From assembly GCA_028875225.1 (NCBI GenBank), contig JAPPFB010000026.1:2963-66962 (forward strand): a DNA stretch of 64,000 bases. The letters are read 5' to 3'. The DNA is from Chloroflexota bacterium. Its GTDB lineage: Bacteria; Chloroflexota; Dehalococcoidia; Bin125. Below the pieces are notes generated by a model. It saw only the letters and a program-made list of their open reading frames with translations. It was not told the DNA's origin and did no database searches. Positions 1 through 64,000 of this stretch are shown piece by piece (position 1 is the stretch's first letter; every line of letters begins with the position of its first letter). Position numbers and translations under genes: made by a program.

Positions 1-131
1 TGGGGGCGCGGGGGGGGGGGGGGGGGGGGGGCGTGGGCCCCCCCCCCGGGGGGGGGGGGGGGTTAAAACCCCCCCCTTTCTGTGGCCCCCCTTTCCTCTG
101 GGTTTTTCTTTTTTCGTTGGGGCGGGGCCCT
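1..131. other. Low-complexity contig end
   Basis: The first ~60 bases are almost pure G with a C run, followed by C, T and A homopolymers up to about 115. This is unlike anything else in the window. A minus-strand frame enters from the right and turns into a Gly/Lys-rich nonsense peptide here. The likely explanation is low-quality assembly at a contig end, so no gene is called. Confidence 0.8.
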
Positions 132-324
132 CTTGGCGCCCCACGAGGTGGTCTTCGAGGTCTTCCGCGATCTGGGCGATCTGCCACGAGGACTGCGACC
201 GCTGGAGCCACCAGCGGGCGGTCTCGTCCAAACCCTGGCGGACCGTGACGATGATCTCGTCGTCGGACTGGTCGTGGTCGGCTGCGGTTTCGACTTGCTC
301 GCAGCCGGTGTCCGGGGGAGTCAT
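132..324 (-). CDS. Hypothetical protein, 3' end lost in contig end
   Basis: The ATG at 324 overlaps the stop of the upstream gene (ATGA), which suggests translational coupling. About 64 residues are readable: an acidic N-terminus, then an amphipathic stretch with paired Trp (ARWWLQRSQSSWQIAQIAED) and an acidic EDLEDHL segment. The frame then runs into the homopolymer zone and cannot be trusted. No family was recognised. The first ~40 residues are acidic, as is the upstream 63-residue protein. It is the last visible gene of the leftward block. Confidence 0.5.
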
Positions 325-512
325 TCGCCGCCTCCGCCGAACTGCTCAAGCAGGTTGAGCAGGTGGTCGTGCAGGTCCTCGTGGACCTGGCCGTTGATGT
401 AGGCGGCGTCCTGTTCCAGGTCGAGGTTGTAGATCGCCGTGATCTCCTCGCCCAAGACGTCGTCCTCGCCGGCCCTGGTTTCGACCGTGACCGTGACGTA
501 GCGGTGGCTCAT
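321..512 (-). CDS. Small acidic hypothetical protein (63 aa)
   Basis: This 63-residue acidic protein has a beta-like start (YVTVTVETRAG) followed by a helical, His/Leu-containing tail (HEDLHDHLLNLLEQF) and Gly-rich end. Its ATG overlaps the upstream stop (ATGA at 509-512), and its own stop overlaps the next ATG. The double 4-bp coupling is the main evidence that it is real. It has no recognised domain. Position at the end of the recombination block suggests an accessory role, but the function is unknown. Confidence 0.6.
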   Translation of the reverse strand: MSHRYVTVTVETRAGEDDVLGEEITAIYNLDLEQDAAYINGQVHEDLHDHLLNLLEQFGGGGE

Positions 513-1159
513 GCGGTTGCTCCATTCAGCTGGCGGGGCAGCTTCAAGGCGCCGTACTTGACGGCGGCCGAGAGCTCGCTTTCCAGCCCGAGCGGGTCGT
601 GGTGGCAGTACCAGGCGTGGAGGCCCGCCGACTTGAGCGGGCGGATCGCCTCCGAGTCGAGCCCCTGCTCCCAGAGCCAGTCGGCCCAGCTGCGGTGAAT
701 CGGCAGCTCGGTGCGCTGGTTGAGGAAGCGCAGGTGCAGGGCGGGTGCTTCTCCGGCGTCCGGCGTCAAGAGCAGGTAGGCGTCGCGCTCGAACGAGAGC
801 TCGGCCATCTGCGTGTAGACCATGGCGTGATACGCGCCGGCCTGCGGGAGCCGGGCGATCTTCGTCTTCCAGGTGCCGATGCTGGCCTCGGGGATCTGGC
901 AGCGTTCGTAACCGCCCTCGTGCAGCTCGTCCACGGCGCCCTTGATCAGGAAGGCGGGCGAGGGCGGTGAGTTGAGCAGCGCCGCCCAGATCGCCTTGAG
1001 CGAGGTCTGGGCGCCGACCATGGAGCAGAACCAGAGCTGGCTCTGCTCGGGGTCCGAGGCGAAGGCGTCGCAGGTGGCGGAGAAGCCGCCCGCCGTGATC
1101 GTGTACAGCTGCGGTGCGGGATCGTCTCCCTCGGGAGACGTGGTTGGGGTGTCGAGCAT
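509..1159 (-). CDS. Hypothetical protein (216 aa) of the recombination block
   Basis: The protein is 216 residues, soluble, with no signal peptide or membrane span. The start is supported by AAAGGACGAGCG just upstream of ATG. Features include a Trp-rich region (IHRSWADWLWEQGLD), a central LSFERDAYLLLTPD segment and a C-terminal HAWYCHHDP motif with clustered Cys/His. No family was recognised; the layout resembles uncharacterised ORFs next to SSB and Rad52-like genes on mobile elements. It lies 51 bp downstream of the RadC-like gene on the same strand and is coupled to the small gene after it. Confidence 0.7.
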   Translation of the reverse strand: MLDTPTTSPEGDDPAPQLYTITAGGFSATCDAFASDPEQSQLWFCSMVGAQTSLKAIWAALLNSPPSPAFLIKGAVDELHEGGYERCQIPEASIGTWKTKIARLPQAGAYHAMVYTQMAELSFERDAYLLLTPDAGEAPALHLRFLNQRTELPIHRSWADWLWEQGLDSEAIRPLKSAGLHAWYCHHDPLGLESELSAAVKYGALKLPRQLNGATA

Positions 1160-1210
1160 CGCTCGTCCTTTCTTTGAGTCCGGTAGGTGAGAGGGATGGA
1201 GTGAGGCGAC

Positions 1211-1738
1211 CTAGAACAGGCCCTCGGTCTTGAGTGAAACCCAGTCGTCCGCGCCGATCACGACGTGGTCGAGCAGTTCGATGCCGAGCAGCTTGCCGAC
1301 CTCGTCCAGGTCCTTGGTGAGCTTGATGTCGTCGCGGCTGGGCTCCGGGTCCCCGCTCGGATGGTTGTGCACCAGAACGATGTGCGGGACTGCCTCGATG
1401 ACGGCGGGGCGAAAGACCTCGGCCGGGCGGACCAGCGCCGTGTAGCCGTTGCCCTGGTAGATCGTGCGCTGGCCGACCACGCGATTCTTGCGGTCGAGCA
1501 GCAGCACCCGCACCTGTTCCTGGGCGAGCTGAGACATTTCATCGGAGAGCAGGTCGACGACCGACTCGGGCCGGTAGATGATGGGCATGTCCTGGGAGCG
1601 CTCGGGCCGGGTTTCGACCTCGTAGCGGATCGCGAGTTCGCCCAGCACGTGCAGGTTTTGTCGGAGTGCATCGAGCAGCGCCTGGCGCTCGGGGTCGTCG
1701 GTGGAGGTGATTGCGGGAGGTTGGCTTGCGGTGGTCAT
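1211..1738 (-). CDS. RadC-like JAB/JAMM domain protein
   Basis: This 175-residue protein carries the JAMM metal-binding motif HNHPSGDPEPSRDD near residue 124, diagnostic of the RadC/MPN+ fold (a predicted zinc metalloprotease-like domain). It lacks the N-terminal helix-hairpin-helix of chromosomal RadC, as is usual for copies on plasmids and integrative elements, where they often sit beside SSB and anti-restriction genes. Start ATG at 1738 has AAGGAAAGGA upstream. It follows ssb with a hairpin-rich gap of 125 bp. Its biochemical role is unsettled even for the known family. Confidence 0.88.
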   Translation of the reverse strand: MTTASQPPAITSTDDPERQALLDALRQNLHVLGELAIRYEVETRPERSQDMPIIYRPESVVDLLSDEMSQLAQEQVRVLLLDRKNRVVGQRTIYQGNGYTALVRPAEVFRPAVIEAVPHIVLVHNHPSGDPEPSRDDIKLTKDLDEVGKLLGIELLDHVVIGADDWVSLKTEGLF

Positions 1739-1768
1739 CGCGGATTCCTTTCCTTGCGTGAACGCGAA

Positions 1769-1845
1769 GCGGGGCCGCGCCCCATGAGGGAGCGCGGCCC
1801 CGCCTGCCCCGCACTCGATGCGGGGAGGTGCGCCTCGGTTGAGGC
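1769..1845 (-). terminator. Three consecutive hairpins between ssb and radC-like gene
   Basis: Three inverted repeats stand in a row. The first has 12-bp perfect arms (1769-1780 with 1792-1803, GCGGGGCCGCGC). The second is CCCCGCA/TGCGGGG with loop CTCGA (1807-1825). The third is CGCCTC/GAGGCG (1830-1845). No clear T-tract follows in the transcribed direction, so an intercistronic processing or attenuation structure is as likely as a true terminator. The second hairpin belongs to a dispersed palindrome family also seen at 4351, 20999 and 21210. Confidence 0.7.
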
Positions 1846-1863
1846 GTCGTTGGATGGGGGTAG

Positions 1864-2235
1864 CTAGAAGGGCTGGTCGCCCTCGGCGCCGTCGGCCTTG
1901 CGACCATTGCTATTGCCCGAGCCGAGGAAGATCACCTCGTGGGCGTGGACCTCGGTGCGGCTGCGGCGTTCGCCCGCGTCGGTCTCCCAGCTCTGCTGCT
2001 GGAGGCGGCCGGCGACGTAGACGCGTTCGCCCTTCTGGACGTACTCGGCCACGGCCTCGGCCTGCTTGGCCCAGCAGACGACGGTGTGCCAGTCGGTCTG
2101 GCTCTCGCCCTCCCCGTTGCGGCGGTCGGTCGCCAGCCGGAGCTGGACGACGGCGGTGCCGCCCTGGGTGCGGCGCAACTCGGGGTCGCTGCCGACCCGG
2201 CCCAGCAGTTCGACTCGGTTGATCGTGCGTGACAT
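1864..2235 (-). CDS. ssb: Single-stranded DNA-binding protein
   Basis: This is a 123-residue OB-fold SSB. The N-terminus (INRVELLGRVGSDPELR), the TDWHTVVCW core strand and the YVQKGERVYVAGRL strand match bacterial SSB closely. The C-terminus ends EGDQPF, a short version of the acidic DDDIPF-type tip that recruits partner proteins. The linker is very short compared with housekeeping SSB (usually 150-180 residues), as expected for a mobile-element copy. GGAAAGGAG precedes the ATG. It probably protects ssDNA for the Rad52-like annealing protein and primase encoded upstream. Confidence 0.95.
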   Translation of the reverse strand: MSRTINRVELLGRVGSDPELRRTQGGTAVVQLRLATDRRNGEGESQTDWHTVVCWAKQAEAVAEYVQKGERVYVAGRLQQQSWETDAGERRSRTEVHAHEVIFLGSGNSNGRKADGAEGDQPF

Positions 2236-2297
2236 TGGTGGTGCTCCTTTCCAAAGAGCGTGTGTTGGCGCGAAGAACTCGCGCCTGTGAAACGAGG

Positions 2298-2351
2298 CAG
2301 CCCCGCGTCCCTCGAGGGACGCGGGGCTGTGTGGCGCCCGCTTGAACGGGC
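2298..2351 (-). terminator. Perfect 32-bp palindrome plus second hairpin upstream of ssb
   Basis: Positions 2298-2329 are a perfect palindrome with 16-bp arms and no loop, centred on CTCGAG. It is followed at 2335-2351 by CGCCCG/CGGGCG with a 6-base loop. Both lie in the 138-bp gap between the nuclease gene and ssb. Long loopless palindromes are unusual and may be protein-binding or cruciform sites as well as RNA hairpins. Confidence 0.75.
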
Positions 2352-2373
2352 GTCGATTCGATTGGGTGTGGCG

Positions 2374-3477
2374 TCAGCTGACCCGGAGGTATTCCGAGGT
2401 CTGCTCGGTGACGATCTCGGCCCGCTGCCCCGGTTCCAGCAACGCGTTGAGCCGTGTGTGGTCGACCGAGTAGCGCCGGCTCTGGACCATGCCGACCGTG
2501 CGCTGCTTGGCCGAACCCTCCAGCCTGGCTTTCCGTTCTCCTTTCCCTTGGAGCCAGTGTTGGAGGGTCTTGAGTGCGCCGCGCTTGTCGGCTTCGAGGG
2601 ACTTGATCCGTCCCTGGACCTGCTCGTACTCGCACAGCGCCGCTCGGGCCGTCTCGTCCGAGACCGGCTCGGCGGACTCGCCGTCGTCTTCAGCCTCGCC
2701 CGCCCCGCCGGGTTGGCAGCGGTTGAGGTGGGGGCATCGCTGGCACTGCCAATCCGAGGCGGTGAAGTCCCGCTCGGGCAGCGCCTCAGGGTCCGGGCCG
2801 AAGGCCTCGTGGTGGTCGGCCAATGCCTGAAGGCGGCCGGTGGCGTTGCGCCAGGCGTGTTCGGCGCGGGCGGCCGGGATCAGTTCGTGGTCCCAGGTGC
2901 GCGAGCCGGTGTCGAGCGTGGCGATCACCACGTCGCGGCACTCGCCGTAGAGACCGAGCGAGTAACAGGCCGCCTGGGCGACCGACTCGGGATGGCTGCG
3001 CTCAGCGCCCAGCGTCCGCCAGCGCTTGAACGCCTCCGGTCCGCGCGTCTTGACCTCGATCACGAGCTCGTCCGTTTGCGCGGAGGGTTCGTCGTCGCCG
3101 AACAGGAACTGTTCGACGGCGGCTGCCGCACCGCCTTCGGCGGGCGGGCAGCCGGTGGCGTCGGGATGACCGGTCACGGTCAGGCCGGGGACGGCTTCGA
3201 CCGAGACGGACATGGGTTCGTCGCGGTCGGCGGGCGTGACGCTCCAGCCTGAGCGGCGCATCGCGTGCACGACGACCGGCTCAAGCGCGTTGCCCGCTTC
3301 GAGCAGGGTCAGCGAATCGGGCTCGGGTGGGTTCGTCGCCGGTTGTTCCGTGGCCGTGTACCAGAGCGCGCGGCGGCACTGGCCCAGGGCGGAGGCGCGG
3401 ATGTCGATTCCGGCCGCCGTGAAGCGCGCGGCAGGGCGGTTGAACACGTCCGAGGACGTGCGGGCGGTGATGGTCAT
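2374..3477 (-). CDS. Cas4/RecB-like PD-(D/E)XK exonuclease
   Basis: The protein has 367 residues. The nuclease core reads GHPD (D106), then LVIEVKT (E141, K143), followed by the QAACYSLGLYG helix, which fits the RecB/Cas4 QxxxY motif. Four cysteines (C34 near the N-terminus, and CQRCPHLNRC at 245-254) are placed like the Fe-S cluster ligands of Cas4/AddB-type nucleases. GAAAGGAG precedes ATG. It is followed by ssb and preceded by a Rad52-like gene, so the likely role is 5'-3' resection feeding strand annealing, as in phage exonuclease/annealase pairs. There is no CRISPR context. Confidence 0.85.
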   Translation of the reverse strand: MTITARTSSDVFNRPAARFTAAGIDIRASALGQCRRALWYTATEQPATNPPEPDSLTLLEAGNALEPVVVHAMRRSGWSVTPADRDEPMSVSVEAVPGLTVTGHPDATGCPPAEGGAAAAVEQFLFGDDEPSAQTDELVIEVKTRGPEAFKRWRTLGAERSHPESVAQAACYSLGLYGECRDVVIATLDTGSRTWDHELIPAARAEHAWRNATGRLQALADHHEAFGPDPEALPERDFTASDWQCQRCPHLNRCQPGGAGEAEDDGESAEPVSDETARAALCEYEQVQGRIKSLEADKRGALKTLQHWLQGKGERKARLEGSAKQRTVGMVQSRRYSVDHTRLNALLEPGQRAEIVTEQTSEYLRVS

Positions 3478-3520
3478 GTCGGCTCCTTTCAGGGGGTCTG
3501 GTAGGGGAGAGCGGAGCGGG

Positions 3521-4444
3521 TCAGCCGTGTTCGCCCTGGCGGCGCCGCTCGAGCTTGTCGGCGGCCGAGGCGATCAGCGGGTTGAGCTCGGCCGGACCGA
3601 GTTCGTCCAGTTCGCGGCCGGTCTTGGCCTGGACGGCCGAGCGGACCTGCTCCTCGGTGAAGCCCTGTTCCCGGCTGAGCTCAATCAACTGGGCGCGCAA
3701 GTTCTGAGCGTCGCGCTGGTCGTCGTCCGCCGGCGCGGAAGGTTGCACTACCCGGCGTCGCGGCTGCTGTGTGCTGCGCTCCGTCTCCGGCTGCGAGCGA
3801 GGTCGTGAGTCCGGTTGCTGCGCTCGGTCGGTGCGGGCCGTAGTCGGCGGATCGCCGTAGAGGCCGTTGCCGAAGCGGTCGCCGAAGCTGCGCAGGGCGC
3901 GCTTGAGCGCGTCGGTGACCGCGCCCTTGTAGGCGGTCTCGTGGCCCTCGACCGTCTCGTCCGAGACCGGCTGGAAGCCGACATCGGTGCGAGAGGGAGC
4001 GCCCGGGACTGTGACGCGGACGATGGCCGAGTAGGCCGACGATCGGGTCACTTCACCGGTCCGCGAGTTGGTCTGCTCGATCTGCCGTATGGTCACGTCG
4101 CCGACCAGCTCGTAGCCCCAGCCCCCGAATCCGAAGATGCGGTTGGCCTGGTCGATCGCCGTGTGACCTTCTATGTAGTCGAACTTCCTACCGCCGCGGC
4201 CCTTGCGCTGCGAGACCAGCTCGGGGTCGAGCGGCTGGCTCAGCGCCTCGGTGACGCGCGGCGCGAGCGCGTCCCAGTGCAACGCCTCCGGGGCGGATGG
4301 GGCTTGGTTGGGGTGAGCGGTCGGTGACTGGTTGCGCTGTGCTCCTGCGCCCCCCGATCGAGTCGGGGGCAGGCTGTTGCCGTTGGGTCGGACCGCCGTG
4401 GCGATCCCGTTTCCATTGCCGTTCCGGTGAGTTCCATTGTTCAT
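3521..4444 (-). CDS. Rad52/Rad22-family single-strand annealing protein
   Basis: The start was set at ATG 4444, preceded by ACAGGAGCATGAG, giving 307 residues. After a low-complexity Asn/Pro N-terminus, residues ~50-200 contain the Rad52 core: KFDYIEGHTAIDQANRIFG, FGGWGYELV and ETAYKGAVTDALKRALRSFG. The rest is an Arg/Gln-rich linker and a helical C-terminal tail resembling a small UBA-like or primase-binding helix pair. Proteins of this family anneal complementary ssDNA. A REP-like palindrome (4351-4369) lies inside the low-complexity part, so the N-terminus tolerates insertions. Confidence 0.93.
   Translation of the reverse strand: MNNGTHRNGNGNGIATAVRPNGNSLPPTRSGGAGAQRNQSPTAHPNQAPSAPEALHWDALAPRVTEALSQPLDPELVSQRKGRGGRKFDYIEGHTAIDQANRIFGFGGWGYELVGDVTIRQIEQTNSRTGEVTRSSAYSAIVRVTVPGAPSRTDVGFQPVSDETVEGHETAYKGAVTDALKRALRSFGDRFGNGLYGDPPTTARTDRAQQPDSRPRSQPETERSTQQPRRRVVQPSAPADDDQRDAQNLRAQLIELSREQGFTEEQVRSAVQAKTGRELDELGPAELNPLIASAADKLERRRQGEHG
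4351..4380 (+). repeat. REP-like palindrome inside the rad52-like ORF
   Basis: Arms CCCCCGA/TCGGGGG surround loop TCGAG, followed by CAGGCTGTTGC. The copy at 21210 has arms CCCCGCA/TGCGGGG, loop TCAAG, followed by CAGGCTGCTGC. The shared loop type and the shared CAGGCTG flank indicate a dispersed element rather than chance. Here it is translated in frame as part of the disordered N-terminus. Confidence 0.7.
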
Positions 4445-4608
4445 CTCATGCTCCTGTTCAGGTGGTGGGTTCGGGTTGTTGCGGCCGCCTATACGGTCGG
4501 CCGCACGGCCGCGCTCGCGCACGGCCGGACAGAGGCCATAGGCTGGCCCTCCAATCGTTGGTTGCGTGATTGACAGATGGCGGCAGCGAAGACGCCGCCA
4601 ACGGGCAG
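4445..4608 (-). other. Hairpin-rich gap between primase and rad52-like genes
   Basis: This 164-bp gap carries repeated CGGCCG-type palindromes (4487-4527, for example CGGCCGCACGGCCG). The leftward frame through it lacks a good start, and the rad52-like ribosome site lies at its left end. It is probably an untranslated leader or processing region. Confidence 0.5.
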
Positions 4609-5658
4609 TTACATGCGAGGCGCCTGTGCTGCCCGGTGCAGTGCGTCGAGGAAGGTCGAGCGCCCGTCCGGGTAAGCGCCCAGTTCGGCGACATCGCCGA
4701 CCCCGTGGGGCAGCGACACCACTCGGGCGCGGTGCAGTCCGAGAAACGCTTCGAGTTGGCGTGCGGCCTCAACGCCGGCCTGGTCGGCGTCGAAGGCGAG
4801 GAAGAGGCGCGGCTGTCCCTGTAGAGAGGAGGCCAGCTTGTCGATCCCCTGGGTGCCCAGCGCGGCCACGGCGGGCAGGCCCCAGGCACTGAGTACGAGC
4901 CAATCGAACAGCCCCTCGGCGACAACGACCCAAGGCGCTGGCGCAGGCAGCCGCGAGAGACCGAGCACGGGCTTGGGGCCGGGCAGGGCCTGGAAGCGCG
5001 GTCGCGCTTGGGGCCTGACGGCGCGGCCGGCGAGCCAGGCGACGCGATTCCCGACCAGGTCGGGGACGACGATCATCCCGCCGAAGCGATCGCGGCCGTC
5101 CGAGGCGAGGCCGCTGCGCAGGATCCGCCGGTCGTCGAAGCCCGCCTGCACGAGCCAATCGCGTAACCCGTGGCCGCTGGCGTAGCCCAGCCCCAGGCGG
5201 CGCGCGGCCTCGGCGTCGATCCCGCGCGAGGCGAGGTAGGCCTGGGCCGCCTCGTTGAGCCCGAGCTGGCGCTGGTAGCAGCGCATCGCCGCCGTCAGCA
5301 GCGACGGATCGCGGTTCGGAACAGACGGGGTCGCGCTCGACGCTTGAGGCGGAATGATCGTCTTGCGCGAACTCACGGGCGATGCTTCCAGCCTGCGGAT
5401 AGCCTCGGGCAGATCGACGCCGTCCGTGCGCTGGATGAAATCCAGCACGTCGCCGCCCGCGCCGCAGCCGAAGCAGTACCAGCGCTGGGTGTCGGCGTAG
5501 ACGGTGAAGCTGCCTGCCGTCTCCTCGTGCAAGGGGCAGAAGCCCTGGCGGACCCGGCCCCGCCCGCGCAGTTCGACGCCGGCCGCTTCGACCACAGAGC
5601 CGAGCGGGTGGCGTCGCTTGAGCGCGGCGATGTCGACTCTGGCTGTGGCGGCGCTCAC
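4609..5658 (-). CDS. DnaG-type DNA primase (CHC2 zinc finger + TOPRIM)
   Basis: The protein is 349 residues from a GTG start whose GTGA overlaps the upstream stop. Residues 41-65 form the CHC2 zinc-binding site (C41, H44, C62, C65; CPLHEE and YCFGCGAGGD). A linker of ~90 residues with Gly-rich segments follows, then a TOPRIM domain around 245-310 (VVVAEGLFDWLVL, GTQG, LFLAFDADQAG). It is shorter than DnaG (~600 residues), lacks the C-terminal DnaB-binding domain and is typical of primases encoded by phages and plasmids. It probably primes lagging-strand or post-transfer synthesis for the element. Confidence 0.93.
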   Translation of the reverse strand: MSAATARVDIAALKRRHPLGSVVEAAGVELRGRGRVRQGFCPLHEETAGSFTVYADTQRWYCFGCGAGGDVLDFIQRTDGVDLPEAIRRLEASPVSSRKTIIPPQASSATPSVPNRDPSLLTAAMRCYQRQLGLNEAAQAYLASRGIDAEAARRLGLGYASGHGLRDWLVQAGFDDRRILRSGLASDGRDRFGGMIVVPDLVGNRVAWLAGRAVRPQARPRFQALPGPKPVLGLSRLPAPAPWVVVAEGLFDWLVLSAWGLPAVAALGTQGIDKLASSLQGQPRLFLAFDADQAGVEAARQLEAFLGLHRARVVSLPHGVGDVAELGAYPDGRSTFLDALHRAAQAPRM

Positions 5659-6104
5659 GGCGCAGCACCCTTCATCAGGGGTCTGAGCCCCCTGAGGCTG
5701 CGCCGCGAGACGACCTTGCCCGACCGCCAGCGCATGCCGCGGACAGCGCGGACATCGAGCAGATCTCCGTCACGAGGAGTCATCACGGCGGCGCGGTTGG
5801 GGCCCGGGCTGTAGACCAGGGCAGCCTCATCCCGGAACCGTCGCCAGGCGAGGTCGAGGAACTCGGCGTGGGCCCAGCGCCGTTCGCCCTCGGTCGCCTC
5901 CGACAGGTCGAGGTCGGCGAACACGGCCAGCGCTCGGTCGAGATCGCCCGTCTGCCTGAGGCGGCGCGCCTCGTGGATGGAGCGGGCCGGCGATGTGATC
6001 GGCTGGACCCTCTCGTCCAGGCCGAAGATGGCGTCGATGATCCGGTCGACCAGTTCCTCCAGCGTCGGCCGGGGAGCGGTCATGGTCGTGGTGGCTGCAG
6101 TCAT
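5655..6104 (-). CDS. Hypothetical helical protein (149 aa), coupled to primase
   Basis: The start is ATG 6104 with GAAAGGAGACACCC upstream; longer frames have no ribosome site. Residues 15-100 are predicted helical with a tetratricopeptide-like feel (ARRLRQTGDLDRALAVFADL) and the C-terminus is strongly basic (RWRSGKVVSRRSLRGLRPL), which could contact nucleic acid. Its stop overlaps the primase GTG by four bases, so the two are probably made in fixed ratio. No family was recognised. A primase-accessory role is an inference from coupling only. Confidence 0.75.
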   Translation of the reverse strand: MTAATTTMTAPRPTLEELVDRIIDAIFGLDERVQPITSPARSIHEARRLRQTGDLDRALAVFADLDLSEATEGERRWAHAEFLDLAWRRFRDEAALVYSPGPNRAAVMTPRDGDLLDVRAVRGMRWRSGKVVSRRSLRGLRPLMKGAAP

Positions 6105-6139
6105 GGGTGTCTCCTTTCGTTGAGGACGTGCGACTGCGT

Positions 6140-6187
6140 GTTGCCCTGGGGCAACGAAGCAGGGCCGCCTCTGGAGAGACGGCCCTT
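6140..6187 (-). terminator. Two hairpins between first and second cistrons
   Basis: GTTGCCC/GGGCAAC (6140-6155) is followed by a second stem at 6161-6187: AGGGCCG pairs with CGGCCCT, and inside it CTCT pairs with AGAG. They occupy the 110-bp gap upstream of the ribosome site for the gene starting at 6104, in the same pattern as the other gaps of this block. Confidence 0.65.
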
Positions 6188-6214
6188 GAGGTGGATGGAC
6201 TGTATGCGGATGGC

Positions 6215-6745
6215 TCAGCGCGGTCGGCCTCCTCTCGCGAGCGAGCGGCGGCGGCTGAGCAGGACGCGACGCGCGAGCCAACCGGCCCAGCCGAGGCCGA
6301 CGCTGTTCAGCGCCATGACCTGGAGGTCATAGCCGAAGACGAGCGGCGCCACCGCGAATAGGACGATGAATGGCGTCAGGGCGAGGCCCCGTGAACGGCC
6401 GCCAGTGGCGTCGGTTCTCTTGGACGGCGCTTGGCTCAGCGTCGATGTCCGAGGCTCGGTCGTGTAGGCCGACCAGATCGATTCGCCGGTCAGTTGCTCG
6501 AGCGAGCGGATCACCCGCTCGCGTGAGCAACCGGCCGACTTGCAGCGGACATCGATCCCGTCGCCGTCCGGCCGCTGGCGGAAGGCCAGGAGATCCTGCT
6601 CGGACTCGTGGCAAACGGCGGCGGTCCAGAACCAGCCGCGCTCGAAGCGGACCCGCTGCCTGGGCGCGATCAGCTCGGCGATCCGCGCGGCCGAAGGACC
6701 GACGTAGCGGCCGCGCGTCCGGGCTGTGTGGTTGACGTTCTCCAT
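6215..6745 (-). CDS. Cysteine-motif protein with C-terminal membrane segments
   Basis: Start is ATG 6745, with AGGAAAGGAG upstream, giving 176 residues. The N-terminal ~90 residues include VRFERGWFWTAAVCHE and a CKSAGCSRERVIRSLE motif like the short zinc-knuckle parts of primase-associated proteins. After a Ser/Thr-rich linker come two hydrophobic segments (around residues 122-140 and 144-160) and an Arg-rich tail. It is the first gene of the leftward block, so it may be regulatory or may tie the replication proteins to the membrane. The family is not recognised. Confidence 0.7.
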   Translation of the reverse strand: MENVNHTARTRGRYVGPSAARIAELIAPRQRVRFERGWFWTAAVCHESEQDLLAFRQRPDGDGIDVRCKSAGCSRERVIRSLEQLTGESIWSAYTTEPRTSTLSQAPSKRTDATGGRSRGLALTPFIVLFAVAPLVFGYDLQVMALNSVGLGWAGWLARRVLLSRRRSLARGGRPR

Positions 6746-7418
6746 CGGGAACTCCTTTCCTGTTCCGGTGTGGGGCGTGTGGTGATCGGGGCAGGTGACC
6801 GGCGCCGGCATCCGTCGGCGCAGGTCTTGGCGGTGGGCAGATGAGACTGGGTGATTGACGCACTCCGCCCGCTGCTGGATGCTCGGTTCAGCGGGATCGG
6901 GGTGCGATGAAGAGGGGGGTTGGACGGTTCGGCCGCAGCGCTGCAGAGAGCGGTTGCGCTCGATCCGCTGCGTTCAGTCCAGGGGCGCGGGTACGAAGCG
7001 ACTGAACCACGCGAATTGCGGTTCGGCTGAGTGTCGATTCCGTGGTCGGCGCGCCAATCGGCGGCCGTCCGGGTCGTTCCGCCTCTCGAAGCCGGTCTCT
7101 GGAGAGCAAGGCTCAATCACTGAACCGGTTCGCGCTGCGGAGAGCGCTTATCCCTCACTGGCGCCGTTCCCCAGGAGAGCAAGGCTCTGATCCCGAGGCG
7201 CGGTTCCGGGTCGGGGACGAACCCGCCAGCTTTCTCAGGAGGAAGAGCTGGCCAAAGCCGGAAACCACCTCCAGTAGTACGCCCACGGGCGGGGTTCGAA
7301 CAGGGCGCGGGCGTCGGGTTTGGCGGCCCGGCTCTGACTGTGTTGTGGACAACACCGGCGCCCGGGCGCGCGCGAATCCGAGTTGGCTATCGTCGGCTCA
7401 GAGCAGGGGGAGGAGCCG
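6746..7418. promoter_or_regulatory. Divergent intergenic region with direct repeats
   Basis: No convincing gene lies in these 673 bp. The leftward block starts at its left end and small rightward ORFs at its right end. A 14-bp direct repeat GGAGAGCAAGGCTC occurs at 7101-7114 and 7174-7187. GCGCTGC(A/G)GAGAGCG is also repeated near 6940 and 7130. This is the natural place for the block promoter, a repressor site or an origin with iterons; none can be pinned down by eye. Confidence 0.45.
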
Positions 7419-7670
7419 GTGCCGACGGTTGAGCAGCTGGCCGGTGCGCTGGACCGGGCGCAGCCCCAACTCTCTGAGGCCGAGGGGCGGGCGCGCTGGT
7501 TGGCCCGCGTCGCGCAGCGCGAGCTGGGCCGATGGGGTCATGAGGCGCACGAGCTGACGCTGGAGCCGGTCGACCGCAGGCCCGGCTCCGGTGCCCTGCG
7601 CTGCTGGTTCTGGTGCGAGAGCTGCCACATCTCCCAGTTGCTGGTGCTGGACGAACCCGGAGTCCGATAG
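7419..7670 (+). CDS. Small protein with WCESC motif (83 aa)
   Basis: The GTG start at 7419 is preceded by GGGGGAGGAG; a TTG at 7383 would add 12 residues. The body is helical and charged (SEAEGRARWLARVAQRELG), followed by a hydrophobic CWFWCESCHISQLLVLDE segment in which CESC could be half of a zinc ribbon. The same WCESC string recurs 150 bp downstream, which argues that the motif is selected. It faces away from the recombination block and starts a short rightward series. No family was recognised. Confidence 0.45.
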   Translation: MPTVEQLAGALDRAQPQLSEAEGRARWLARVAQRELGRWGHEAHELTLEPVDRRPGSGALRCWFWCESCHISQLLVLDEPGVR

Positions 7671-7704
7671 GCGGGAACGCTCAGGATGGCGATCGTGCCC
7701 AGGA

Positions 7705-7797
7705 GTGGTTCACAGATCCTGGCGATTCAGGCGGCGCGGCCACTTCTGGTGCGAGAGCTGCAAGCTCTGGCTGCTGGCCGAAGCGGACGAGCGCTAG
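7705..7797 (+). CDS. Second WCESC peptide, fragment
   Basis: Thirty codons from a possible GTG end in FWCESCKLWLLAEADER, paralleling the 83-residue ORF. A neighbouring frame upstream (containing QEWFTDPGD) looks protein-like too, so this may be the 3' part of a gene with a frameshift near 7730. It was kept because the duplicated motif is unlikely by chance. Confidence 0.25.
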   Translation: MVHRSWRFRRRGHFWCESCKLWLLAEADER

Positions 7798-7843
7798 CAG
7801 CGCGTGATCTCGCCGCTGCACATCTCACGAGCTGGGGCCGCGA

Positions 7844-8410
7844 TCACGCTCCGGCGCCGGGACGCGTGCCGAACGTCGTGGTTGACCTCACCACCGGCGG
7901 TCCGGCGGCGGGGTGAGGAGCGGCGGGGGCGGGCGTTGCGGCTACCGATGCTGTGGATGCTGCAGCGGGAGCCGCCGGTGCGGGCGGCGCGGTCTGCGCG
8001 GCGCGCAGCCGCCAGTGGTTGCGTCCCGTGTTCTCGATCTCGCCCTGTTCCTTGAGCCGCTGCAAGTTCGACTGCAGGGTGGCCATCGGCTTGGCCGAGT
8101 GCGGCGCAGCCTCGTGCCGCTCCAGGTAGGCCAGGATCGCGGTCGCGTGCACCGGTTCGCGCTGCGCTCCGAGGAACTCACGGATCTTACCTGTGGTCAG
8201 GCCGCGCGGCAGACGCGGGCGTTTGGGCGCCGCCCGTCGGGACCCGCGCCGCGCCGGCGGACTGTCAGCGGACGATGCGGTTGCTGCGGCGGACCCGGAC
8301 TCCAGTCTCAGCAGCTGGTCGATCAGCCGGCGCTTCGCGTCGAGCCGCTCAAGTTCCGCCTGGATGCCATCGAGCTGGGCGCGCAGCTCTTCGGCGAACG
8401 AATCGGCCAC
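7844..8410 (-). CDS. Coiled-coil / winged-helix protein, Pro/Ala-rich tail
   Basis: The start is GTG 8410 with GAAAGGACCG upstream; a paralogue at 53166-53594 begins at the equivalent GTG. Domains in order: a short coiled coil (residues 5-40, AQLDGIQAELERLDAKRRLI), an Ala/Ser linker, a basic patch (KRPRLPRGLTTGKIREFL), a winged-helix-like domain (~90-145: VHATAILAYLERHE, MATLQSNLQRLKEQGEI, NHWRLR), and a Pro/Ala tail of ~40 residues. This layout suggests a dimeric DNA-binding regulator. The paralogue lacks the tail. Confidence 0.7.
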   Translation of the reverse strand: MADSFAEELRAQLDGIQAELERLDAKRRLIDQLLRLESGSAAATASSADSPPARRGSRRAAPKRPRLPRGLTTGKIREFLGAQREPVHATAILAYLERHEAAPHSAKPMATLQSNLQRLKEQGEIENTGRNHWRLRAAQTAPPAPAAPAAASTASVAATPAPAAPHPAAGPPVVRSTTTFGTRPGAGA

Positions 8411-8593
8411 GGGGTCGGTCCTTTCGGCGAGGACGACGGTGGCTCGATGGCTGCGGGGCACAGAGTCCGCGGTCGTCGGCAACGCTGTTTCAGCATAGGG
8501 CCGCGCTCACGTGTTGCGCCGAGCGCCGCGGCCGATGCGATGGCGCGCTACCTGCCTGAGCGTCAGGCGAGGGCGCCCCCTTCGGTCTCGATC

Positions 8594-8752
8594 TCACGGT
8601 TTGCCTCGCCTGGCCGGGCCGACGCCGGCTGTCAATGCGCCGTGGCCGGCGAGGATCAGAAACGGTCCGATGCTGTGGACTAATGCAACGCCGGTGACCA
8701 GCAGCGCGACGCCCAGACCCATCAGACAGCGTGAGCAGGGCAGGCGAGACAT
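8594..8752 (-). CDS. Tiny membrane protein, family C (52 aa)
   Basis: This 52-residue protein begins MSRLPCSRCLMGLGVALL and has two short hydrophobic segments. It matches the start of the ORF at 57878-58192 (MSRLSLARCFFGAGVVILL): both keep MSRL, an RC pair, the G-x-GV turn and an IG further on. It lies 9 bp after the gene at 8762 on the same strand, in a run of five small membrane-protein genes. Function is unknown. Confidence 0.5.
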   Translation of the reverse strand: MSRLPCSRCLMGLGVALLVTGVALVHSIGPFLILAGHGALTAGVGPARRGKP

Positions 8753-8761
8753 GCGAGCCAA

Positions 8762-9037
8762 TCAGCTGAGCACGTGCCAGAGGCCGAAGCACCAGCAGCC
8801 CCAGACGCACAGCGCCGCCGTGACCCGCCAGCACGAGCGAACCAGCACGGCGGCCGCAGTGATCGGTAGTGGCACCAGGACCAGAATGATCAGTCCGACG
8901 CCGCTGAGCGCGCTGGCGAGGCCGAGGAACGCCGCCGCGGCGCCGACGATGAGCAGGGCGTTGGACTGGCGTCTGCGGCGATCCGTCTTCGTCACTTTCG
9001 GGCTCCGAAGCAGGGAAGACGCGAGCAGCTGGTGCAT
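8762..9037 (-). CDS. Tiny membrane protein, probably family A (91 aa)
   Basis: A basic N-terminus (KTDRRRRQSN) is followed by two or three membrane spans and an aromatic C-terminus ending FGLWHVLS. The start (LLIVGAAAAFLGL) and the C-terminal RSCWR...W...FG layout resemble family A members at 9123 and 9609, but identity is low. Start ATG 9037; a GTG in frame 14 codons later is an alternative. It lies within the small membrane-protein run. The function is unknown; an immunity-like role is only a hypothesis. Confidence 0.5.
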   Translation of the reverse strand: MHQLLASSLLRSPKVTKTDRRRRQSNALLIVGAAAAFLGLASALSGVGLIILVLVPLPITAAAVLVRSCWRVTAALCVWGCWCFGLWHVLS

Positions 9038-9122
9038 CCCTCAGCTCGAATCGTAGATCGCCCGGCCGACCAACGCGCTGCTGCGTCGACGCCTCCAGTA
9101 CTTCCGCCGCCGCTCCCGCGCC

Positions 9123-9383
9123 TCAGGCCCAGATCAGGTCGCCGACGGAAACGGACCACCACATGCAGAGGGTCAACAGCACCGCCAGGATCGGCCGCCG
9201 CCGGGAGCGCCTTCGGATGAACCCGGCCCCGACAGCCAGATGGCCGGCGAACAGGGATGCGTAGACGGCCGCCGCGCTGCCAATCAGGATCCCCCAGCCG
9301 AACGACGAGGCGCCGTCGATCAGCCCGACGATCATCAGCGCCAGGGGGCAATCCACCCGCTTGGGCACGCCGTGTGTCCCCAC
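9123..9383 (-). CDS. Tiny membrane protein, family A (86 aa)
   Basis: The GTG start lies three bases after the stop of the preceding gene, so the pair is likely co-transcribed. The protein has three hydrophobic segments with an Arg cluster (RRRSRRRP) before the last one. Family A signature: VGLIDGASSFGW near the N-terminus and W-W-S-V-S-VGDLIW at the C-terminus, shared with 9609 (VGGLLGASPFGWW, LGQWFW) and 51556 (IGGLVGVSAIAW, FGDFLW). At 51556 the homologue follows a secreted protein gene; here there is none nearby. Confidence 0.6.
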   Translation of the reverse strand: MGTHGVPKRVDCPLALMIVGLIDGASSFGWGILIGSAAAVYASLFAGHLAVGAGFIRRRSRRRPILAVLLTLCMWWSVSVGDLIWA

Positions 9384-9386
9384 TGA

Positions 9387-9590
9387 TCAGTCCCAGCTGA
9401 GGGCCGCGTAGAGCCAGCCGCAGGCGATCGTGATCCCGACGGCGAACACGACCGCCCGCGCCCAACTGCGTTCCAGCACGATCCCCACCGGCGTCAGCGG
9501 CGCCCCGACCGCCGCGAACAGGCCCGCCCAGAGTCCCAGGCCGAGGTCGAGCAGGATGAGCCCGACAAACGACCTGGCTTGAGCGGACAC
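9387..9590 (-). CDS. Tiny membrane protein, family B (67 aa)
   Basis: This 67-residue protein has two membrane spans and a GTG start. Its second half (VGIVLERSWARAVVFAVG then CGWL) aligns with the ORF at 58208-58459 (IGFVLEHSRERMMVFAVG then CGWL), with roughly half of residues identical over 50. That paralogue lies directly downstream of a secreted Cys-rich protein gene. The conserved charged pair E-(R/H)-S between the spans suggests a loop that contacts a partner. Function is unknown. Confidence 0.6.
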   Translation of the reverse strand: MSAQARSFVGLILLDLGLGLWAGLFAAVGAPLTPVGIVLERSWARAVVFAVGITIACGWLYAALSWD

Positions 9591-9608
9591 CCGGGTCGGC
9601 CCCCTCGT

Positions 9609-9887
9609 CTAGTCCCAGAACCACTGGCCCAACCAGGCGGGCCACCAGACGAGCAACGTGAATCCCGCCGCCAACCCGAATCGCCTGATCGTCGGATCGA
9701 GCAGGAAGCCGACCAGGATCGCCACGTGCGCCGCCCCCAGCAGGCCGTGAAATCCGCCCAGCCACCAGCCGAACGGGGAGGCGCCCAGCAGGCCGCCCAC
9801 GACGATCAACGAGTCCGGAAACGTCACGCGTTTCCAGATGGGACGTCGCTCGCGGCGCTGATCGTCAAGCGGCGACGGTGGAGACAT
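9609..9887 (-). CDS. Tiny membrane protein, family A (92 aa)
   Basis: Start is ATG 9887 after GGGAGCACTCGAG; a longer frame to 9953 has no ribosome site. A charged cytoplasmic head (DDQRRERRPIWKRVTF) precedes three hydrophobic spans. The family A signature VGGLLGASPFGWW lies at the start of the first span and WWPAWLGQWFW at the C-terminus. It is the first gene of the five-gene small membrane run, only 18 bp before the family B gene. Function is unknown. Confidence 0.6.
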   Translation of the reverse strand: MSPPSPLDDQRRERRPIWKRVTFPDSLIVVGGLLGASPFGWWLGGFHGLLGAAHVAILVGFLLDPTIRRFGLAAGFTLLVWWPAWLGQWFWD

Positions 9888-9967
9888 CTCGAGTGCTCCC
9901 AACCGCAGCCGCCTTCGGTCCTGGTCGCTCAGGATTCGTCCGCGGGCCCTCACTCGCAGCGTAGCCG

Positions 9968-10900
9968 TCAGCCGCGCCCACGGCCCCAGAGCCCCAGGGT
10001 CAGCAGCCGCAGCAGCCAGTGCACGACCTGCGCCCGGCGCCGGTCGCGCCGCACCCGACCCAGCGCCTCCCGCGTCACGCGCAGTTCGGTCTGCCGCCTG
10101 GGCCCGTCCCAGGGGCGGCCCGCGGGCGGCAGGGTCAGGCCGTGTTCGCCGACCAGCTCGATCTCCAATTCCAACAGCCGCTCGTCGGCCCTGAGCCTGT
10201 CGAGCCTGTCAAGAGTGGTGGACGCCTGTTCCCGCCGCGCCCTGGCCCGGCGCCATGCGGCGACCGTCGGCATCGCCTCGCCGTAGAACCGCCGCTCGCC
10301 CGGAGCCGACTCCGTCGTAACCAGCTCGGGGTACGGGCGGAGGGGGGAGTCCACCGTCTTGATGCTTGTCGCCCTTGTCGCCTCACCGACTGACTCGACC
10401 GACGCGACCGTTTCTCCGTCTTCCCCGCCCTGCTGCAGAGCAGTCACCTGTTGCTGCAGCTGTTCCAGCGAAGCCGCGAGCCGCTCCACATTCCCGTGGA
10501 TCCCGAGGATGTCGCCGATGTCCTCGGGCAAGACCTGCTCCAGCCTGTCCACGCGCCGCCTCAGGTTGGCCAGTTCCGCCGACGTCTCCAGGGTCAGTGG
10601 GGTCAGCGGGGACAGCGCCTCCGACCCGTGTTGCTTCGCCTCGTAGTCTTCCAACGCGCGCAGGAACTGCTCGCTCAGCGGGGCGCCCGCCTCAGCATGC
10701 TCCACCCGTTGCAACGTGCGTTCGCTCAGGTCCAGCAGCTCAGCCGTCCGCCGCCGCCCTTGGGTGCGCAGGAGGTCCTGTAGGAGACCGCCCAGCCGCC
10801 CCGCCCGGTCGCCGGCCGCCGCTTCTCCACCCCCGGGGACAGCGCCGACCCCGTTGGCCCTGGCCGCGTCCTCCCCACCCGGCTGTTGCCCGTCACTCAC
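9968..10900 (-). CDS. HTH / coiled-coil protein divergent from replication-relaxation gene
   Basis: The protein is 310 residues, with a disordered N-terminus, then a helix-turn-helix-like segment at ~45-75 (RRRTAELLDLSERTLQRVEH). A coiled coil follows at ~108-158 (LANLRRRVDRLEQVL, LEQLQQQVTALQQ), then a conserved C-terminal domain (FYGEAMPTVAAWRRA, ERLLELEIELVGEHGLTLPP) and a hydrophobic VVHWLLRLLTLGLWG end. A paralogue at 39780-40727 has the same order. Each is divergent from a replication-relaxation gene across ~290 bp, so the pair is a conserved cassette. It is probably a DNA-binding partner or repressor. Confidence 0.75.
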   Translation of the reverse strand: MSDGQQPGGEDAARANGVGAVPGGGEAAAGDRAGRLGGLLQDLLRTQGRRRTAELLDLSERTLQRVEHAEAGAPLSEQFLRALEDYEAKQHGSEALSPLTPLTLETSAELANLRRRVDRLEQVLPEDIGDILGIHGNVERLAASLEQLQQQVTALQQGGEDGETVASVESVGEATRATSIKTVDSPLRPYPELVTTESAPGERRFYGEAMPTVAAWRRARARREQASTTLDRLDRLRADERLLELEIELVGEHGLTLPPAGRPWDGPRRQTELRVTREALGRVRRDRRRAQVVHWLLRLLTLGLWGRGRG

Positions 10901-11192
10901 TGTCTGCCGCCCGCTTCCCGCTCTCCAACCTCGTGAGAACCAGCACGCGCAGATCTTGCCCGCCCTGCACCCGCCCGCGAATCACGTGCGCCCTGCAAAA
11001 CACCGGGCGCGGCGCATACCTGTCCAGGAGTTGTCATCTGCCTTCTCCTGTACACGGGTCCGGGGTCGACCGCCGGGCATTCGCTGGACAACTCCCGGAC
11101 ATAGGGCCATCGTAGTACATGTGTTCCTGTACCGGGGGTGGGTCGACGAGGACCGATCAGCCGAGGCCGCTGCAGCGCACCTGGAGACGACG
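10901..11192. promoter_or_regulatory. Divergent control region with inverted and direct repeats
   Basis: An inverted repeat pairs GTCCAGGAGTTGTC (11022-11035) with GACAACTCCCGGAC (11087-11100), 13 of 14 positions complementary. An imperfect direct repeat TCCTGTAC-CGGG-GGTCGAC lies at 11046-11070 and 11125-11147. Both sit between divergent genes, the expected place for operators shared by the two promoters. Promoter boxes are not clear. Confidence 0.55.
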
Positions 11193-12842
11193 ATGGAGCC
11201 CGATCTGAGCCTTGCCGTGGTGGAGCTGCTCGAGCAGCTGGCCCAGACCCCCCTGGCCGACAGGATCGAGTTGGCGGCGCTCTCGGGCCGCTCGACCGCG
11301 ACGGTGTACCGGGGGATCGAGAGGCTCTCCGAGCACGGTCTGGTCGAAGCGGTCCCGCACGCGACCGAACTCATGCCGCGCACGAGCCGGTTCTTGCTCA
11401 CGGCCGGCGGCCTGGCCCGTCTCGCCGGAGAGCAGGGCGTGAGCACGGCGGAGTTGCTTCGGGCCCGGCCGGTCTCGGAGCAGTGGCGGCGCAGCCTCCT
11501 GCGCCGGCTGGACGGGGTCGGCGCCGTCTACCGGCTCGCCTCGGGGCTGGCTGAGGTCTCCTACCCGCTTCGCCTGCGCTGGTACCGCGCGGCACCGGCC
11601 GACGCCGGGATCGCGCTGGCCGACGGCCGCACGCTGGCCGTCGTGCGCCTGGGACGGACAGTCGAACGCTCGGCGGCCTCGCAGCGGACGCGCCGCCTGG
11701 GCGCAGGCCCGGGCTACTCGGCGGCGTTGGTCCTGGTCCAGGACGAGACGCGTCTCAGGCAGATGCGCCGCCTCGCGCGCGGTCTGCCGTTCGGCTGTTT
11801 CCTCGCGCTCGAGCGCCACGCGCTGGCCGCCTCAGCCGACGACGCGGTATGGATCGCGCGCGCGGGCGGGCCGGCGCTGAGCCTCGAGGACGCGCTCGGC
11901 TACGTCTCGGGTCCGGGCGAGTGGGGCCGAGAGCGGACTCCGGCCCGCCGCTCGATGCCGCGCTCGGTGAGCACCGATGAGGACCGCGACGCTCGGATGT
12001 CCAGCCTGCTGGGAGCGGCCGAGAAGCGGACCCTGGACCTGATCGGCGACTGGCCCTGGCTCGCGCCCGGGGATCTGGTGGGGCTGATGGGGGTCGGCCG
12101 CCGGCGCGTCTCGCAGCTCACGGGCTCGCTGCGCGAACTGGAACTGATCGCCGAGGCCCGCGTCGAGTGCCAACGCAGGCTCACGCTCACCGACCGGTCG
12201 CTGGCGCTGCTGGCTAGGCGCGACCGGGCCAGTCCGCACCTGGCGCGCCGGCGCTGGAGCGCAGGGCCGATCGGCCCGGAGCGAGCGCCGCATTGGCGAG
12301 ACGTGCCCGGCCGCCAAACCCGCCAGCTGCTGCGCCACATCGGCCACACGGCGGCCGTGCACCGCTTCGGGGCCGCACTGGCCGGGCAGGCACGCGGCCT
12401 GGGCTGGGAACTGCTCCAGCTCGATCCGCCGCAGCGCGCCTCGCGCTACTTCCGCTCCGAGGGCGTGCTGCGCTCGATTCACCCCGACGCCTTCGTCATG
12501 CTCCGCTCGGAGGGCGAGCGGAGGCCGGCCTTCCTCGAGTGGGAGCGCCGCGCGATCCGGCCGAAGACGATGCGGGCCCGGCTCGCACCCTATCTGCGCT
12601 ACTTCGCGACCAGGCGGCCGACCGACGATCACGGCGTCCGGCCCCAGCTCTGGCTGGTGTTCGACGACCCGCTGGCGGCCGACCGCTTCCTCACGGTCGC
12701 CCGGGCCGAGCTGCGCAGGACGCGGGTCGAACTGCCGCTCGTGGTCTCCGATCGCGAGCGGATCGCGGAGCTCGGCCCCTTGGGCGCGGCCTGGCGCGGG
12801 ACAGACGGCTGGGACTGGCGCGAACCGCTCGCGACGGGCTGA
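11193..12842 (+). CDS. Replication-relaxation family protein, copy 1
   Basis: ATG 11193 with GGAG six bases upstream gives 549 residues; the longer open frame is not needed and the paralogue starts at the equivalent place. Two winged-helix domains are seen: residues 10-90 (LADRIELAALSGRSTATVYR) and ~280-350 (GDLVGLMGVGRRRVSQL). The C-terminal domain has a nuclease-like core with EWERRAIRPKTMRARLAPY near residue 450. This matches the replication-relaxation family of Actinobacteria and Chloroflexota mobile elements, whose members are thought to act as relaxase or replication initiator-like proteins. It is divergent from the HTH/coiled-coil gene. Confidence 0.82.
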   Translation: MEPDLSLAVVELLEQLAQTPLADRIELAALSGRSTATVYRGIERLSEHGLVEAVPHATELMPRTSRFLLTAGGLARLAGEQGVSTAELLRARPVSEQWRRSLLRRLDGVGAVYRLASGLAEVSYPLRLRWYRAAPADAGIALADGRTLAVVRLGRTVERSAASQRTRRLGAGPGYSAALVLVQDETRLRQMRRLARGLPFGCFLALERHALAASADDAVWIARAGGPALSLEDALGYVSGPGEWGRERTPARRSMPRSVSTDEDRDARMSSLLGAAEKRTLDLIGDWPWLAPGDLVGLMGVGRRRVSQLTGSLRELELIAEARVECQRRLTLTDRSLALLARRDRASPHLARRRWSAGPIGPERAPHWRDVPGRQTRQLLRHIGHTAAVHRFGAALAGQARGLGWELLQLDPPQRASRYFRSEGVLRSIHPDAFVMLRSEGERRPAFLEWERRAIRPKTMRARLAPYLRYFATRRPTDDHGVRPQLWLVFDDPLAADRFLTVARAELRRTRVELPLVVSDRERIAELGPLGAAWRGTDGWDWREPLATG

Positions 12843-13157
12843 ACCCGGCGCCGCCCAGCCTCGGCGCTGTGGATAACCGCTCTGGCGGGCGCCAAAACTG
12901 CAACCTGCGCCACAGAGCGAGCACGGATGTACGACATAAGCCGGCACATGGTGGCGCGCGCGCCGTTGTAATCGCGCTCTGAATAGTGAACACTGGCGCA
13001 TTCACAAGCACAAGTGTGCTGATGAGGAAGCGGTCGCACAGGATCCACGGATCGAGGCGGTCGCTCAGCGAGGAATGGAGGAAGGCTGTGACCTGATAAG
13101 CGATCGGTCCCCTCCGGGACCTTCAACCCCGGAACACTTGCGAACGGAGCAACTGTC
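12843..13157. other. Intergenic region between replication-relaxation gene and pilin-like gene
   Basis: No gene was found in these 315 bp. It contains ACACTGGC and CAAGTGTG-type short palindromes (12988-13020) and a GGTCCC-CTCC-GGGACC hairpin at 13105-13120 just upstream of the GAACGGAG ribosome site. The GC content dips around 12960-13020, which would suit a promoter or origin. Confidence 0.4.
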
Positions 13158-13442
13158 GTGTCTGAACTGATCCCATCCATCCCCCTCATCACCGGCATGC
13201 TGGTCGGCCTGATCGGCGCCGCGGGCGCCGGGTTCTTCGTCTACGGCGCCGCGCTCTATCTGAACGCGGCCGACGACGTCGGGCAACTGCAGCGCGGCCG
13301 GGCGGCGATGCGTTACGCGTTCGCGGCGTTCGCGCTGGCGCTGGTCGCGTTCGGCGCGGCCGACCTGCTGGTCGAACCGGACGCCGCCCTGCCGGCCCCA
13401 CCAGCCTTGCTTGACGCCCAGCCGCTGCATATCGGCAGATAA
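13158..13442 (+). CDS. Small two-span membrane protein, transfer block
   Basis: The GTG start has ACGGAG upstream, giving 94 residues. Two strongly hydrophobic spans (~10-35: LITGMLVGLIGAAGAGFFVYG, and ~50-72: YAFAAFALALVAFGAADLL) are joined by a charged loop. Size and layout are like VirB2/TrbC pilins or small accessory proteins of type IV secretion loci, and the gene is followed by another membrane protein and a TraG-like ATPase. The pilin suggestion is inference; there is no clear signal peptidase site. Confidence 0.65.
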   Translation: MSELIPSIPLITGMLVGLIGAAGAGFFVYGAALYLNAADDVGQLQRGRAAMRYAFAAFALALVAFGAADLLVEPDAALPAPPALLDAQPLHIGR

Positions 13443-13467
13443 CCACCCATCAGAACGGAGCATCAGC

Positions 13468-13959
13468 ATGCAACCACAACGACCCCTGCACCAAGACGAG
13501 CCCGAGCGGGGCGCCCTGATCTGGCTCTTCCTGCCGGCCGGCCGCAATCCCGATCGGGCCGACGAACTCGGCGGGGCGCCGTGGCCGCCGCAGCGCGGCG
13601 GCTGGCGCGATCGGCTGCGTCCGGGCCGCCGGACCTGGATCTGGGTCCGCGACCTGGCCCTGAGCGGCCTCGCAATTGCGGCCTGGGTCACGCTGGCGGC
13701 GTTCGCCGCCGATCACGCTGGGACCGTGGGCGCCGCCAAGGCCTTCAGTGAGCTGATGGTCGTCGTCGCCGCAATCGCCGCAGGCGCGGCCGTGCTGGCG
13801 CTGCTCTGGGCCGGCTTGTTCTCCCGCGGCTGGCGCCCACAGGGCGGCACAGCGGAACTGCGGGTCGCCCTGGCCGCCGCGGCCGGCGGCTTCGCCGGCT
13901 CAGTGGCCGCGCTGGCCCTCCTGCTGCTCAGCGCGGGCGGCCTGATCCCGATCCCCTGA
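13468..13959 (+). CDS. Membrane protein (163 aa) upstream of coupling ATPase
   Basis: Start is ATG 13468 with AACGGAG upstream. A soluble N-terminus of ~60 residues (ERGALIWLFLPAGRNPD, WRDRLRPGRRTW) is followed by three hydrophobic spans (~67-90, 96-118, 133-160). It sits 25 bp after the small two-span gene and 47 bp before the TraG-like gene, in the same direction. A role as a membrane anchor or pore component for DNA transfer is suggested by position only. Confidence 0.65.
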   Translation: MQPQRPLHQDEPERGALIWLFLPAGRNPDRADELGGAPWPPQRGGWRDRLRPGRRTWIWVRDLALSGLAIAAWVTLAAFAADHAGTVGAAKAFSELMVVVAAIAAGAAVLALLWAGLFSRGWRPQGGTAELRVALAAAAGGFAGSVAALALLLLSAGGLIPIP

Positions 13960-14006
13960 GCGGCGAGCACGACCACGGCCTGCAGTCGCTGAACAGCAAA
14001 CCCACC

Positions 14007-16607
14007 ATGAAACCAACCGTCCCCAATCCCTTCCGCCGCCCGGCGCCGGACCCGCCCGTGCTGCTCCAGGTCACCCCGCCGCGCACGGGCGAGCGCACCC
14101 TGCTGGGCGTCGAGAACCTGCTCGGTTCGATCGCCGTACCCGAACCGTTCTCGCTCGAACTGGCCGCCGGCGAGACCGGCGTCGGGCTGATGGTCCGCTG
14201 CCACCGCAGCGAGGCGGTGCGCAGCCAGGTGGCGGCCCACTATCCCCAGGCGCGGGTGCGTGAATTGGCGGCGGCCGAGGACCCGCTCGCGTTCGGCGCG
14301 AGTGAAGAGGCCTGGTCGCTGACGCTGCGCGCCTCGGGTCCCGACTACGTGCCCCTGCGCACGTTCCAGGACCGCGACCTGCTCGATCCCGGCTCGGATC
14401 CGCTGCTCGCCCTGGTCGGCGCACTCGGGGCGGCCAAGCCGGAGGAACGCCTGGTGGCCCGGCTCAAGCTGCGCGCGCTCGGTCCCGGCTGGTCGCGCCC
14501 ACATCTGGCCCGGCTCTACGAACGTCCGGGCCAGCCACCGCAGCCGCCTGCCGCCGGCCGCGAGAGCGGCCAGGGCGGCCCCGACCCCCTGGCCCTGACC
14601 GTGGGCGTGCTGGGCCTCGGCGGCTTCGCCCTGGGCTACAACTGGCTCGAGGCGGGCCAGCTCTGGAACCTGGCCGGCCTCTGCGCCGCCGCCGCCGTCG
14701 CGCTGATTGGGGGCGGCTGGTTCAAGGCGCGCTGGAACCGCTCGCGCAACCGCCCCTTCGACCCGCAGCTGATCCGCGAGAAGGTCGAGCGCTCGGCCTT
14801 CCTGGGCGAGGTCGAACTCATCGCCGTGCTGCCGCGCAAGCCGGACCAGCCGGACGACCAGCGCCGCTCGCGGGCGCACGAGCTGCTGGAACGGGTCGCC
14901 GCGGCCTATGCCCATTACAACCATCCCGGCGGGGCCGAGTTCCGGCGCGGCAAGGTCCGCCCGCTGCCGCCCCAGGCGGTCGTGCTGCAGCCGGCCCCGG
15001 CGGGCTTGTTCGGCTCGAACAGCGTGCTCGGCGTGCGCGAGGCGGCGGCGCTCTGGCATCCGCCCGGACCCTCCGACGAGACGCACGAGCTGGAGCGCGC
15101 CCGGGCCAAGGTGCTGCTGCCCCCGCGCCAGGCGCTGCACGAGGGCGCCCTGGTCGGCGACACGACTGCCGACATTCCCCGCGAGGTGCACTTCCCCGAC
15201 GACCTGCTGCGCCGCCACCACCTCTACGTGGCCCGCACGCGGATGGGCAAATCGACCCTAATGCGCCACATCGTCGCGCACAAGCTGCGCGAGAAGGCGG
15301 CCGGCCGCGACACGGACGCGATCGTCGTGGTCGACCCGCACGCCGACCTGGTCTCGGCGATCCTCGAGCAGGTCCCCGACCAACTCGTCTCCGAGGTCCG
15401 CTTGATCGACCTGGCCGACGAGCGCGGCGCGGTCGGCGTCAACCTGCTCGACGCGCGCATCTTCTCCGACCGCGACCGGACCGCCGACTCGGTCGTGCGG
15501 GTCGCCCGCGGGCTGTGGGAGCAGTGGGGACCGCGGATGCAGTCGATCCTCGAGCAGACGGTCAAGACGCTGCACGAGGCCAACGGGCATCCCTCGACCG
15601 AGGAGCACGAGCAGTACACGATCCTCGACGCGCTCAAGCTGCTCTCGCACAAGGAGTTCCGCTCCGATGTGCTCAAGAAGGTGCGCGACCCCTTCCTGCT
15701 CGAATGGTGGGCGCGCGACTTCGGCGGCTGGCGCACCGAGTACCAGGCCGAGGCGCTGGCCCCGGTCCAGACCCGGCTGACCTACTACGCCTCCTCCGAG
15801 CGGGCGCGGGCGATCCTGGGCCAACCGCGCTCGACGATCGACCTCCGGCGGACCATCCTCGAGGGCGGCATCCTGCTGGTCTCGACGGCCCAGGGCGCGG
15901 TCGGGCGCGACGTGGCCGCGCTGGTCGGCGCCTCGGTGCTCAACCTGGTCGACTCCACAATCCGCGAACAGGAGCGGCTGCCTCTGGACCAGCGCCGGGG
16001 CGCCCTGGTCGTGGTCGACGAGATGCAGACCATCCCCGGCGTCGAGTTCGAGTCGATGCTCTCCGAGCTGGGCAAGTACGGCGCTGCGTTCCTGCTCGCC
16101 ACCCAGAGCCTGGCCAAGCTGGACGCGCTCTCGCCGACGATGCGCGACACGCTGCTGGCCAACATCGGCTGCCTGGCCGCCTTCCAGGTCTCCAGCCCCG
16201 ACGCGCGCGAGCTGACCTGGGAGCTGGGCCGCCAGCGCCTCTCGGAGGACGACCTCGTCGGACAGCCCAGGCATCACTGCTACGTCCGCGCCTCGGTCGG
16301 CGCGGACACCCTGCCCGCGTTCTCGATGACCGTGCGAGAACCGCAGGACGGCTCACCCGAGGTCGCGGCCCGGATCCGCCAGTCGGCCGAGGCCTACCTG
16401 ACCTCGGCCGACGACATCGCCGCTCAGCAGGCCGAACGCCGGAAGCGGCTGGAGGAGCTCGAACGGCTCGCGCGCGAGGCCGCCCAGGCTGAGCAAGAGC
16501 GGGAACAAACGGAGACGCAGGAGGACCCGCCGGCCAAGAAGAAGCCGAGAAGGCCGCGCAGCAAGCGCAAGAAGCCGGACGATCGAATTCCGCCGACTGG
16601 CACGTGA
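14007..16607 (+). CDS. TraG/VirD4-like conjugative coupling ATPase
   Basis: This 866-residue protein has an N-terminal soluble region, a hydrophobic pair at ~195-235, and an ATPase domain with Walker A ARTRMGKST near residue 409 and Walker B ALVVVDEM near 664. The motif LLATQSLAKLD follows, as in TraG/TrwB-type proteins where a Gln-Ser pair senses nucleotide. The C-terminus is a charged coiled coil ending in a Lys/Arg-rich tail. Coupling proteins carry relaxase-bound DNA to the secretion channel. No separate VirB4 or relaxase of a classical type is visible, so it may serve a minimal transfer system. Confidence 0.85.
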   Translation: MKPTVPNPFRRPAPDPPVLLQVTPPRTGERTLLGVENLLGSIAVPEPFSLELAAGETGVGLMVRCHRSEAVRSQVAAHYPQARVRELAAAEDPLAFGASEEAWSLTLRASGPDYVPLRTFQDRDLLDPGSDPLLALVGALGAAKPEERLVARLKLRALGPGWSRPHLARLYERPGQPPQPPAAGRESGQGGPDPLALTVGVLGLGGFALGYNWLEAGQLWNLAGLCAAAAVALIGGGWFKARWNRSRNRPFDPQLIREKVERSAFLGEVELIAVLPRKPDQPDDQRRSRAHELLERVAAAYAHYNHPGGAEFRRGKVRPLPPQAVVLQPAPAGLFGSNSVLGVREAAALWHPPGPSDETHELERARAKVLLPPRQALHEGALVGDTTADIPREVHFPDDLLRRHHLYVARTRMGKSTLMRHIVAHKLREKAAGRDTDAIVVVDPHADLVSAILEQVPDQLVSEVRLIDLADERGAVGVNLLDARIFSDRDRTADSVVRVARGLWEQWGPRMQSILEQTVKTLHEANGHPSTEEHEQYTILDALKLLSHKEFRSDVLKKVRDPFLLEWWARDFGGWRTEYQAEALAPVQTRLTYYASSERARAILGQPRSTIDLRRTILEGGILLVSTAQGAVGRDVAALVGASVLNLVDSTIREQERLPLDQRRGALVVVDEMQTIPGVEFESMLSELGKYGAAFLLATQSLAKLDALSPTMRDTLLANIGCLAAFQVSSPDARELTWELGRQRLSEDDLVGQPRHHCYVRASVGADTLPAFSMTVREPQDGSPEVAARIRQSAEAYLTSADDIAAQQAERRKRLEELERLAREAAQAEQEREQTETQEDPPAKKKPRRPRSKRKKPDDRIPPTGT

Positions 16608-16723
16608 TTCGGGCGTCGCAGTGCGATGTACGGCAGCGGAATCTGCCGCAGACGAGCATGCCCGCGCAGTGAAGGGTCTTTGTGGGGGATTCGCCGTCCG
16701 CTGCCGCCACCACCAACCCTGTC

Positions 16724-17098
16724 TCACACAAACCCGCAGCTCGCGTTCACCGCTCGACCTTCGGCGACGGGCGTCCGCAGCCATTCCTGTTCGGCTTGCC
16801 TTAACTGGTCGCAACGAGGTGACAGTGAGAACGTTGACAAGCTACCTGACCGACTGTGATTGAACTCAGGCGCGTTGCAGCCATGGACGATCGCTGAGCA
16901 CAGCTTCTGCGGCTCGGTCATGCATCCCTGTTCCGCGGCGGAGATCACGCCCTCAAAGGCCGCCTGTTCAATCGTCTGGAGCGCACCCGCGATGAGCTCG
17001 CTGGAACCGTCGTAGTCGTCGAGCAGCAGCCCGGTCAGCGCTTCGTAGGCCGACCAAGCCAACACGAACGCCGGCTCGTCGAGCGCGCAACTGAGCAT
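16724..17098 (-). CDS. Doubtful hypothetical ORF
   Basis: An open frame with a protein-like middle (LAWSAYEALTGLLLDDYDG, IEQAAFEGVISAAEQ). The best start is ATG 17098, but GAAGGA lies directly next to it, too close for a good ribosome site. The C-terminal 40 residues look random. It may be a gene remnant at the edge of the transfer block. Nothing else is supported between 16608 and 17160. Confidence 0.25.
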   Translation of the reverse strand: MLSCALDEPAFVLAWSAYEALTGLLLDDYDGSSELIAGALQTIEQAAFEGVISAAEQGCMTEPQKLCSAIVHGCNAPEFNHSRSGSLSTFSLSPRCDQLRQAEQEWLRTPVAEGRAVNASCGFV

Positions 17099-17159
17099 TC
17101 CTTCAGCCTTGTCCCGTGGCTCGGGTCTATTCCTCCTGTCGAACAGGTCCGCCCGGCGG

Positions 17160-17500
17160 GGACGCCATGGTCGCCGGCCGAGCACACGGCGAGCTCAACA
17201 AACCTATCATCGCCATGATCTAGGGCTTCTACATGAGCGGCGGACTGCTCACTGCCCTCCGCGCCGACCTCCGCATCGGCTCCGACGACTCCCAGTTCGG
17301 CGTCCCCGCCGCCCGCCTTGTCCTCGACTAAGGCGGCGTGCGGCACAGGAAACCCTGCTCACTGGCAAGCGCTTCCCGGCCGCTGACGCCGCCCACTGGG
17401 GCCTCGTCAACCGCATCACCTCCCGCGAAGACCTCGAACCCACAGTCCACGATCTCGCCGCCACCATCGCCCTGAACGCCACAAGACCATCCGAGCCATA
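17160..17500 (+). pseudogene. Enoyl-CoA hydratase/isomerase (crotonase) fragment
   Basis: A reading frame with KPIIAMI-stop-GFYMSGGLLTALRADL and DDSQFGVPAARLVLD-stop-GG matches the crotonase core, where the oxyanion-hole Gly-Gly follows the KP-I-A helix. A frameshift leads to LLTGKRFPAADAAHWGLVNR, the next conserved crotonase block. Two in-frame stops and at least one frameshift show decay. The N- and C-terminal thirds are missing. It is a remnant of a metabolic gene at the edge of the accessory region. Confidence 0.8.
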
Positions 17501-17611
17501 GCGGAAATCCGCAAAGGCCCGAATCTCGATCGAGACATCTGTATCTGTCCGACAAGCGCGCACAACCCACCCAATGAGAACTCGGCTTAGGACGAACTTG
17601 TTCGACTACGC

Positions 17612-20600
17612 CTAAAGACTGGTATTGGGGAAGGGATCGTCATGCGGCAAATCGTCAGTCCAGTAGCCGTAACGAGCGGCCAACAAGCGCTCAATGGCAG
17701 GTAAGTCAGGGGCGCTTTGATGTATCTCCAATCCCCAAATCTGTACAAGGGCTAGCATCGAAAACTGCCGCGCCTCACGGAGAACACGAGGGGTGAGTCG
17801 ATAGGCAGGTATGACCCTCGCGTCTTCAGGCTCTGGACTGTAAGCGGCATCTTGCATCTGCGCAAGCAAAGTGTCCGAAGGGTACTGACTCGTCTGCACT
17901 GGGAAACGGTAAGACATGGTCGCATTCAGAACTGCCGTGAGCACATGCCAGTCGAGCCATCCCTCCTCCGACCGTAGTCGGTTAACTGTTCTGAGGAAGC
18001 CGGCTGAATTCCTCAGCTTGGGGATGGTCGTGCGAAGACTCTGTGCAAGATTCTGATATCGGGTCTTGAGGAGATCCTGGGCCTTCTCTTCGGAGTAGGT
18101 TGGACCGAGTCCGTCATTCCACGCAAGCTCCATGTGCGCCCCGTAGTCGCCTTCACGGGCGCTCCACGGCGTTTCCCAAACGCCTCGGCGTATTTCTGTC
18201 TTGTCCTCGGCGGCGAACGCCGCAGCGAGTTCATCGTACGGACGCGGCGGGAAGAGCTCGTGGGTGAGCCCGCGTTGGAAGGCGCGCTTGATGGCAGTGG
18301 CAAAGTCGTCGTCAGGCAGGAGAGATGCTTCGCGGAAGATCACCGCGAGGACACTGACAAGCTCATCAGTGAGTTCCTCTGCGCTCACATCCGTCGCGTC
18401 TTCGAATGGAGTCAAACGGACAGTCCACTTCCGACCGTCATTGCTAGGGAGCGACTCGATGGCCCCTGTCGCAGCTGAACGTCGTCGTCTCCGCTCCACA
18501 TTCACAGAGATTTGGGTGGGGACGAGACACAGATCTTGACTCGCAAGCGCGGCGAGCATCACTTGCGCACCTGCGGCGAAGCGCTCGGCCATTCGGTTCG
18601 TTTTGGCATCATTAGCGGCCACAACGAGCCAGTCAGTGCCCAGTCCCGAGAAGCGGATGTGCCTCGTGACCCCCAGATCTGAGAAAGGTGGGCCCGTCAA
18701 GTCTTTCCCTCCAAATGACGCCCAACGCCTTTCGTGGTCAGGTGAGGCTGTACTCAGGGCCATGTCGACCACATCGTCAACACCGACAGCAGTCGTGATT
18801 GCCTGGACGGACTCAAGAAGCTGCCCATCTATCACCCCAGCACATTCCGTAATGTAAGTCAGGTGCAAGTCGGGCTCTGCGAACCAGCCGATGCTCTCAG
18901 AATCTGGGGTTGAATCGCCGACGGCGTACTGCACTTCGATCGCACGTTGGTATAGCTCAGTCGCTCCACACCATGCACCCGACATCACGTCAGCACACGC
19001 AGCCATGCTCAGACCCTGTGCCACGAGGTCCGCGTGCTCGCTGTCGTTATGCGTTGCCGCAACGAATGCTGCGCCGAGCGCATGCGATTTCGCAGCCAAC
19101 GGCAAACGCAGTTCCAGATATGTCTTAGACAACATGAGCATGGCCAACAGAGAGCCGCGGATCGTATCTCCGGACCACCAGTCGAGCTTGACCTTGTGAA
19201 ACTCTTCGATGGCGTCGAGTCGTCGATCTGCCTTCAACAGCGCAAATGCGCGATCTCGCGCTCTAGCCGCCACCGCCGACTTGCCTGATGTTCGCTCGAC
19301 AGCTTGGTCGACTAGATCGGCGAGAGTGCGCCATTCCGGCACATCAATGAGGGCGGGAGCGAGAATGCCCAATAGCTTAGAAAGGTGGTCCACCGGGAAT
19401 AGGGGTGTGTCCTCGAGCATCTCAGCAAGTTCGGTCCATGCGGAGACAGCGGATTGAAGGTCCATGAAGTCGTGTTCGGTCAGTCGCACTGCAGGGGGAA
19501 TCGATGGATCTGCGAATATGACATTCGCTTGCGGAGGCGTATCGTCCCATGCAGCTTGCACCTGGGCAATGTGTTCTTCTGATATTCGACGGCACATGCC
19601 AAGAAAGCCGAGTACATCGAGCAGCGCTGCCCGGCGGTGTCCCCGTGAATGAGGCAGCAGTTCTTGAACTCTGGCCGTGATCTTGATATGCCAATCGCGT
19701 AGCTCATCGAGAGAGATAGCGGATACGTCGTGCCCCACGGCTCCAGTGGCGTACTGTAACAGTACCGCAGCGTCCTCTAGGCGAGCCGGCTCTGATTCGT
19801 CCAAGGAGGCGGACAGAAAGTGGCGTACGACGTCGTCGACCGACCGCAAATCACCGGCACCTCGCAAACTCGCCACAACGAGTTCATATCTCGCACGTTG
19901 CCTGAGGGACTCTGATAGTGACGAATGAGAGAGGAATTCTCGTAGTAGACCCAACCAGAATGGTAAGTCAGGTCGGGCCTCCTCTTGAGAGGTGGCTTCC
20001 CGCACTCCGGCCTTTAGGCTAATGAAATCGCCTATCGTCGGCTGGGGCGTCGGGCTCTTGTGCCACCTGTTGCGAAGCTTCACATAGTCCTCGTCCAGAG
20101 TTCCCTCGGGAGCCGTTCGGGAGGGCCGGACTTCCGACGGCATCGATAGATATCTTTCGGCGATCCAAAATCCTTCATGCCTTGAAAGTAGGTCTGCTAT
20201 CGATTCTGCGTCGTGGACCTCGAGTTCAATGCCCCATTGTTCCCGTACCTCGTCTTGTAGGCGGTGGCGCGCGCCCACGGGGAGCGAATTGAGGGTGAAC
20301 GCTCGAATCGCGGATACAGAACTTCCTTGTTGCAGGACTTTGTCGATGTCGCTTTGAAGCTTTGAAAAAATGTTGTCCGCCTGTGTCGTGCAGATGAACA
20401 CAATTGGACCGTCGCTAATCAAGCCGAGGAATCCTCCCGAAGGTCCTAACTCCTCTTTCAGAAAGGACCGGAAGGTCTCGAAGTCGCGTCCCTGGTCTCC
20501 ACCTGCCGAGACGGGCCCCGTGGCCGGTAGTACATTCGAGCAAATGAACTGCTCGGTTAGGCGGCGGCAGATGTGTTCGAAGGTGTGGTGAGCGTTCTGC

Positions 20601-20656
20601 GTCGGCAGTTCTGCAAGCGCAAAGCGGATCTGTTGCGTGACCTGCTCAGGATCCAT
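17612..20656 (-). CDS. Large nuclease-like / helical-repeat protein, probable defence gene
   Basis: With ATG 20656 the protein is 1014 residues. Residues ~27-75 contain FEHICRRLTEQFI and SAGGDQGRDFETF, then FICTTQ, the pattern of a PD-(D/E)XK nuclease in which a GG-D-GRD loop supplies the metal-binding Asp (as in Mrr- and Cap4-like effectors). The remaining ~800 residues are helical, repeat-like (TPR-like). No Walker P-loop was seen, so it is not a STAND ATPase. Lower GC and different codon use than neighbours suggest transfer. It lies beside IS relics and near a restriction system, consistent with anti-phage function (inference). Confidence 0.65.
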   Translation of the reverse strand: MDPEQVTQQIRFALAELPTQNAHHTFEHICRRLTEQFICSNVLPATGPVSAGGDQGRDFETFRSFLKEELGPSGGFLGLISDGPIVFICTTQADNIFSKLQSDIDKVLQQGSSVSAIRAFTLNSLPVGARHRLQDEVREQWGIELEVHDAESIADLLSRHEGFWIAERYLSMPSEVRPSRTAPEGTLDEDYVKLRNRWHKSPTPQPTIGDFISLKAGVREATSQEEARPDLPFWLGLLREFLSHSSLSESLRQRARYELVVASLRGAGDLRSVDDVVRHFLSASLDESEPARLEDAAVLLQYATGAVGHDVSAISLDELRDWHIKITARVQELLPHSRGHRRAALLDVLGFLGMCRRISEEHIAQVQAAWDDTPPQANVIFADPSIPPAVRLTEHDFMDLQSAVSAWTELAEMLEDTPLFPVDHLSKLLGILAPALIDVPEWRTLADLVDQAVERTSGKSAVAARARDRAFALLKADRRLDAIEEFHKVKLDWWSGDTIRGSLLAMLMLSKTYLELRLPLAAKSHALGAAFVAATHNDSEHADLVAQGLSMAACADVMSGAWCGATELYQRAIEVQYAVGDSTPDSESIGWFAEPDLHLTYITECAGVIDGQLLESVQAITTAVGVDDVVDMALSTASPDHERRWASFGGKDLTGPPFSDLGVTRHIRFSGLGTDWLVVAANDAKTNRMAERFAAGAQVMLAALASQDLCLVPTQISVNVERRRRRSAATGAIESLPSNDGRKWTVRLTPFEDATDVSAEELTDELVSVLAVIFREASLLPDDDFATAIKRAFQRGLTHELFPPRPYDELAAAFAAEDKTEIRRGVWETPWSAREGDYGAHMELAWNDGLGPTYSEEKAQDLLKTRYQNLAQSLRTTIPKLRNSAGFLRTVNRLRSEEGWLDWHVLTAVLNATMSYRFPVQTSQYPSDTLLAQMQDAAYSPEPEDARVIPAYRLTPRVLREARQFSMLALVQIWGLEIHQSAPDLPAIERLLAARYGYWTDDLPHDDPFPNTSL

Positions 20657-20699
20657 CACAGCCGCTCGCAATCAGGACTTGATAGCACAACTTGACTTT

Positions 20700-21205
20700 A
20701 GCAGGCTGCTGAACTTCGGATAGCAGGAGCCAGACCGGTTGTTGAACGACGGCTGAGCGCTGTCGCTGCCGCGTCTGCGACTGCGTCCGGTAAGTGGGAG
20801 GGTGGGCCTGGGAGCCCTGGTTCCGGCGTCCGAGGCCGGTCGCAGGCGATTCGGCTATGCGGCGGCCGCCTCGAGGTTGGCCAGACGAGTGAGGTTGTAG
20901 GCGGCGGCGGTCAGTGCGAGCCACAACTTGTTGCGGGCCCGACCCAGGCATCGCAGATTGCCGCCGGCACCCACGGTCTTGATCCAACCATACGCCTGCC
21001 CCCGCGTAGGCGGGGGACCTCCTCGACCAGGTTGCGCCGGCGCTGGCTGTGGCGGTAGCCGGGGCGTCGGGTCGTGCGACGGTCGATCGCGCTGCGCCGG
21101 CCGCGCTGGTTCTGGGCCACATGGGGCGTCAGGCCCAGCGCGCGCAGGACCCAGACGAAGTCGCGCGTGTCGTAGGCCCGGTCGGCACCGACCGTGGCTG
21201 GCCCG
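20700..21205 (-). mobile_element. IS5-type transposase relic, C-terminal part and element end
   Basis: On the minus strand, VGADRAYDTRDFVWVLRAL (catalytic Asp region), HVAQNQRGRRSAID, VEEV and then GWIKTVGAGGNLRCLG and KLWLALTAAAYNLTRL follow the IS5 family order. A short CCCCCGC/GCGGGGG palindrome insertion at 20999-21016 breaks the frame between VEEV and GWIK. The N-terminal part is missing. The downstream 150 bp to 20700 (GGCTGCTGAACTTCGGATAG) is the element end, repeated at 59508. Confidence 0.75.
20999..21016 (-). repeat. REP-like palindrome inserted in transposase relic
   Basis: Arms CCCCCGC/GCGGGGG with loop GTAG, flanked by CCTG, the complement of the CAGG flank in the other copies. 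It interrupts the conserved VEEV-GWIKTVG motif and shifts the frame, so it was acquired after the transposase arrived. Confidence 0.65.
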
Positions 21206-21209
21206 GTGA

Positions 21210-21236
21210 CCCCGCATCAAGTGCGGGGCAGGCTGC
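21210..21236 (+). repeat. REP-like palindrome between two IS relics
   Basis: Arms CCCCGCA/TGCGGGG, loop TCAAG, then CAGGCTGCTG. It marks the junction where a minus-strand IS5 relic meets a plus-strand IS630 relic. It is almost the complement of the copy at 1807-1825. Confidence 0.7.
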
Positions 21237-21239
21237 TGC

Positions 21240-21764
21240 GTTCGTGCATCTCCACGGCCTGGTCGTCGACGTCGAGCTGACCGAGGCGGACGGCTACGTG
21301 CGTCACGGAGCCACCAACCTCTACGCCGCGCTCATGTGGCCTCCGGCCATCTGATCGCCGACATGACCCCCAGGCGCCGCACGCGCGAGTTTCGCCGCTT
21401 CCTCGACCTGATCGACCAGCGTGTGCCCGATCAACTCGCCGTGCATGTCGTCTTGGACAACGTCTCCGCCCACCGCACAGCGGAGATCCAGCGCTGGCTG
21501 CAGCGCCACCCCGGCTTCCGCTTTCACTTCACCCCAATATACAGTTCATGGATGAACCTGATCGAGCGCTGGTTCGCGGAGCTGACCACGAAGTGGCTGC
21601 GGCGCGGCTCCCACCGCGGCGTGGCCGAGCTGACCTGCGCCGTCGAACGCAGGGTGGCCGACTGGAACGCCACTCCGCGTCCCGTCGTCTGGCGCAAGGC
21701 CGCCGACCAGATCTTCGACAACCTCGCCGGATATCTCAACCGATTTCCCGACTCAGGACACTAA
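21240..21764 (+). mobile_element. IS630-type transposase, N-truncated and frameshifted
   Basis: YVRHGATNLYAAL in one frame continues as VASGHLIADMTPRRR in the next, with a frameshift at about 21335-21345. The C-terminal 142 residues are intact: VHVVLDNVSAH (catalytic Asp), IQRWLQRHPGFRFHFTPIYS, SSWMNLIERWFAEL (catalytic Glu), ending in PDSGH. This is the IS630 DDE order. The first half of the transposase is absent, so it is inactive. Confidence 0.85.
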
Positions 21765-21945
21765 GGCGAGCGTTGCGTCGCCAAGCGAATTCACCGTGCA
21801 CCGCCTACGTCTCGATGCTTCGGGACAAGAGTCAGTGCCAGATTGGCGCGCTGGACTCGGTGCATCACAGCTAAACCCTGTTAACCACCCATTCGTCGCC
21901 AAGGGCACACTTCCACTGAAATGCGCTTTCGTCCCTCGACTTTCG

Positions 21946-22698
21946 CTAACGGAGGATCTTGAAGTCGATGCGCTCCCAGAACACTGAGTTCTTCGGTCGT
22001 GCGGTGAGTTCACCCACCATCATTGGAGTTCCTCGCCTACCGGCCTCGGGGAAGATCGTCCAATGTAGTGTCGCCTGATCACCCCCTACAGGTGGTATCC
22101 ACACCTCCACGAAGTGGCCTTCAACCTGTTTCTCGACGGACATGCTCATTGCACACGGAATCTTCAATAGCTCGTAGTAGCGTGCGTAGAGATTACAGAT
22201 GGTGAAAGAGAGCACATTAAGCTCCAAGTCCATTTCGGCCTTGGCGCCGTGAGAAACGGCCTGATAGTACTGATAGGCATGGCAGGCGATGTCCTTCACA
22301 CGCTCATCTACTATTTCGAAGAAAATGCGATTGACCCCTCCCTTCAGCGCTGGGACATCCGGCGGAGAATCGCACATGCGAGATAGAACCTCGACTGTCA
22401 ATCTCGGACCCTTACCCTTTAGGTAGTTTGCAGCCGAGACTGTGTCCCCCATCTTCCTCACGCGCCATGCCGACCAACGAGTGCGACACGACCACATCAT
22501 CGACTCAACATCTCCCTTCGCTTGAATGAGCGTAGAACGAAAGCTCCCGTAGTTTGCGAAGATACTTAGCACAAGCGCGGCAATGCCGATGGCAAGTGCC
22601 CAATCAAGCCCCGTTTCTGCCGGCTCGGATATCGAGACAAGGGACGCGGCGAAGTCGGACGCAGTTGCAGACGTTGGATTCGAGGTAAGGGGCTCCAC
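21946..22698 (-). CDS. Membrane-anchored hypothetical protein (250 aa)
   Basis: After ~30 residues there is one membrane span (LDWALAIGIAALVLSIFANY), then a soluble domain of ~200 residues predicted to face the cytoplasm. It is rich in helices early (RTRWSAWRVRKMGDTVSAANYL) and in strands at the end (HFVEVWIPPVGGDQATLHW). The base composition is lower in GC than the transfer block, like other island genes. No domain was recognised. It lies back-to-back with the restriction-modification gene, separated by ~220 bp. Confidence 0.6.
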   Translation of the reverse strand: MEPLTSNPTSATASDFAASLVSISEPAETGLDWALAIGIAALVLSIFANYGSFRSTLIQAKGDVESMMWSCRTRWSAWRVRKMGDTVSAANYLKGKGPRLTVEVLSRMCDSPPDVPALKGGVNRIFFEIVDERVKDIACHAYQYYQAVSHGAKAEMDLELNVLSFTICNLYARYYELLKIPCAMSMSVEKQVEGHFVEVWIPPVGGDQATLHWTIFPEAGRRGTPMMVGELTARPKNSVFWERIDFKILR

Positions 22699-22919
22699 AA
22701 GATGTCCTGGGAGGTCATTGCCTGAGTCACTGCGCTCAGGTATGGGCTGGAGTGTTCTTCATGAAGAAGGCCGTACGGCCGCCCTGAAGAGGGATCTGGT
22801 TCAGCGTTCGATTCTCAGCGTCGCAGCTGAAGACATTGCAGATCCCTGAGAGGCAGGGTAGTCAATGGGTCTTCGAGGTCAATCACCATCGCGATAGCCG
22901 GCTCGGCCTACCTACTGGA

Positions 22920-23114
22920 ATGCGAAGGGAAGACCTCGACAGCGAGAGCGTCCCACACAATCCGCTGCTGTTCAGGATCCTGCACCGGATGAACCCGGTG
23001 GAGCAGTTCGACAGCAGCATCCGTCGCATCTGCGACGCTGGCGAGGAGCAGGCGGTGTATGCCGGACGTAGTCGTAGACTGGTCTCCGCTGAGTCGAGGG
23101 GGCCTCTGACATGA
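22920..23114 (+). CDS. Small ORF overlapping the restriction-modification gene start
   Basis: ATG 22920 gives 64 residues with a protein-like middle (LLFRILHRMNPVEQFDSSI, RRICDAGEEQAVYAG). Its TGA lies inside the ATGA that starts the restriction enzyme at 23111, suggesting translational coupling. It has no strong ribosome site. It might be a regulator or the 3' remnant of an older gene; the family was not recognised. Confidence 0.35.
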   Translation: MRREDLDSESVPHNPLLFRILHRMNPVEQFDSSIRRICDAGEEQAVYAGRSRRLVSAESRGPLT

Positions 23115-26100
23115 CGACTGAAGACCCTCAATCAGTCATTGCCGAGAATCTTGCAACGGCAGACCGACTGTCACGCCAGGAGACCGACGGCAAGTGGCTT
23201 GAAGGAATGACTGCCGTAGTCGGCGAGCATCTCCGTGAATGGGACCTGAGCGACTGCGACCTCTGGGACGAGTGGGAACAGCGCGAGGCTTTCTTCCCCG
23301 GACTCAGTAAGCGAGACGTCGGCATCGACGCGGTAGGCCGTCGCCGCAGCGACGGCCGCGCCGTCGCCATTCAATGCAAGTCCCGGAAGCTGGACGAGCA
23401 GGGCATTGGTGGTTCGATCCCTAAGGACGAAATCGACAGTTTCGCCAGTTCGTCCTCAATCGAGCACTTTGCCGAGCGTTGGCTCGTGACCAACGGCGCC
23501 AACCCCGCAACCGAGAACGCCATCGCCATCCATGAGTACGGCGTCAAACCGATCAAGCTGGTCAACATCGTCAGCGATATGCGTAACCAGCAGGCTGGCG
23601 TATCCTTGGAAGATTGCCCTCATTGCGACGACTCCAGCGCTAAACAGACCAAGTCATGCATGCAGGACGAGGCGATCGACACCTCCGTCCGCATCCTGCA
23701 GGAACACGTCGACTCGGACTCCGGCGGCCTGCCCAAAGGCCAGGCGCGCGGTCGAATCGTGCTTCCCTGCGGCACAGGCAAGACACGCATCTCCCTGCGC
23801 ATCGTCGAACGACTCACCGAGCCAGGCGAACTCTCAATCGTCCTCTGCCCCTCAATCGCGCTGGTCGCTCAGATCCGACGCGAGTATCTACAGCATGCCG
23901 AACAGCCGCTGCGGGTGCTCGCGGTGTGCTCCGACCAGACCGCCGGCTATGACCCCAAGCAGGAAGACAAGAAGGTCAGTTCCGACGACCCAACCCTGGA
24001 CAAGAGCAACGTCCGCGCCTCCGCCGTCAAGGGCCTGGTCACGACCAACCCCGACGTGATTGCCGAGTGGATTCAGTCGGAACAAGGCGCCGAACATGTC
24101 AATGTGATCTTCGGTACCTACCAGAGCGGCAGCAGGATCGCCGAGGCGCTCCAACTCACTAACTCCAAGGCCCAGGTAATGATCGCCGACGAAGCGCATC
24201 GCACCGCGGGCCTGAAGCGCAAGTCCAAGCCCAAGACCGACGAAGAACAACGCCTGCGCGACTTCACGCTCTGCCACGACAACGACAAGTTTCCCGCTGT
24301 CTACCGCGTCTACCAGACCGCAACGCCGCGCATCTACGACGTGAAACCGCAGAGCAACACCGACAAGCCGTCCGACTGGGTCGTGCGTACCATGGACGAC
24401 GAACAGGTCTTCGGCGTCGAGCTCTACCGCAAGAGCTACGTCGAAGCGGTCAACAACGACTGGCTTTCCGACTATCGGATCATCGCGCTAGGCATCAACG
24501 ATCCCGACTCCTATGCCCTTGTCAATCAGTTGGCCCAGGACACGAGGAGCAAAGGCCGACCAAAGCTGACCGCGTCCGACTACTTGCGCGGTCTGGCCTT
24601 CACCCTCGCCATGGGCGGCGCGACTCACACGACCGGTGGCAACGCAGTGCCTATCCAGTCCTGCATCGCCTTCATGAACACCGTCGACAAGTCCAGGAAC
24701 ATGGCGCGGGACCTACAAACGAACGCAGTCAGGACTTGGTTGAACAATTGGTTGCAAGAGAATCGCGACGTCACTGCCGCCGCCGACTACCAACTCCAGC
24801 ACCTCGACGCCAGCAGTGACGTCGCGACTCGCGACAACGCCAAGGACAACCTGGCCAAAGGCACGCCCGAGACCCCGCAGGGAATTTTCAACGTCGGCAT
24901 CTTCGGGGAAGGCACCGACTCGCCCTCGCTCAGCGCCGTCGCGTTCCTTGAGGCTCGCAGGAGCCCGATTGACGTAATCCAGGCCGTGGGCCGCGCCATG
25001 CGTACATCCCCGGGTAAAGAGGTCGGCTACATCATCTGCCCGATTGTCATACCGCCTAACGCTGACCCCGAAAATTGGCTCGCCTCTAGCGGACCCGAAG
25101 AGGGCTGGCAGGAACTCGGGCAAATCCTTCGCGCGCTCCGCGCCCACGACAGCCGCATCGAAGACAATCTCGCAGACCTGATGGAGCTGCACATCCCGCC
25201 CACGCCGGTAGAAGTGCGCACGATAGTTGCGATCGCCGACCACGAGAAGAAGCGGGTTGAGTACCGAGAGCACATCGGACCTGTCGGCGAAGCCGAGTAT
25301 GCCCTGCAGCAAGTGATCGAAGGCAAGTCGACGCTCAGCCGCGAGTTCATGTCCATTGCCGAGCAGGACGATCACTCGGATCCTCTCGAGCAGCGCGTCG
25401 GCGAGCCCAAGACGAATGCCTACGACGCCGCTGCGCCGCTTGAACCAACGCAGGTGCTCGCCGCCAAGCGTCACGAGGACGGCAGCATCGAGATGCGTCT
25501 CGGCTCACCAGCGAGGTCCAAGCCCAAGGCCGGTGATCCGCGCGGCAAGGTCGATGTTCCCAAGACCAAAACTAAAGCCCGCAAGATGATCAACGACGGT
25601 ACCGGCAAGCGCGTCAAGACGCCCGTGCAGAACCCCAAAGAGAAGCGCCAGCGTCGATCGCCCGAAGAGGCGGCCGAACAGTCCATGATGCACACGCTCA
25701 GAGAGATCGGACTCGGCGAACACGGCAACGCGATCCGCATGAACCTGCTCTCCAAGTCCGGACTGACCGACAACCGCGTCGTGCGCGATCTCAACATCCT
25801 CGAATCCTCGGTCAAAGAGGCTGCTTTCCATCTGCGTCAGGACGAACTCGGTCCCACGCTGGATCGACACTTCGGGCTACACGACCTCAAGCAGGACGAC
25901 GCCAAGAAGCAGGCCGACGGTTGCACCATCGCCGCCCTGCTGATGATGAACGCCGCCATGCTGCACCAGCGCATCGCGCATGGGCGCTGGCTGACCGGCG
26001 TCAGTGACCTCGACCAGGTCAAGAACGACGTCAACGTGGTCCGGCGGGTCGAGCGCGAGTGGAACCGCATCATGCGGCACGACTTCCGGCCAGTGCTCGA

Positions 26101-28144
26101 ACCGGCCGTCGCCGTGATCGAGACGGTAGATACACAGGGCAAGCTCTCAGGACTCGAACGCGCCCTGCGCCACATCGCGGCGGAGGCCGAGCGGATCGCC
26201 GAAACCTACGCCGACATGGGCGCCGACCACGCGGGGCCGCTGTTCAACAAGGTGATGGGCAACCAGGCCTCCGACGGCGCATACTTCACTCGCCCGACCG
26301 CGGCCTCATTGGCGGCGCGGCTCACGCTAGACGCCTGCGGTGATGTCGACTGGACCGACCCGCAGGTATGGCGCGAGCACAAGACCGTCGACCTCGCCTG
26401 CGGCTCAGGCACACTGTTGGCGGCGATTCTGACCGAGATGAAGCGTCGCGCCCGCGAACAGGGCGCAAACGAGGACGAGTTGGTCGACCTGCAGAAACTA
26501 GCGGTCGAGGAGACGATCAAGGGGCTCGACATTAACCCCGTCTCGCTGCAGTTGGCCGCTTCGCAACTAACCGCAGGTAACCGCGAAATCCGCTATCGGC
26601 AGATGGGCCTGCATTTGATGCCCTACGGACCATCGCCCGACAACCCCGCGGTGGTGCAAGCGGGCACCTTGGAGTTGCTGGGCCAGGAGGCTATCGTCGC
26701 GCGCGACACCGAGTTGGGCCTGGGCGACGACCGAATCTACTCGCAGCTCGTCTGGGACCAGCCAGACGACGCGGAGTTAGAGGACGCGGTCGGCGCGGTC
26801 AAGGAAGCTCGCATTGTGATCATGAATCCGCCGTTCACAAATCGCTCTAAGGTGGGTGAGAAGTTTCAGTCCTCGGACAGGATCTTGTTACTTGCCAGAA
26901 TCGACGCTATGGCAGAGATGCTTGTACGTGGAGACTCCAGGCTTGGGGGCTTTGTGGATAAGAACACTGTTGCCCCTCCATTCGTCGGACTTGCCGATCG
27001 CATCCTACGAAGCCATGACAGCGTCCTTACGATGGTCCACCCAACGATTGCGCTCAGTAATCCGTCAGGATTGCAGGAGCGGTTGGTACTTGCAGAGCGT
27101 TTCCACATACATACTATCGTCACTTGCCACCAACCCGGACAAATAAACCTGAGTCAGATCGTCAACATCAACGAGAGCCTTATCATTGCAAGGCGACACC
27201 CAGAGCCACAGCCACCCACACGATTCATCAACCTCGATCGGTTCCCCGCCACCGACGACCAAGTGACAGACCGCCACGAATCGCTGGCCCGCTGCGACAT
27301 CGGAGCGATCGATAACGGCTGGGGCGAGGTCTCGGAGTGGCCGGCAACACGCGTCGCGAAGGGGGACTGGACACCGGCTATCTGGCGCTCTCCGGAACTC
27401 GCGGAAGCAGCATCGCATTTTGCGACCGACGTTGAAATGCAGAGCATTGAGAGCGATGACATTTACCAAGCAGGTCGAAGGGTCAGGGAGTTCTGCCGCA
27501 AGGCCTCGGACAGCGACATTGACAGCTTCCCTCTACTCAAATCCAAGGGAGCAGATGGTCAAACCACGATTCATGCCATGCCAGACAGCCACTACCGTCC
27601 GAAGGAACCGACTAATAGGAGGTGCTTGAGCGGCGTCCAGAACCTGAAGGCTAGAGCAGAGTACCTGCTCATTACAGATGGCCAGGACAGTAGTAGCGCG
27701 CGACTAACAGCGGTCGCGAGCGACACGAGATACGTAGGAGAAGGATGGATGCCCTTGGCAGGCTTCACGCCAGAAGAGGCAAAGGCACTGTCCGTGTTCC
27801 TTAATTCAACTCCGGGGCGGTTGCAACTCATGCGAAACGCCGGACGGAAGCTTGAGTTCCCAATGTATATGCCAGCAGCTTACGATGCAGTCCGCATTCC
27901 CGATATCCGCGATGGCCGAATCCGCCGAGTCCTAGCGGATTGCTGGGGACGGACCAAGGGCGAGATCGTGCCGCAGTTCCGCGACGGCGAGTGCAAGGTT
28001 CGGCAGCTGTGGGACGAGGCCGTGGCCGAGGCGATGGGCTGGGACCCTGACGAGCTCACCCGCCTGCGCCTGCTGCTGCACCGCGAGCCGCACGTCCGCG
28101 GCCTCGGCTACAACCAGTACGCAGACGCCGGAGAATCGGCTTAG
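23111..28144 (+). CDS. Type ISP-like single-chain restriction-modification enzyme
   Basis: The protein has 1677 residues. Order: Mrr-like PD-(D/E)XK nuclease (~55-100; FPGLSKRDVGIDAVG, AIQCKS), SF2 helicase (P-loop LPCGTGKTR ~220, DEAH box MIADEAHRT ~360, a GRAMRTSPGKE motif ~623), a coupler, a gamma N6-adenine methylase (SAM motif VDLACGSGTL ~1093 and NPPF ~1238), and a C-terminal target-recognition region. This is the architecture of LlaGI/LlaBIII-type enzymes (~1570 residues), which translocate on DNA and cut when two head-on enzymes meet. One protein both methylates the host and restricts phage. All catalytic motifs look intact. Confidence 0.9.
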   Translation: MTTEDPQSVIAENLATADRLSRQETDGKWLEGMTAVVGEHLREWDLSDCDLWDEWEQREAFFPGLSKRDVGIDAVGRRRSDGRAVAIQCKSRKLDEQGIGGSIPKDEIDSFASSSSIEHFAERWLVTNGANPATENAIAIHEYGVKPIKLVNIVSDMRNQQAGVSLEDCPHCDDSSAKQTKSCMQDEAIDTSVRILQEHVDSDSGGLPKGQARGRIVLPCGTGKTRISLRIVERLTEPGELSIVLCPSIALVAQIRREYLQHAEQPLRVLAVCSDQTAGYDPKQEDKKVSSDDPTLDKSNVRASAVKGLVTTNPDVIAEWIQSEQGAEHVNVIFGTYQSGSRIAEALQLTNSKAQVMIADEAHRTAGLKRKSKPKTDEEQRLRDFTLCHDNDKFPAVYRVYQTATPRIYDVKPQSNTDKPSDWVVRTMDDEQVFGVELYRKSYVEAVNNDWLSDYRIIALGINDPDSYALVNQLAQDTRSKGRPKLTASDYLRGLAFTLAMGGATHTTGGNAVPIQSCIAFMNTVDKSRNMARDLQTNAVRTWLNNWLQENRDVTAAADYQLQHLDASSDVATRDNAKDNLAKGTPETPQGIFNVGIFGEGTDSPSLSAVAFLEARRSPIDVIQAVGRAMRTSPGKEVGYIICPIVIPPNADPENWLASSGPEEGWQELGQILRALRAHDSRIEDNLADLMELHIPPTPVEVRTIVAIADHEKKRVEYREHIGPVGEAEYALQQVIEGKSTLSREFMSIAEQDDHSDPLEQRVGEPKTNAYDAAAPLEPTQVLAAKRHEDGSIEMRLGSPARSKPKAGDPRGKVDVPKTKTKARKMINDGTGKRVKTPVQNPKEKRQRRSPEEAAEQSMMHTLREIGLGEHGNAIRMNLLSKSGLTDNRVVRDLNILESSVKEAAFHLRQDELGPTLDRHFGLHDLKQDDAKKQADGCTIAALLMMNAAMLHQRIAHGRWLTGVSDLDQVKNDVNVVRRVEREWNRIMRHDFRPVLEPAVAVIETVDTQGKLSGLERALRHIAAEAERIAETYADMGADHAGPLFNKVMGNQASDGAYFTRPTAASLAARLTLDACGDVDWTDPQVWREHKTVDLACGSGTLLAAILTEMKRRAREQGANEDELVDLQKLAVEETIKGLDINPVSLQLAASQLTAGNREIRYRQMGLHLMPYGPSPDNPAVVQAGTLELLGQEAIVARDTELGLGDDRIYSQLVWDQPDDAELEDAVGAVKEARIVIMNPPFTNRSKVGEKFQSSDRILLLARIDAMAEMLVRGDSRLGGFVDKNTVAPPFVGLADRILRSHDSVLTMVHPTIALSNPSGLQERLVLAERFHIHTIVTCHQPGQINLSQIVNINESLIIARRHPEPQPPTRFINLDRFPATDDQVTDRHESLARCDIGAIDNGWGEVSEWPATRVAKGDWTPAIWRSPELAEAASHFATDVEMQSIESDDIYQAGRRVREFCRKASDSDIDSFPLLKSKGADGQTTIHAMPDSHYRPKEPTNRRCLSGVQNLKARAEYLLITDGQDSSSARLTAVASDTRYVGEGWMPLAGFTPEEAKALSVFLNSTPGRLQLMRNAGRKLEFPMYMPAAYDAVRIPDIRDGRIRRVLADCWGRTKGEIVPQFRDGECKVRQLWDEAVAEAMGWDPDELTRLRLLLHREPHVRGLGYNQYADAGESA

Positions 28145-28165
28145 GCTGCTGAAGAGGAGTCAGTC

Positions 28166-28489
28166 ATGACCACCACAACTCGCACGATCACCTTCACGGT
28201 GGACGAGGACACGCACCGCCGTGCCTGCTCCGCCGCCAAGCAACGTGGCCTCTCCCTCCCGGAGTTGGTCGCGGAAGCGCTAACTGCGTCTGTCGCCGGA
28301 GGCGAAACAACCAGCGCTGACGTGGAACGCGCCCAGTCCAGTCCGGACAGAGACGCGCGGGCTCGCCGATTCCGGGAGACTATCGAGCGGATTCGGGCCA
28401 GCAATCCCGGACTCAGCGCGGCCGACAATCTCTCCCGTGAAGAGCTGTATGCGGAGCGGGACTTCTTCCGACATCGCGGTCTGGACTGA
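28166..28489 (+). CDS. Antitoxin with ribbon-helix-helix-like N-terminus
   Basis: The protein is 107 residues, with AGAGGAG upstream of the ATG. Its N-terminus TRTITFTVDEDTHRRACSAA is a strand followed by a helix, as in ribbon-helix-helix antitoxins, then a charged linker and a C-terminal segment (LSREELYAERDFFRHRGLD) likely to wrap the toxin. It lies 5 bp before a PIN-domain toxin gene and 21 bp after the restriction enzyme. The pair probably autoregulates its own promoter, as known for VapBC. Confidence 0.85.
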   Translation: MTTTTRTITFTVDEDTHRRACSAAKQRGLSLPELVAEALTASVAGGETTSADVERAQSSPDRDARARRFRETIERIRASNPGLSAADNLSREELYAERDFFRHRGLD

Positions 28490-28494
28490 ATCAC

Positions 28495-28941
28495 ATGCCG
28501 CGACTTGCTGACACGAATGTGCTGGTCTATGCGGTCCTCTCGGGAGCAGCAGAGATGCACAAGCAAGCGATCGCTCAGGAGCTGCTGGAGACAGAGGACA
28601 TCACCTTGTCAGTCCAGGTGCTTCAGGAGTTCTATCACCAAGCGACGCGACCAAGTCGTACCCACCGACTCAGCCACGAAGACGCGATGGATTTCCTAAA
28701 CGATCTCGCAGTCGATAGGGTGCAGGGCATGACCGTCGACCTCTTCCGCCGAGCCACCACCATCGCCCAGCGCTTCCAGATCTCCTATTGGGACGCCGCA
28801 ATCATCGCCGCCGCCGAAATCTCCGGCTGCGATGCCGTCTACTCCGAAGACCTTAATCATGGACAGTCCTATGGCAGCGTCCGCGTGATCAACCCCTTCC
28901 CCGGACCACGGACTGACCAGCCCGAAGCGACCTCTCAGTGA
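28495..28941 (+). CDS. VapC-like PIN-domain toxin ribonuclease
   Basis: This 148-residue PIN domain has all four acidic positions visible: D6 in RLADTNVLVYA, Glu in QVLQEFYHQ, Asp in ISYWDAAIIAA and Asp in VYSEDLNHG. VapC toxins cleave tRNA or rRNA when freed from antitoxin. The gene is immediately downstream of the antitoxin. The Pro-rich C-terminus (PFPGPRTDQPEA) is slightly extended. Placed after a restriction enzyme, the pair may stabilise the island. Confidence 0.9.
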   Translation: MPRLADTNVLVYAVLSGAAEMHKQAIAQELLETEDITLSVQVLQEFYHQATRPSRTHRLSHEDAMDFLNDLAVDRVQGMTVDLFRRATTIAQRFQISYWDAAIIAAAEISGCDAVYSEDLNHGQSYGSVRVINPFPGPRTDQPEATSQ

Positions 28942-28989
28942 CCGGACGCCCTACGACTCGCCATTTGGCGTGTCCCATCTTCCTCGACA

Positions 28990-29180
28990 CCGATCCGTCA
29001 CCCTGTTAGATGCCGCGCTTCCAACCGCAGGGCTGGGAGGCCATCAACTCCCCTCTGTCGGCGACCCGCGAGCAACGGTTCCGGAGATCATGAACTGGGC
29101 TCACCCAACGGGGCTACATCGTCTTCACCCAAGATCTCAAGCTCAACTCGGTTGACGTCTCGCCCGAAGCCCCCCGTCCA
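28990..29180 (+). pseudogene. DUF5615-type PIN-like toxin remnant
   Basis: Three frames must be joined: a GWEAIN segment, then VGDPRATVPEIMNWAH, then RGYIVFTQDLKLNS. These are consecutive blocks of the DUF5615 PIN-like family (the VGDPRA-EIM-WA signature and the DLD-type motif). Frameshifts near 29050 and 29110 make it inactive. No gene is supported from here to 29410. Confidence 0.65.
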
Positions 29181-29410
29181 CCAGGTCATCCCTTCGCTCC
29201 ACAACCCTGCCGACTTCGCCTATTGCGCCGCCCGAGGCCAACGACTTGCCCGAATGCACGACAGCGGGGCCGACGCGATGTCAGCGATCTCCTCACCCAC
29301 CTCCCCAAGCCCACGACCACTGGCGGCCTGACCGACGCAATGCGCCGAGTTCCACATCACCGCCTGCTCGGGCCACTTCAGGCAGTCACTCCCAGCCCGT
29401 CGCAATAGGG

Positions 29411-31900
29411 TTACTGCAGATACTCCATAGGTCGTCCTGCACCGGGATTAGCTGGCGTGATGCCAATGCAACAGCGTTTGTACTTCTTGCCACTACCACA
29501 GGGGCAAGGTGAGTTTCGTCCAATTCTCCGTAAGGACTGTTCGTTGCCCTGCCCTCTCCTTCTGCCCAAGTCGTTGATCTTTGCACCCTTCCGTTCGCGG
29601 CGCTTCTGTTCCGCTTCCCTCTCCAACGACGGAATCTCGGACGACGGAATCTCTTTCCGCTCAATCCAAGTCCAACTGACATCACGGATGCCGCCTCGAC
29701 GCGAGTACGTCAGTTCCAACAACAATCTTTCCTGGTCGCCTCCCATGACAAGCTGAACCTGCGCAGTTCTACGGGCGACATCGGGTCTGCGCGGACCGGT
29801 AAACGGACTCCAGCAAAAGATGGTAAGTGGTACGGCTGTGTTGTCCTCGTCGATGTTCGTAATGAATGTAAGAGCTAGCGGTCGCTGGGTTTCAGGCTGT
29901 TGCGCGAGCTCCTGATCAATCATGTCTGCAACCATTCGCCGAGTATCCCCGCTCTGATCTAGTAAGTGACTGGAGACACGTGCATTGCCCCTCCGTGGCT
30001 TGATGGCCATCTGATCGATAATATCCCCAAGCCGCCTGGGCATCTGTTGGCGCAAGCGACGAGGCGTTCGCGGATTCTTGGACCGCTCATGGAAGAACCT
30101 GTCGACCGGTTCGCGATACCCAGCAAAAGTCATTGCCGCTACGTTCTCGCCCCGCGTTAGCTCTTCAACATAGTGCGGATAGTTGTTTTCCCGAAGGTAC
30201 AAGCCTATGTGGTAAAGCTCATCGTCTAGCATGAGCATTTCCAGCTGTGCTGCGGAAAGGCGCTGTTCGAGATAGTGCAAGAACAGCAGAGGGTTGTCAA
30301 AGATGTCGAGATACATGTACAAGTCAGCGAGGGACAAAATCCATATCGGGACGTCGCCTACATGAAGGCCGATTGGCGACAAGTGGTCAATCTGAGCGGC
30401 GAACTCTGTGAATTGTTCGAGCGTGATGACGCAGATTGTCACATGTCGGTAATCTGCATGGCGCAATTGGGCAACTCTGCGGCGAGTGCGCTTGCGATTG
30501 CTGTCATAGACCATGACCGTGTCAGAGGATCGCAGATAGTCTAAGAACTTCTGTCCCTGCCGAGCGGACGCTATTCCGAGCTTCTTCACAGAGTCGAGAT
30601 GCGCGTTGAAGTCCAGCGCCGGAGGTATAGAGGTGTAGTGTCCGCTCTTCACTTCAACGACGAGCATGTGGTCGTCGTATATGGCGATGATATCGACTTC
30701 TCCGGTTGAGCCGGAACCGCTGAAGTGGACATTGGTGTAGAAGGTGCCTCCCGGCAACAGCCGCTTTAGATATCTGGTGGCATGGTGCTCCATTTGGTGC
30801 GACTCTGTGGCGTGCCACCGGGTCGCGAGTTGGGGATCGCGGCGACGTACGGTGTCATAGAGGCTGTGATGGAGGTGGTCGATCATCCTGGCTCCGTCGT
30901 AACAGAGATAGCGGCCACCGATGTGAATGAAGGGACGCCTGAAGATCGGCCAGCTGCGCAGCGGTGATCCCGGGTGTTCGTCGCCAGAGCCGAAGAATTC
31001 CGAGTCTTCGCCTGGAGTCCAACTTAGGTCTCGCAGGAGCGACTCTGGCAGCGTGGTGTTCTCCCCGATATCGAAGACTCCAGGGCCGTGAGTGCGGTCG
31101 ACTATGTGCTCTGCATGGGCTCCCCAACCTACGGATTTGGCGAGTTCGATCAGGTGGTCGGGGTTACCCCTGAGTTCGTCGATGTCCGAGGCTGTCCCTG
31201 TTGCCGTGACGACAGAACGCGCTAGGGATTCGAAGGCTTGGGCAGCATTGTGGACACCGTACACGAGCTGCGCATAAGCTCGCCGCAAGCCACGCGAGAC
31301 ATCGGCAGATGAAACCGAATATAGGGCTTCGAATGTCTTGGAGTGGGGCAGCAGGATGTCGTCCAGATATTGCCCTACATGAGCGTAATGGAATCGCCGC
31401 CACACCGTGTACCAGTAGCGGATTAGCTGGCTTTCGAGAGAAGTGCTGAGATGCGGTATGTTGGACGCCGTTATCTGAGTTTCCAGTCGCTCTTCCAATA
31501 GGACGGTGTGATGTGCCTCCATATGCGTCTCGAATAAGAGGTGCAACATAGCGTGGAGTTCCCGCCATTCGTCCTCGGTGATAATGGCAGATTGGCTTGG
31601 AGGAGAGGGTGTAGCGGCGATCACGCTTTGCACGTAGTCGATCATTCGTTGTGTGGTGATATGTTTGGAAGTGAGGTCCAGGTCAGTCTTGTGGCGACGC
31701 ATAGCATGGAGACGCTCGAAGAAGCTTGCCCGGAGAAGATACTCGGGTTCAAAACGTGCAATGAACGAGCGAATGTCGGCGATCAGTTGAGGTGTTGTCG
31801 ACTTCACCTCTCGTTGGGAATCCAACAGGTCACGTAGCCAGGTGGCGTGATCACGATGGTCTGGCTGGCCGGTAGTCACTGTTGTACTCCATTTGCGCAA
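29411..31900 (-). CDS. Large protein with nuclease-like domain and SEC-C zinc motif
   Basis: The protein has up to 829 residues; a TTG at 31900 opens the frame and a GTG at 31879 is an alternative. The N-terminal half is helical. Around residues 390-440 is GEVDIIAIYDDHMLVVEVKSG-like sequence followed by a Gln (ASARQGQKFL), the D-EVK core of NERD/PD-(D/E)XK nucleases. The C-terminus has IGRNSPCPCGSGKKYKRCC, a SEC-C zinc motif. It is lower in GC than the transfer block. It probably belongs to the island's anti-invader genes, but no specific system was recognised. Confidence 0.7.
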   Translation of the reverse strand: MRKWSTTVTTGQPDHRDHATWLRDLLDSQREVKSTTPQLIADIRSFIARFEPEYLLRASFFERLHAMRRHKTDLDLTSKHITTQRMIDYVQSVIAATPSPPSQSAIITEDEWRELHAMLHLLFETHMEAHHTVLLEERLETQITASNIPHLSTSLESQLIRYWYTVWRRFHYAHVGQYLDDILLPHSKTFEALYSVSSADVSRGLRRAYAQLVYGVHNAAQAFESLARSVVTATGTASDIDELRGNPDHLIELAKSVGWGAHAEHIVDRTHGPGVFDIGENTTLPESLLRDLSWTPGEDSEFFGSGDEHPGSPLRSWPIFRRPFIHIGGRYLCYDGARMIDHLHHSLYDTVRRRDPQLATRWHATESHQMEHHATRYLKRLLPGGTFYTNVHFSGSGSTGEVDIIAIYDDHMLVVEVKSGHYTSIPPALDFNAHLDSVKKLGIASARQGQKFLDYLRSSDTVMVYDSNRKRTRRRVAQLRHADYRHVTICVITLEQFTEFAAQIDHLSPIGLHVGDVPIWILSLADLYMYLDIFDNPLLFLHYLEQRLSAAQLEMLMLDDELYHIGLYLRENNYPHYVEELTRGENVAAMTFAGYREPVDRFFHERSKNPRTPRRLRQQMPRRLGDIIDQMAIKPRRGNARVSSHLLDQSGDTRRMVADMIDQELAQQPETQRPLALTFITNIDEDNTAVPLTIFCWSPFTGPRRPDVARRTAQVQLVMGGDQERLLLELTYSRRGGIRDVSWTWIERKEIPSSEIPSLEREAEQKRRERKGAKINDLGRRRGQGNEQSLRRIGRNSPCPCGSGKKYKRCCIGITPANPGAGRPMEYLQ

Positions 31901-32520
31901 GGTTGGTGGTTAGCGACAGATTCGGCTGACATCTCATGGATTGGTTGCGGTCACGCGCGGTCCGCATCTGCTGTGCGCGTGGATCATGGTCCCGAAGAGC
32001 GGGCTCTGGTGTCGAGCAACGTCCGGCATGATTGGCTCGCGACATTCGACGATCTCGATCAATTGCAGAGTGTCCACGTCGAGGCGCTCCGTGCCGTCAG
32101 TCGCGGCGAAGTTCAGAAGTTTGACTGGCTCGTGGCAGGCCAGCCTGCCTGGATAAGGGCGGAGTGCTTGTTGACATAGTCCCGGGCCGATCAACTGTGC
32201 TTGAGCGTACCTCGATCCGCCGGTAACGACAGGGCTGCCCGCCATTAGTCGATCGCTGCCGTCCGCGACGCCTCCGAGTTCCAGTACATCGGTCGCGGTC
32301 CCGTGCTTGGCAGGGCAATAGCTCCATCTCCAGTTGGGTGAGCCTGAAGGGGAAGGTCGCAGTTTGTTGGTCGTCAGTGTTGTCATGCAGGCATTTGCGC
32401 AAGGCTCGCATCAGGTACGATGTTTCGAACACGGAACCGCACCTGACGAGGCTGACTTCGTTCGGCCGAGCCCACAAGCAGGTGTGGAGTCGAAGCGCAG
32501 TAAGCGTGGGAGAGACTCGA
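31901..32520. other. Gap upstream of plus-strand recombinase, no gene supported
   Basis: Open frames here on both strands are short and have atypical composition. The only notable feature is the 16-bp motif at 32421-32436 shared with the other recombinase. The region may hold one end (attachment site) of an integrated element, but no duplicated core was identified. Confidence 0.4.
32421..32436 (+). promoter_or_regulatory. 16-bp motif upstream of recombinase 1
   Basis: TGTTTCGAACACGGAA lies 85 bp before the ATG at 32521. The identical 16-mer occurs in inverted orientation 90 bp before the other recombinase start. It contains the near-palindrome TGTTTCGAACA. It could be an operator, a promoter element or a recombination half-site. 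Confidence 0.6.
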
Positions 32521-34179
32521 ATGAACGACTCAAGGCAACCAATGCCGGCTGCACTCTACGCCCGAGTCTCCTCAGACCGCCAGGATGTCGACCTCTCCGT
32601 CGCCGCCCAGCTGCGCGCCCTGCGCGAGTTCGCCGAGCGCAACGGCTACGTGGTCGCCCGCGAGTACATCGATGAGGCCGAGTCGGGCCGCGTCGCCGAC
32701 CGGCCCCAGTTCACGAAGATGCTGGACGAAGCCGCCGGGGACGACGCGCCCTTCCAGGAGATCCTGGTCTGGAAGTTCTCCCGCTTCACCCGCAAGCGCG
32801 AACACGCGGTCGCCTTCAAGTCGATGCTGCGCCGGCGCGGGATCCGCGTCACCTCGATCACCGAGCACGCCGACGACACCCCGACCGGCAAGCTGATGGA
32901 GGCGATCATCGAGAGCGTGGACGAGTTCTACTCGGAGAACCTCGCCCAGGAGGTGACGCGCGGGATGCGCGAGTCAGCCGCGCGCGGGTTCTTCCTCGGC
33001 TCGCGCGCGCCGTACGGCTACAGGCGGGTCAAAGTGCAGGACGGCGGCAAGGATCGCCCGACGCTGGAGATCGACCCGCAGGCCGCGCCCATCGTCAAGG
33101 AGATGTTCGAGCGCTCGGCCAGAGGTCAGGGACTCAAGGAGATCTGCCAGGACCTCCATGACCGCGGGATCACGAAGAACGGCAAGCGCTGGCAGAAGAA
33201 CATGCTGCACTACGTGCTGACGAACGAGGCCTACACCGGTACGGCGGTCTGGGGCAAGACGGCTAAGGATGGGCAGACGCCTGATCCTGTGCGTGTCGCC
33301 GACGCATGGCCCGCCATCGTCGCGCGCGACCTGTACGAGTCGGTCCAGGCCGGACTCCGAGCCCGGGCGCCGAAGATCCAGGCGCCGGCCCGCGTCGGCA
33401 GCAGGTTCCTGCTCTCGGGTCTCTTGCGCTGCGGCGTCTGCGGCAAGCCGTACACGGGCCAGAGCGCCAAGAGCGGTCAGTTCGCCTACTACGTCTGCAA
33501 CAAGCTGCTGCGCGAGGGCGCGGGCGCCTGCGACGGCCGCTACCTCAACGCCATGCGGATGGAGGATCAGGTCGTCGGCAAGATCATGCAGCGCATCCTC
33601 AATGAGGAGACGATCACCGAACTCGTCCAGATGGTGGCCGAGGAGATCGACGCGCTGGCCGAGGAGAGAGCATCTGACTTGGCCATCGTCGAGTTGGACC
33701 TCAACGACGTCCGCCGCCGATTGGAGAAGCTCTACGACGCCCTGGAGAACAGCGAGCTGACCTACGAGGCGCTCTCCCCGCGAATCCTCAAGCTGCGCCA
33801 GCAGGAGGATCAGTTGGCCGCGGCCCGGGACGACGCCGTTCGCCAGTTGGAGCAGCGACGAGCCGACCTGCCATCGACGCCCGAGATCAAGCGGTACGTC
33901 GCGGAGTTCCGTGAGTTCCTCGAGGCCGGCACGGTCCCGGAGCGCAAGGCGTTGATCCGCAACTTCGTCCAGGGGGTCAAGATCGACGGGGATGAGGTAT
34001 CGATCCGGTACACCATCCCCATGCCCTCCGATGGCGCGACCCAGGACCGGGAATCGGTTCTCGATTTCGTCCAGTCCGGCCCACCAACACGTACTGATTT
34101 GCGAACTCCGCGCTCCAACCCCACCTCAGCCCGATCTGAGCGCCCGATCGGGCTGTCCTCGGGCATGGGGATGGTGTAG
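32521..34179 (+). CDS. Large serine recombinase 1
   Basis: ATG 32521 follows GGGAGAG, giving 552 residues; the longer open frame is not supported. The resolvase domain spans residues 10-155 with catalytic S17 in ALYARVSSDRQ. The recombinase domain follows (PYGYRRVKV, GKRWQKNMLHYVLTNEAYTG), then a zinc ribbon (LRCGVCGKPY, YYVCNK, GAGAC) and a coiled coil (~385-450). The typical family end is reached at SIRYTIPMPSD; the last ~45 codons run antisense through the end of the convergent recombinase gene. Its 272-bp catalytic segment is identical in DNA to that of recombinase 2, while the C-terminal halves differ. Confidence 0.92.
   Translation: MNDSRQPMPAALYARVSSDRQDVDLSVAAQLRALREFAERNGYVVAREYIDEAESGRVADRPQFTKMLDEAAGDDAPFQEILVWKFSRFTRKREHAVAFKSMLRRRGIRVTSITEHADDTPTGKLMEAIIESVDEFYSENLAQEVTRGMRESAARGFFLGSRAPYGYRRVKVQDGGKDRPTLEIDPQAAPIVKEMFERSARGQGLKEICQDLHDRGITKNGKRWQKNMLHYVLTNEAYTGTAVWGKTAKDGQTPDPVRVADAWPAIVARDLYESVQAGLRARAPKIQAPARVGSRFLLSGLLRCGVCGKPYTGQSAKSGQFAYYVCNKLLREGAGACDGRYLNAMRMEDQVVGKIMQRILNEETITELVQMVAEEIDALAEERASDLAIVELDLNDVRRRLEKLYDALENSELTYEALSPRILKLRQQEDQLAAARDDAVRQLEQRRADLPSTPEIKRYVAEFREFLEAGTVPERKALIRNFVQGVKIDGDEVSIRYTIPMPSDGATQDRESVLDFVQSGPPTRTDLRTPRSNPTSARSERPIGLSSGMGMV
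32642..32913 (+). repeat. 272-bp perfect inverted repeat, left arm
   Basis: The sequence is identical, including third codon positions, to the reverse complement of 35271-35542. It covers most of the resolvase catalytic domain. Identity falls off at both sides within the same genes, which points to gene conversion or recent exchange. Confidence 0.9.
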
Positions 34180-35663
34180 CGGATCAGGGCCCGGCCGGGC
34201 CGAACCTCGATGCCCTGGATGAAGGTCCGCAGGAAGGCGCGGGTCTCAGTCAGCTCGCTGATGGCGAGGAACTCGCCCATCTCCTCGGCGAACGCGGCGA
34301 CCAGCTCGGCCGAGTCCAGCAGTTCGCGCCGTTCGGCCAGCATCCGCCTCGATTCGTCCACGGCCTGTTCAAGCTGCTGTTTACGCTGCTTGTGTTCGCG
34401 GATGCGGTCGGCGGCGTCGGCCATCTCCAGGTCGGTGGTCTCGACCAGCCGCCAGATGCGGTCGAGCGCCCGGTTGACCTCGGCCAGCTCATGCTCGACC
34501 GTCTCCAGCTTGCGCCGCTGCTCATGGGCCAGACCGTCCATCTCCTCATCGACCATCTTGACCAGTTCGCGGATGTTGCGCTCGGTCAGGATGTGGCCGC
34601 GCAGCTGCTCGATGATCGTGCGCTCGAAGTCGCGCGCGTTGAGCCTGGGCGTTGAGCAGGTCTCGGAGCCCTTCTTGATCTTCGACTGGCAGACGTAGTA
34701 GCTGTAGCGGCCGCCCTTGGCTTCGGCCGCCGACATGCTCACGCCGCAAAGCTCGCAGCCGACCAGGCCCGAGAGCAGGTAGGGGCTGGAGACGCGCCGC
34801 GGGTTCGCTTTCCTGGGCGCCCGCGACCTGAGCAGCCGCTGCACGTACTGGAACTCGTCGGAGGTGACGATTGCCGGGAACGCGTCCTCGACCCGCACCG
34901 GCTCCGCGCCGTCTTTGGCGTTGTGACCCCAGACCAGGGTGCCGGTATAGGCCTCGTTGGTCAGGAGCCTATGCACGGTCGTCTTGAGCCAGGGCTTGCC
35001 CGTGGTCGTGGGGATGCCGTCGTCGTTGAGCGTCCGGGTGATGTCGAGCACGCTCTGGCCGGCCGAGGCCATGTCGAAGATGCGCCGAACGACTTCGTCC
35101 ACCGGAGGGTTGAGCACGAGCGTGGGACGCTCCTTGCCGCCGTCGGCGACCTTGACGCGCTTGTAGCCGTAGGGCGGCCGGCTGGCCACCCAGAACCCGC
35201 GCGCGGCGGCCTCGCGCATCCCGCGGGTGACCTCCTGGGCCAGGTTCTCGGAATAGAACTCGTCGACCGACTCGATGATCGCCTCCATCAGCTTGCCGGT
35301 CGGGGTGTCGTCGGCGTGCTCGGTGATCGAGGTGACGCGGATCCCGCGCCGGCGCAGCATCGACTTGAAGGCGACCGCGTGTTCGCGCTTGCGGGTGAAG
35401 CGGGAGAACTTCCAGACCAGGATCTCCTGGAAGGGCGCGTCGTCCCCGGCGGCTTCGTCCAGCATCTTCGTGAACTGGGGCCGGTCGGCGACGCGGCCCG
35501 ACTCGGCCTCATCGATGTACTCGCGGGCGACCACGTAGCCGTGGCGCTCGGCGTAGTCGCGCAGGGCGCGCAACTGAGCGGCGACGGAGAGGTCGACGTC
35601 CTGCCGGTCCGAGGAGACGCGGGCGTAGAGCGCGGCGGGAGTGCTGTTGAGCAGGTCCTTCAT
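33810..35663 (-). CDS. Large serine recombinase 2, convergent with recombinase 1
   Basis: ATG 35663 follows AAGGAGATCTCAG; 617 residues to the annotated stop. Catalytic S17 is in ALYARVSSDRQ. The recombinase domain (PYGYKRVKV, GKPWLKTTVHRLLTNEAYTG), zinc ribbon (VGCELCGVSM, YYVCQSKIKKGSETC) and coiled coil (~375-450) differ clearly from recombinase 1. The family end IRYTIPMPEDS is reached near 34165; the remaining ~115 codons are read from the opposite strand of recombinase 1 and are unlikely to be functional. The original stop was probably lost when the two genes came together tail to tail. Confidence 0.88.
   Translation of the reverse strand: MKDLLNSTPAALYARVSSDRQDVDLSVAAQLRALRDYAERHGYVVAREYIDEAESGRVADRPQFTKMLDEAAGDDAPFQEILVWKFSRFTRKREHAVAFKSMLRRRGIRVTSITEHADDTPTGKLMEAIIESVDEFYSENLAQEVTRGMREAAARGFWVASRPPYGYKRVKVADGGKERPTLVLNPPVDEVVRRIFDMASAGQSVLDITRTLNDDGIPTTTGKPWLKTTVHRLLTNEAYTGTLVWGHNAKDGAEPVRVEDAFPAIVTSDEFQYVQRLLRSRAPRKANPRRVSSPYLLSGLVGCELCGVSMSAAEAKGGRYSYYVCQSKIKKGSETCSTPRLNARDFERTIIEQLRGHILTERNIRELVKMVDEEMDGLAHEQRRKLETVEHELAEVNRALDRIWRLVETTDLEMADAADRIREHKQRKQQLEQAVDESRRMLAERRELLDSAELVAAFAEEMGEFLAISELTETRAFLRTFIQGIEVRPGRALIRYTIPMPEDSPIGRSDRAEVGLERGVRKSVRVGGPDWTKSRTDSRSWVAPSEGMGMVYRIDTSSPSILTPWTKLRINALRSGTVPASRNSRNSATYRLISGVDGRSARRCSNWRTASSRAAAN
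35271..35542 (-). repeat. 272-bp perfect inverted repeat, right arm
   Basis: This is the partner of 32642-32913. The two arms enclose 2.36 kb containing both recombinase C-terminal halves. Crossing over between the arms would invert that segment and exchange the DNA-binding halves between the two promoters. Confidence 0.9.
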
Positions 35664-35752
35664 CTGAGATCTCCTTCTTTGACTGCTCATCGCGGCGCTG
35701 CCGTCGCGGGGAGGTGAAACAGGCAGCCCGCAGGGATGTCGGAGGCATTTGA

Positions 35753-35768
35753 TTCCGTGTTCGAAACA
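35753..35768 (-). promoter_or_regulatory. 16-bp motif upstream of recombinase 2
   Basis: TTCCGTGTTCGAAACA is the exact complement of 32421-32436. The spacing to its start codon (90 bp) matches that of recombinase 1 (85 bp), although the surrounding bases are not alike. From 35664 to 36198 no gene is supported apart from this site. Confidence 0.6.
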
Positions 35769-36198
35769 GCTTATCCGATTCGAGGCAGTATCGGTTCATC
35801 CCGGAGTAGCACCAATGAGCCGACGACGCGGCGACCCGCACCGGCGACACGCGAGGCGTGCAGTGGGGGACGGACCAGCGATCTGACCATCAGTGAGTCA
35901 GCAGCGTGACAAGCCAGCGCGTCAACCGGCGCGGGAAGTCTGCTCACCAGGCCTCGTTCTTGAGCGATCGCGGCGCCGCGCGCAGTGGTTCAGTACTGCT
36001 GCCCACGGTGTCGCGGCCACGCAGGGGAGCGTGCGGCCAACTTGTTCGCGCCCAAACGAGGGCAGATACCGACCAGATCATCCATCGCTTCCTGGGGCAC
36101 GAGCCGGATGCCGACGCCTTCTTGTGCAAGTTGGGATTGAACGGGTAAGGTGGTCTCCCTCGTGCGAGGAAGTCAGACAATGGGCATTGGAGGACCGC

Positions 36199-36819
36199 AT
36201 GTCGTCGTTTGTCGTCTATCCAGGGTTGGCCGGACGGGTAAGTCAAGGTTGGCATCGAGATTGCGGAACCGGGGGTACGCTGTCGGCGGTGGACATCGGA
36301 GGAGATGTAGGCGATCGCGTGTGCTTTCGCGTCCGCAACACTGGCCAGACACCAATCACGTATCGCTATCGTTACGATTGCGCAGGATATCCAACGGGCA
36401 CGCGATCGGGCATGATGTTCATGATCGACTCGACCGCAGGCACCTACATCATTCGGTATCTGCACCTGAATCTTGATTCGGGAGTGAGCAGCAACTGGAG
36501 CGCTGCTGTTTCCGTACCGTCGGGCCAGACGCGAATCCGGTCCGTCGGCACCCTGTCCGCTGTGTCTAGCAAGACAGGAATCAAGGGCTACGATACGGAC
36601 GAGGACAACTGCGACCTGATGGGTGGATTGACCGATGTCGGGGGCATTTGCAGTTCGGGGCCGCATCTTCATCAGGCATCGTCGAACGGCCAGCTCAATC
36701 AATGCCTGCAGGCGAATCTAGCCAACAATTGCAGCTCGGGCAGTCGCTGGAGTCTTCCCGATCTCCGTGATCCATTGCCAGCGAGCGTATCCACAAGTAC
36801 CGTGCTGTTCTCGAAGTGA
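36199..36819 (+). CDS. M23-like peptidase-fold protein
   Basis: ATG 36199 with GGAGG upstream gives 206 residues. GWHRDC-...-LSAVDI is placed like the H-x-D start of lysostaphin-type M23 domains, YIIRYLHLN like the beta strand that carries a His, and CSSGPHLHQ like the conserved HxH motif. The zinc ligands look present but the family match is partial, and there is no clear signal peptide (the frame is open upstream to 35893 without one). Cys pairs suggest an extracytoplasmic protein. It overlaps the next gene by GTGA. Confidence 0.55.
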   Translation: MSSFVVYPGLAGRVSQGWHRDCGTGGTLSAVDIGGDVGDRVCFRVRNTGQTPITYRYRYDCAGYPTGTRSGMMFMIDSTAGTYIIRYLHLNLDSGVSSNWSAAVSVPSGQTRIRSVGTLSAVSSKTGIKGYDTDEDNCDLMGGLTDVGGICSSGPHLHQASSNGQLNQCLQANLANNCSSGSRWSLPDLRDPLPASVSTSTVLFSK

Positions 36820-37751
36820 CCCTTGGCTGGCTCCTGGCGTGGGTCGTAGCTCTGCTCGTGATCGCCGCGCATTTGCCGTCCCGAGTAGTGCAATTGGAGC
36901 CAGCCTGTGATGCGGCAAACGAAGTCGTTCTGATCCCCGCCGTACCTGCGCAAATCAGGGTGCTATCGCCGGACGGTGAGCTGGTTGGTGAATGGACTGC
37001 GAGCCAGTACGGGCTGGTTCGTTGGACGACGGGTCGAGAGCGTCTGCTGTTTCTCGGGCCGGGGATGTGCGGCTTGGCACTGATGAGCGGGTCGCCGGAA
37101 GATGGCAGGAGCACGGCCTTGGCGTATCCAGACCCGTTTTGGGGGTCTGAACTCCTGCCCGGGCGGTCGCTGGCGCGCGTCGACACCGGCGGCAGTGCGA
37201 CCCTGGTTCGATTGAGCGGCCCCGTAGCAGAATCGGCGCCGCAGCTGCCTGACCTCGAGAACGGAGTCACGCTCGGGGTGGGCCACGTGTATCTGGGGGA
37301 GCGCCCAGTGGCGACCAATCTAGGTCAGGACTTCTCCGTCCTCTGGTCGCCTTCCCGATCTTGGCTCGCGCTGATTGCGCGGCAGCCGGTGCAGACCCGG
37401 GCGATGTATCGGATCAGCACCGCTGACAGTGCATGGGAATGGGTCAGAATCGTGCCGGTCGCGGAAGCCGTGCCGGACCGAGCCGAAACGAGTTCGCCCG
37501 ATGGCCTCTGGCAGATTTCGGCCAATGGACGGAACATCGTGAGGACGGGAACTGAGCCCCCGCGAGTGCGAGCGCTCTGGGCGTTGAATGGAGAACAGGC
37601 GGCGGTATTGGACGGCGAAGGCATTTGGCTGCTGGATCGCCATGCCCCGGCGCGTCTGCTCGTCGCCGGATGCTGCAGCCTAGGGCTGGTGAATTGGACT
37701 GCCGCTCACCTCTACTACACGGTGGGCCGATTCGGCGAGGGTGACAACTAG
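36816..37751 (+). CDS. Membrane-anchored beta-propeller-like protein
   Basis: The GTG start overlaps the TGA of the peptidase-like gene, so the two are coupled. The N-terminus has a membrane anchor (LLAWVVALLVIAAHL). The rest (~290 residues) is beta-rich with repeated Gly-Glu-x-hydrophobic and Asp-Gly turns (VLSPDGELVGEW, SPDGLWQIS, VLDGEGIWLLDR), consistent with a WD40/TolB-like propeller. No catalytic motif was seen. It may work with the peptidase-like protein at the cell envelope. Confidence 0.6.
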   Translation: MTLGWLLAWVVALLVIAAHLPSRVVQLEPACDAANEVVLIPAVPAQIRVLSPDGELVGEWTASQYGLVRWTTGRERLLFLGPGMCGLALMSGSPEDGRSTALAYPDPFWGSELLPGRSLARVDTGGSATLVRLSGPVAESAPQLPDLENGVTLGVGHVYLGERPVATNLGQDFSVLWSPSRSWLALIARQPVQTRAMYRISTADSAWEWVRIVPVAEAVPDRAETSSPDGLWQISANGRNIVRTGTEPPRVRALWALNGEQAAVLDGEGIWLLDRHAPARLLVAGCCSLGLVNWTAAHLYYTVGRFGEGDN

Positions 37752-37830
37752 GCCACTCTTGCCCACAGGAAGGTTTAGGAGACAGCCAATGCCAGTCGCC
37801 GAGGTCGGGACCGAAGGGGACCGATAGCAA

Positions 37831-39471
37831 TCAGGCGAATGGCCGACTAATGGTCCTTACCTGGGCGGTTCGCCAGGCGGAGCCGAGCGGTCCCTCCCGT
37901 TCCAGCGAGCGCCGGTCGCCGAAATGGATCGGCAGGCGTTCGCGACTGCGCATCGATTGTTCGCCGAGCACGCGCAGGAACCCATCAGCGGCCAGCGGGT
38001 CGTCGAACGCGAACAGCACGAGCGGCGGGTTGCCGTGATCGTCGGTCGGGCGGTGCGTGCCGTAGTAGCGCAGGTAGGGCGCCAGCTTGGCGGCCATGGT
38101 CGAGGGCCGGATTGCGCGCCGCTCCCACTCGAGGAAGAACGGCTGATCGCGTCCGTCACATCGGAGTACGCCGAAGGCATCGGGCTGGACGGAGCGTAAG
38201 CGGTCCTGGAAGCGGAAGTAGCGCGAAGCCCTGTGGGGCGGATCGATCTGGGCCAGCGCCCAGCCGTTCGAACGGGCCTGGTCGGCCAGCGCCGCCAGGA
38301 ACCCGTGCACGGCTTCGGTGTGGACGAGGTGGCGCAGCAGCTGGCGTGTCCGGCCGCCTCGGAGGTTGCGCCAGCCACGGGGCGCCTCAGGGTCGAGCGG
38401 CTCGGCGCTCCAGCGCTTGCGCGCCGCCGCGACCGAGGCGCGGTCACGGCGCGCGAGCAAGGCCAGTCCGCGGTCGCTGAGGGCGAACCGTCGCTTGCCG
38501 TCGATCCGATGGTCGGTGAGCAGGTCGTGGCGCTCCAGGCTCGCAGTGAGATGGGAGACCCGGCGGCGTTCGACGCCGAGCAGCGCGGCCAGGTGGTCGG
38601 GCCTCACCCAGGGCCAGTCGCCGATCAGGTCGAGGCTGCGCTTCTCCGCCGGCTTGAGCCGCGCCGGGAGCAGCCAATCCGGCTCGCGCGCTGCCCTAGC
38701 GGCGGCCAGCGGCCGAGGGACGATGCTCCGTACCGGCGGCCGTTCGACTGCCCACTCGCCTTCGGCGCCCAGATAGGTGAGGGCTTCCTGGAGGCTGAGC
38801 ACGGCGCTACCCGACGGCGCCCGCCAGATGCGCGCGTCGGCGGAGGCGTAGGCAGCGTCGCGCTCGAGTGCGATGAAGCAGATGAACGGCGCGTGGCGCA
38901 GCAGTCGGCGGGCGTGGCGCAGCCGAACCTCGTCCGGCACCAGCACGAGCACGCCCGAGTAGGTGGGTCCCTCGCGCAGCCGCCTGATGCGAATGGAAAC
39001 GGCGGTCCGATCGGCCGTCCGGCCCCAGCGGAGGACGGCGAGCGTACGTCCGTCGGGGAGCGCGAAGGCGGCGTCGGGTGGCTGCGCGCGGTACCAGCGC
39101 AGCCGCAGCGGTCGCTGCACAGCGGCGAGGGCGGAACCCAGCCGGTAGATCACGCCGACCGAGTCCAGCCGCCGCAAGAGCGTCTGCCGCCAACGCTCGG
39201 AGACCGGATGATCGCGCAGGACCGCTTCGCGACTCGTGCCCAGGTGGAGCGCCAGTCGGGCGATCCCGTCCGCGGTAATGAGGAACCGCCGGGTCGGGCG
39301 GATCAGCTCGGAGGCGTGAGGCAGGTCCTCGACCAGGCCAGAGCATCGCAGATCGCCCAGGCGCTGGTAGACCGCGCGCTCCGACCAATCCGAGTATGCG
39401 GCCAGCTCGAGCCGGTCGGCGAGCGGGAACTCGGCCACCAACTGAAGCAGGTCCCGTTCGATCTCGCGCAT
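37831..39471 (-). CDS. Replication-relaxation family protein, copy 2
   Basis: This 546-residue protein is colinear with the copy at 11193. Shared blocks include FPLADRLELAAYSDWSERAVY (first winged helix), SERWRQTLLRRLDSVG, LIGDWPWVRPDHLAALLG (second winged helix) and FLEWERRAIRPSTMAAKLAPY. The copies are diverged along their whole length, so this is an old duplication or two separate acquisitions. It is divergent from an HTH/coiled-coil gene, exactly as copy 1 is. The role is probably DNA nicking or replication initiation for a second element. Confidence 0.82.
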   Translation of the reverse strand: MREIERDLLQLVAEFPLADRLELAAYSDWSERAVYQRLGDLRCSGLVEDLPHASELIRPTRRFLITADGIARLALHLGTSREAVLRDHPVSERWRQTLLRRLDSVGVIYRLGSALAAVQRPLRLRWYRAQPPDAAFALPDGRTLAVLRWGRTADRTAVSIRIRRLREGPTYSGVLVLVPDEVRLRHARRLLRHAPFICFIALERDAAYASADARIWRAPSGSAVLSLQEALTYLGAEGEWAVERPPVRSIVPRPLAAARAAREPDWLLPARLKPAEKRSLDLIGDWPWVRPDHLAALLGVERRRVSHLTASLERHDLLTDHRIDGKRRFALSDRGLALLARRDRASVAAARKRWSAEPLDPEAPRGWRNLRGGRTRQLLRHLVHTEAVHGFLAALADQARSNGWALAQIDPPHRASRYFRFQDRLRSVQPDAFGVLRCDGRDQPFFLEWERRAIRPSTMAAKLAPYLRYYGTHRPTDDHGNPPLVLFAFDDPLAADGFLRVLGEQSMRSRERLPIHFGDRRSLEREGPLGSAWRTAQVRTISRPFA

Positions 39472-39779
39472 CCTTAGGGCTCCGCTCTCATCCCAAAACT
39501 GTGTCTCACGACGCCCTGCATCCTATCCGAACGGGTATGCTAAGTAGACGACACTGGCCACTGCCGGATCGCAACTGTCCAGCCCGCACCACGCGACCCG
39601 TGAACAGGAAAAGGGAGCAGTGGGACAGTGGACACGGGGTCCCGGCGCCCAGTGTTCTACCGGGCGAGCGCTCTCCGTGGACAGCAATCGGGCTGAGAGA
39701 TTCTGCGCGGGCTGGTCGCACGGGGTGTGGCCAGCGGCAGTAGAGCGGCAGCTTCTGCCGGACAGAGATGGAGGCGACG
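39472..39779. promoter_or_regulatory. Divergent control region of cassette 2
   Basis: This ~300-bp gap equals in length the one at 10901-11192. It has short GGACAG/CTGTCC and GGACAC elements (39575-39585, 39624-39640, 39680-39690) that might be operator repeats, but the inverted repeat of cassette 1 is not conserved. No promoter was identified with confidence. Confidence 0.35.
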
Positions 39780-40727
39780 ATGAGTAGCAACGAGGCCGTT
39801 GAGGAGGGGGTGGGGTTGGGCCCGGTGACGGGGGAAGGGCAGCTCTGGGCCCTCCTACAGGACCTGGTGGAGCGGGAGGGCCGGGACGCGGCGGCGGTGC
39901 GGCTGGGCTTGAGCGAGCGCACCATCCGTCGGACCCTGGCGGACCGGCACCTGAGCCGCAAGATGACCGAGGCGCTCTTGTACGAACGCGATCGACGGCG
40001 CGCGGAACAGCCGGAGCAACCGGGTGAGCCTGACGGACAGGAGTCCCCCGCCCCTCAGGAGGAGTCGCGGGGTGGCACGCTGGACCAACTGGAGCGCCGG
40101 GTCGCAGAGCTGGAACGGGAGCACAAGGAGTGGGTCCAATGCTTCGACGATGGCTTGGGGCAGGTGGAGCAGGACATCATGACCGTGGAGCGGCGGCTGG
40201 GCTTCCGACGGGGTTCTGGCAGGGAGCAGGAGAGCGGCTCCGACGCCCCTCCGCGCGTCCATCCAGATCTGGTCACGGTCGAACCCATGCCTGACGACGG
40301 CGAGGTCTACGGCGAGGCGCTGCCTGTGGTGGCGGAGTGGCGGCGGGCGTTGCGCGCTGTGGAGAAGCCGCCGCACACCTTGGCCTGGCTCGGGGCGACG
40401 GAGCGGCTGCTGCGGCTGGAGATCCAGCTGATCGACGACCGCCGGCTGACCCTGCCGCCGGATACCTCCCCCTGGGACGACGTGCGCCGCGACAACGAGT
40501 TGCAACTCCGTCAGCATCGGCTGCGGGAGCTGCGCCGCCAGCGGGTGTGGACTGAACCCTTGCACTGGGCTGCGCGCATTGTCACTCTGGGGCGCTTCGG
40601 CGGGGAGGAGGAGTTGGGACGGCAGATGCAGCGCGAGTTTGAGGCGCGACGGGCCGAGTTGCTGTCGCCGAGCGGAGAGCGTCGGCATGGGCGCAGTCGG
40701 AACGTGGACGCGTCGAGCGAAGAGTGA
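39780..40727 (+). CDS. HTH / coiled-coil protein, cassette 2
   Basis: ATG 39780 is preceded by GGAGG; the ATG at 39768 includes that site and is less likely. The protein is 315 residues. HTH-like segment at ~35-60 (AAAVRLGLSERTIRRTLADR), coiled coil at ~100-140 (LDQLERRVAELEREHKEW), then the conserved domain (VYGEALPVVAEWRRA, ERLLRLEIQLIDDRRLTLPP). It aligns with 9968-10900 over its whole length but lacks the strongly hydrophobic end; instead a charged tail follows. It is the divergent partner of the replication-relaxation gene. Confidence 0.75.
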   Translation: MSSNEAVEEGVGLGPVTGEGQLWALLQDLVEREGRDAAAVRLGLSERTIRRTLADRHLSRKMTEALLYERDRRRAEQPEQPGEPDGQESPAPQEESRGGTLDQLERRVAELEREHKEWVQCFDDGLGQVEQDIMTVERRLGFRRGSGREQESGSDAPPRVHPDLVTVEPMPDDGEVYGEALPVVAEWRRALRAVEKPPHTLAWLGATERLLRLEIQLIDDRRLTLPPDTSPWDDVRRDNELQLRQHRLRELRRQRVWTEPLHWAARIVTLGRFGGEEELGRQMQREFEARRAELLSPSGERRHGRSRNVDASSEE

Positions 40728-41159
40728 CCCGATGTCGGCTGAGGCGTGGGGTGGGGAGGGCATCCTCAAGGGGCCTGGCAAAAACTTGCGTAGAAAGTCA
40801 AGGGCCGGTGAGCGGAAGTGGGGGGCCTGCGCGAACGAGTGAAGGCGCTCGACGGTCGTCCCGAACGGTGGTAGGACAGCAGGGATGCCGGGATCGATGA
40901 GGTCGTTGTGGATGCTGGAGAAGGGGTCGAATACGTGAGGTCGGTGGCCGCACTCTGCCGCCTCCTCCGCGAGCTGATCACTGAGCAGGCGAAAGCGGAT
41001 GAGGGCCGGGTGCACGGCGCGCCGACCGAACTGGTTGACGAGTGACGTGATGCCTGGGCTGAGCGTAGGGCCGCGCCGCACGCTTGGGGCTGGCCGCGGG
41101 CCGAATGGCGGCGGCCGGAGCTGAGGCTGATCGCTGCCTCTGGTCTCACCCCACCCCGG

Positions 41160-41320
41160 GCCGACGTTCCTTGCCCCCACTCGGCGCAAACGGGCGTTGG
41201 CCTGGCTCAGGCGGCTGCGCTGTCAGCTGCCCGTGGTCAGGTGGCTGCACTGGCTGCTGCGGTAGTTGACGCCGGGGCTATGGCGCGTGATCTGGGAACT
41301 GACCGGCGGGACTCCACACA
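41160..41320 (+). pseudogene. Relic of the HTH/coiled-coil family C-terminus
   Basis: One frame reads RRKRALAWLRRLRCQL-...-RWLHWLLR-stop-LTPGLWRVIW, resembling the VVHWLLRLLTLGLWG end of the protein at 9968. Upstream (41040-41150) a weaker match to the preceding Trp/Arg-rich segment can be traced with stops. No other gene is supported between 40728 and 41368. It suggests that a third copy of the cassette once existed here. Confidence 0.4.
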
Positions 41321-41368
41321 TGAGCAGGATCGTTGAATGGCTCCTCGATCCTGTCGATCGAGCAGGGG

Positions 41369-43390
41369 TCAGGATTCGTCGGCGTCCGAATCGGAATCCG
41401 GCAGCTGCCGATGAGCGGCTGGATAGCCGGAATCGTCGCGCAGGCGGATGCCGCAGTCGGCGAGGTGCTGGCCCGACCAAGCGAAGTCGAGCCAGCGGGC
41501 GTCTGGGCTGAACCAGGGCTGGACGATTACCCGCTGCAGGGGGACGGCCAGGTCGTGAATCCAGCTGGTTGCTGAGCCCGAAAGCCAGCGCCGCTGTAGG
41601 TCGAGCACTGCATCCCTCATCTCTTCTGGGTCGAAGAGCGTTCGCAGATCGTCCAGCGACCGATCGAGGACGGGATCTGCGAACGCGCCCCAGGCTGCGG
41701 GACCGTGGGTGTGCTCGGTGCGGAGCCAGTCTCGAACGGGCAGGGCGGACTGCGGCGTCCCTCCCCAGCGCAGAAGGGCGAAGCGCTCGCCGTCCAACAA
41801 CCGCTGCATCGCATGCGCCCGTTCGGCTTGTTCGAGCTCGATCGCGAGGCCGCTCGTCTGCCGGACCATGCCCGAGACCAGCTCGCCCAGTCCGGGCAGG
41901 GCGCGGGCGACCTCATCCAGGACGACGAGCTTGAGCGGGGCGACCCGCTCCCGGCCGCCGGCCGCCCCAACCAGGTCGGCGACCGCAGCCCGGGTCGCCG
42001 CGTCCGGCGCGCGGTAGCCGAGGTAGCCGAGCAGTTCATCGTCCGGCAGCGCCAACTCGGTAAACTGCGGCGCGACCGGCCCGGACGGCGTGAGCCGGAC
42101 CGGCGCGCCCACGCTGCGGACCAGCTCGGGCCGGTTCACGGACCAGTTGATCGCCATTGCAATGCGCGGATCGCTGAGCGCGCCGGCGGGGTCGGGATCG
42201 CGCGGCGTGACCAGCTGCAGCGGGCGGCCGCCGATCACTTCGTAGACCTGGTGCTCGGGAAACTGCGCGGCCAGGGCATCGATCTGGGCGTCGTCGAGCG
42301 GCGAACCGGCCAGGTCGACGTCGCCGTCGGCGAACCTCCGCATCAAATCGTCCGCGGACCCGCTGAACATCCGGATCGCGTCGAGCCGCGCCAGGCGATG
42401 CGCTGACCAGAAGTCGGGCGGCGGTTCGCTCGCCCACCAGCGATCGGAGCGGACCAGAGTGGTCTGCTCCGGCCCGTGCCCGTGCAGCCGGTAGGGTCCC
42501 GATCCATCGGTCCAGGGCTCGCCCGCCGATCCCTCAGGCCAGCGGACGCCGGCCTGCTCGATCGCTTCGGCGCTGGCGATCCAGGAGTAGGGTCCGAAGA
42601 GCATGTCGAGCGCTGGATGTACCTCGCCCCTGTCGATCGTGAGCACGAACGGATCCTGGTACTCGGTGACCTGGTCGAATGCTTGGAAGCGTATGGCGGC
42701 CCAGTCGCCGGGCCGACGGGGATCCTCGCCCGTGGCATCCGCGAACCCGCCGGCCGACGATAACCGCTCGATGCTCAGCCGCACATCCTCGCTCGTGGCC
42801 GGTCGTCCCTCGCCCTCCGCATCGATCTGGAAGCGGGCGCGCGGGTCCAAGTTGAACACCCAGGTCTCGAGATCGAGAATCTCGGGCGACTCGCAGAGAT
42901 CCGCCTCCCAGAAGAGCGAAGTGGATCGCTTCCAGCGGCCGATCCGGTGGTAGGTCAACGAGTGCACCCGCTGAGCGAAGGCCGAGCGGGCGCGGTGCGG
43001 GTCCCAGCTGTCGACTGCGCCGAGGCCCGCGAACTGGTGCGTGACCCGGGTGTCGGGACCGGGCATGCCGGTCTGTGAGCTCTGGTCCGGACGCGGCATC
43101 GGTGCAGGTGCTGGCTCGGCGGGCGTCGGCGGAGGCCGCGAGACCTCTGAGCGACCCTGAGCGGACGGCTGCTTCGCCGGTTGATCACCTGGGCCCGCTT
43201 CATCCACTGACCGGGTCACCGGTCGAGCGGGATCCGGCTGGGCGGAGTCGGTGGCTAGAGCCTGGTTCGCTGGCTGCGGCTCCGCTTCGTCGCCGCAGCC
43301 GACCAGCGCCAGGGCGGCGATGCCGACCCCCGCCCGCATGCTCGCTGCGAGCAGTCGGCGGCGGGTGAGCTGTCGCCGGTGGATACGCAT
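41369..43390 (-). CDS. Peptide-binding-type lipoprotein 1 (SBP family 5)
   Basis: ATG 43390 gives 673 residues. The signal is lipoprotein-like with a twin-arginine-like TRRRLL before a hydrophobic stretch and the lipobox ALVGC. A Pro/Gln-rich linker follows, then an extracellular binding domain with the ABC peptide-binder landmarks: AVDSWDPHRARSAFAQR at the start, SGPYRLHGHGPEQTTLVR, and DPRIAMAINWSVNRPELV. No permease or ATPase gene is adjacent. Family members bind oligopeptides or similar ligands; here it could also be a sensor. It is divergent from the VWA lipoprotein gene across 211 bp, which probably holds both promoters. Confidence 0.8.
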   Translation of the reverse strand: MRIHRRQLTRRRLLAASMRAGVGIAALALVGCGDEAEPQPANQALATDSAQPDPARPVTRSVDEAGPGDQPAKQPSAQGRSEVSRPPPTPAEPAPAPMPRPDQSSQTGMPGPDTRVTHQFAGLGAVDSWDPHRARSAFAQRVHSLTYHRIGRWKRSTSLFWEADLCESPEILDLETWVFNLDPRARFQIDAEGEGRPATSEDVRLSIERLSSAGGFADATGEDPRRPGDWAAIRFQAFDQVTEYQDPFVLTIDRGEVHPALDMLFGPYSWIASAEAIEQAGVRWPEGSAGEPWTDGSGPYRLHGHGPEQTTLVRSDRWWASEPPPDFWSAHRLARLDAIRMFSGSADDLMRRFADGDVDLAGSPLDDAQIDALAAQFPEHQVYEVIGGRPLQLVTPRDPDPAGALSDPRIAMAINWSVNRPELVRSVGAPVRLTPSGPVAPQFTELALPDDELLGYLGYRAPDAATRAAVADLVGAAGGRERVAPLKLVVLDEVARALPGLGELVSGMVRQTSGLAIELEQAERAHAMQRLLDGERFALLRWGGTPQSALPVRDWLRTEHTHGPAAWGAFADPVLDRSLDDLRTLFDPEEMRDAVLDLQRRWLSGSATSWIHDLAVPLQRVIVQPWFSPDARWLDFAWSGQHLADCGIRLRDDSGYPAAHRQLPDSDSDADES

Positions 43391-43601
43391 GCGGTTAGCA
43401 TATGCAGCTGCGCCAGGGACGGCGCGAGGGAGCGGCCGCACCACAGGGCATGGGCGATGTCACCACCCCATGAGGGCGCAGACCCAGTCTCACGCTCCCC
43501 TCTGCCGGGAACCATTGTGTCGCTGAGATCGTCTCAGTTCTGAGCGGGGCGGCGGCCGGTCGCCAACCTGCCGCCCCACAGCTGCAGCGCAGGAGGACCA
43601 G

Positions 43602-45485
43602 ATGCACGAGCAAGAGACCCGAGCCGGAACCGGAAGGTGGACGCGCATCCTGGTGCTGCCGTTGATCATCCTGGCAGTTGCCACAGCGGCGCTGTCCGTC
43701 GCCTGCGGAGATGACGCGCAACCGGCGCAGAGCGAGCAGCCGGCGGGGGTGGAGCGCCAGGCGGAGCAAGCCGAGCGGCCTGCCGTCGCCGATGCCCAAC
43801 AGGAGGTCGCTCCGGGGCAACCGAAGGCGATGGATCAGGAAGAAGTTCTCTCCCAGGAGGAAGCCGAGCAGCAACAGCAGGAGGCCATTGAGCAGCAGGC
43901 GGCAGAACAGCAAGCCGTTGCCGAGTATGAGGAGGAAGAACAGGCCGCCCAAGAAGCGATGGAGCAAGCGCAGGAACAAGCGTCCTCCGACAGCTCCCGT
44001 TCCCGGCAGCGACAGGAGCGCTCAAGCGAGGAACGTCGCACGCCCCGGCGCTCCTTGCCCGGAGCGACCAACTTCGAGGATTACCCAACCATCGGCTGGC
44101 GCGAAACCGTCGACGATGATACTTCCACGTTCTCCCTCGACGTCGACCGCACCTCTTACTTCCTCGCCCTGAACTGGGTCGAAGCCGGATACGCGATTGA
44201 GCCTGCTTCGGTGCGGGCCGAGGAGTGGATCAACGCCTTCAGCTACAACTACGACCTGCCTGAGGTCGATGACAGCTTCGCCGTCACCACCGATATCCTC
44301 GAACACCCCCTGCACGATGATCTGCATCTCGTCCGCATCGCCACCCAGGCGCCCGAGTTCGTCGACAACACGCCGCTCAACGTGACGCTGGTGCTCGACG
44401 CATCCGGCTCGATGCAGGAAGGCAATCGTGTCGAGATCGCCCGCGCGGCGGCAGAATCGATCCGCCGCGGACTCAGCTCGGACGACCGTATTGCCGTCGT
44501 GCTCTTCTCCGACAACATCGTCGCCAGCGAGTCTCATCAGCGTCCTGACGATCGCGACATCAGGAGAATCATCGACCGGCTCGGACCAACCGGCTCAACC
44601 AATGTCCAGGCCGGCTTCAACCGTGGCGTCCGATTTGCAGATGAGATCCGTCGCGAACGACCCAACGCCCACAACTACGTGATCCTCATGTCCGACGGCG
44701 TCGCCAACGTCGACGCTACCGACCCGTTCGCCATCCTGCGGACGGCCGAGGACCGCGATGACAGCAACCCGCTCCGTCTGATCACGGTCGGCGTCGGCAT
44801 CGCCAACTACAACGACGTTCTGCTTGAGCAGCTCGCCCAGCACGGCAACGGCTGGTACCGCTACTTGCAAGATGTCGCCCAGGCTCAATCCACCTTCAGC
44901 CGCGAGAACTGGCTGGCGCTCTCGATTCCCTTCGCCGACCAGGCTCGCGCCCAGGTCCGCTGGAACAACGAGTCGATCGTCGCCTGGCGACTCGTCGGCT
45001 ACGAGAACCGCGTCACTGCCGACCGTAACTTCGAGCAGGATCGCAAGGAGTTCGCAGAAATCCCGATGGGATCCGCCACCACCATGTTCTTCAAGGTTGA
45101 GTTGAGCGACACGGCAATCCGCGATGGCGTCGTTGACCTCGGCGAGGTCGAACTGCGCTGGCTTACTCCGATGTCCGGGGAATCCAATCGCCAGCAGATT
45201 CAGATGGTTTCCGGCATTTCGCGCTTCGGCGACGACGCCATGCTGGACCTCGGCTCAGTCGTTGCGCTCGCCGCCGACCGTTACAGCTGGTTCGGACAGG
45301 CCGGCCTCAGCGAGGACACCATGCTGCTGGCCGCCGAGCACCTGGACGAGCTCTCCTGGTGGTTCGCCCACCTGCCCGCTCGCATCCTCAACAGCCAGGC
45401 CGGAGAGGACTTCGCCCGGCTGCTCGTCGCCATGGGCGACGTCGCCGAAGAGTTCGAGGCGGAGGACCCGGGCTATTCCCGCTAA
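43602..45485 (+). CDS. VWA-domain lipoprotein (YfbK-like)
   Basis: The protein is 627 residues, with GCAGGAGGACCAG before the ATG. The signal has a lipobox-like SVACGDD (C36). A Gln/Glu-rich coiled-coil linker (~45-145) precedes a YfbK-type N-terminal domain (STFSLDVDRTSYFLA, VRAEEWINAFSYNY) and a von Willebrand A domain (~260-440) with MIDAS LDASGSM, later Thr/Ser positions and LMSDGVAN. A YfbK C-terminal region follows. VWA domains bind metal and partner proteins outside the cell. The linker suggests it projects from the membrane. Confidence 0.88.
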   Translation: MHEQETRAGTGRWTRILVLPLIILAVATAALSVACGDDAQPAQSEQPAGVERQAEQAERPAVADAQQEVAPGQPKAMDQEEVLSQEEAEQQQQEAIEQQAAEQQAVAEYEEEEQAAQEAMEQAQEQASSDSSRSRQRQERSSEERRTPRRSLPGATNFEDYPTIGWRETVDDDTSTFSLDVDRTSYFLALNWVEAGYAIEPASVRAEEWINAFSYNYDLPEVDDSFAVTTDILEHPLHDDLHLVRIATQAPEFVDNTPLNVTLVLDASGSMQEGNRVEIARAAAESIRRGLSSDDRIAVVLFSDNIVASESHQRPDDRDIRRIIDRLGPTGSTNVQAGFNRGVRFADEIRRERPNAHNYVILMSDGVANVDATDPFAILRTAEDRDDSNPLRLITVGVGIANYNDVLLEQLAQHGNGWYRYLQDVAQAQSTFSRENWLALSIPFADQARAQVRWNNESIVAWRLVGYENRVTADRNFEQDRKEFAEIPMGSATTMFFKVELSDTAIRDGVVDLGEVELRWLTPMSGESNRQQIQMVSGISRFGDDAMLDLGSVVALAADRYSWFGQAGLSEDTMLLAAEHLDELSWWFAHLPARILNSQAGEDFARLLVAMGDVAEEFEAEDPGYSR

Positions 45486-45487
45486 GC

Positions 45488-45691
45488 ATGGGGAATCCGG
45501 GCGAAACTCAGCGCACCGATCAAGACAGCGCGAAGGCTGAGGCACAACAGGGACTCGATTGGATCGGGGACGAGTCTGGTCACCCAGTGGAGGCCGCGAG
45601 GGAGCTGATGTCCAAACTCGATCTGCGCGACCCGAGTGGGCGAACCCGGCGCGACGTAATCTCAGCCACCAACTCACTGGAGTACGGGTAG
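45488..45691 (+). CDS. Small acidic ORF after the VWA gene
   Basis: ATG 45488 comes two bases after the VWA stop, giving 67 residues: hydrophilic, acidic, with a helical centre (GLDWIGDESGHPVEAARELM). No ribosome site of its own, so it would depend on reinitiation. Family not recognised. Confidence 0.3.
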   Translation: MGNPGETQRTDQDSAKAEAQQGLDWIGDESGHPVEAARELMSKLDLRDPSGRTRRDVISATNSLEYG

Positions 45692-46464
45692 CCGCATTAG
45701 GCGAATGGCGGCGGCGAGCGGCCGGCCGCGAGCGAATGGTTGCGCGGTTCCGCCACGGATCCGGCGATGGCGGCCCGCCGGGCCCCGATGCCGGCCCGGT
45801 CGATCTCACGGTCCAGCCGCTTCTCTATCGGAGGCGGCACGGAACGACACTGTGCGATCGATGCGGGCTCCCGCGGCCAACGCCGCGCTCGGCGAAGTGC
45901 TGCCCGGCCGGACTTGGCCGCAGTCCCGCGCCGGGAGTCCGGGCGTGGCGGGTGGGGAAGAGTCGAGCAAGTCAGCGGGATCAGGAACCAGGCGGCCTGC
46001 GAGGACGTTCTGAGTCGTATGCGGGTGTTCATCGTCTTGGTCGTTTACCTTGCCGCTGCGGCGACCTGCGCGTGCAGCGGCGACGGACCTCGTCCGTCCT
46101 CGAAACGCTAACCACAGCGCTAATACTGACGGCGTGGTCTGCCCACGAGTCTTCGAGCAGCTTGCACTCGATCCCAACGAAGTCGCAGCGTAGTGGCCGG
46201 GGGTACCGATTGAGGTGCCCTACCGCCAACGACACTCTCAGCAAGAAAGACCCGCTTGAGCGCAAGGAGAGGACTGACCCACCGCTCACGCGCTGAAGTA
46301 CGTCTTCGTACGAGCCGTCTTCGTCGCCCTTTCGCTCCGGCAACGAGTGGCCAAGGAACTATCCCAAGCAACAGGATTGAATCAGATCATCAATGCCACG
46401 AGTATGGCTATCCTGACCGGTAGTGGGATTCTGCACACCTTGAATCAGGTGGCTGGGGCGGGCG
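45692..46464. other. Gap with a possible short lipoprotein-like ORF
   Basis: No gene was recognised in ~770 bp. One short plus-strand ORF at 46019-46111 encodes 30 residues (MRVFIVLVVYLAAAATCAC then a short tail) that look like a lipoprotein signal, but no body follows; it may be a truncated gene. The remaining frames have random composition. Confidence 0.35.
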
Positions 46465-46968
46465 ATGCTCAAAAGTATCGGAATCGGTTCAGGGATTTTG
46501 ATTGTGGTGGGGCTCGTTACATTGGGGGTGATGATCTGGTCGTCCGACCAAACGACAGAGGTGGTGTCCCGAGTTGAGCAAGCAAACGACCGGACAACCC
46601 AGGCAGTCACCAGGGTGGAGCAGGCGACCAGTCAGACAACCCAGGCGGTCACCAAGGTGGAACACGCGAGCAGTCAGGCGACGCAGGCGGTCTCCAAGGT
46701 GGAGCAGGCTCTAAGGCAGAAGGAGACTCTGGAGGTGGGTGAGTTGGTCTACCCCTATTCGACCAAGATCGATGTTTTTCGAGTGGACGCTCGCGAGGAC
46801 AACACCGCTGTTCTCCGCCATATTCCTAGCCCTACGGTGTTCGAACGGGCCGGATGCGACTGGGACAGGGTGCGTGACATCAGCTCAAACCTCTCGGATT
46901 ACGACTTTCGAATCGATAGCCCATACCGTGAGCCATACGACCCTGGGGAATTCGCCTGCATCCGTTGA
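46465..46968 (+). CDS. Membrane-anchored protein with 14-residue repeats
   Basis: This 167-residue protein has one membrane span at residues 8-25 (GSGILIVVGLVTLGVMIW), then four tandem 14-residue units (residues 30-85; consensus TTQAVTKVEQATSQ). The unit is two heptads with Val/Val and Ala spacing typical of a coiled-coil stalk. A C-terminal domain (~86-167) has KIDVFRVDAREDNTAVLRH and two Cys. Probably an oligomeric stalked surface or periplasmic protein. No family was recognised. Confidence 0.55.
   Translation: MLKSIGIGSGILIVVGLVTLGVMIWSSDQTTEVVSRVEQANDRTTQAVTRVEQATSQTTQAVTKVEHASSQATQAVSKVEQALRQKETLEVGELVYPYSTKIDVFRVDAREDNTAVLRHIPSPTVFERAGCDWDRVRDISSNLSDYDFRIDSPYREPYDPGEFACIR
46552..46719 (+). 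repeat. Four tandem 42-bp repeats
   Basis: Four 42-bp units encode the 14-residue heptad pairs. Units 2 and 3 are most alike (ACAACCCAGGCGGTCACCA); units 1 and 4 are diverged. In-frame unit length allows change of stalk length by slippage. From 46969 to 47324 no further gene is supported. Confidence 0.8.
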
Positions 46969-47324
46969 CTCTCGATGAGCCTGTTGCAGATGCTTCCAGT
47001 ATCACCGGGACTGTTTCCTGACGCAGGTGCCTGCGATGTAGCGTCCGGCCCGGGAGATGATTCGGGCTCGAATCGACCGTAGCCCGCCCACTCGCCATCT
47101 GCTCCACTTCGACCCTATGTTCCTACAGCGTTGCGAAGACAGGTGCCGACAAGTGTCCATGCAGCTATCACACCCGATCATCATCGGGAGGCTGCCATAT
47201 GCATTTCTCCTACTCTCTATCGTCGCCGCGTTGTCCTCGGCCGTAGGACCAGTGCAGCGTATTCGTCGGTCGGGTAGTCTGGGGATGATTGCGTCAACGT
47301 CGCTCGGAAAGTGATCCACCTCAT

Positions 47325-48959
47325 TGTTGTAGAGCAGCGACTTTGTCAGACCAACTGAGCAGCGATTCCGTCAGTGTCGCGCCGTTCCGATAAGGATGAA
47401 GCAGCGCGGATTCGGCGTCCAGGCACCCCGTTGGGACGGACGTAGTTGCTCACCGTGATGCGCGAGACCCCGAGCAGTCGAGCGGTCGCCCGCATCGAGA
47501 GGCCTTGCAGCTGCGCCTGCTGGATCGCTTTCCGGCGGGTGAGTTGGCGGGGCGTGGGCGGCCGCAGCGGGCGTCCGTTAGCGGCGGGTTCAGGAGCGGC
47601 TCCGTTGCGCGCCGCGTGGACCGAAGCGCCGTTCGGGCTGGGAGTTTCGGCAGGCCGGGGTAACGCTCCGCCGGAGCCGCGGCCCAAGACGATCCGCTCG
47701 TAGTCGGGACGGCTGGCGAGTTCGGCGCAGGCCGTCCGCAGCGTACCGGCGGGCGGCGGGGCCAGGCGCGAGGCGATAGGCGCGCCCTAATGACGGACCG
47801 AGAGCGGGCCGTCCGCTCGTTCGACCACTTCGACCCGCGACCGGGCGTAGCTGGTCCGCTCGGGCCCGGGCAGGAGTTGCAGCGTGCGCCAGCGGAACTT
47901 GACGGTGTTGTCCCGAGCGACGGTGCGGGGATGGCGGAAGGCGAGGACGGCGCCCAGGTCGAGCGTCGGCTTGAGCGGACGGTAGGCCGGCTCGGACTGC
48001 GCCGGTTCGACCCGGAAGCGAGCATTGAAGCGCGGCAGGAAGCCGTCGAGCACGGTCTGGGCCTCGGCGATCGTCTCGGTGCCGGCGTGACGCAATTCGG
48101 TCACGAGCCGGTCCTGGAACGTGCCCGCGAAGCGTTCCACACGCCCTTTGGCCTGCAGTGAGCGGGCGAACACCTGGGTGATCCCCAGTTCCCCGAACGC
48201 CCGCGAGAACTGGGTCGGCGGGCGTCGTCCCGTTCGTCCTATGGGGGCCTGGAAGACGCCGTGACGGTCGGTATAGAGCGCGAGCGGCAGGCCACGGCGC
48301 AGAACGACTTGCTCCAAGAGCGAGAAGTAGCCGCGGGCGTCCTCGGCCGGGCGGAACAGTGCGGAGGGCACATCGCCGGTCGCATCGTCGACCGCGAGCA
48401 GCAGGGTGAACCGCGGTCCGCGTTCTTCCAACCAGGCATGGTGGCTGCCGTCGACCTGCAGCAGCATCCCCTCGCGCGGCATCCGCTCGCGCCGCACGCG
48501 GTGCTCGGGCGGCCGCCGCCGGCGCGGGCTGGGCATCCCGGCCGCTTCGAGGATGCGGCGGACCGTGAAGCGGCTCAGGGCGAGCCCCTCGTGCTCCCAG
48601 AGCAGCTCGCTGAGGTGCGTGTGGTTGGCGCCCGGGTAGCGCTCGCGGGCGAAGCGGACCACCGTAGCGGGCACTGAGTCCGGCACGGCGTTGTGCGGCC
48701 GTCGGCCGCAGTTGCCGTGAGCCAGGGCTGGCGCGCCCCGCGCCCGATAGGCCGCCAGCAAACGCCAGACGTGGCGCTCGCTCACGCCCAACACCTCAGC
48801 AGCCTGCGCTGCTCGCAGGCCGTCGGCGTCCACACGCTCCAGCACCAGGCGTCGAGCCGCCTCCGACTGTGATACTGTCCGTCTCCTCCCACTTACGTGT
48901 TCAGGACTGACAGAGTCGCTGCTCGCTTAGCTACTGACTGAATCGCTGCTCGTCGACAA
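47325..48959 (-). mobile_element. ISNCY-type insertion sequence with 6-bp target duplication
   Basis: The ends show inverted repeats built around GAGCAGCGA(C/T)T-x-x-GTCAG; each end has two tandem copies (47331-47350 and 47357-47375 left; 48908-48924 and 48935-48951 right). CCTCAT occurs at 47319-47324 and 48960-48965, directly outside the ends, so it is a likely target-site duplication. The single transposase gene is interrupted by an amber codon. Confidence 0.75.
47346..48845 (-). pseudogene. ISNCY-type transposase split by an amber codon
   Basis: The first 352 residues contain an N-terminal HTH (RAAQAAEVLGVSERHVWRLL), a DDE domain (LLQVDGSHHAW, YTDRHGVF, KGRVERFAGTFQDRL) and end at SVRH followed by TAG at 47787. 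The same frame continues without other stops to 47346 through a linker and a C-terminal HTH (RKAIQQAQLQGLSMRATARL). So one nonsense codon separates the parts. The product may still be made if the core alone suffices or by readthrough, but an inactivated gene is the plain reading. Confidence 0.8.
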
Positions 48960-49029
48960 CCTCATCGGTGAAGAAGTGATCCACTTGGGGTGGTGGAAGT
49001 GGTCGGGTTTGGGGTGGCTTCACCTCCGT

Positions 49030-49790
49030 TCAGGCTGTGGTCCGACGACGGGTCCGGTAGGACTGGCCTTTGGTCGTGAGGATGTGCGCGTGGTGGCCGA
49101 GGCGGTCGAGCAACGCGGTGGTCAGCTTCTCGTCGCCGAAGACCTGGACCCACTCGGAGAACGCGAGGTTGGTGGTGACGATCGTGGAGCGGCGTTCATG
49201 GCGGTCGGCGAGGAGGTTGAAGAGCAGTTCGCCGCCGGCCCGGTCGAAGGGCACGAAGCCGAGTTCGTCGACGATCAGCAGGGCCACCCGCAGGTAACGC
49301 TGATGCAGGCGGGTGAGCATACGCTCGTCGCGGGCCTCGAGCAGTTCGCGCACGAGGTCGGCGGCGCGGATGAAGGCGACCCGCTGGCGGCGCTGGACGG
49401 CTTCGACCCCGAGCGCGATCGCGAGATGGGTCTTGCCGGTGCCGATCGGGCCGGCGATCACGACGTCCTCACCGCGCTCGATGTAGTCGCAGGTGGCGAG
49501 CTGGGCGAGCTGCGGCCGCTCGATCCCGCGCAGCACGTCCCAGTCGAGCTGGTCCAGGGTCTTGTGGTCGGGGAAGCGGGCACAACAGCAATGGGGCGCA
49601 GGAGGCGGGCCACGGCGCCGTCGCGGCGGACCAGGACCTCGGCCTCGAGCAGCTGCAGCAGGAACTCCTCATAGTCCCAGCCGTCGTGTGCGGCCTGGCG
49701 GACCAGCTCGGGGTACTGGCGGCGCACGGTGGGCAGCTTGAGTTCGCGGCAATGGGCCTCGAGCACGGCTCGCCGCGCGGCGTCGCTCAC
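49030..49790 (-). pseudogene. istB: IstB-like ATPase of IS21, frameshifted
   Basis: The N-terminal part (HCRELKLPTVRRQYPELVRQ) is read in one frame to about 49600, and the rest in another (DHKTLDQLDWDVLRGIERP, GPIGTGKTHLAIALG Walker A, LLIVDELGFVPFD Walker B). About 11 extra bases near 49580-49595 appear to cause the shift. IstB loads the IstA transposase on target DNA, so transposition is probably impaired. Confidence 0.85.
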
Positions 49791-51244
49791 GACGCACCTC
49801 GTTCCAGCAGTCGATCGAAGTCGGCCAGCGAAGCCTGCTCGACGCGGCAGCCGCGCAGCCGTTCCGGCACGGTCACCTCGTCCGGCGCCTGGGACGCGGC
49901 CAGTGAGCGGCGGACCGCTAACTCGTCGAAGCCGCCCTCGGCGAGACCGGCCTCCAGCGCCGCCCGCACCCGCTCCTCGCCATGTTCGGCGTCCGCCTGC
50001 AAGAGCCGCGCCAGGGCTCGGGCCGCCTCGTGACCGCCGCGTTCGTCCTCCAGCAAGTCCCAGAGCCGGTCGTAGGGCCCGCCCAGTTCGTCGACCAGCT
50101 CCGGCGCGACCTGGCGCAGGGCCTGTGGCTTGCGCGAGAGCTCGCCGAGGTAGTGGCGGTAGCGCACCCGCCGGCCGCCGAAGCGCTGGCGAGGATGGCT
50201 GACCTGCTCCGCGCCGCGCTGGAAGGCGACCTCGGAGACGCCGACCCAGGCGGTCACCCTCAGCCCGGCCCAGCGCTCCGGGACGGAGTACCAGGCGCCC
50301 TCCAGACGGACCATGGCGCTGCGGTTGACCGAGACCGGCTGCATCCGCCGCGGCTCGAACGCGACCGTGGGCAGTGGGCGCAGCAGCGGCCCCTCCGTGG
50401 CGAAGCGCTCCCAGACCCGCTTAGGCGCGAGCCGGTCGACCTCCTCTTGCATCTCGTCTGAGATCTGCTGCAGCGAGTCGCCGCGCGGTAGCGGCGTCAG
50501 CACCTGCCAGCGCAGGCCCCGGCCGCGGCCCTCGACGCCGCCCTTGTCGTGTCCCTGACCGGGACGGGCGAAGCTGGGCTCGAAGGCGTAGTGACTGGCC
50601 AGCGCAGCGAAGCGCTCGGTCAGCCGGCGGCGCGGGAACTGCACCCGCCGGACCGCCGCCGAGAGGTTGTCGTAGACCATCCGCCGGGGCACGCCGCCGA
50701 AGTGGGCGAAGGCACGCACGTGCCCGTCCAGGAAGGCGAGTTGGTCCTGGCGCTCATAGAGCCGGACGTAGTCGCGGCCCGAGTGCATCAGCCGGAACAC
50801 CAGCAGCCACACCCGACGCCGCTCGCCGGCCAGGTCGACTCTGACCTCGAAGAAGTCGACCTGCGCGCTCTCGGCCGGACGATGGACCAGCGGCGCGTAG
50901 ACCTCGGCCCGCCGCCGGCGCCACTCGCGCAACTCGGCCAGGACCAGGGTCAGGCCGACCTCGTAGCCCTCCTCGCGCAACTGCCGATGCAGTCGGCGCC
51001 CCGTGATCCGCTGCTTCGCCGTGGTCCGGTGCGACCACTCCTCCAGCAGCTGCTCCAACCGCGGCCGGACCCGGTCCAGCACCGGGCTGTAGCGTTGCCG
51101 CTCTTGTCGCTCGGGCGCCGGCGTCTCCAGGTAGCGGCGCACCGTGTCTCGCGCGACCCCCATCTCTCGGGCCACGCGGCGTTGACTCTGGCCCTCGACC
51201 AGCACCTTGCGCCGCAGCGCGTAGATATCCATCACTCCGAGCAT
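49787..51244 (-). CDS. istA: IstA-like transposase of IS21
   Basis: This intact 485-residue transposase has an N-terminal HTH (QSQRRVAREMGVARDTVRRYL), then the catalytic triad in SAQVDFFEV (Asp), MVYDNLSAAV (Asp) and HDKGGVEGRGR (Glu). A beta-rich C-terminal domain (GAWYSVPERWAGLRV) follows. Length and motifs match IS21 IstA. Its stop overlaps the istB start by four bases. Confidence 0.92.
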   Translation of the reverse strand: MLGVMDIYALRRKVLVEGQSQRRVAREMGVARDTVRRYLETPAPERQERQRYSPVLDRVRPRLEQLLEEWSHRTTAKQRITGRRLHRQLREEGYEVGLTLVLAELREWRRRRAEVYAPLVHRPAESAQVDFFEVRVDLAGERRRVWLLVFRLMHSGRDYVRLYERQDQLAFLDGHVRAFAHFGGVPRRMVYDNLSAAVRRVQFPRRRLTERFAALASHYAFEPSFARPGQGHDKGGVEGRGRGLRWQVLTPLPRGDSLQQISDEMQEEVDRLAPKRVWERFATEGPLLRPLPTVAFEPRRMQPVSVNRSAMVRLEGAWYSVPERWAGLRVTAWVGVSEVAFQRGAEQVSHPRQRFGGRRVRYRHYLGELSRKPQALRQVAPELVDELGGPYDRLWDLLEDERGGHEAARALARLLQADAEHGEERVRAALEAGLAEGGFDELAVRRSLAASQAPDEVTVPERLRGCRVEQASLADFDRLLERGAS

Positions 51245-51555
51245 CCCTCTCTCCCAACCGGCGTCGGCTCACGCCGATCACGGGTTGGGGCTTGGCCTCC
51301 AAGTGGCCGAGCTTTAGAGCGATCACTGGACGAGTTTTATAGCGATCAATGCAGTTGGGCGAGGATTGAAACCGGGATCGATGGGACGGCATGACGAAAG
51401 CCGAGCAGCCTGCGCCCGGCCTTCGGGTCGGGGGAGGTGCGCTAGCTAGGCCAACGCCGTCGCATCATCTTGGGTTGCTGCATTGTGCCTGACCACGCGG
51501 GGTGATGGCCTTTTCGCGGGGGCCGGTTCTCACACCCGCGGCGCGCCTCACACAT

Positions 51556-51801
51556 CTATTGCCGCCCCCACAGGAAATCGCCGAACACCATGGGCCATCC
51601 CATCAGCAGGACGAACACCAAGGCGATGAGCAGCCGACGCCACGACAGTCTGAGGAACACGCCGGCCGTGACCAGAACCAGTCCGCCAGCGAGCGCCAGA
51701 TAGGTAGTGCCGACATCGCCGAGCGCGAGATACCAAGCGATCGCCGAGACTCCGACCAGGCCGCCAATGACCATCGCCGCCGTCGAGAGTTGATTTCGCA
51801 T
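51556..51801 (-). CDS. Tiny membrane protein, family A, after secreted-protein gene
   Basis: The protein is 81 residues with three hydrophobic spans. The family A signature is IGGLVGVSAIAW in the first span and GWPMVFGDFLW at the end, with an Arg pair (LSWRR) before the third span. It matches 9123 and 9609. It starts 46 bp after the secreted-protein gene, with a GC hairpin between them. The arrangement of secreted protein followed by small membrane protein is repeated at 58 kb with family B and C. An immunity or processing role is a hypothesis. Confidence 0.6.
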   Translation of the reverse strand: MRNQLSTAAMVIGGLVGVSAIAWYLALGDVGTTYLALAGGLVLVTAGVFLRLSWRRLLIALVFVLLMGWPMVFGDFLWGRQ

Positions 51802-51813
51802 GAAGTTGGGGGA

Positions 51814-51835
51814 GCGCGGCCGCGAAGGACCGCGC
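51814..51835 (-). terminator. Hairpin between secreted-protein gene and family A gene
   Basis: GCGCGG/CCGCGC arms (51814-51819, 51830-51835) with a 10-base loop, between the two genes of the module. No T-tract, so it could reduce rather than stop expression of the downstream gene. A similar hairpin is at 58487 in the second module. Confidence 0.5.
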
Positions 51836-51847
51836 CCGCCTATGGTC

Positions 51848-52702
51848 CTAACTACCGGTCTGACAGTAGGTGTGCTTGTGCAGGTTGGGGTACCAACCGG
51901 CGCCGGAGACCCACTTGAACCTGAAGTAACAGGTGTACGATCCGGTCCCCCTGACCCTCGTCGTCACCTTCGACTCCGCGTAGACATCTCGGTTGAGCGT
52001 CGTCGGGAAGCCGTCAGAGTGCCAATCGACCTCGTCCCAGGCGTCGTAGATCGTGTTGATGGAGTTCATATTGGTGCCCTTGACGGCCATGTGCCGGTGC
52101 CACCACTGGTTGGTGAAGCGGTCGACGGTCTGCCGGGCTGTGGAGATCGTGCCGTTCGCGTAGCTCCAGTCGACCCGCGAGTAGTGCCAGAACATCGGGA
52201 TGTGGGCAACGTCGTGTCCGATTAGCCTCGAGATGGCCCACTTGCTGGTCGACGACGAAGATGCCAGAGCAATCCCTTGGTCCTCAGCAAAGGTGACCTC
52301 GGACGAAACCTCAACCCCGTCGCAGGCGCCGACGAACTCGTAGGCGACCTCCAGGCCGTCTCCGGTCATCGCCGGTGTGTAGTTGACCTGGCAGTCTGTC
52401 GGAACCTCACCTTGAGTGGTCGGAGGCGTCACCGTGAGGTAGAACTGGCAGTCGCTGTCGGTGTAGGTGGCGTTCTCGCTGCGCAGGGTGCCTACGTCTA
52501 GTACACCCTCAGCCAACCCCTCGCAGATGGCACCCCCTCGGGGATCGCCGACACTCGGCTCGTGTGCCTGGATGGTGCTGGAGGTCAGCAGAAACACAAC
52601 GACCGCCACTGCTGTGGCGGCCGCCATGAACGCTCCGGGGATGAAGCGTCTACTTCGTTGACCATCGTGCTTGTGGATGAGGTGGTCGAATCGGGACTGC
52701 AT
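51848..52702 (-). CDS. Secreted/anchored Cys-containing protein 1
   Basis: Start ATG 52702 has AAAGGAGGGAC upstream, conserved with the copy at 58522. The 284-residue protein has a short charged head (SRFDHLIHKHDGQRSRRF), one hydrophobic segment (~22-42) ending in IQAH, then an extracytoplasmic part. Shared blocks with copy 2: CEGL near the start, TVTPP, CQVNYTP, VGACDGVEV, FWHYSRVDWSY and a final YTCYFRFKW-GAGW-Y. Six or more Cys could form disulfides. No known family was recognised. Toxin, bacteriocin-like or surface protein are possible. Confidence 0.65.
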   Translation of the reverse strand: MQSRFDHLIHKHDGQRSRRFIPGAFMAAATAVAVVVFLLTSSTIQAHEPSVGDPRGGAICEGLAEGVLDVGTLRSENATYTDSDCQFYLTVTPPTTQGEVPTDCQVNYTPAMTGDGLEVAYEFVGACDGVEVSSEVTFAEDQGIALASSSSTSKWAISRLIGHDVAHIPMFWHYSRVDWSYANGTISTARQTVDRFTNQWWHRHMAVKGTNMNSINTIYDAWDEVDWHSDGFPTTLNRDVYAESKVTTRVRGTGSYTCYFRFKWVSGAGWYPNLHKHTYCQTGS

Positions 52703-52790
52703 GTCGTCCCTCCTTTCGAGTTGCGAACCTCCTCTGTCCACGTCCGACTCTACGACTCTGGAATCGACCCTGCCGAAGCGTCCACCGTCT

Positions 52791-52798
52791 CACATAAC
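52791..52798 (-). promoter_or_regulatory. Conserved GTTATGTG element upstream of secreted protein 1
   Basis: GTTATGTG (complement of CACATAAC) lies 89 bp before the start codon; the same octamer lies 87 bp before copy 2. Nearer the start, TGGACAGAGGAGGTTC is also shared by both. A -10-like role for TTATGT is plausible; no conserved -35 was seen. Confidence 0.5.
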
Positions 52799-52804
52799 CA
52801 ATTC

Positions 52805-52906
52805 CTACCCGTCCTTCGGCTTCTTCTTTGGCGAGAACAGCGCCTTGACAAACTGTTCTGGGGACTTGCCTGTCGGGGGCACCTTGACTTCCTTCGACTC
52901 TCGCAT
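52805..52906 (-). CDS. Very small basic ORF (33 aa)
   Basis: ATG 52906 with AGAGGAAGG nine bases upstream; 33 residues containing KVPPTGKSPEQFVKALF and ending in KKKPKDG. Good ribosome site, no stop or odd composition. It lies just upstream of the secreted-protein promoter, between it and an IS relic. It may be the surviving start or whole of a small gene. Family not recognised. Confidence 0.4.
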   Translation of the reverse strand: MRESKEVKVPPTGKSPEQFVKALFSPKKKPKDG

Positions 52907-52929
52907 TGTGGCCTTCCTCTCTATCACGC

Positions 52930-53156
52930 CCCTTCAACTCACCCGCTGGAAGGCGATCCAGCAGGCCCAACTGCAAGGCCTGTCGGCGTGGGCGACCGCT
53001 CGATTGCTCGGCATCTCGCGCACGACCGTGAGCACCTACGTCTACGCCAACGGCGTGCCTGGATGCCGAATCCTCGCTGCTTCATTCTTACCGGAACGGC
53101 GCGACACTGACAAAATCGCTGCTCAGTTGGACTGACAAAATCGCTGCTCTACAACA
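52930..53156 (+). mobile_element. ISNCY-type element relic: transposase C-terminal HTH and end
   Basis: The frame LTRWKAIQQAQLQGLSAW-ATARLLGISRTTVSTYV matches the C-terminal HTH of the transposase at 47346 nearly residue for residue, then ERRDTDKIAAQL. It is followed by two copies of CTGACAAAATCGCTGCTC and the element end near TACAACA. The rest of the element is gone. Confidence 0.8.
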
Positions 53157-53157
53157 A

Positions 53158-53184
53158 TGACTGGATCAGTTTCTAAGCGATGAA
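53158..53184 (+). repeat. IS21-type end relic, truncates the next gene
   Basis: CTGGATCAGTTTCTAAGCGA then TGAATGCA resembles the right end of the IS21 at 51325-51352 (CTGGACGAGTTTTATAGCGA then TCAATGCA). It supplies the last codons and stop of the coiled-coil/winged-helix gene at 53166. Confidence 0.6.
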
Positions 53185-53594
53185 TGCACCTCGCGCAGCC
53201 GCCAGCGATTGCGCCCCACATTCACGATCTCGCCCGCCTCCTGCATGCGCTGCAGGTTGGACTGCAGGTTGGCGATCGGCTTGGCGCCCTGCGGCGCGGC
53301 GTCGCGCCGCTCGAGCTCGGCCAGGATCGCGGTCGCGTGGGCGGGTTCGGCTTGCTGGGCGAGGAACTCGCGCACCGTCCGGCTGATCAACCCGCGCGGC
53401 AGGCGGCGGCGCTTGGCCGTTCCAGCCCGTCGCGGGGCGGCCGTGCGGGTTGGCGCCGGCGTTGATGAGGCGGCGGCATTCGATTCCAACTCCAGCAGTT
53501 CCTCGACCAGGCGGCGTCTGGCCTCGAGCCGCTCCAGCTCGGCCTGGATGACGGCCAGTTCGGCGTGCAGTTGTTCGGCAAACTGAGCGGACAC
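53166..53594 (-). CDS. Coiled-coil / winged-helix protein, truncated paralogue
   Basis: GTG 53594 with GAAGGGAG upstream gives 142 residues. The coiled coil (AELAVIQAELERLEARRRL), basic patch (RRRLPRGLISRTVREFL) and winged helix (AHATAILAELERRDAA, IANLQSNLQRMQEAGEIV, RWRLRE) align with 7844-8410 throughout. The Pro/Ala tail of that protein is missing; here the chain ends in VHSSLRN, which is encoded by an IS21-type end. It was probably shortened by an insertion that later decayed. It may still bind DNA. Confidence 0.75.
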   Translation of the reverse strand: MSAQFAEQLHAELAVIQAELERLEARRRLVEELLELESNAAASSTPAPTRTAAPRRAGTAKRRRLPRGLISRTVREFLAQQAEPAHATAILAELERRDAAPQGAKPIANLQSNLQRMQEAGEIVNVGRNRWRLREVHSSLRN

Positions 53595-53846
53595 GGGCGA
53601 TGCTCCCTTCGGTCGCGGCGCGGCGCCTGAGACTCGTTCGGCAGCGCAGGACTTCGCGAGCCGATACTTGTAGCCAAGGTGCCTCTACGCAGACTATGCC
53701 AGCCCGGGGACGTAGCTGGGCTCCGCGGCGACTGTCATGAGACAAGACCTTGGACAGTGGTTGTCAGAGTCCTTGGGCCATGTTGGCGGCCACTGGCTGC
53801 TCGGACCACGAGCCGGTCTGGCGATCTCAGGCTAGAGTTTGCAGCC

Positions 53847-56750
53847 ATGGCTCCTGAACAGGGACCGCTCGGATCCGAGGTCGTCAGTGCGTCGGCTTCG
53901 GGCGCCTGGGGCCGGCTCTCGAACCTCTGGCGCTACCGCTCGATCGACGTGGACGAGATCTTCGTCGACCTGGTCCGCGCAGCCACGGGCGGCCGCAACC
54001 GTGTTCCAATCGCGGCGATCGACGCCGCTGGCTGGCAGCACGGGAGGCTCGGCGCCCGCTGTTGGCTCACGACCGGCGGCGGCCGCCGGTTCGTGGTCGG
54101 CGGGCTGTCGTCCGTAGACGCCGCTCTCGTCGCGGCCACGGTCGAGCAGCGGGCTCAGGCTCTGGCCCGCGCCCTGGAGACACAAGGCCGGGCTATCGCT
54201 GCGCAGCTCGATCAGTGGTTCGCGGGCGCCGACTACCTGCGCGCCTCCCAGGCGCAAGCGGTTCAGCAGCAGCTGGATCGGCTGACGGGCGAGACGTTCC
54301 CGACGTCCGGCGAACTCACCCGGCGGTATCTGTCGCCCGAGAGCCAGGAGGCGTTCTCTCGATTACAGGAACTGACAGTGGAGGATGGGTTCGAGCAGGC
54401 CCGCCGGAGGACCAACGCCAGATACGTCTGGCGGGAATCGCAGCGCGCCGCTGAGGCGATGGCGCGGGTGAGCGGATTTCTGCCGATCCCGGAGCAGGCC
54501 GAGGCGGTGGCGACGGACGAGGACGTGACCCTGGTCCTGGCCGGAGCGGGCACGGGCAAGACGGCGGTGATCACGGGCAAGGTCGCGCACCTGATCGCGA
54601 ATCGCGCGGTCGCGCCGGAGCGGATCCTGGTGCTGGCCTTCAATCGCCAGGCCGCCGCCGAGTTGCGCGAGCGCCTCCAGCCGGGTCACGCCGGCGTCGA
54701 TGTCGCCACCTTCCACGCCTTCGCCCGGCGCGTCGTCGCCCAACGCCAGCTGGCGCCCTCGATCTCGCCGCTGGCCGAGGACGAGATGCAGTTGCGCCGG
54801 TTGATCGACCAGACCCTCGAGTCGCTGCTGCGCGACCCCGAGCAGGGCTCGGCGCTGCGCCAGTTCATCCTCTACCACCTGGGGGAGTACCGCGCCGCGC
54901 ACGACTTCGAGCGGCCCTCGGACTACTTCGAGTACCTGCACAGAGTCGAGTTGCGCACGCTCGGGGGCGAGCGGGTGAGAAGCCTGGAGGAGCTCAAGAT
55001 CGCCAACCTCCTCGCCCTGCACGGCGTCCCTTACCGCTACGAGGCCGCCTACCCGGTCGCCACGGCGACGACGGCGCAGCGCCAGTACCAACCCGACTTC
55101 TACCTGCCCCAACACGACCTCTACATCGAACATTTTGCCGTTGATCGACGCGGTGAACCGCCGCCGCACTGGCCCGAGGCCGCACGCGAGGAATACCGTC
55201 GCGGGATCGAATGGAAGCGGGCGATTCACGCCGAGCACGGCACGCCGCTGCTGGAGACCTACAGCTGGCAACACCGGACCGGCAGCTGGCAGCACAACCT
55301 GCGGGAGCAGCTCGAGGCCTGGGGGGTCGCGCTGCAGCCGCGCCCGCCGCAGGAACTCGTCGAACGGCTCAGGCGGCTGATGCGCAGTTCGCAGCTGAGC
55401 CGCCTGCTCGCCGCCTTCCTCCGCCACGTGACCTCCGGCCAGCACGAGGAGACAGAACTCGGGCGGCGCGCCTCGGAGGCCGCCGATCCGGAACGGGCGC
55501 ACGCCTTCCTCGAGCTGTTCCGGGCGGTCTACGCCGCCTACCGCACGGCGCTGGGTGGCGAGTGCGACTTTGACGACCTGATCAACCGGGCGGCGCAGGC
55601 CATCGGCGAGGGCGGCTGGGACTCGCCCTACGACTACGTGCTGGTCGACGAGTTCCAGGACATCTCGCGCGGCCGGATGAGGCTGTTGGCCGCACTGAAG
55701 CGGCCGCGAACCGCCTACTTCCTCGTCGGAGACGACTGGCAGTCGATCTACCGCTTCGCCGGCAGCGATGTGCACCTGTTGCGCGACTGCGAGTGCTGGC
55801 TGGGACCGGTGGAAGAACGCACGCTAAGCCGGACCTTCCGCTTCGCCGAAGGCATCCTCGCCCCATTGAGCGGCTTCGTCCAGCGTAATCCCGCCCAGAC
55901 CACGCGCCGGCTGCTCCCGGCCCAGCGGTCACCGGACCACGGCATCGCCGTGATTTGGGCGAGCGAGGCGAGCGTCGGCATCGGTCAGGCAGTTGCTGAC
56001 CTCGAGCGCCTGGGCGTCAGCCGCCAGGCCTCGGTCCTGGTCCTCAGCCGCTACCGGCAGCGCCTGCCCAGCGTGCAGGTCAGGGGCCGCACGCTGCAAC
56101 AGAGCACGGTCCACGCCGCCAAGGGCCGCGAGGCGGACTACGTCGTCGTGCTCGACCTCAAGGGCGAGCGCCGCGGGTTCCCCTCGCAGATCGAGGACGA
56201 CCCGCTGCTCGACCTGGTCGCGCCGCCGGCGGAGCCGTTCGAGTTCGCCGAGGAACGCCGCTGCTTCTACGTCGCGCTGACCCGAGCCCGCCACGGCGTC
56301 TACCTGCTCGCCGACCCGCTGCGTCCCTCGCCGTTTGTCACCGAGTTGCTCGAACATGCAGAGTCGGACATCCGGCTCGTCGGCGGAGCCGCAGCGCAGC
56401 CCAGGCAGATACTCCACTGCCCGCGCTGCGAGGGCGGCCGGCTGATCCAGGCGCGGCGCGGCCGGTCTCTGCGCTGCAGCCTCGGGCCGCATTGCGACTA
56501 CCGCGCCCCGCGCTGTTCCTGCGGTGCGGGGCACATCCTGGTCGGGCAGGACCTCCGGGTGCGCTGCACCAATGCTGGCTGCGGCGCGTCGCCCGAGCAC
56601 TGTTCCCGCTGTCATTGGGGCGTGCTCGTCAAGCGGAACGGTCCCTATGGTGCCTTCTGGGGATGCTCCCGCTTCTCTGCCGACCCGTCCTGCGATTTCA
56701 CCCGCGACCGGAGGTCCGCCAACGCTGCGCCGCGACGAGCGCGCCCATAG
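53847..56750 (+). CDS. UvrD/HelD-type helicase with nuclease-like insert and zinc ribbons
   Basis: ATG 53847 gives 967 residues; earlier starts lack a ribosome site. The N-terminal ~200 residues resemble helicase IV-type regions. Walker A AGAGTGKTAVI ~231; LVDEFQDI (motif II) ~598; a late HAAKGREADYVVVLD ~750. Between motifs Ia and II an insert (~380-470) has SLEELKIANLL, YQPDFYLP, LYIEHF and IEWKRAIH, the E-D-E-K order of a PD-(D/E)XK/DUF559-like nuclease. The C-terminus has several CxxC pairs (CPRC, CSCG, CSRCHWG) as in topoisomerase zinc ribbons. It probably repairs or degrades foreign DNA. Confidence 0.88.
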   Translation: MAPEQGPLGSEVVSASASGAWGRLSNLWRYRSIDVDEIFVDLVRAATGGRNRVPIAAIDAAGWQHGRLGARCWLTTGGGRRFVVGGLSSVDAALVAATVEQRAQALARALETQGRAIAAQLDQWFAGADYLRASQAQAVQQQLDRLTGETFPTSGELTRRYLSPESQEAFSRLQELTVEDGFEQARRRTNARYVWRESQRAAEAMARVSGFLPIPEQAEAVATDEDVTLVLAGAGTGKTAVITGKVAHLIANRAVAPERILVLAFNRQAAAELRERLQPGHAGVDVATFHAFARRVVAQRQLAPSISPLAEDEMQLRRLIDQTLESLLRDPEQGSALRQFILYHLGEYRAAHDFERPSDYFEYLHRVELRTLGGERVRSLEELKIANLLALHGVPYRYEAAYPVATATTAQRQYQPDFYLPQHDLYIEHFAVDRRGEPPPHWPEAAREEYRRGIEWKRAIHAEHGTPLLETYSWQHRTGSWQHNLREQLEAWGVALQPRPPQELVERLRRLMRSSQLSRLLAAFLRHVTSGQHEETELGRRASEAADPERAHAFLELFRAVYAAYRTALGGECDFDDLINRAAQAIGEGGWDSPYDYVLVDEFQDISRGRMRLLAALKRPRTAYFLVGDDWQSIYRFAGSDVHLLRDCECWLGPVEERTLSRTFRFAEGILAPLSGFVQRNPAQTTRRLLPAQRSPDHGIAVIWASEASVGIGQAVADLERLGVSRQASVLVLSRYRQRLPSVQVRGRTLQQSTVHAAKGREADYVVVLDLKGERRGFPSQIEDDPLLDLVAPPAEPFEFAEERRCFYVALTRARHGVYLLADPLRPSPFVTELLEHAESDIRLVGGAAAQPRQILHCPRCEGGRLIQARRGRSLRCSLGPHCDYRAPRCSCGAGHILVGQDLRVRCTNAGCGASPEHCSRCHWGVLVKRNGPYGAFWGCSRFSADPSCDFTRDRRSANAAPRRARP

Positions 56751-56987
56751 AGGGCAAGTGTCGATCGGAGCAGCCGCGGACGATCGCTATCGCTCCCCGG
56801 ATAGTGCTCAACTGTCGTTTCCGACGCACTCATCCATCGGGCAGGACCGAGGTTTGATCCCAGCCAGTGATATGAGCAATGAAGGGCCCGGGGCGATTCG
56901 CCGAGCGTTCTCGCCCCCGAGCTCCATCCGACGCCAACCTCTTCTAGGCGGCGGAGGGACCCGCTCTCGGCAGGGTTGGCGGAGTGG

Positions 56988-57851
56988 CTAGTCGCGTGGT
57001 TCTGACTCCGCAAAGGCACCGAAATCATCCGAGCCATCAACCTGGATGGCATATCGGAATCGGAGTTCATCGTAGTCGTCCGCCAGCGTGTCATCCTTGA
57101 TGTCGAGGACCTGCAGGGCGGCGTAGAAGCCATTCGTATTGCGCAGAACTGCGACACCGCCGCTCGGTGTCGTCCTCGACCGGGACGTGTAGTCCAGCGC
57201 CGCGGCGTTGGTCACTTCGCCGATTGACTGTCGACCCTTGGCGAGCGCGACACCGTTGATCGAGGACGGATCGTTGTACAGGTGGATGCTGGTGCCGCTC
57301 GCCTTGCTCCACGCCGTCTCGAACTCCCATGACCCGCATCCGATCGCATAGCGACCGTTGTGGCTGCTGTAGTCGAATGCGGCTTCGCCCGTCTGCGAGG
57401 TCATTCTCGGGGGCGGCACGGCGTCCGCTTTGCGTGCGTACGGCTTGACGCCGAGCTTGTCGCAAACCATCTCCGCAATCTTGGCCGGGCCTGCCTTGAC
57501 AGCGCTTTGGTAGATTGTCGTGCTGGGCATGCCGGGCACAACGCTGTCGTCGAAACGCACCGGCAGGATGAACTCGCGTCGCTCTCGTATGGCTCGACTG
57601 AGGGCAGCGCGCTTCTCATGCTGCGGCCAGTCCCCGGCAACGTAGTCCTTGGAGACGAACATGACGACGTACGATGCGCGTTCGCTGTAGATTTCGTGCA
57701 GAATCTCTGTGCCGTCCGTGCCCCAGAGAGCGACTTTCTCGAATTCGTCATAGAAGACGGCGACTCCCCTGGCTTGCAAGATCCGCGCGACCTGTTCCAC
57801 ATAATCTCGCTGCGCGCCTGCGAAAGATAGGGCCACCTCGTACTGATCCAT
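56988..57851 (-). CDS. TIR-domain protein with beta-sandwich-like C-terminus
   Basis: The 287-residue protein has a TIR domain at 1-140: YEVALSFAGAQRDYVEQVA, VFYDEFEKVALWG, YVVMFVSKDY and WPQHEKRAAL. The last segment places a conserved Glu (E79) where NADase-type bacterial TIR domains have the catalytic residue. The C-terminal half (~150-287) is Gly/Ser-rich and beta-like (YAIGCGSWEFETAW, GFYAALQVLDI), possibly a sensor. TIR proteins deplete NAD upon infection or sense signals. It lies next to the helicase and to the small membrane module. Which system it belongs to is unclear. Confidence 0.85.
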   Translation of the reverse strand: MDQYEVALSFAGAQRDYVEQVARILQARGVAVFYDEFEKVALWGTDGTEILHEIYSERASYVVMFVSKDYVAGDWPQHEKRAALSRAIRERREFILPVRFDDSVVPGMPSTTIYQSAVKAGPAKIAEMVCDKLGVKPYARKADAVPPPRMTSQTGEAAFDYSSHNGRYAIGCGSWEFETAWSKASGTSIHLYNDPSSINGVALAKGRQSIGEVTNAAALDYTSRSRTTPSGGVAVLRNTNGFYAALQVLDIKDDTLADDYDELRFRYAIQVDGSDDFGAFAESEPRD

Positions 57852-57877
57852 CGGCTATCCAATCCATGGCAGGATGG

Positions 57878-58192
57878 CTATTCCCGGCCGAACCACTCGC
57901 CGGCATGAACAAACTCGTGGTGACACGTTACTGCCACCCCAGCCGTCGCGCCCTGGCGGGAGCGACGGCGCACGCAGGAACAGGATTGGACTCCGCCCCA
58001 TCTACAGGACCTGAACAGCGTCCCGTCGGGGAAAGGGCCTTCATCGCCTCGGATTGCAGCTCCGGCCGGGCCCTCCCCCGCTCCCCGCCCCAGACACGCC
58101 GGTGCACCGATTCCCGGCAACACCGATACGCTGGCGAGCAGTATTACTACCCCAGCGCCGAAGAAACAGCGTGCGAGCGACAGGCGGGACAC
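57878..58192 (-). CDS. Small membrane protein, family C, extended
   Basis: The N-terminus MSRLSLARCFFGAGVVILL parallels the 52-residue ORF at 8594 (MSRLPCSRCLMGLGVALL), both with one or two hydrophobic spans. Here a Cys-rich tail follows (FRSCRWGGVQSCSCVRRR), which may be real or a read-through extension. It starts 15 bp after the family B gene in the module of secreted protein 2. Function is unknown. Confidence 0.45.
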   Translation of the reverse strand: MSRLSLARCFFGAGVVILLASVSVLPGIGAPACLGRGAGEGPAGAAIRGDEGPFPDGTLFRSCRWGGVQSCSCVRRRSRQGATAGVAVTCHHEFVHAGEWFGRE

Positions 58193-58207
58193 GGTCAGAG
58201 TCTCCGC

Positions 58208-58459
58208 CTACCAGAATGCAATCCACAACAGCCAACCGCACCCCATCACCACTCCCACGGCAAACACCATCATCCGTTCTCGGCTGTGCTCCAGCACGAA
58301 TCCAATCGCGAGCATGGGCGCTGCAACTGCTGCGATCAATCCTGATTTGAGGCCCAGGCCATAGGCCGTCAAGTAGGAAGCCAGCATCGCCAGCAGGCCA
58401 ACGTTGAGCAGCATCGTCCCCATGAGTTCCCGCACGGCACCCATCCTTATCCCTGCCAT
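58208..58459 (-). CDS. Tiny membrane protein, family B, after secreted-protein gene
   Basis: The protein is 83 residues (or 78 from the second ATG), with two to three hydrophobic spans. Its C-terminal half, IGFVLEHSRERMMVFAVG then CGWL, matches 9387-9590 closely. It begins 62 bp after secreted protein 2, with a hairpin between. In the orphan array at 9 kb its homologue occurs without a secreted partner, so the small gene can be inherited alone. This is the expected behaviour of an immunity gene (hypothesis). Confidence 0.6.
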   Translation of the reverse strand: MAGIRMGAVRELMGTMLLNVGLLAMLASYLTAYGLGLKSGLIAAVAAPMLAIGFVLEHSRERMMVFAVGVVMGCGWLLWIAFW

Positions 58460-58486
58460 TCACGTTGACTCGATTGATGGAAGCAA

Positions 58487-58507
58487 CCCGCGCCGGGGAG
58501 ACGCGGG
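58487..58507 (-). terminator. Hairpin between secreted protein 2 and family B gene
   Basis: CCCGCG/CGCGGG arms (58487-58492, 58502-58507) with a 9-base loop, in the same place as the hairpin of module 1. No T-tract follows. Confidence 0.5.
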
Positions 58508-58521
58508 CTACTTGCACAGCC

Positions 58522-59370
58522 TCAGTGGACGAGGCAATTGTGGGTGTAGCGGAATCCAGCTATCCCACCTCGGAAGGTCGCACGGCCATAGCAGTCATAG
58601 GCGCCACCCGGCTTAGCTGTGACGCTGGCCCTGGACGCGGCCCTTGCGTCGGGCAATGGCCCGCAGTCGGCGTACCAGTTGGTGTAGTGCTCGCCGAAGT
58701 ATCGGGTTGGAGTACTCGAGGTGCGTCGAGACTCGCTAACTAGTTCCCAGCCGCAGCCACCTTCCCAGTAGCCGGTCGTCAGTGATGGGTTGTAGATGCG
58801 GTTGAGGTCATATGACCAGGCCACTTTCGCGTAGTGCCAGAACAGCTTGATTCCAGGAACCGCGCCTGATCCGTAGTGCCATGCGGTGACCTGGGACCGC
58901 ACAGCCTTATGCGACTGTGACATGGTGGCGCCGGCATCGCCCGCGCCTGTCGAACCAGTGGGACCGACTTCGATTGACGATTCCAGCTCGACACCAGCGC
59001 AGGTGCCGATCGCCACGATCTCCACGGAGAGATCCAATCCTGACCTGACCGGGGTGAAGCTCACCTGGCAACCGCTGACCCCTTCAGATGGCGGAGTAGC
59101 GGTGACGCTTACCTGGCAGCCGTTGTCACCCGAGCCGGTCACTCCGCTAACGCGGCTCTGAGTGATGGAAAGCGTCCCAGAACTCAGTCCCTCGCAAGCC
59201 TGCGCGAGACTGGCCTCCTCTGCCGGACTCGCCGCCTGAGTGTTGATGATGGTCGCCAGAAACAAACCGACCGCCACAATCGTGGCGGCCGCCAGCGTCA
59301 GTCCAGGAATGATGCGCCGTTTCTGCTGCGTGTCGTGCTTGCGGATGAGGCGGTCGAATCGGGACGTCAT
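58522..59370 (-). CDS. Secreted/anchored Cys-containing protein 2
   Basis: ATG 59370 with GAAGGGAGGGAC upstream gives 282 residues. N-terminal head SRFDRLIRKHDTQQKRR, hydrophobic segment (~20-42) and QAASPAEEA match copy 1. Shared blocks: CEGLSSGTL, CQVSVTATPPS, CQVSFTP, IGTCAGVELES, FWHYAKVAWSY and YDCYGRATF-GIAGF-YTHNC. The middle and end differ (for example GGCGWELVSES, NWYADCGP), so the variable part may carry specificity. Its position before family B and C genes defines module 2. No known family was recognised. Confidence 0.65.
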   Translation of the reverse strand: MTSRFDRLIRKHDTQQKRRIIPGLTLAAATIVAVGLFLATIINTQAASPAEEASLAQACEGLSSGTLSITQSRVSGVTGSGDNGCQVSVTATPPSEGVSGCQVSFTPVRSGLDLSVEIVAIGTCAGVELESSIEVGPTGSTGAGDAGATMSQSHKAVRSQVTAWHYGSGAVPGIKLFWHYAKVAWSYDLNRIYNPSLTTGYWEGGCGWELVSESRRTSSTPTRYFGEHYTNWYADCGPLPDARAASRASVTAKPGGAYDCYGRATFRGGIAGFRYTHNCLVH

Positions 59371-59456
59371 GTTGTCCCTCCCTTCGATGTGAACCTCCTC
59401 TGTCCATCTCCGACACTAGGCCTCTCAAAGCGCCCCTGCAAAGGTCGCCGGTGGTT

Positions 59457-59464
59457 CACATAAC
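59457..59464 (-). promoter_or_regulatory. Conserved GTTATGTG element upstream of secreted protein 2
   Basis: This is the counterpart of 52791-52798, at nearly the same distance from the start codon (87 versus 89 bp). Together with the shared TGGACAGAGGAGGTTC near the ribosome site, it indicates that leader and promoter were duplicated with the gene and kept. Confidence 0.5.
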
Positions 59465-59507
59465 TTCGTTGAAGTCGTTGCCTGAACTGACTATGGCTGC
59501 CGACCTA

Positions 59508-59780
59508 GCGGGCTGCTGAGCTGCGGATAGCAGGCCTCGGCTCTGACGTTGATCGACGGCTGGACGCTGGCTTTGCCACGCCCGCGTCTGAGTCCGGTAG
59601 AGGAGAAGGTGGGCTGCGGCGTCAGAGGCCGGTCTCGGGCGGCTCGGCTACGCAGCGGCCGCCTCGAGGTCGGTCAGGCGGGTGAGGTTGTAGGCGGCGG
59701 TGAGTTCGAGCCACAGCTTGGTGCTCGCCGGCCGAGGTAGTGCAGCTTGCCGCCGGCACCCACCGTCGCCGGGACCCTCA
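59508..59780 (-). mobile_element. IS5-type element end and transposase relic, second copy
   Basis: GGGCTGCTGAGCTGCGGATAG and the following 180 bp align with 20700-20890. On the minus strand a frame gives KLHYLGR and then KLWLELTAAYNLTRLTDLEA, the same C-terminus as at 20855. The rest of the element is missing and the frame is broken. From here to 60405 no gene is supported. Confidence 0.7.
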
Positions 59781-60405
59781 CGTCGCGCTCGACCATCGCC
59801 AGGTCGGCGTGCAGGTCGGCGCGGTGAACCCTATAGGCCGGCTGCGAGTGGAGCGACGACGGCTCGAACTGGCGCAGCGCCTGATCGGCGCCTCTCGGCT
59901 GACCCCGCTCCGGCAGATGTGGTCTGGCCTGAGCGATGGCGCGGTCGCGAGCAGGACAGACGACACTAGGCCTTCGAATGTCGGAGCGGCTTGGCGCTGG
60001 GATTGCCGGATGGTTGAACGATGCTAGAGCGAAAGCCTGGTTGCGTGAACTTTGGGGTCGGCGATACCCAGCGGCACGAAGGAGGTAATCGTCTGGGGGA
60101 TATTCGTGGCGTCGTTGATTCAATCGTCTATCAGAGGGAGGACGACCGCACTGTGGCTGAAGTTGCCGACCCCCGACAGGGCAATCGAACGATGCGAGAG
60201 GGGATGATCACGGGAAGCGAGAATCACACAAGGCATGAACACGGCCGGTGAGGGGTGCACCGATCGACCAGTAATCTTCGTAGACGGACGAGTCAGCGGC
60301 TCAGGAACGTCCTGTCCCGGTCGCGGATAGGCTGGCGGGGAGTCTTGAGCCGATAGCAGCACCAGCATGGGCTTTCGCTTACTGGCGAGTCAGCAGGGAC
60401 TCTTG

Positions 60406-60666
60406 ATGACGCTCAGCCATAAGCTGATGCTCGGCCTGGCAGTCCTCGTTGGCGCGTCCTCCGTGATGACCGCCATCGGGGGTTCGATCGAGGCCGCAAC
60501 GGTCTCGTCTGATAGACCTCGAACTGGGAGAGGCAGGTCGGCGGGATGCCAGAGGTCGCAGTCGCAGCAGCAGACGCTTGTGAGTCGTCAACGATCTTTC
60601 ACGGCCGATGGCGTGGACGGCCGCAGGGACCGATGCGCTGAGTCTGTCTGGCGGTTGGTCACCTGA
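60406..60666 (+). CDS. ORF with signal peptide, probably degraded
   Basis: ATG 60406 begins a clear export signal (LSHKLMLGLAVLVGASSVMTA with an Ala-rich cleavage zone), but the following sequence is Arg/Gln-rich and atypical. In another frame, a Cys-containing end (CQTVVECTLTHWGWYCVVYI then VCP and a stop at about 60750) looks like the tail of a small secreted protein. A frameshift between them is likely, so this may be a pseudogene. Confidence 0.3.
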   Translation: MTLSHKLMLGLAVLVGASSVMTAIGGSIEAATVSSDRPRTGRGRSAGCQRSQSQQQTLVSRQRSFTADGVDGRRDRCAESVWRLVT

Positions 60667-60807
60667 GAGCGGCGGGTCCCTGCCAGACGGTGGTCGAGTG
60701 CACCCTCACGCACTGGGGCTGGTACTGTGTCGTCTACATCGTCTGTCCCTAGGCATTGAGTCATGTCTGTGTCGGCTGCACGTTGAGCCGTGGTCAGAAG
60801 AATCGAT

Positions 60808-62916
60808 ATGCGCGGGAATCTACGCTCGCCCCTTGATGCTCGATTCACCCGGCGGTGCCTGCTGCGGTCAGCGCATGCGGCCGGCGTGGGGGTGGCGGGC
60901 ATCGCGTTGGTCGGCTGCGGCGAGGATGAAGAGGCCGGTTCTCCTCCGACGCCCAGCGTACAATCCGCGAGTCAACAACCCAGCGACGCCCGACAGGACG
61001 AGGCGAGTCAGGGTCAGGGCCGCCCGGTCTTGACACAAGAGGATCGCGGACAGACTCAGTCCGCGGAACCAACGGTCCCGCAACAGCTTGGGGCTCGTCA
61101 ATCGCAAGGTGACGCCTCCGCTCAGCAATCATCAGTGGGTCCTGCGCCGGAGGATCTCGTCAACCCGCTTGAGTGGCGGGAGCGGCACCACTGGCGCGAG
61201 CTGGCCGCGCTGCACGACCCTCCCCTCACTCCAACGGCGGGCGGCACGCTGACCATTGAGAGTGCGGCGGTGGACAGCTGGGATCCGTTTGCGGCCTGGG
61301 AGCCCGAGCTTGAGGCGGCCCAGTCGGGACACCTGCTGCCGCTGGTCTACAGTCGGCTGGTCGAACTCGACGTCTCCGACCGCTCCGATGCACATCGGAC
61401 GCTGGTCCAGGGCGATCTGGCCGCTGGCTGGGAGTGGCTGGATCCGACGACGCTCAGCTTCTCGCTGCGACCGGGTGTCTTCTGGCCGGATGAATCGCCG
61501 ACCGACGGTCGGCCGCTCGACGCCGTCGACGTGGCCTCCTCCTACGCAGTGTTGATGGAGCCGGGAACGAGGCAGGCACCGATCTACGAGGCGGTCGAGC
61601 GCATCGAGGCCTACATCGGCGAAGGCGACCGCGGTCTGATCTTCCGTTTGCGCGAGCCGAGCGCCCCGCTCCTGAATCAGATGACTTCGCCCTGGCACGT
61701 CGTCCTGCCGGCCGAGGTCGTGAGCGGCTCGCAGCGGGTCGACCTGTCGCAACGGTCCATTGGCACGGGGCCATTCGACTTGAACCGCTCCGACGGGCGC
61801 TCCAGCTGGGTCGTGAGGCGCAACCCGGCCTACCACCGCAGCGATGCCGGCGGTCTGGCGTTGCCCTACCTGGATGAAGTGCGGGGCGAAGACTACGCCG
61901 TCCGCGACCAGCTCGGCAATCCGCCGCCCGGCGGCGCCAGGTGGGCGGCCTGGGAGAGCGGGGCGGCGCAGGCGATTGTATTGGACGGCCCGGCCGACGC
62001 CCGACGCGCGCTGGATGCCCAGCCCGACGCCCAGCTGCAGGTCACCCCGCCGACGCCGTCCGGCGGTCCGCACTTCACGTTCCGATCACTGACCGACGGA
62101 CCGTTCTCCGACACCCGGGTGCGGCGGGCGCTCTCGATGGCGCTGCATCGCGGCAACCTGGCGGCGCTGGTCTATGACGGCTTCGCCGCCTCCGACGCGG
62201 CTCAGAACTGGACCTTCTTCCGCGACAGCGCAGAATCGTCCGGCGAACTGCGCCAGTGGCACTGGGAGGAGGACGAACTGGGGCAAGCCCAGCAGTACGA
62301 GCCGAATCAGGCGCTCGCGCTGCTCGCGGCGGCTGGCTACAGCGAGGAGAATCCGCTGACGCTCGGCGTCGATATGGCGCCGGCGCTGAATCCTGCCGGC
62401 AACCCCTACGATCCCGGCGCGCAGCGGATCGCCGATTTCGTCGCCCAGCAGTGGGAGCAATATCTCTTCGGCGCCGTGGAGGTGCGCCGGCTGGAGCGCA
62501 TCTGGGCCCAGTTCACCGACTCCCAAGGCGGTGTGTGGTTCATTCCCGAGCCCGATCCTGGAGCCGGTCTGGTCTTCCAGGATCCCGCAGATACCGAGAT
62601 CTACGACGCCGACGCCGACGATCTGGCCTACGCCAGCCTGCACTCGGCGGGCCGCTACAACCGGGCCGGGATCAACGACGCGGAGACTGACGAGTGGGCG
62701 GTTGCGCAGCGGAGGGCGCTCGATTCGCTCGAGCGGGCCGATCTGCTGGAGCAGATTCGGCGCAAGGAACAGGAGGAGGTCTGGCGCATCCTGCTGGTCA
62801 ACCCCTACGGTGTGCGCGTCCGCCGCACGGGCGTCTTCAACCTGCTCGACACCTACTACGCCAAGAGCTTGCAGCTCGCTCCCGATCAGTTGAAGCGCGT
62901 GTGGCTCGAGCCGTAA
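60808..62916 (+). CDS. Peptide-binding-type lipoprotein 2 (SBP family 5)
   Basis: ATG 60808 was preferred over GTG 60790; 702 residues. Signal with RFTRRCLLR before a hydrophobic stretch and lipobox ALVGC. After a Ser/Gln-rich linker the binding domain has GGTLTIESAAVDSWDPF, the typical LSFSLRPGVFWPD, GTGPFDLN, and DTRVRRALSMALHRGNLA. It is a distant paralogue of 41369-43390, with the same type of signal and linker. No ABC permease genes are near, so it may be a stand-alone receptor or work with a remote transporter. Confidence 0.87.
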   Translation: MRGNLRSPLDARFTRRCLLRSAHAAGVGVAGIALVGCGEDEEAGSPPTPSVQSASQQPSDARQDEASQGQGRPVLTQEDRGQTQSAEPTVPQQLGARQSQGDASAQQSSVGPAPEDLVNPLEWRERHHWRELAALHDPPLTPTAGGTLTIESAAVDSWDPFAAWEPELEAAQSGHLLPLVYSRLVELDVSDRSDAHRTLVQGDLAAGWEWLDPTTLSFSLRPGVFWPDESPTDGRPLDAVDVASSYAVLMEPGTRQAPIYEAVERIEAYIGEGDRGLIFRLREPSAPLLNQMTSPWHVVLPAEVVSGSQRVDLSQRSIGTGPFDLNRSDGRSSWVVRRNPAYHRSDAGGLALPYLDEVRGEDYAVRDQLGNPPPGGARWAAWESGAAQAIVLDGPADARRALDAQPDAQLQVTPPTPSGGPHFTFRSLTDGPFSDTRVRRALSMALHRGNLAALVYDGFAASDAAQNWTFFRDSAESSGELRQWHWEEDELGQAQQYEPNQALALLAAAGYSEENPLTLGVDMAPALNPAGNPYDPGAQRIADFVAQQWEQYLFGAVEVRRLERIWAQFTDSQGGVWFIPEPDPGAGLVFQDPADTEIYDADADDLAYASLHSAGRYNRAGINDAETDEWAVAQRRALDSLERADLLEQIRRKEQEEVWRILLVNPYGVRVRRTGVFNLLDTYYAKSLQLAPDQLKRVWLEP

Positions 62917-62924
62917 CCTCCCTG

Positions 62925-63842
62925 CTACCGGACATCTCTGCCCTGCTCCTGACTCAGGGCACCAGGTGGCTGAGGAGTGACAGTTGGAGCAATGAAGCCT
63001 CGCTGCGCCAGCGCGACAATCGCGACCGCAACAGTCACGGCGTCTTGGGCTTGGTCCAGACTGTTCGGCGACACTTGAGCGTGCCGGGCATGTGTCTTCC
63101 ACAGTGCGTCTAACAGTGCCGTCAGCGCACTGACTGTGCCTTCACCTCGAAATCGAGTGTCCCACTTCGTCGGCTTGCTGCGCAGAGCGGCGAGCACTTT
63201 GCCGAGTGTGGCCGCCGGATCGTCAGGTATGACAATAGGTATCAGCGCCCCTTCAATCGCTTTGACGGCCCCGTCGTAGGCGACCACGACGTTTGGGTCA
63301 CCGTGGCGCCAGGCAGCGTTCCAGGCGTCACGGAGGTGCTCACCGACGGGGTCGTTGTGGCTCGTCGCCCGCTGATACTCGAGGAGAAGCTCCTCGGGCA
63401 CTCGCCGCAGCAAAAGATGCGGCGGATCGGCGACCTGCCAAGCGCTTCCGCCCCGATACAGAACCTCTTCAAGTTCGATACACGCCTTCGCGAAGCCGGC
63501 GGTCGCACCCCTTGCGCTCCTTGCGCTGCGGTTCTCCGGATGCAGAATCCAGTCGACGATATCCAGCAAGAGATCGGGATCCGGCCTACAGAGACTCTCG
63601 ATTTCATTGCCGAAGGAAAACTCCGAACGTTGGATGTGGAGGTCAAGACACATCGCTGCAATGGTTTGGTCCTGTGTTTGAGGCTCCCACCAACTATTTT
63701 GCAAGACCGAACGGTGGCACCACTGGGCAAGGGGTCCGAACAAGTGCGGAGCCACGTTCTCAAGCAGTTCGATCGGTTCCGCCGCGTCCTCGTGGTGCCT
63801 AATCCGGAGTGGAACAAAGCGCGACTTGGAGGTGCTACGCAC
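62925..63842 (-). CDS. Hypothetical protein, possibly abortive-infection-like
   Basis: The best start is GTG 63842 (305 residues); the frame is open for only nine more codons, and a neighbouring frame upstream also looks coding, so a frameshift near 63860 is possible. The protein is helical. The C-terminal part (AVKAIEGALIPIVI, LTALLDALWKTHARH, AVTVAVAIVALAQRG) resembles HEPN-like C-terminal domains of abortive-infection proteins in rhythm only; the R-x4-6-H nuclease motif is not clear. It is convergent with the lipoprotein gene, 8 bp apart. Confidence 0.5.
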   Translation of the reverse strand: MRSTSKSRFVPLRIRHHEDAAEPIELLENVAPHLFGPLAQWCHRSVLQNSWWEPQTQDQTIAAMCLDLHIQRSEFSFGNEIESLCRPDPDLLLDIVDWILHPENRSARSARGATAGFAKACIELEEVLYRGGSAWQVADPPHLLLRRVPEELLLEYQRATSHNDPVGEHLRDAWNAAWRHGDPNVVVAYDGAVKAIEGALIPIVIPDDPAATLGKVLAALRSKPTKWDTRFRGEGTVSALTALLDALWKTHARHAQVSPNSLDQAQDAVTVAVAIVALAQRGFIAPTVTPQPPGALSQEQGRDVR

Positions 63843-64000
63843 TGCTGCCAGATCCTTCCACCATCTGCGCCAAGCCTATCGGCCAGTTGGGCCTCGCGGT
63901 AGGTACCATCGCTTCGCTCTCGGTGGCGTCGGAGACCGCAAACAGGCGGAGGCGGCATCTATCAGCGTGTCTGAGTGCGTGTGGGAGGAGAGGGCGAGTT

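What the first reader, a model, noticed from the sequence alone, without database searches (positions are those of the whole stretch)
8594..9887. Orphan array of five tiny membrane proteins (families A, B, A, A-like, C)
Five closely spaced minus-strand genes of 52-92 residues include members of all three families found behind the secreted proteins, but no secreted gene is present. An array of immunity-type genes without effectors would protect against several relatives' effectors. The families are too short and diverse for standard annotation, and the 52-residue member is easily missed.
Basis: partly seen in the sequence, partly recalled or inferred. Interest (0 to 1): 0.82.

Follow-up and report, generated by a model that had tools for sequence, protein, structure and literature searches.

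The report
Orphan immunity-gene array of symbiotic Chloroflexota
Five tiny membrane-protein genes sit together without a toxin gene, yet their relatives regularly follow genes for a variable secreted protein; the bacterium probably keeps them as protection against its cousins' toxins, a known strategy that appears here with protein families not described before.

Summary
Window 8594-9887 encodes five small hydrophobic proteins under purifying selection. Their families lie, elsewhere in the genus, directly behind genes for a Sec-type secreted protein ("S": shared leader, variable mature part). Two corrections: the "A-like" gene 8762 is a fourth family, X, closer to B than to A; and the C copy behind the second secreted gene is a broken fragment. 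Six of six S loci of this lineage are followed by A, B or X genes; a sister S lineage is followed by a ~280-aa soluble protein, K, in five of five. The array lies in a fixed chromosomal slot (R-Q-[slot]-P-T) that holds A-B-A-X-C here, X-C, C or a decayed X in three relatives, X plus an orphan K beside a decayed S tail in another, and none in three more. A second array in one relative sits behind a decayed S. The first A gene is closer to the partner of another species' S (59%) than to its own genome's (36%). Best reading: an orphan immunity array left by effector turnover. It works like the Vibrio cholerae T6SS immunity arrays but belongs to an undescribed Sec-secreted polymorphic effector family. 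Toxicity and protection are inferred, not shown.

The parts
9609..9887 (-). array gene 1, family A, 92 aa; 77% identical to an orphan gene of congener G009, 59% to the partner of an S gene in congener G008, 36% to the partner of the window's own S1
9387..9590 (-). array gene 2, family B, 67 aa; carries an in-frame loss of about 13 residues in the first membrane segment relative to other B proteins, still under purifying selection
9123..9383 (-). array gene 3, family A, 86 aa; 58% identical to an orphan gene of G009
8594..8752 (-). array gene 5, family C, 52 aa; 80% identical to C in the same slot of G005, 68% to C in G002
9968..10900 (-). slot border gene Q (310 aa, unknown function), conserved upstream of the slot in congeners
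10716..12842 (+). slot border gene R (Replication-relaxation-like, PF13814), divergent from Q and conserved in synteny
7844..8458 (-). slot border gene P (204 aa, unknown function), conserved downstream of the slot in congeners
6215..6742 (-). slot border gene T (175 aa, unknown function), conserved downstream of P
51848..52702 (-). secreted protein S1 (284 aa; leader, N-domain about 58-140, eight-stranded C-domain about 150-284)
51556..51801 (-). family A partner directly behind S1
58522..59370 (-). secreted protein S2 (282 aa), same family as S1 (36% identical)
58208..58459 (-). family B partner directly behind S2
58100..58192 (-). family C remnant behind S2: about the first 30 codons match C of G002, then the sequence diverges; so the long ORF 57878-58192 is not an intact C gene

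Best explanation
The five genes are an orphan immunity array. Shown: each belongs to a small membrane-protein family whose members elsewhere in the genus lie behind genes for a Sec-type secreted protein S with a shared leader and variable mature domains; S genes decay repeatedly while the small genes stay intact; the array sits in a fixed chromosomal slot whose content varies between species. Inferred: S is an antibacterial protein that acts at the target's cytoplasmic membrane or envelope; the 2-3-TM protein encoded behind it blocks it in the producer; copies kept without their S protect the cell against S proteins of co-resident relatives.
For: Adjacency: S1-A and S2-B-C(broken) in the window; G008 S-X, S-A and S-B-X-X; G002 S-B-C. 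The sister S lineage has K behind it in 5 of 5 loci, one of them in this genome. Polymorphism: S leaders are 61-68% identical within G008 while N- and C-domains are 19-38%. The two S proteins that share partner family A are 43% identical in the C-domain against 22-26% between them and those with B or X partners; the leader instead follows the genome. Effector loss with partner retained: G009:C8, decayed S (fragments, internal deletion) then D-A-A-B-C-X; G009:C7, S tail only, then an intact K; G006:C10, truncated S then two K genes. Slot: R-Q-[A-B-A-X-C]-P-T here, Q-[X-C]-P-T in G002, [C]-P at a contig edge in G005, [decayed X] in G004, [X + K] in G009. Nearest relatives: array gene 1 is 59% identical to the S partner of G008 and 36% to the window's own. 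Purifying selection on all five. Beta-rich two-domain S model, pLDDT 77.5; C-domain alone 88.6.
Against: No toxicity or protection data exist. No export or delivery gene was identified beyond the leader. The S C-domain has no sequence match in Pfam and only a borderline fold match. K has no clear membrane segment in most copies, so a membrane-site model does not cover the sister lineage. N-domains of S diverge almost as much as C-domains, so only the leader is a truly constant part. Most orphan genes other than array gene 1 are nearest to other orphans rather than to S-linked copies. Array gene 2 has lost part of a membrane segment, a possible sign of decay.
Confidence: 0.62

Rival explanations
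1. S and the small membrane proteins form a non-toxic envelope system: S is a surface or secreted binding protein and the small protein is its membrane anchor, export aid or sensor; orphan copies are spare receptors.
For: S has a leader and beta domains, the partners are membrane proteins, and no toxic activity is known for the fold.
Against: A receptor or anchor should be lost with its S and should be one conserved family. Here partners of unrelated kinds (A, B, X, soluble K) stand behind one S family, and they persist after S decays in several loci.
Confidence: 0.22
2. The small proteins are themselves toxic (holin-like or type I toxin-like peptides), and the array is a set of small membrane toxins or phage remnants.
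For: Very short, hydrophobic; weak sub-threshold similarity of gene 8762 to a holin model.
Against: The holin score is far below its cut-off. No relatives of A in viral contigs and no phage structural genes at the slot borders. Several different families co-occur, and they track S genes.
Confidence: 0.06
3. The array is a decaying residue with no present function, left behind by loss of S genes.
For: In-frame loss in gene 2; a decayed X in the same slot of G004 and a broken C behind S2.
Against: dN/dS of 0.15-0.35 for four genes across diverged species, and intact reading frames in G002 and G005. Long conservation of functionless 50-90-aa membrane ORFs is unlikely.
Confidence: 0.1

Closest known systems
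Orphan immunity arrays of Vibrio cholerae type VI secretion clusters (Kirchberger 2017, PMC5361080)
   Same: Several immunity genes in a row without effectors, explained by successive displacement of effectors with retention of immunity; orphan genes resemble cognate genes of other strains.
   Different: No T6SS evidence here; the effector-like gene carries a Sec-type leader; the array sits in a separate slot rather than only at the 3' end of an effector cluster; the families match no model searched here.
Recombinase-associated interbacterial defence (rAID) clusters of gut Bacteroidales (PMC12247911)
   Same: Arrays of orphan immunity genes at a locus without the effector, thought to protect against neighbours.
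   Different: No recombinase gene among the slot border genes examined; membrane proteins instead of soluble SUKH-type immunity proteins; different phylum.
Small integral-membrane immunity proteins of pore-forming colicins and class II bacteriocins (own knowledge)
   Same: Small membrane proteins with a few membrane segments, encoded directly behind a secreted toxin.
   Different: No sequence match to any Pfam or NCBIfam model; S is a 280-aa two-domain beta protein rather than a colicin or a short peptide.
Listeria Lmo2686/Zea (4k15) and Bacillus BAS0735 (3c5p) fold
   Same: The S1 C-domain model aligns at Z 8.8 (96 residues, 3.0 A) and Z 8.4 (112 residues, 2.8 A); the next row has Z 4.4. Zea is a Sec-secreted hexamer (PMC6907008).
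   Different: 7-10% identity, Foldseek E above 0.01; Zea is described as an RNA-binding protein, not as an antibacterial toxin. The borderline Z does not establish a shared function.

Membership tests
Orphan immunity array (general kind, as in V. cholerae) | Members are homologous to genes that lie beside an effector elsewhere | tested here: met
   All families of the array occur behind S genes in the window or in congeners; that S is an effector is itself inferred
Orphan immunity array (general kind, as in V. cholerae) | No intact effector at the array itself | tested here: met
   No S similarity at 7700-10960
Orphan immunity array (general kind, as in V. cholerae) | Orphan genes resemble cognate immunity genes of other strains or species | tested here: inconclusive
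   True for array gene 1 (59% to the G008 S partner, 36% to own); the other genes are nearest to other orphans
Orphan immunity array (general kind, as in V. cholerae) | Traces of effector displacement with immunity retained | tested here: met
   Decayed S beside intact partners in G009 C8 and C7 and G006 C10; not in the window's own slot
Orphan immunity array (general kind, as in V. cholerae) | Products protect against the effector | not testable with these tools
   needs a growth assay
V. cholerae T6SS arrays in the strict sense | Linked to T6SS structural genes and effectors | not tested
   No genome-wide search for T6SS genes was made; the border genes examined are not T6SS genes
rAID clusters | Recombinase gene linked to the array | tested here: not met
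   Slot borders P, Q, R, T carry no recombinase domain in Pfam
Known bacteriocin-immunity protein families | Match to a curated model | tested here: not met
   No model reaches its cut-off in Pfam or NCBIfam
Zea/Lmo2686-like fold (S C-domain) | Clear fold match standing above background | tested here: inconclusive
   Z 8.8 and 8.4 against 4.4 for the next row, but near the level that unmatched models can reach; Foldseek E 0.014

The most novel reading that the evidence does not exclude
A previously undescribed class of Sec-exported polymorphic antibacterial proteins of uncultured Chloroflexota symbionts, with an eight-stranded C-domain of possibly Zea-like fold, countered by genus-specific miniature membrane immunity families (A, B, C, D, X) or a soluble partner (K), and a dedicated chromosomal slot where immunity genes collect without effectors.
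Probability: 0.4. Interest if true: 0.75.

Novelty: new variant of a known kind. Interest (0 to 1): 0.62.

Why it matters
Interbacterial toxins of uncultured Chloroflexota symbionts are, to my knowledge, almost unexplored. A recurrent orphan-immunity slot would give a genomic record of which effectors a lineage has faced, and the five genes with the S proteins of congeners form a ready set for direct protection tests. If confirmed, effector displacement with immunity retention would extend beyond type VI systems to plain Sec-exported proteins.

Tried and rejected
Pfam, NCBIfam, PADLOC and PHROGs gave no convincing family for the small proteins, S or K; sub-threshold hits (holin, TraL, CorA, SMK1) scatter and were treated as chance. 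PDB sequence profiles of S gave only GFP-like and integrin stretches at chance level. The Zea/BAS0735 fold match was not taken as functional evidence. Viral contigs gave no relatives of S or A (the X/B alignment could not be used there); plasmids gave none for S1. A phylum-wide sample of 301 genomes gave the X/B profile only in this genome, and a class sample found S-like genes outside the genus only in genus g85 of family f33 plus one weak hit. An S remnant in the window's own slot was sought and not found. Consensus promoter and terminator scans around the array found nothing. Rfam had no match in the window. Weak A6 hits in mostly ~320-330-aa ORFs (E 0.002-0.04) were set aside as unrelated. 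Literature searches for BAS0735, YolA/YolB and SB0664 returned nothing.

Full report
What was checked. The five minus-strand ORFs exist at the stated place. Homologues fix two starts: gene 4 begins at the GTG 8995 (77 aa) and gene 5 at the ATG 8752 (52 aa). Gaps between the genes are 18, 3, 127 and 9 bases, so they could be read as one transcript; consensus scans found no promoter or terminator.

Families are real. Composition-preserving shuffles of the same hydrophobic sequences are beaten by z 9.3 to 18.2 within A, 18.2 for B and 9.4 for C, with 0 of 500 shuffles reaching the score. Profile comparison links X to B (90%, E 1.6e-6) and only weakly to A (46%). C is a 52-60-residue protein without the third hydrophobic segment; the copy behind S2 in the window follows C of G002 for about 30 codons and then diverges, so it is broken.

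Selection. Against congeners the codon pattern is that of maintained genes: dN/dS 0.15, 0.35, 0.32 and 0.18 for genes 1-4 versus G009, and 0.27-0.51 for gene 5 over four comparisons. Gene 2 has lost about 13 residues in frame in its first membrane segment.

Where the families live. In the 15-genome genus sample, A, B and X occur only in a subset of species, and the X/B profile was found in no other genome of a 301-genome phylum sample. Congeners found by name are Chloroflexota MAGs: RHO2_bin_60, SB0664_bin_15 and a Dehalococcoidia bin. That these come from marine sponges is my recollection and was not tested.

Link to a secreted protein. S1 and S2 (36% identical) have a conserved basic leader with one hydrophobic segment and then two beta domains (AlphaFold2 pLDDT 77.5; C-domain alone 88.6). 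Each S locus of this lineage is followed by family members: S1-A, S2-B-C(broken), G008 S-X, G008 S-A, G008 S-B-X-X, G002 S(tail only)-B-C. A sister S lineage is followed by a soluble ~280-aa protein K in five loci: G008, G009, G006, G012 and this genome's own contig C21. S-like genes of another family of the class (f33) overlap or adjoin a reading frame with several membrane segments.

Why effector and immunity. (i) Leaders are similar within a genome (61-68% in G008) while mature domains are 19-38% identical; the two S proteins that share partner family A are 43% identical in the C-domain, against 22-26% between them and S proteins with B or X partners. (ii) S decays and the partner stays: G009:C8 has S fragments with an internal deletion and frame breaks, followed by intact D-A-A-B-C-X; G009:C7 has only an S tail beside an intact K; G006:C10 has a truncated S followed by one complete and one shortened K. 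(iii) Array gene 1 is 59% identical to the partner of an S gene in G008 and 36% to the partner of its own genome's S1; likewise an X of G012 is 63% identical to the S-linked X of G008.

A slot for orphans. The array lies between border genes Q and P, with R and T outside. The same borders enclose X-C in G002, a decayed X in G004, C at a contig edge in G005 and X plus K in G009; in G001, G006 and G011 the slot holds none of these families, and in G001 and G011 it holds a different shared gene. The window's slot has no S remnant.

Mechanism proposed. S is exported through its leader and acts on the envelope of neighbouring cells; the 2-3-segment membrane partner neutralises it at the membrane. 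When a lineage swaps or loses an S gene, the old partner remains and is useful while relatives still make that S. Every functional step here is inference; the comparative steps are shown. K lacks clear membrane segments in most copies, so the sister lineage may act elsewhere.

Comparison. The arrangement works like the V. cholerae T6SS immunity arrays (PMC5361080) and the rAID clusters of Bacteroidales (PMC12247911), but no recombinase was seen in the border genes and the families match no curated model. Fold search of the S C-domain gives Lmo2686/Zea (Z 8.8) and BAS0735 (Z 8.4), well above the next row at 4.4 but near the level that unmatched models reach; this is a lead only.

Verdict. Observation confirmed with two corrections; interpretation well supported by comparison, unproven in function. 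A new variant of a known kind.

Noticed in passing
window:56988-57851 (-) and 53679-56750 (+): A TIR-domain protein (PF13676) and a UvrD-like helicase with a zinc ribbon lie between S1 and S2, possibly part of a defence island.
   Followed up: no
window:49787-51244 (-): An IS21-type transposase (rve, Mu-transpos_C_2) lies directly downstream of the S1-A pair.
   Followed up: no
window:53166-53594 (-): A paralogue of slot border gene P (60% identical) lies upstream of S1, also in G004 and G005, so P-family genes stand near both S and the orphan slot.
   Followed up: partly
L037:3104-3255, L037:6930-7081, L038:5299-5450: Upstream of three G008 S genes a conserved stretch AATGTACGAC...CGTA, partly palindromic, lies about 100 bases before the start codon; possible regulator site.
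   Followed up: partly
L088:4040-5862 (own genome contig C21): This genome also carries an intact-looking S gene of the sister lineage followed by its soluble partner K.
   Followed up: partly
L047:2344-2832: In G012 two X-like units are fused in one 163-aa reading frame, next to a single X and a B-like gene.
   Followed up: no
L091:3625-4566 and L093:3137-4078: The slot of G011 and G001 holds a shared 314-aa gene that resembles VanW-type proteins from memory; not tested against a library.
   Followed up: no
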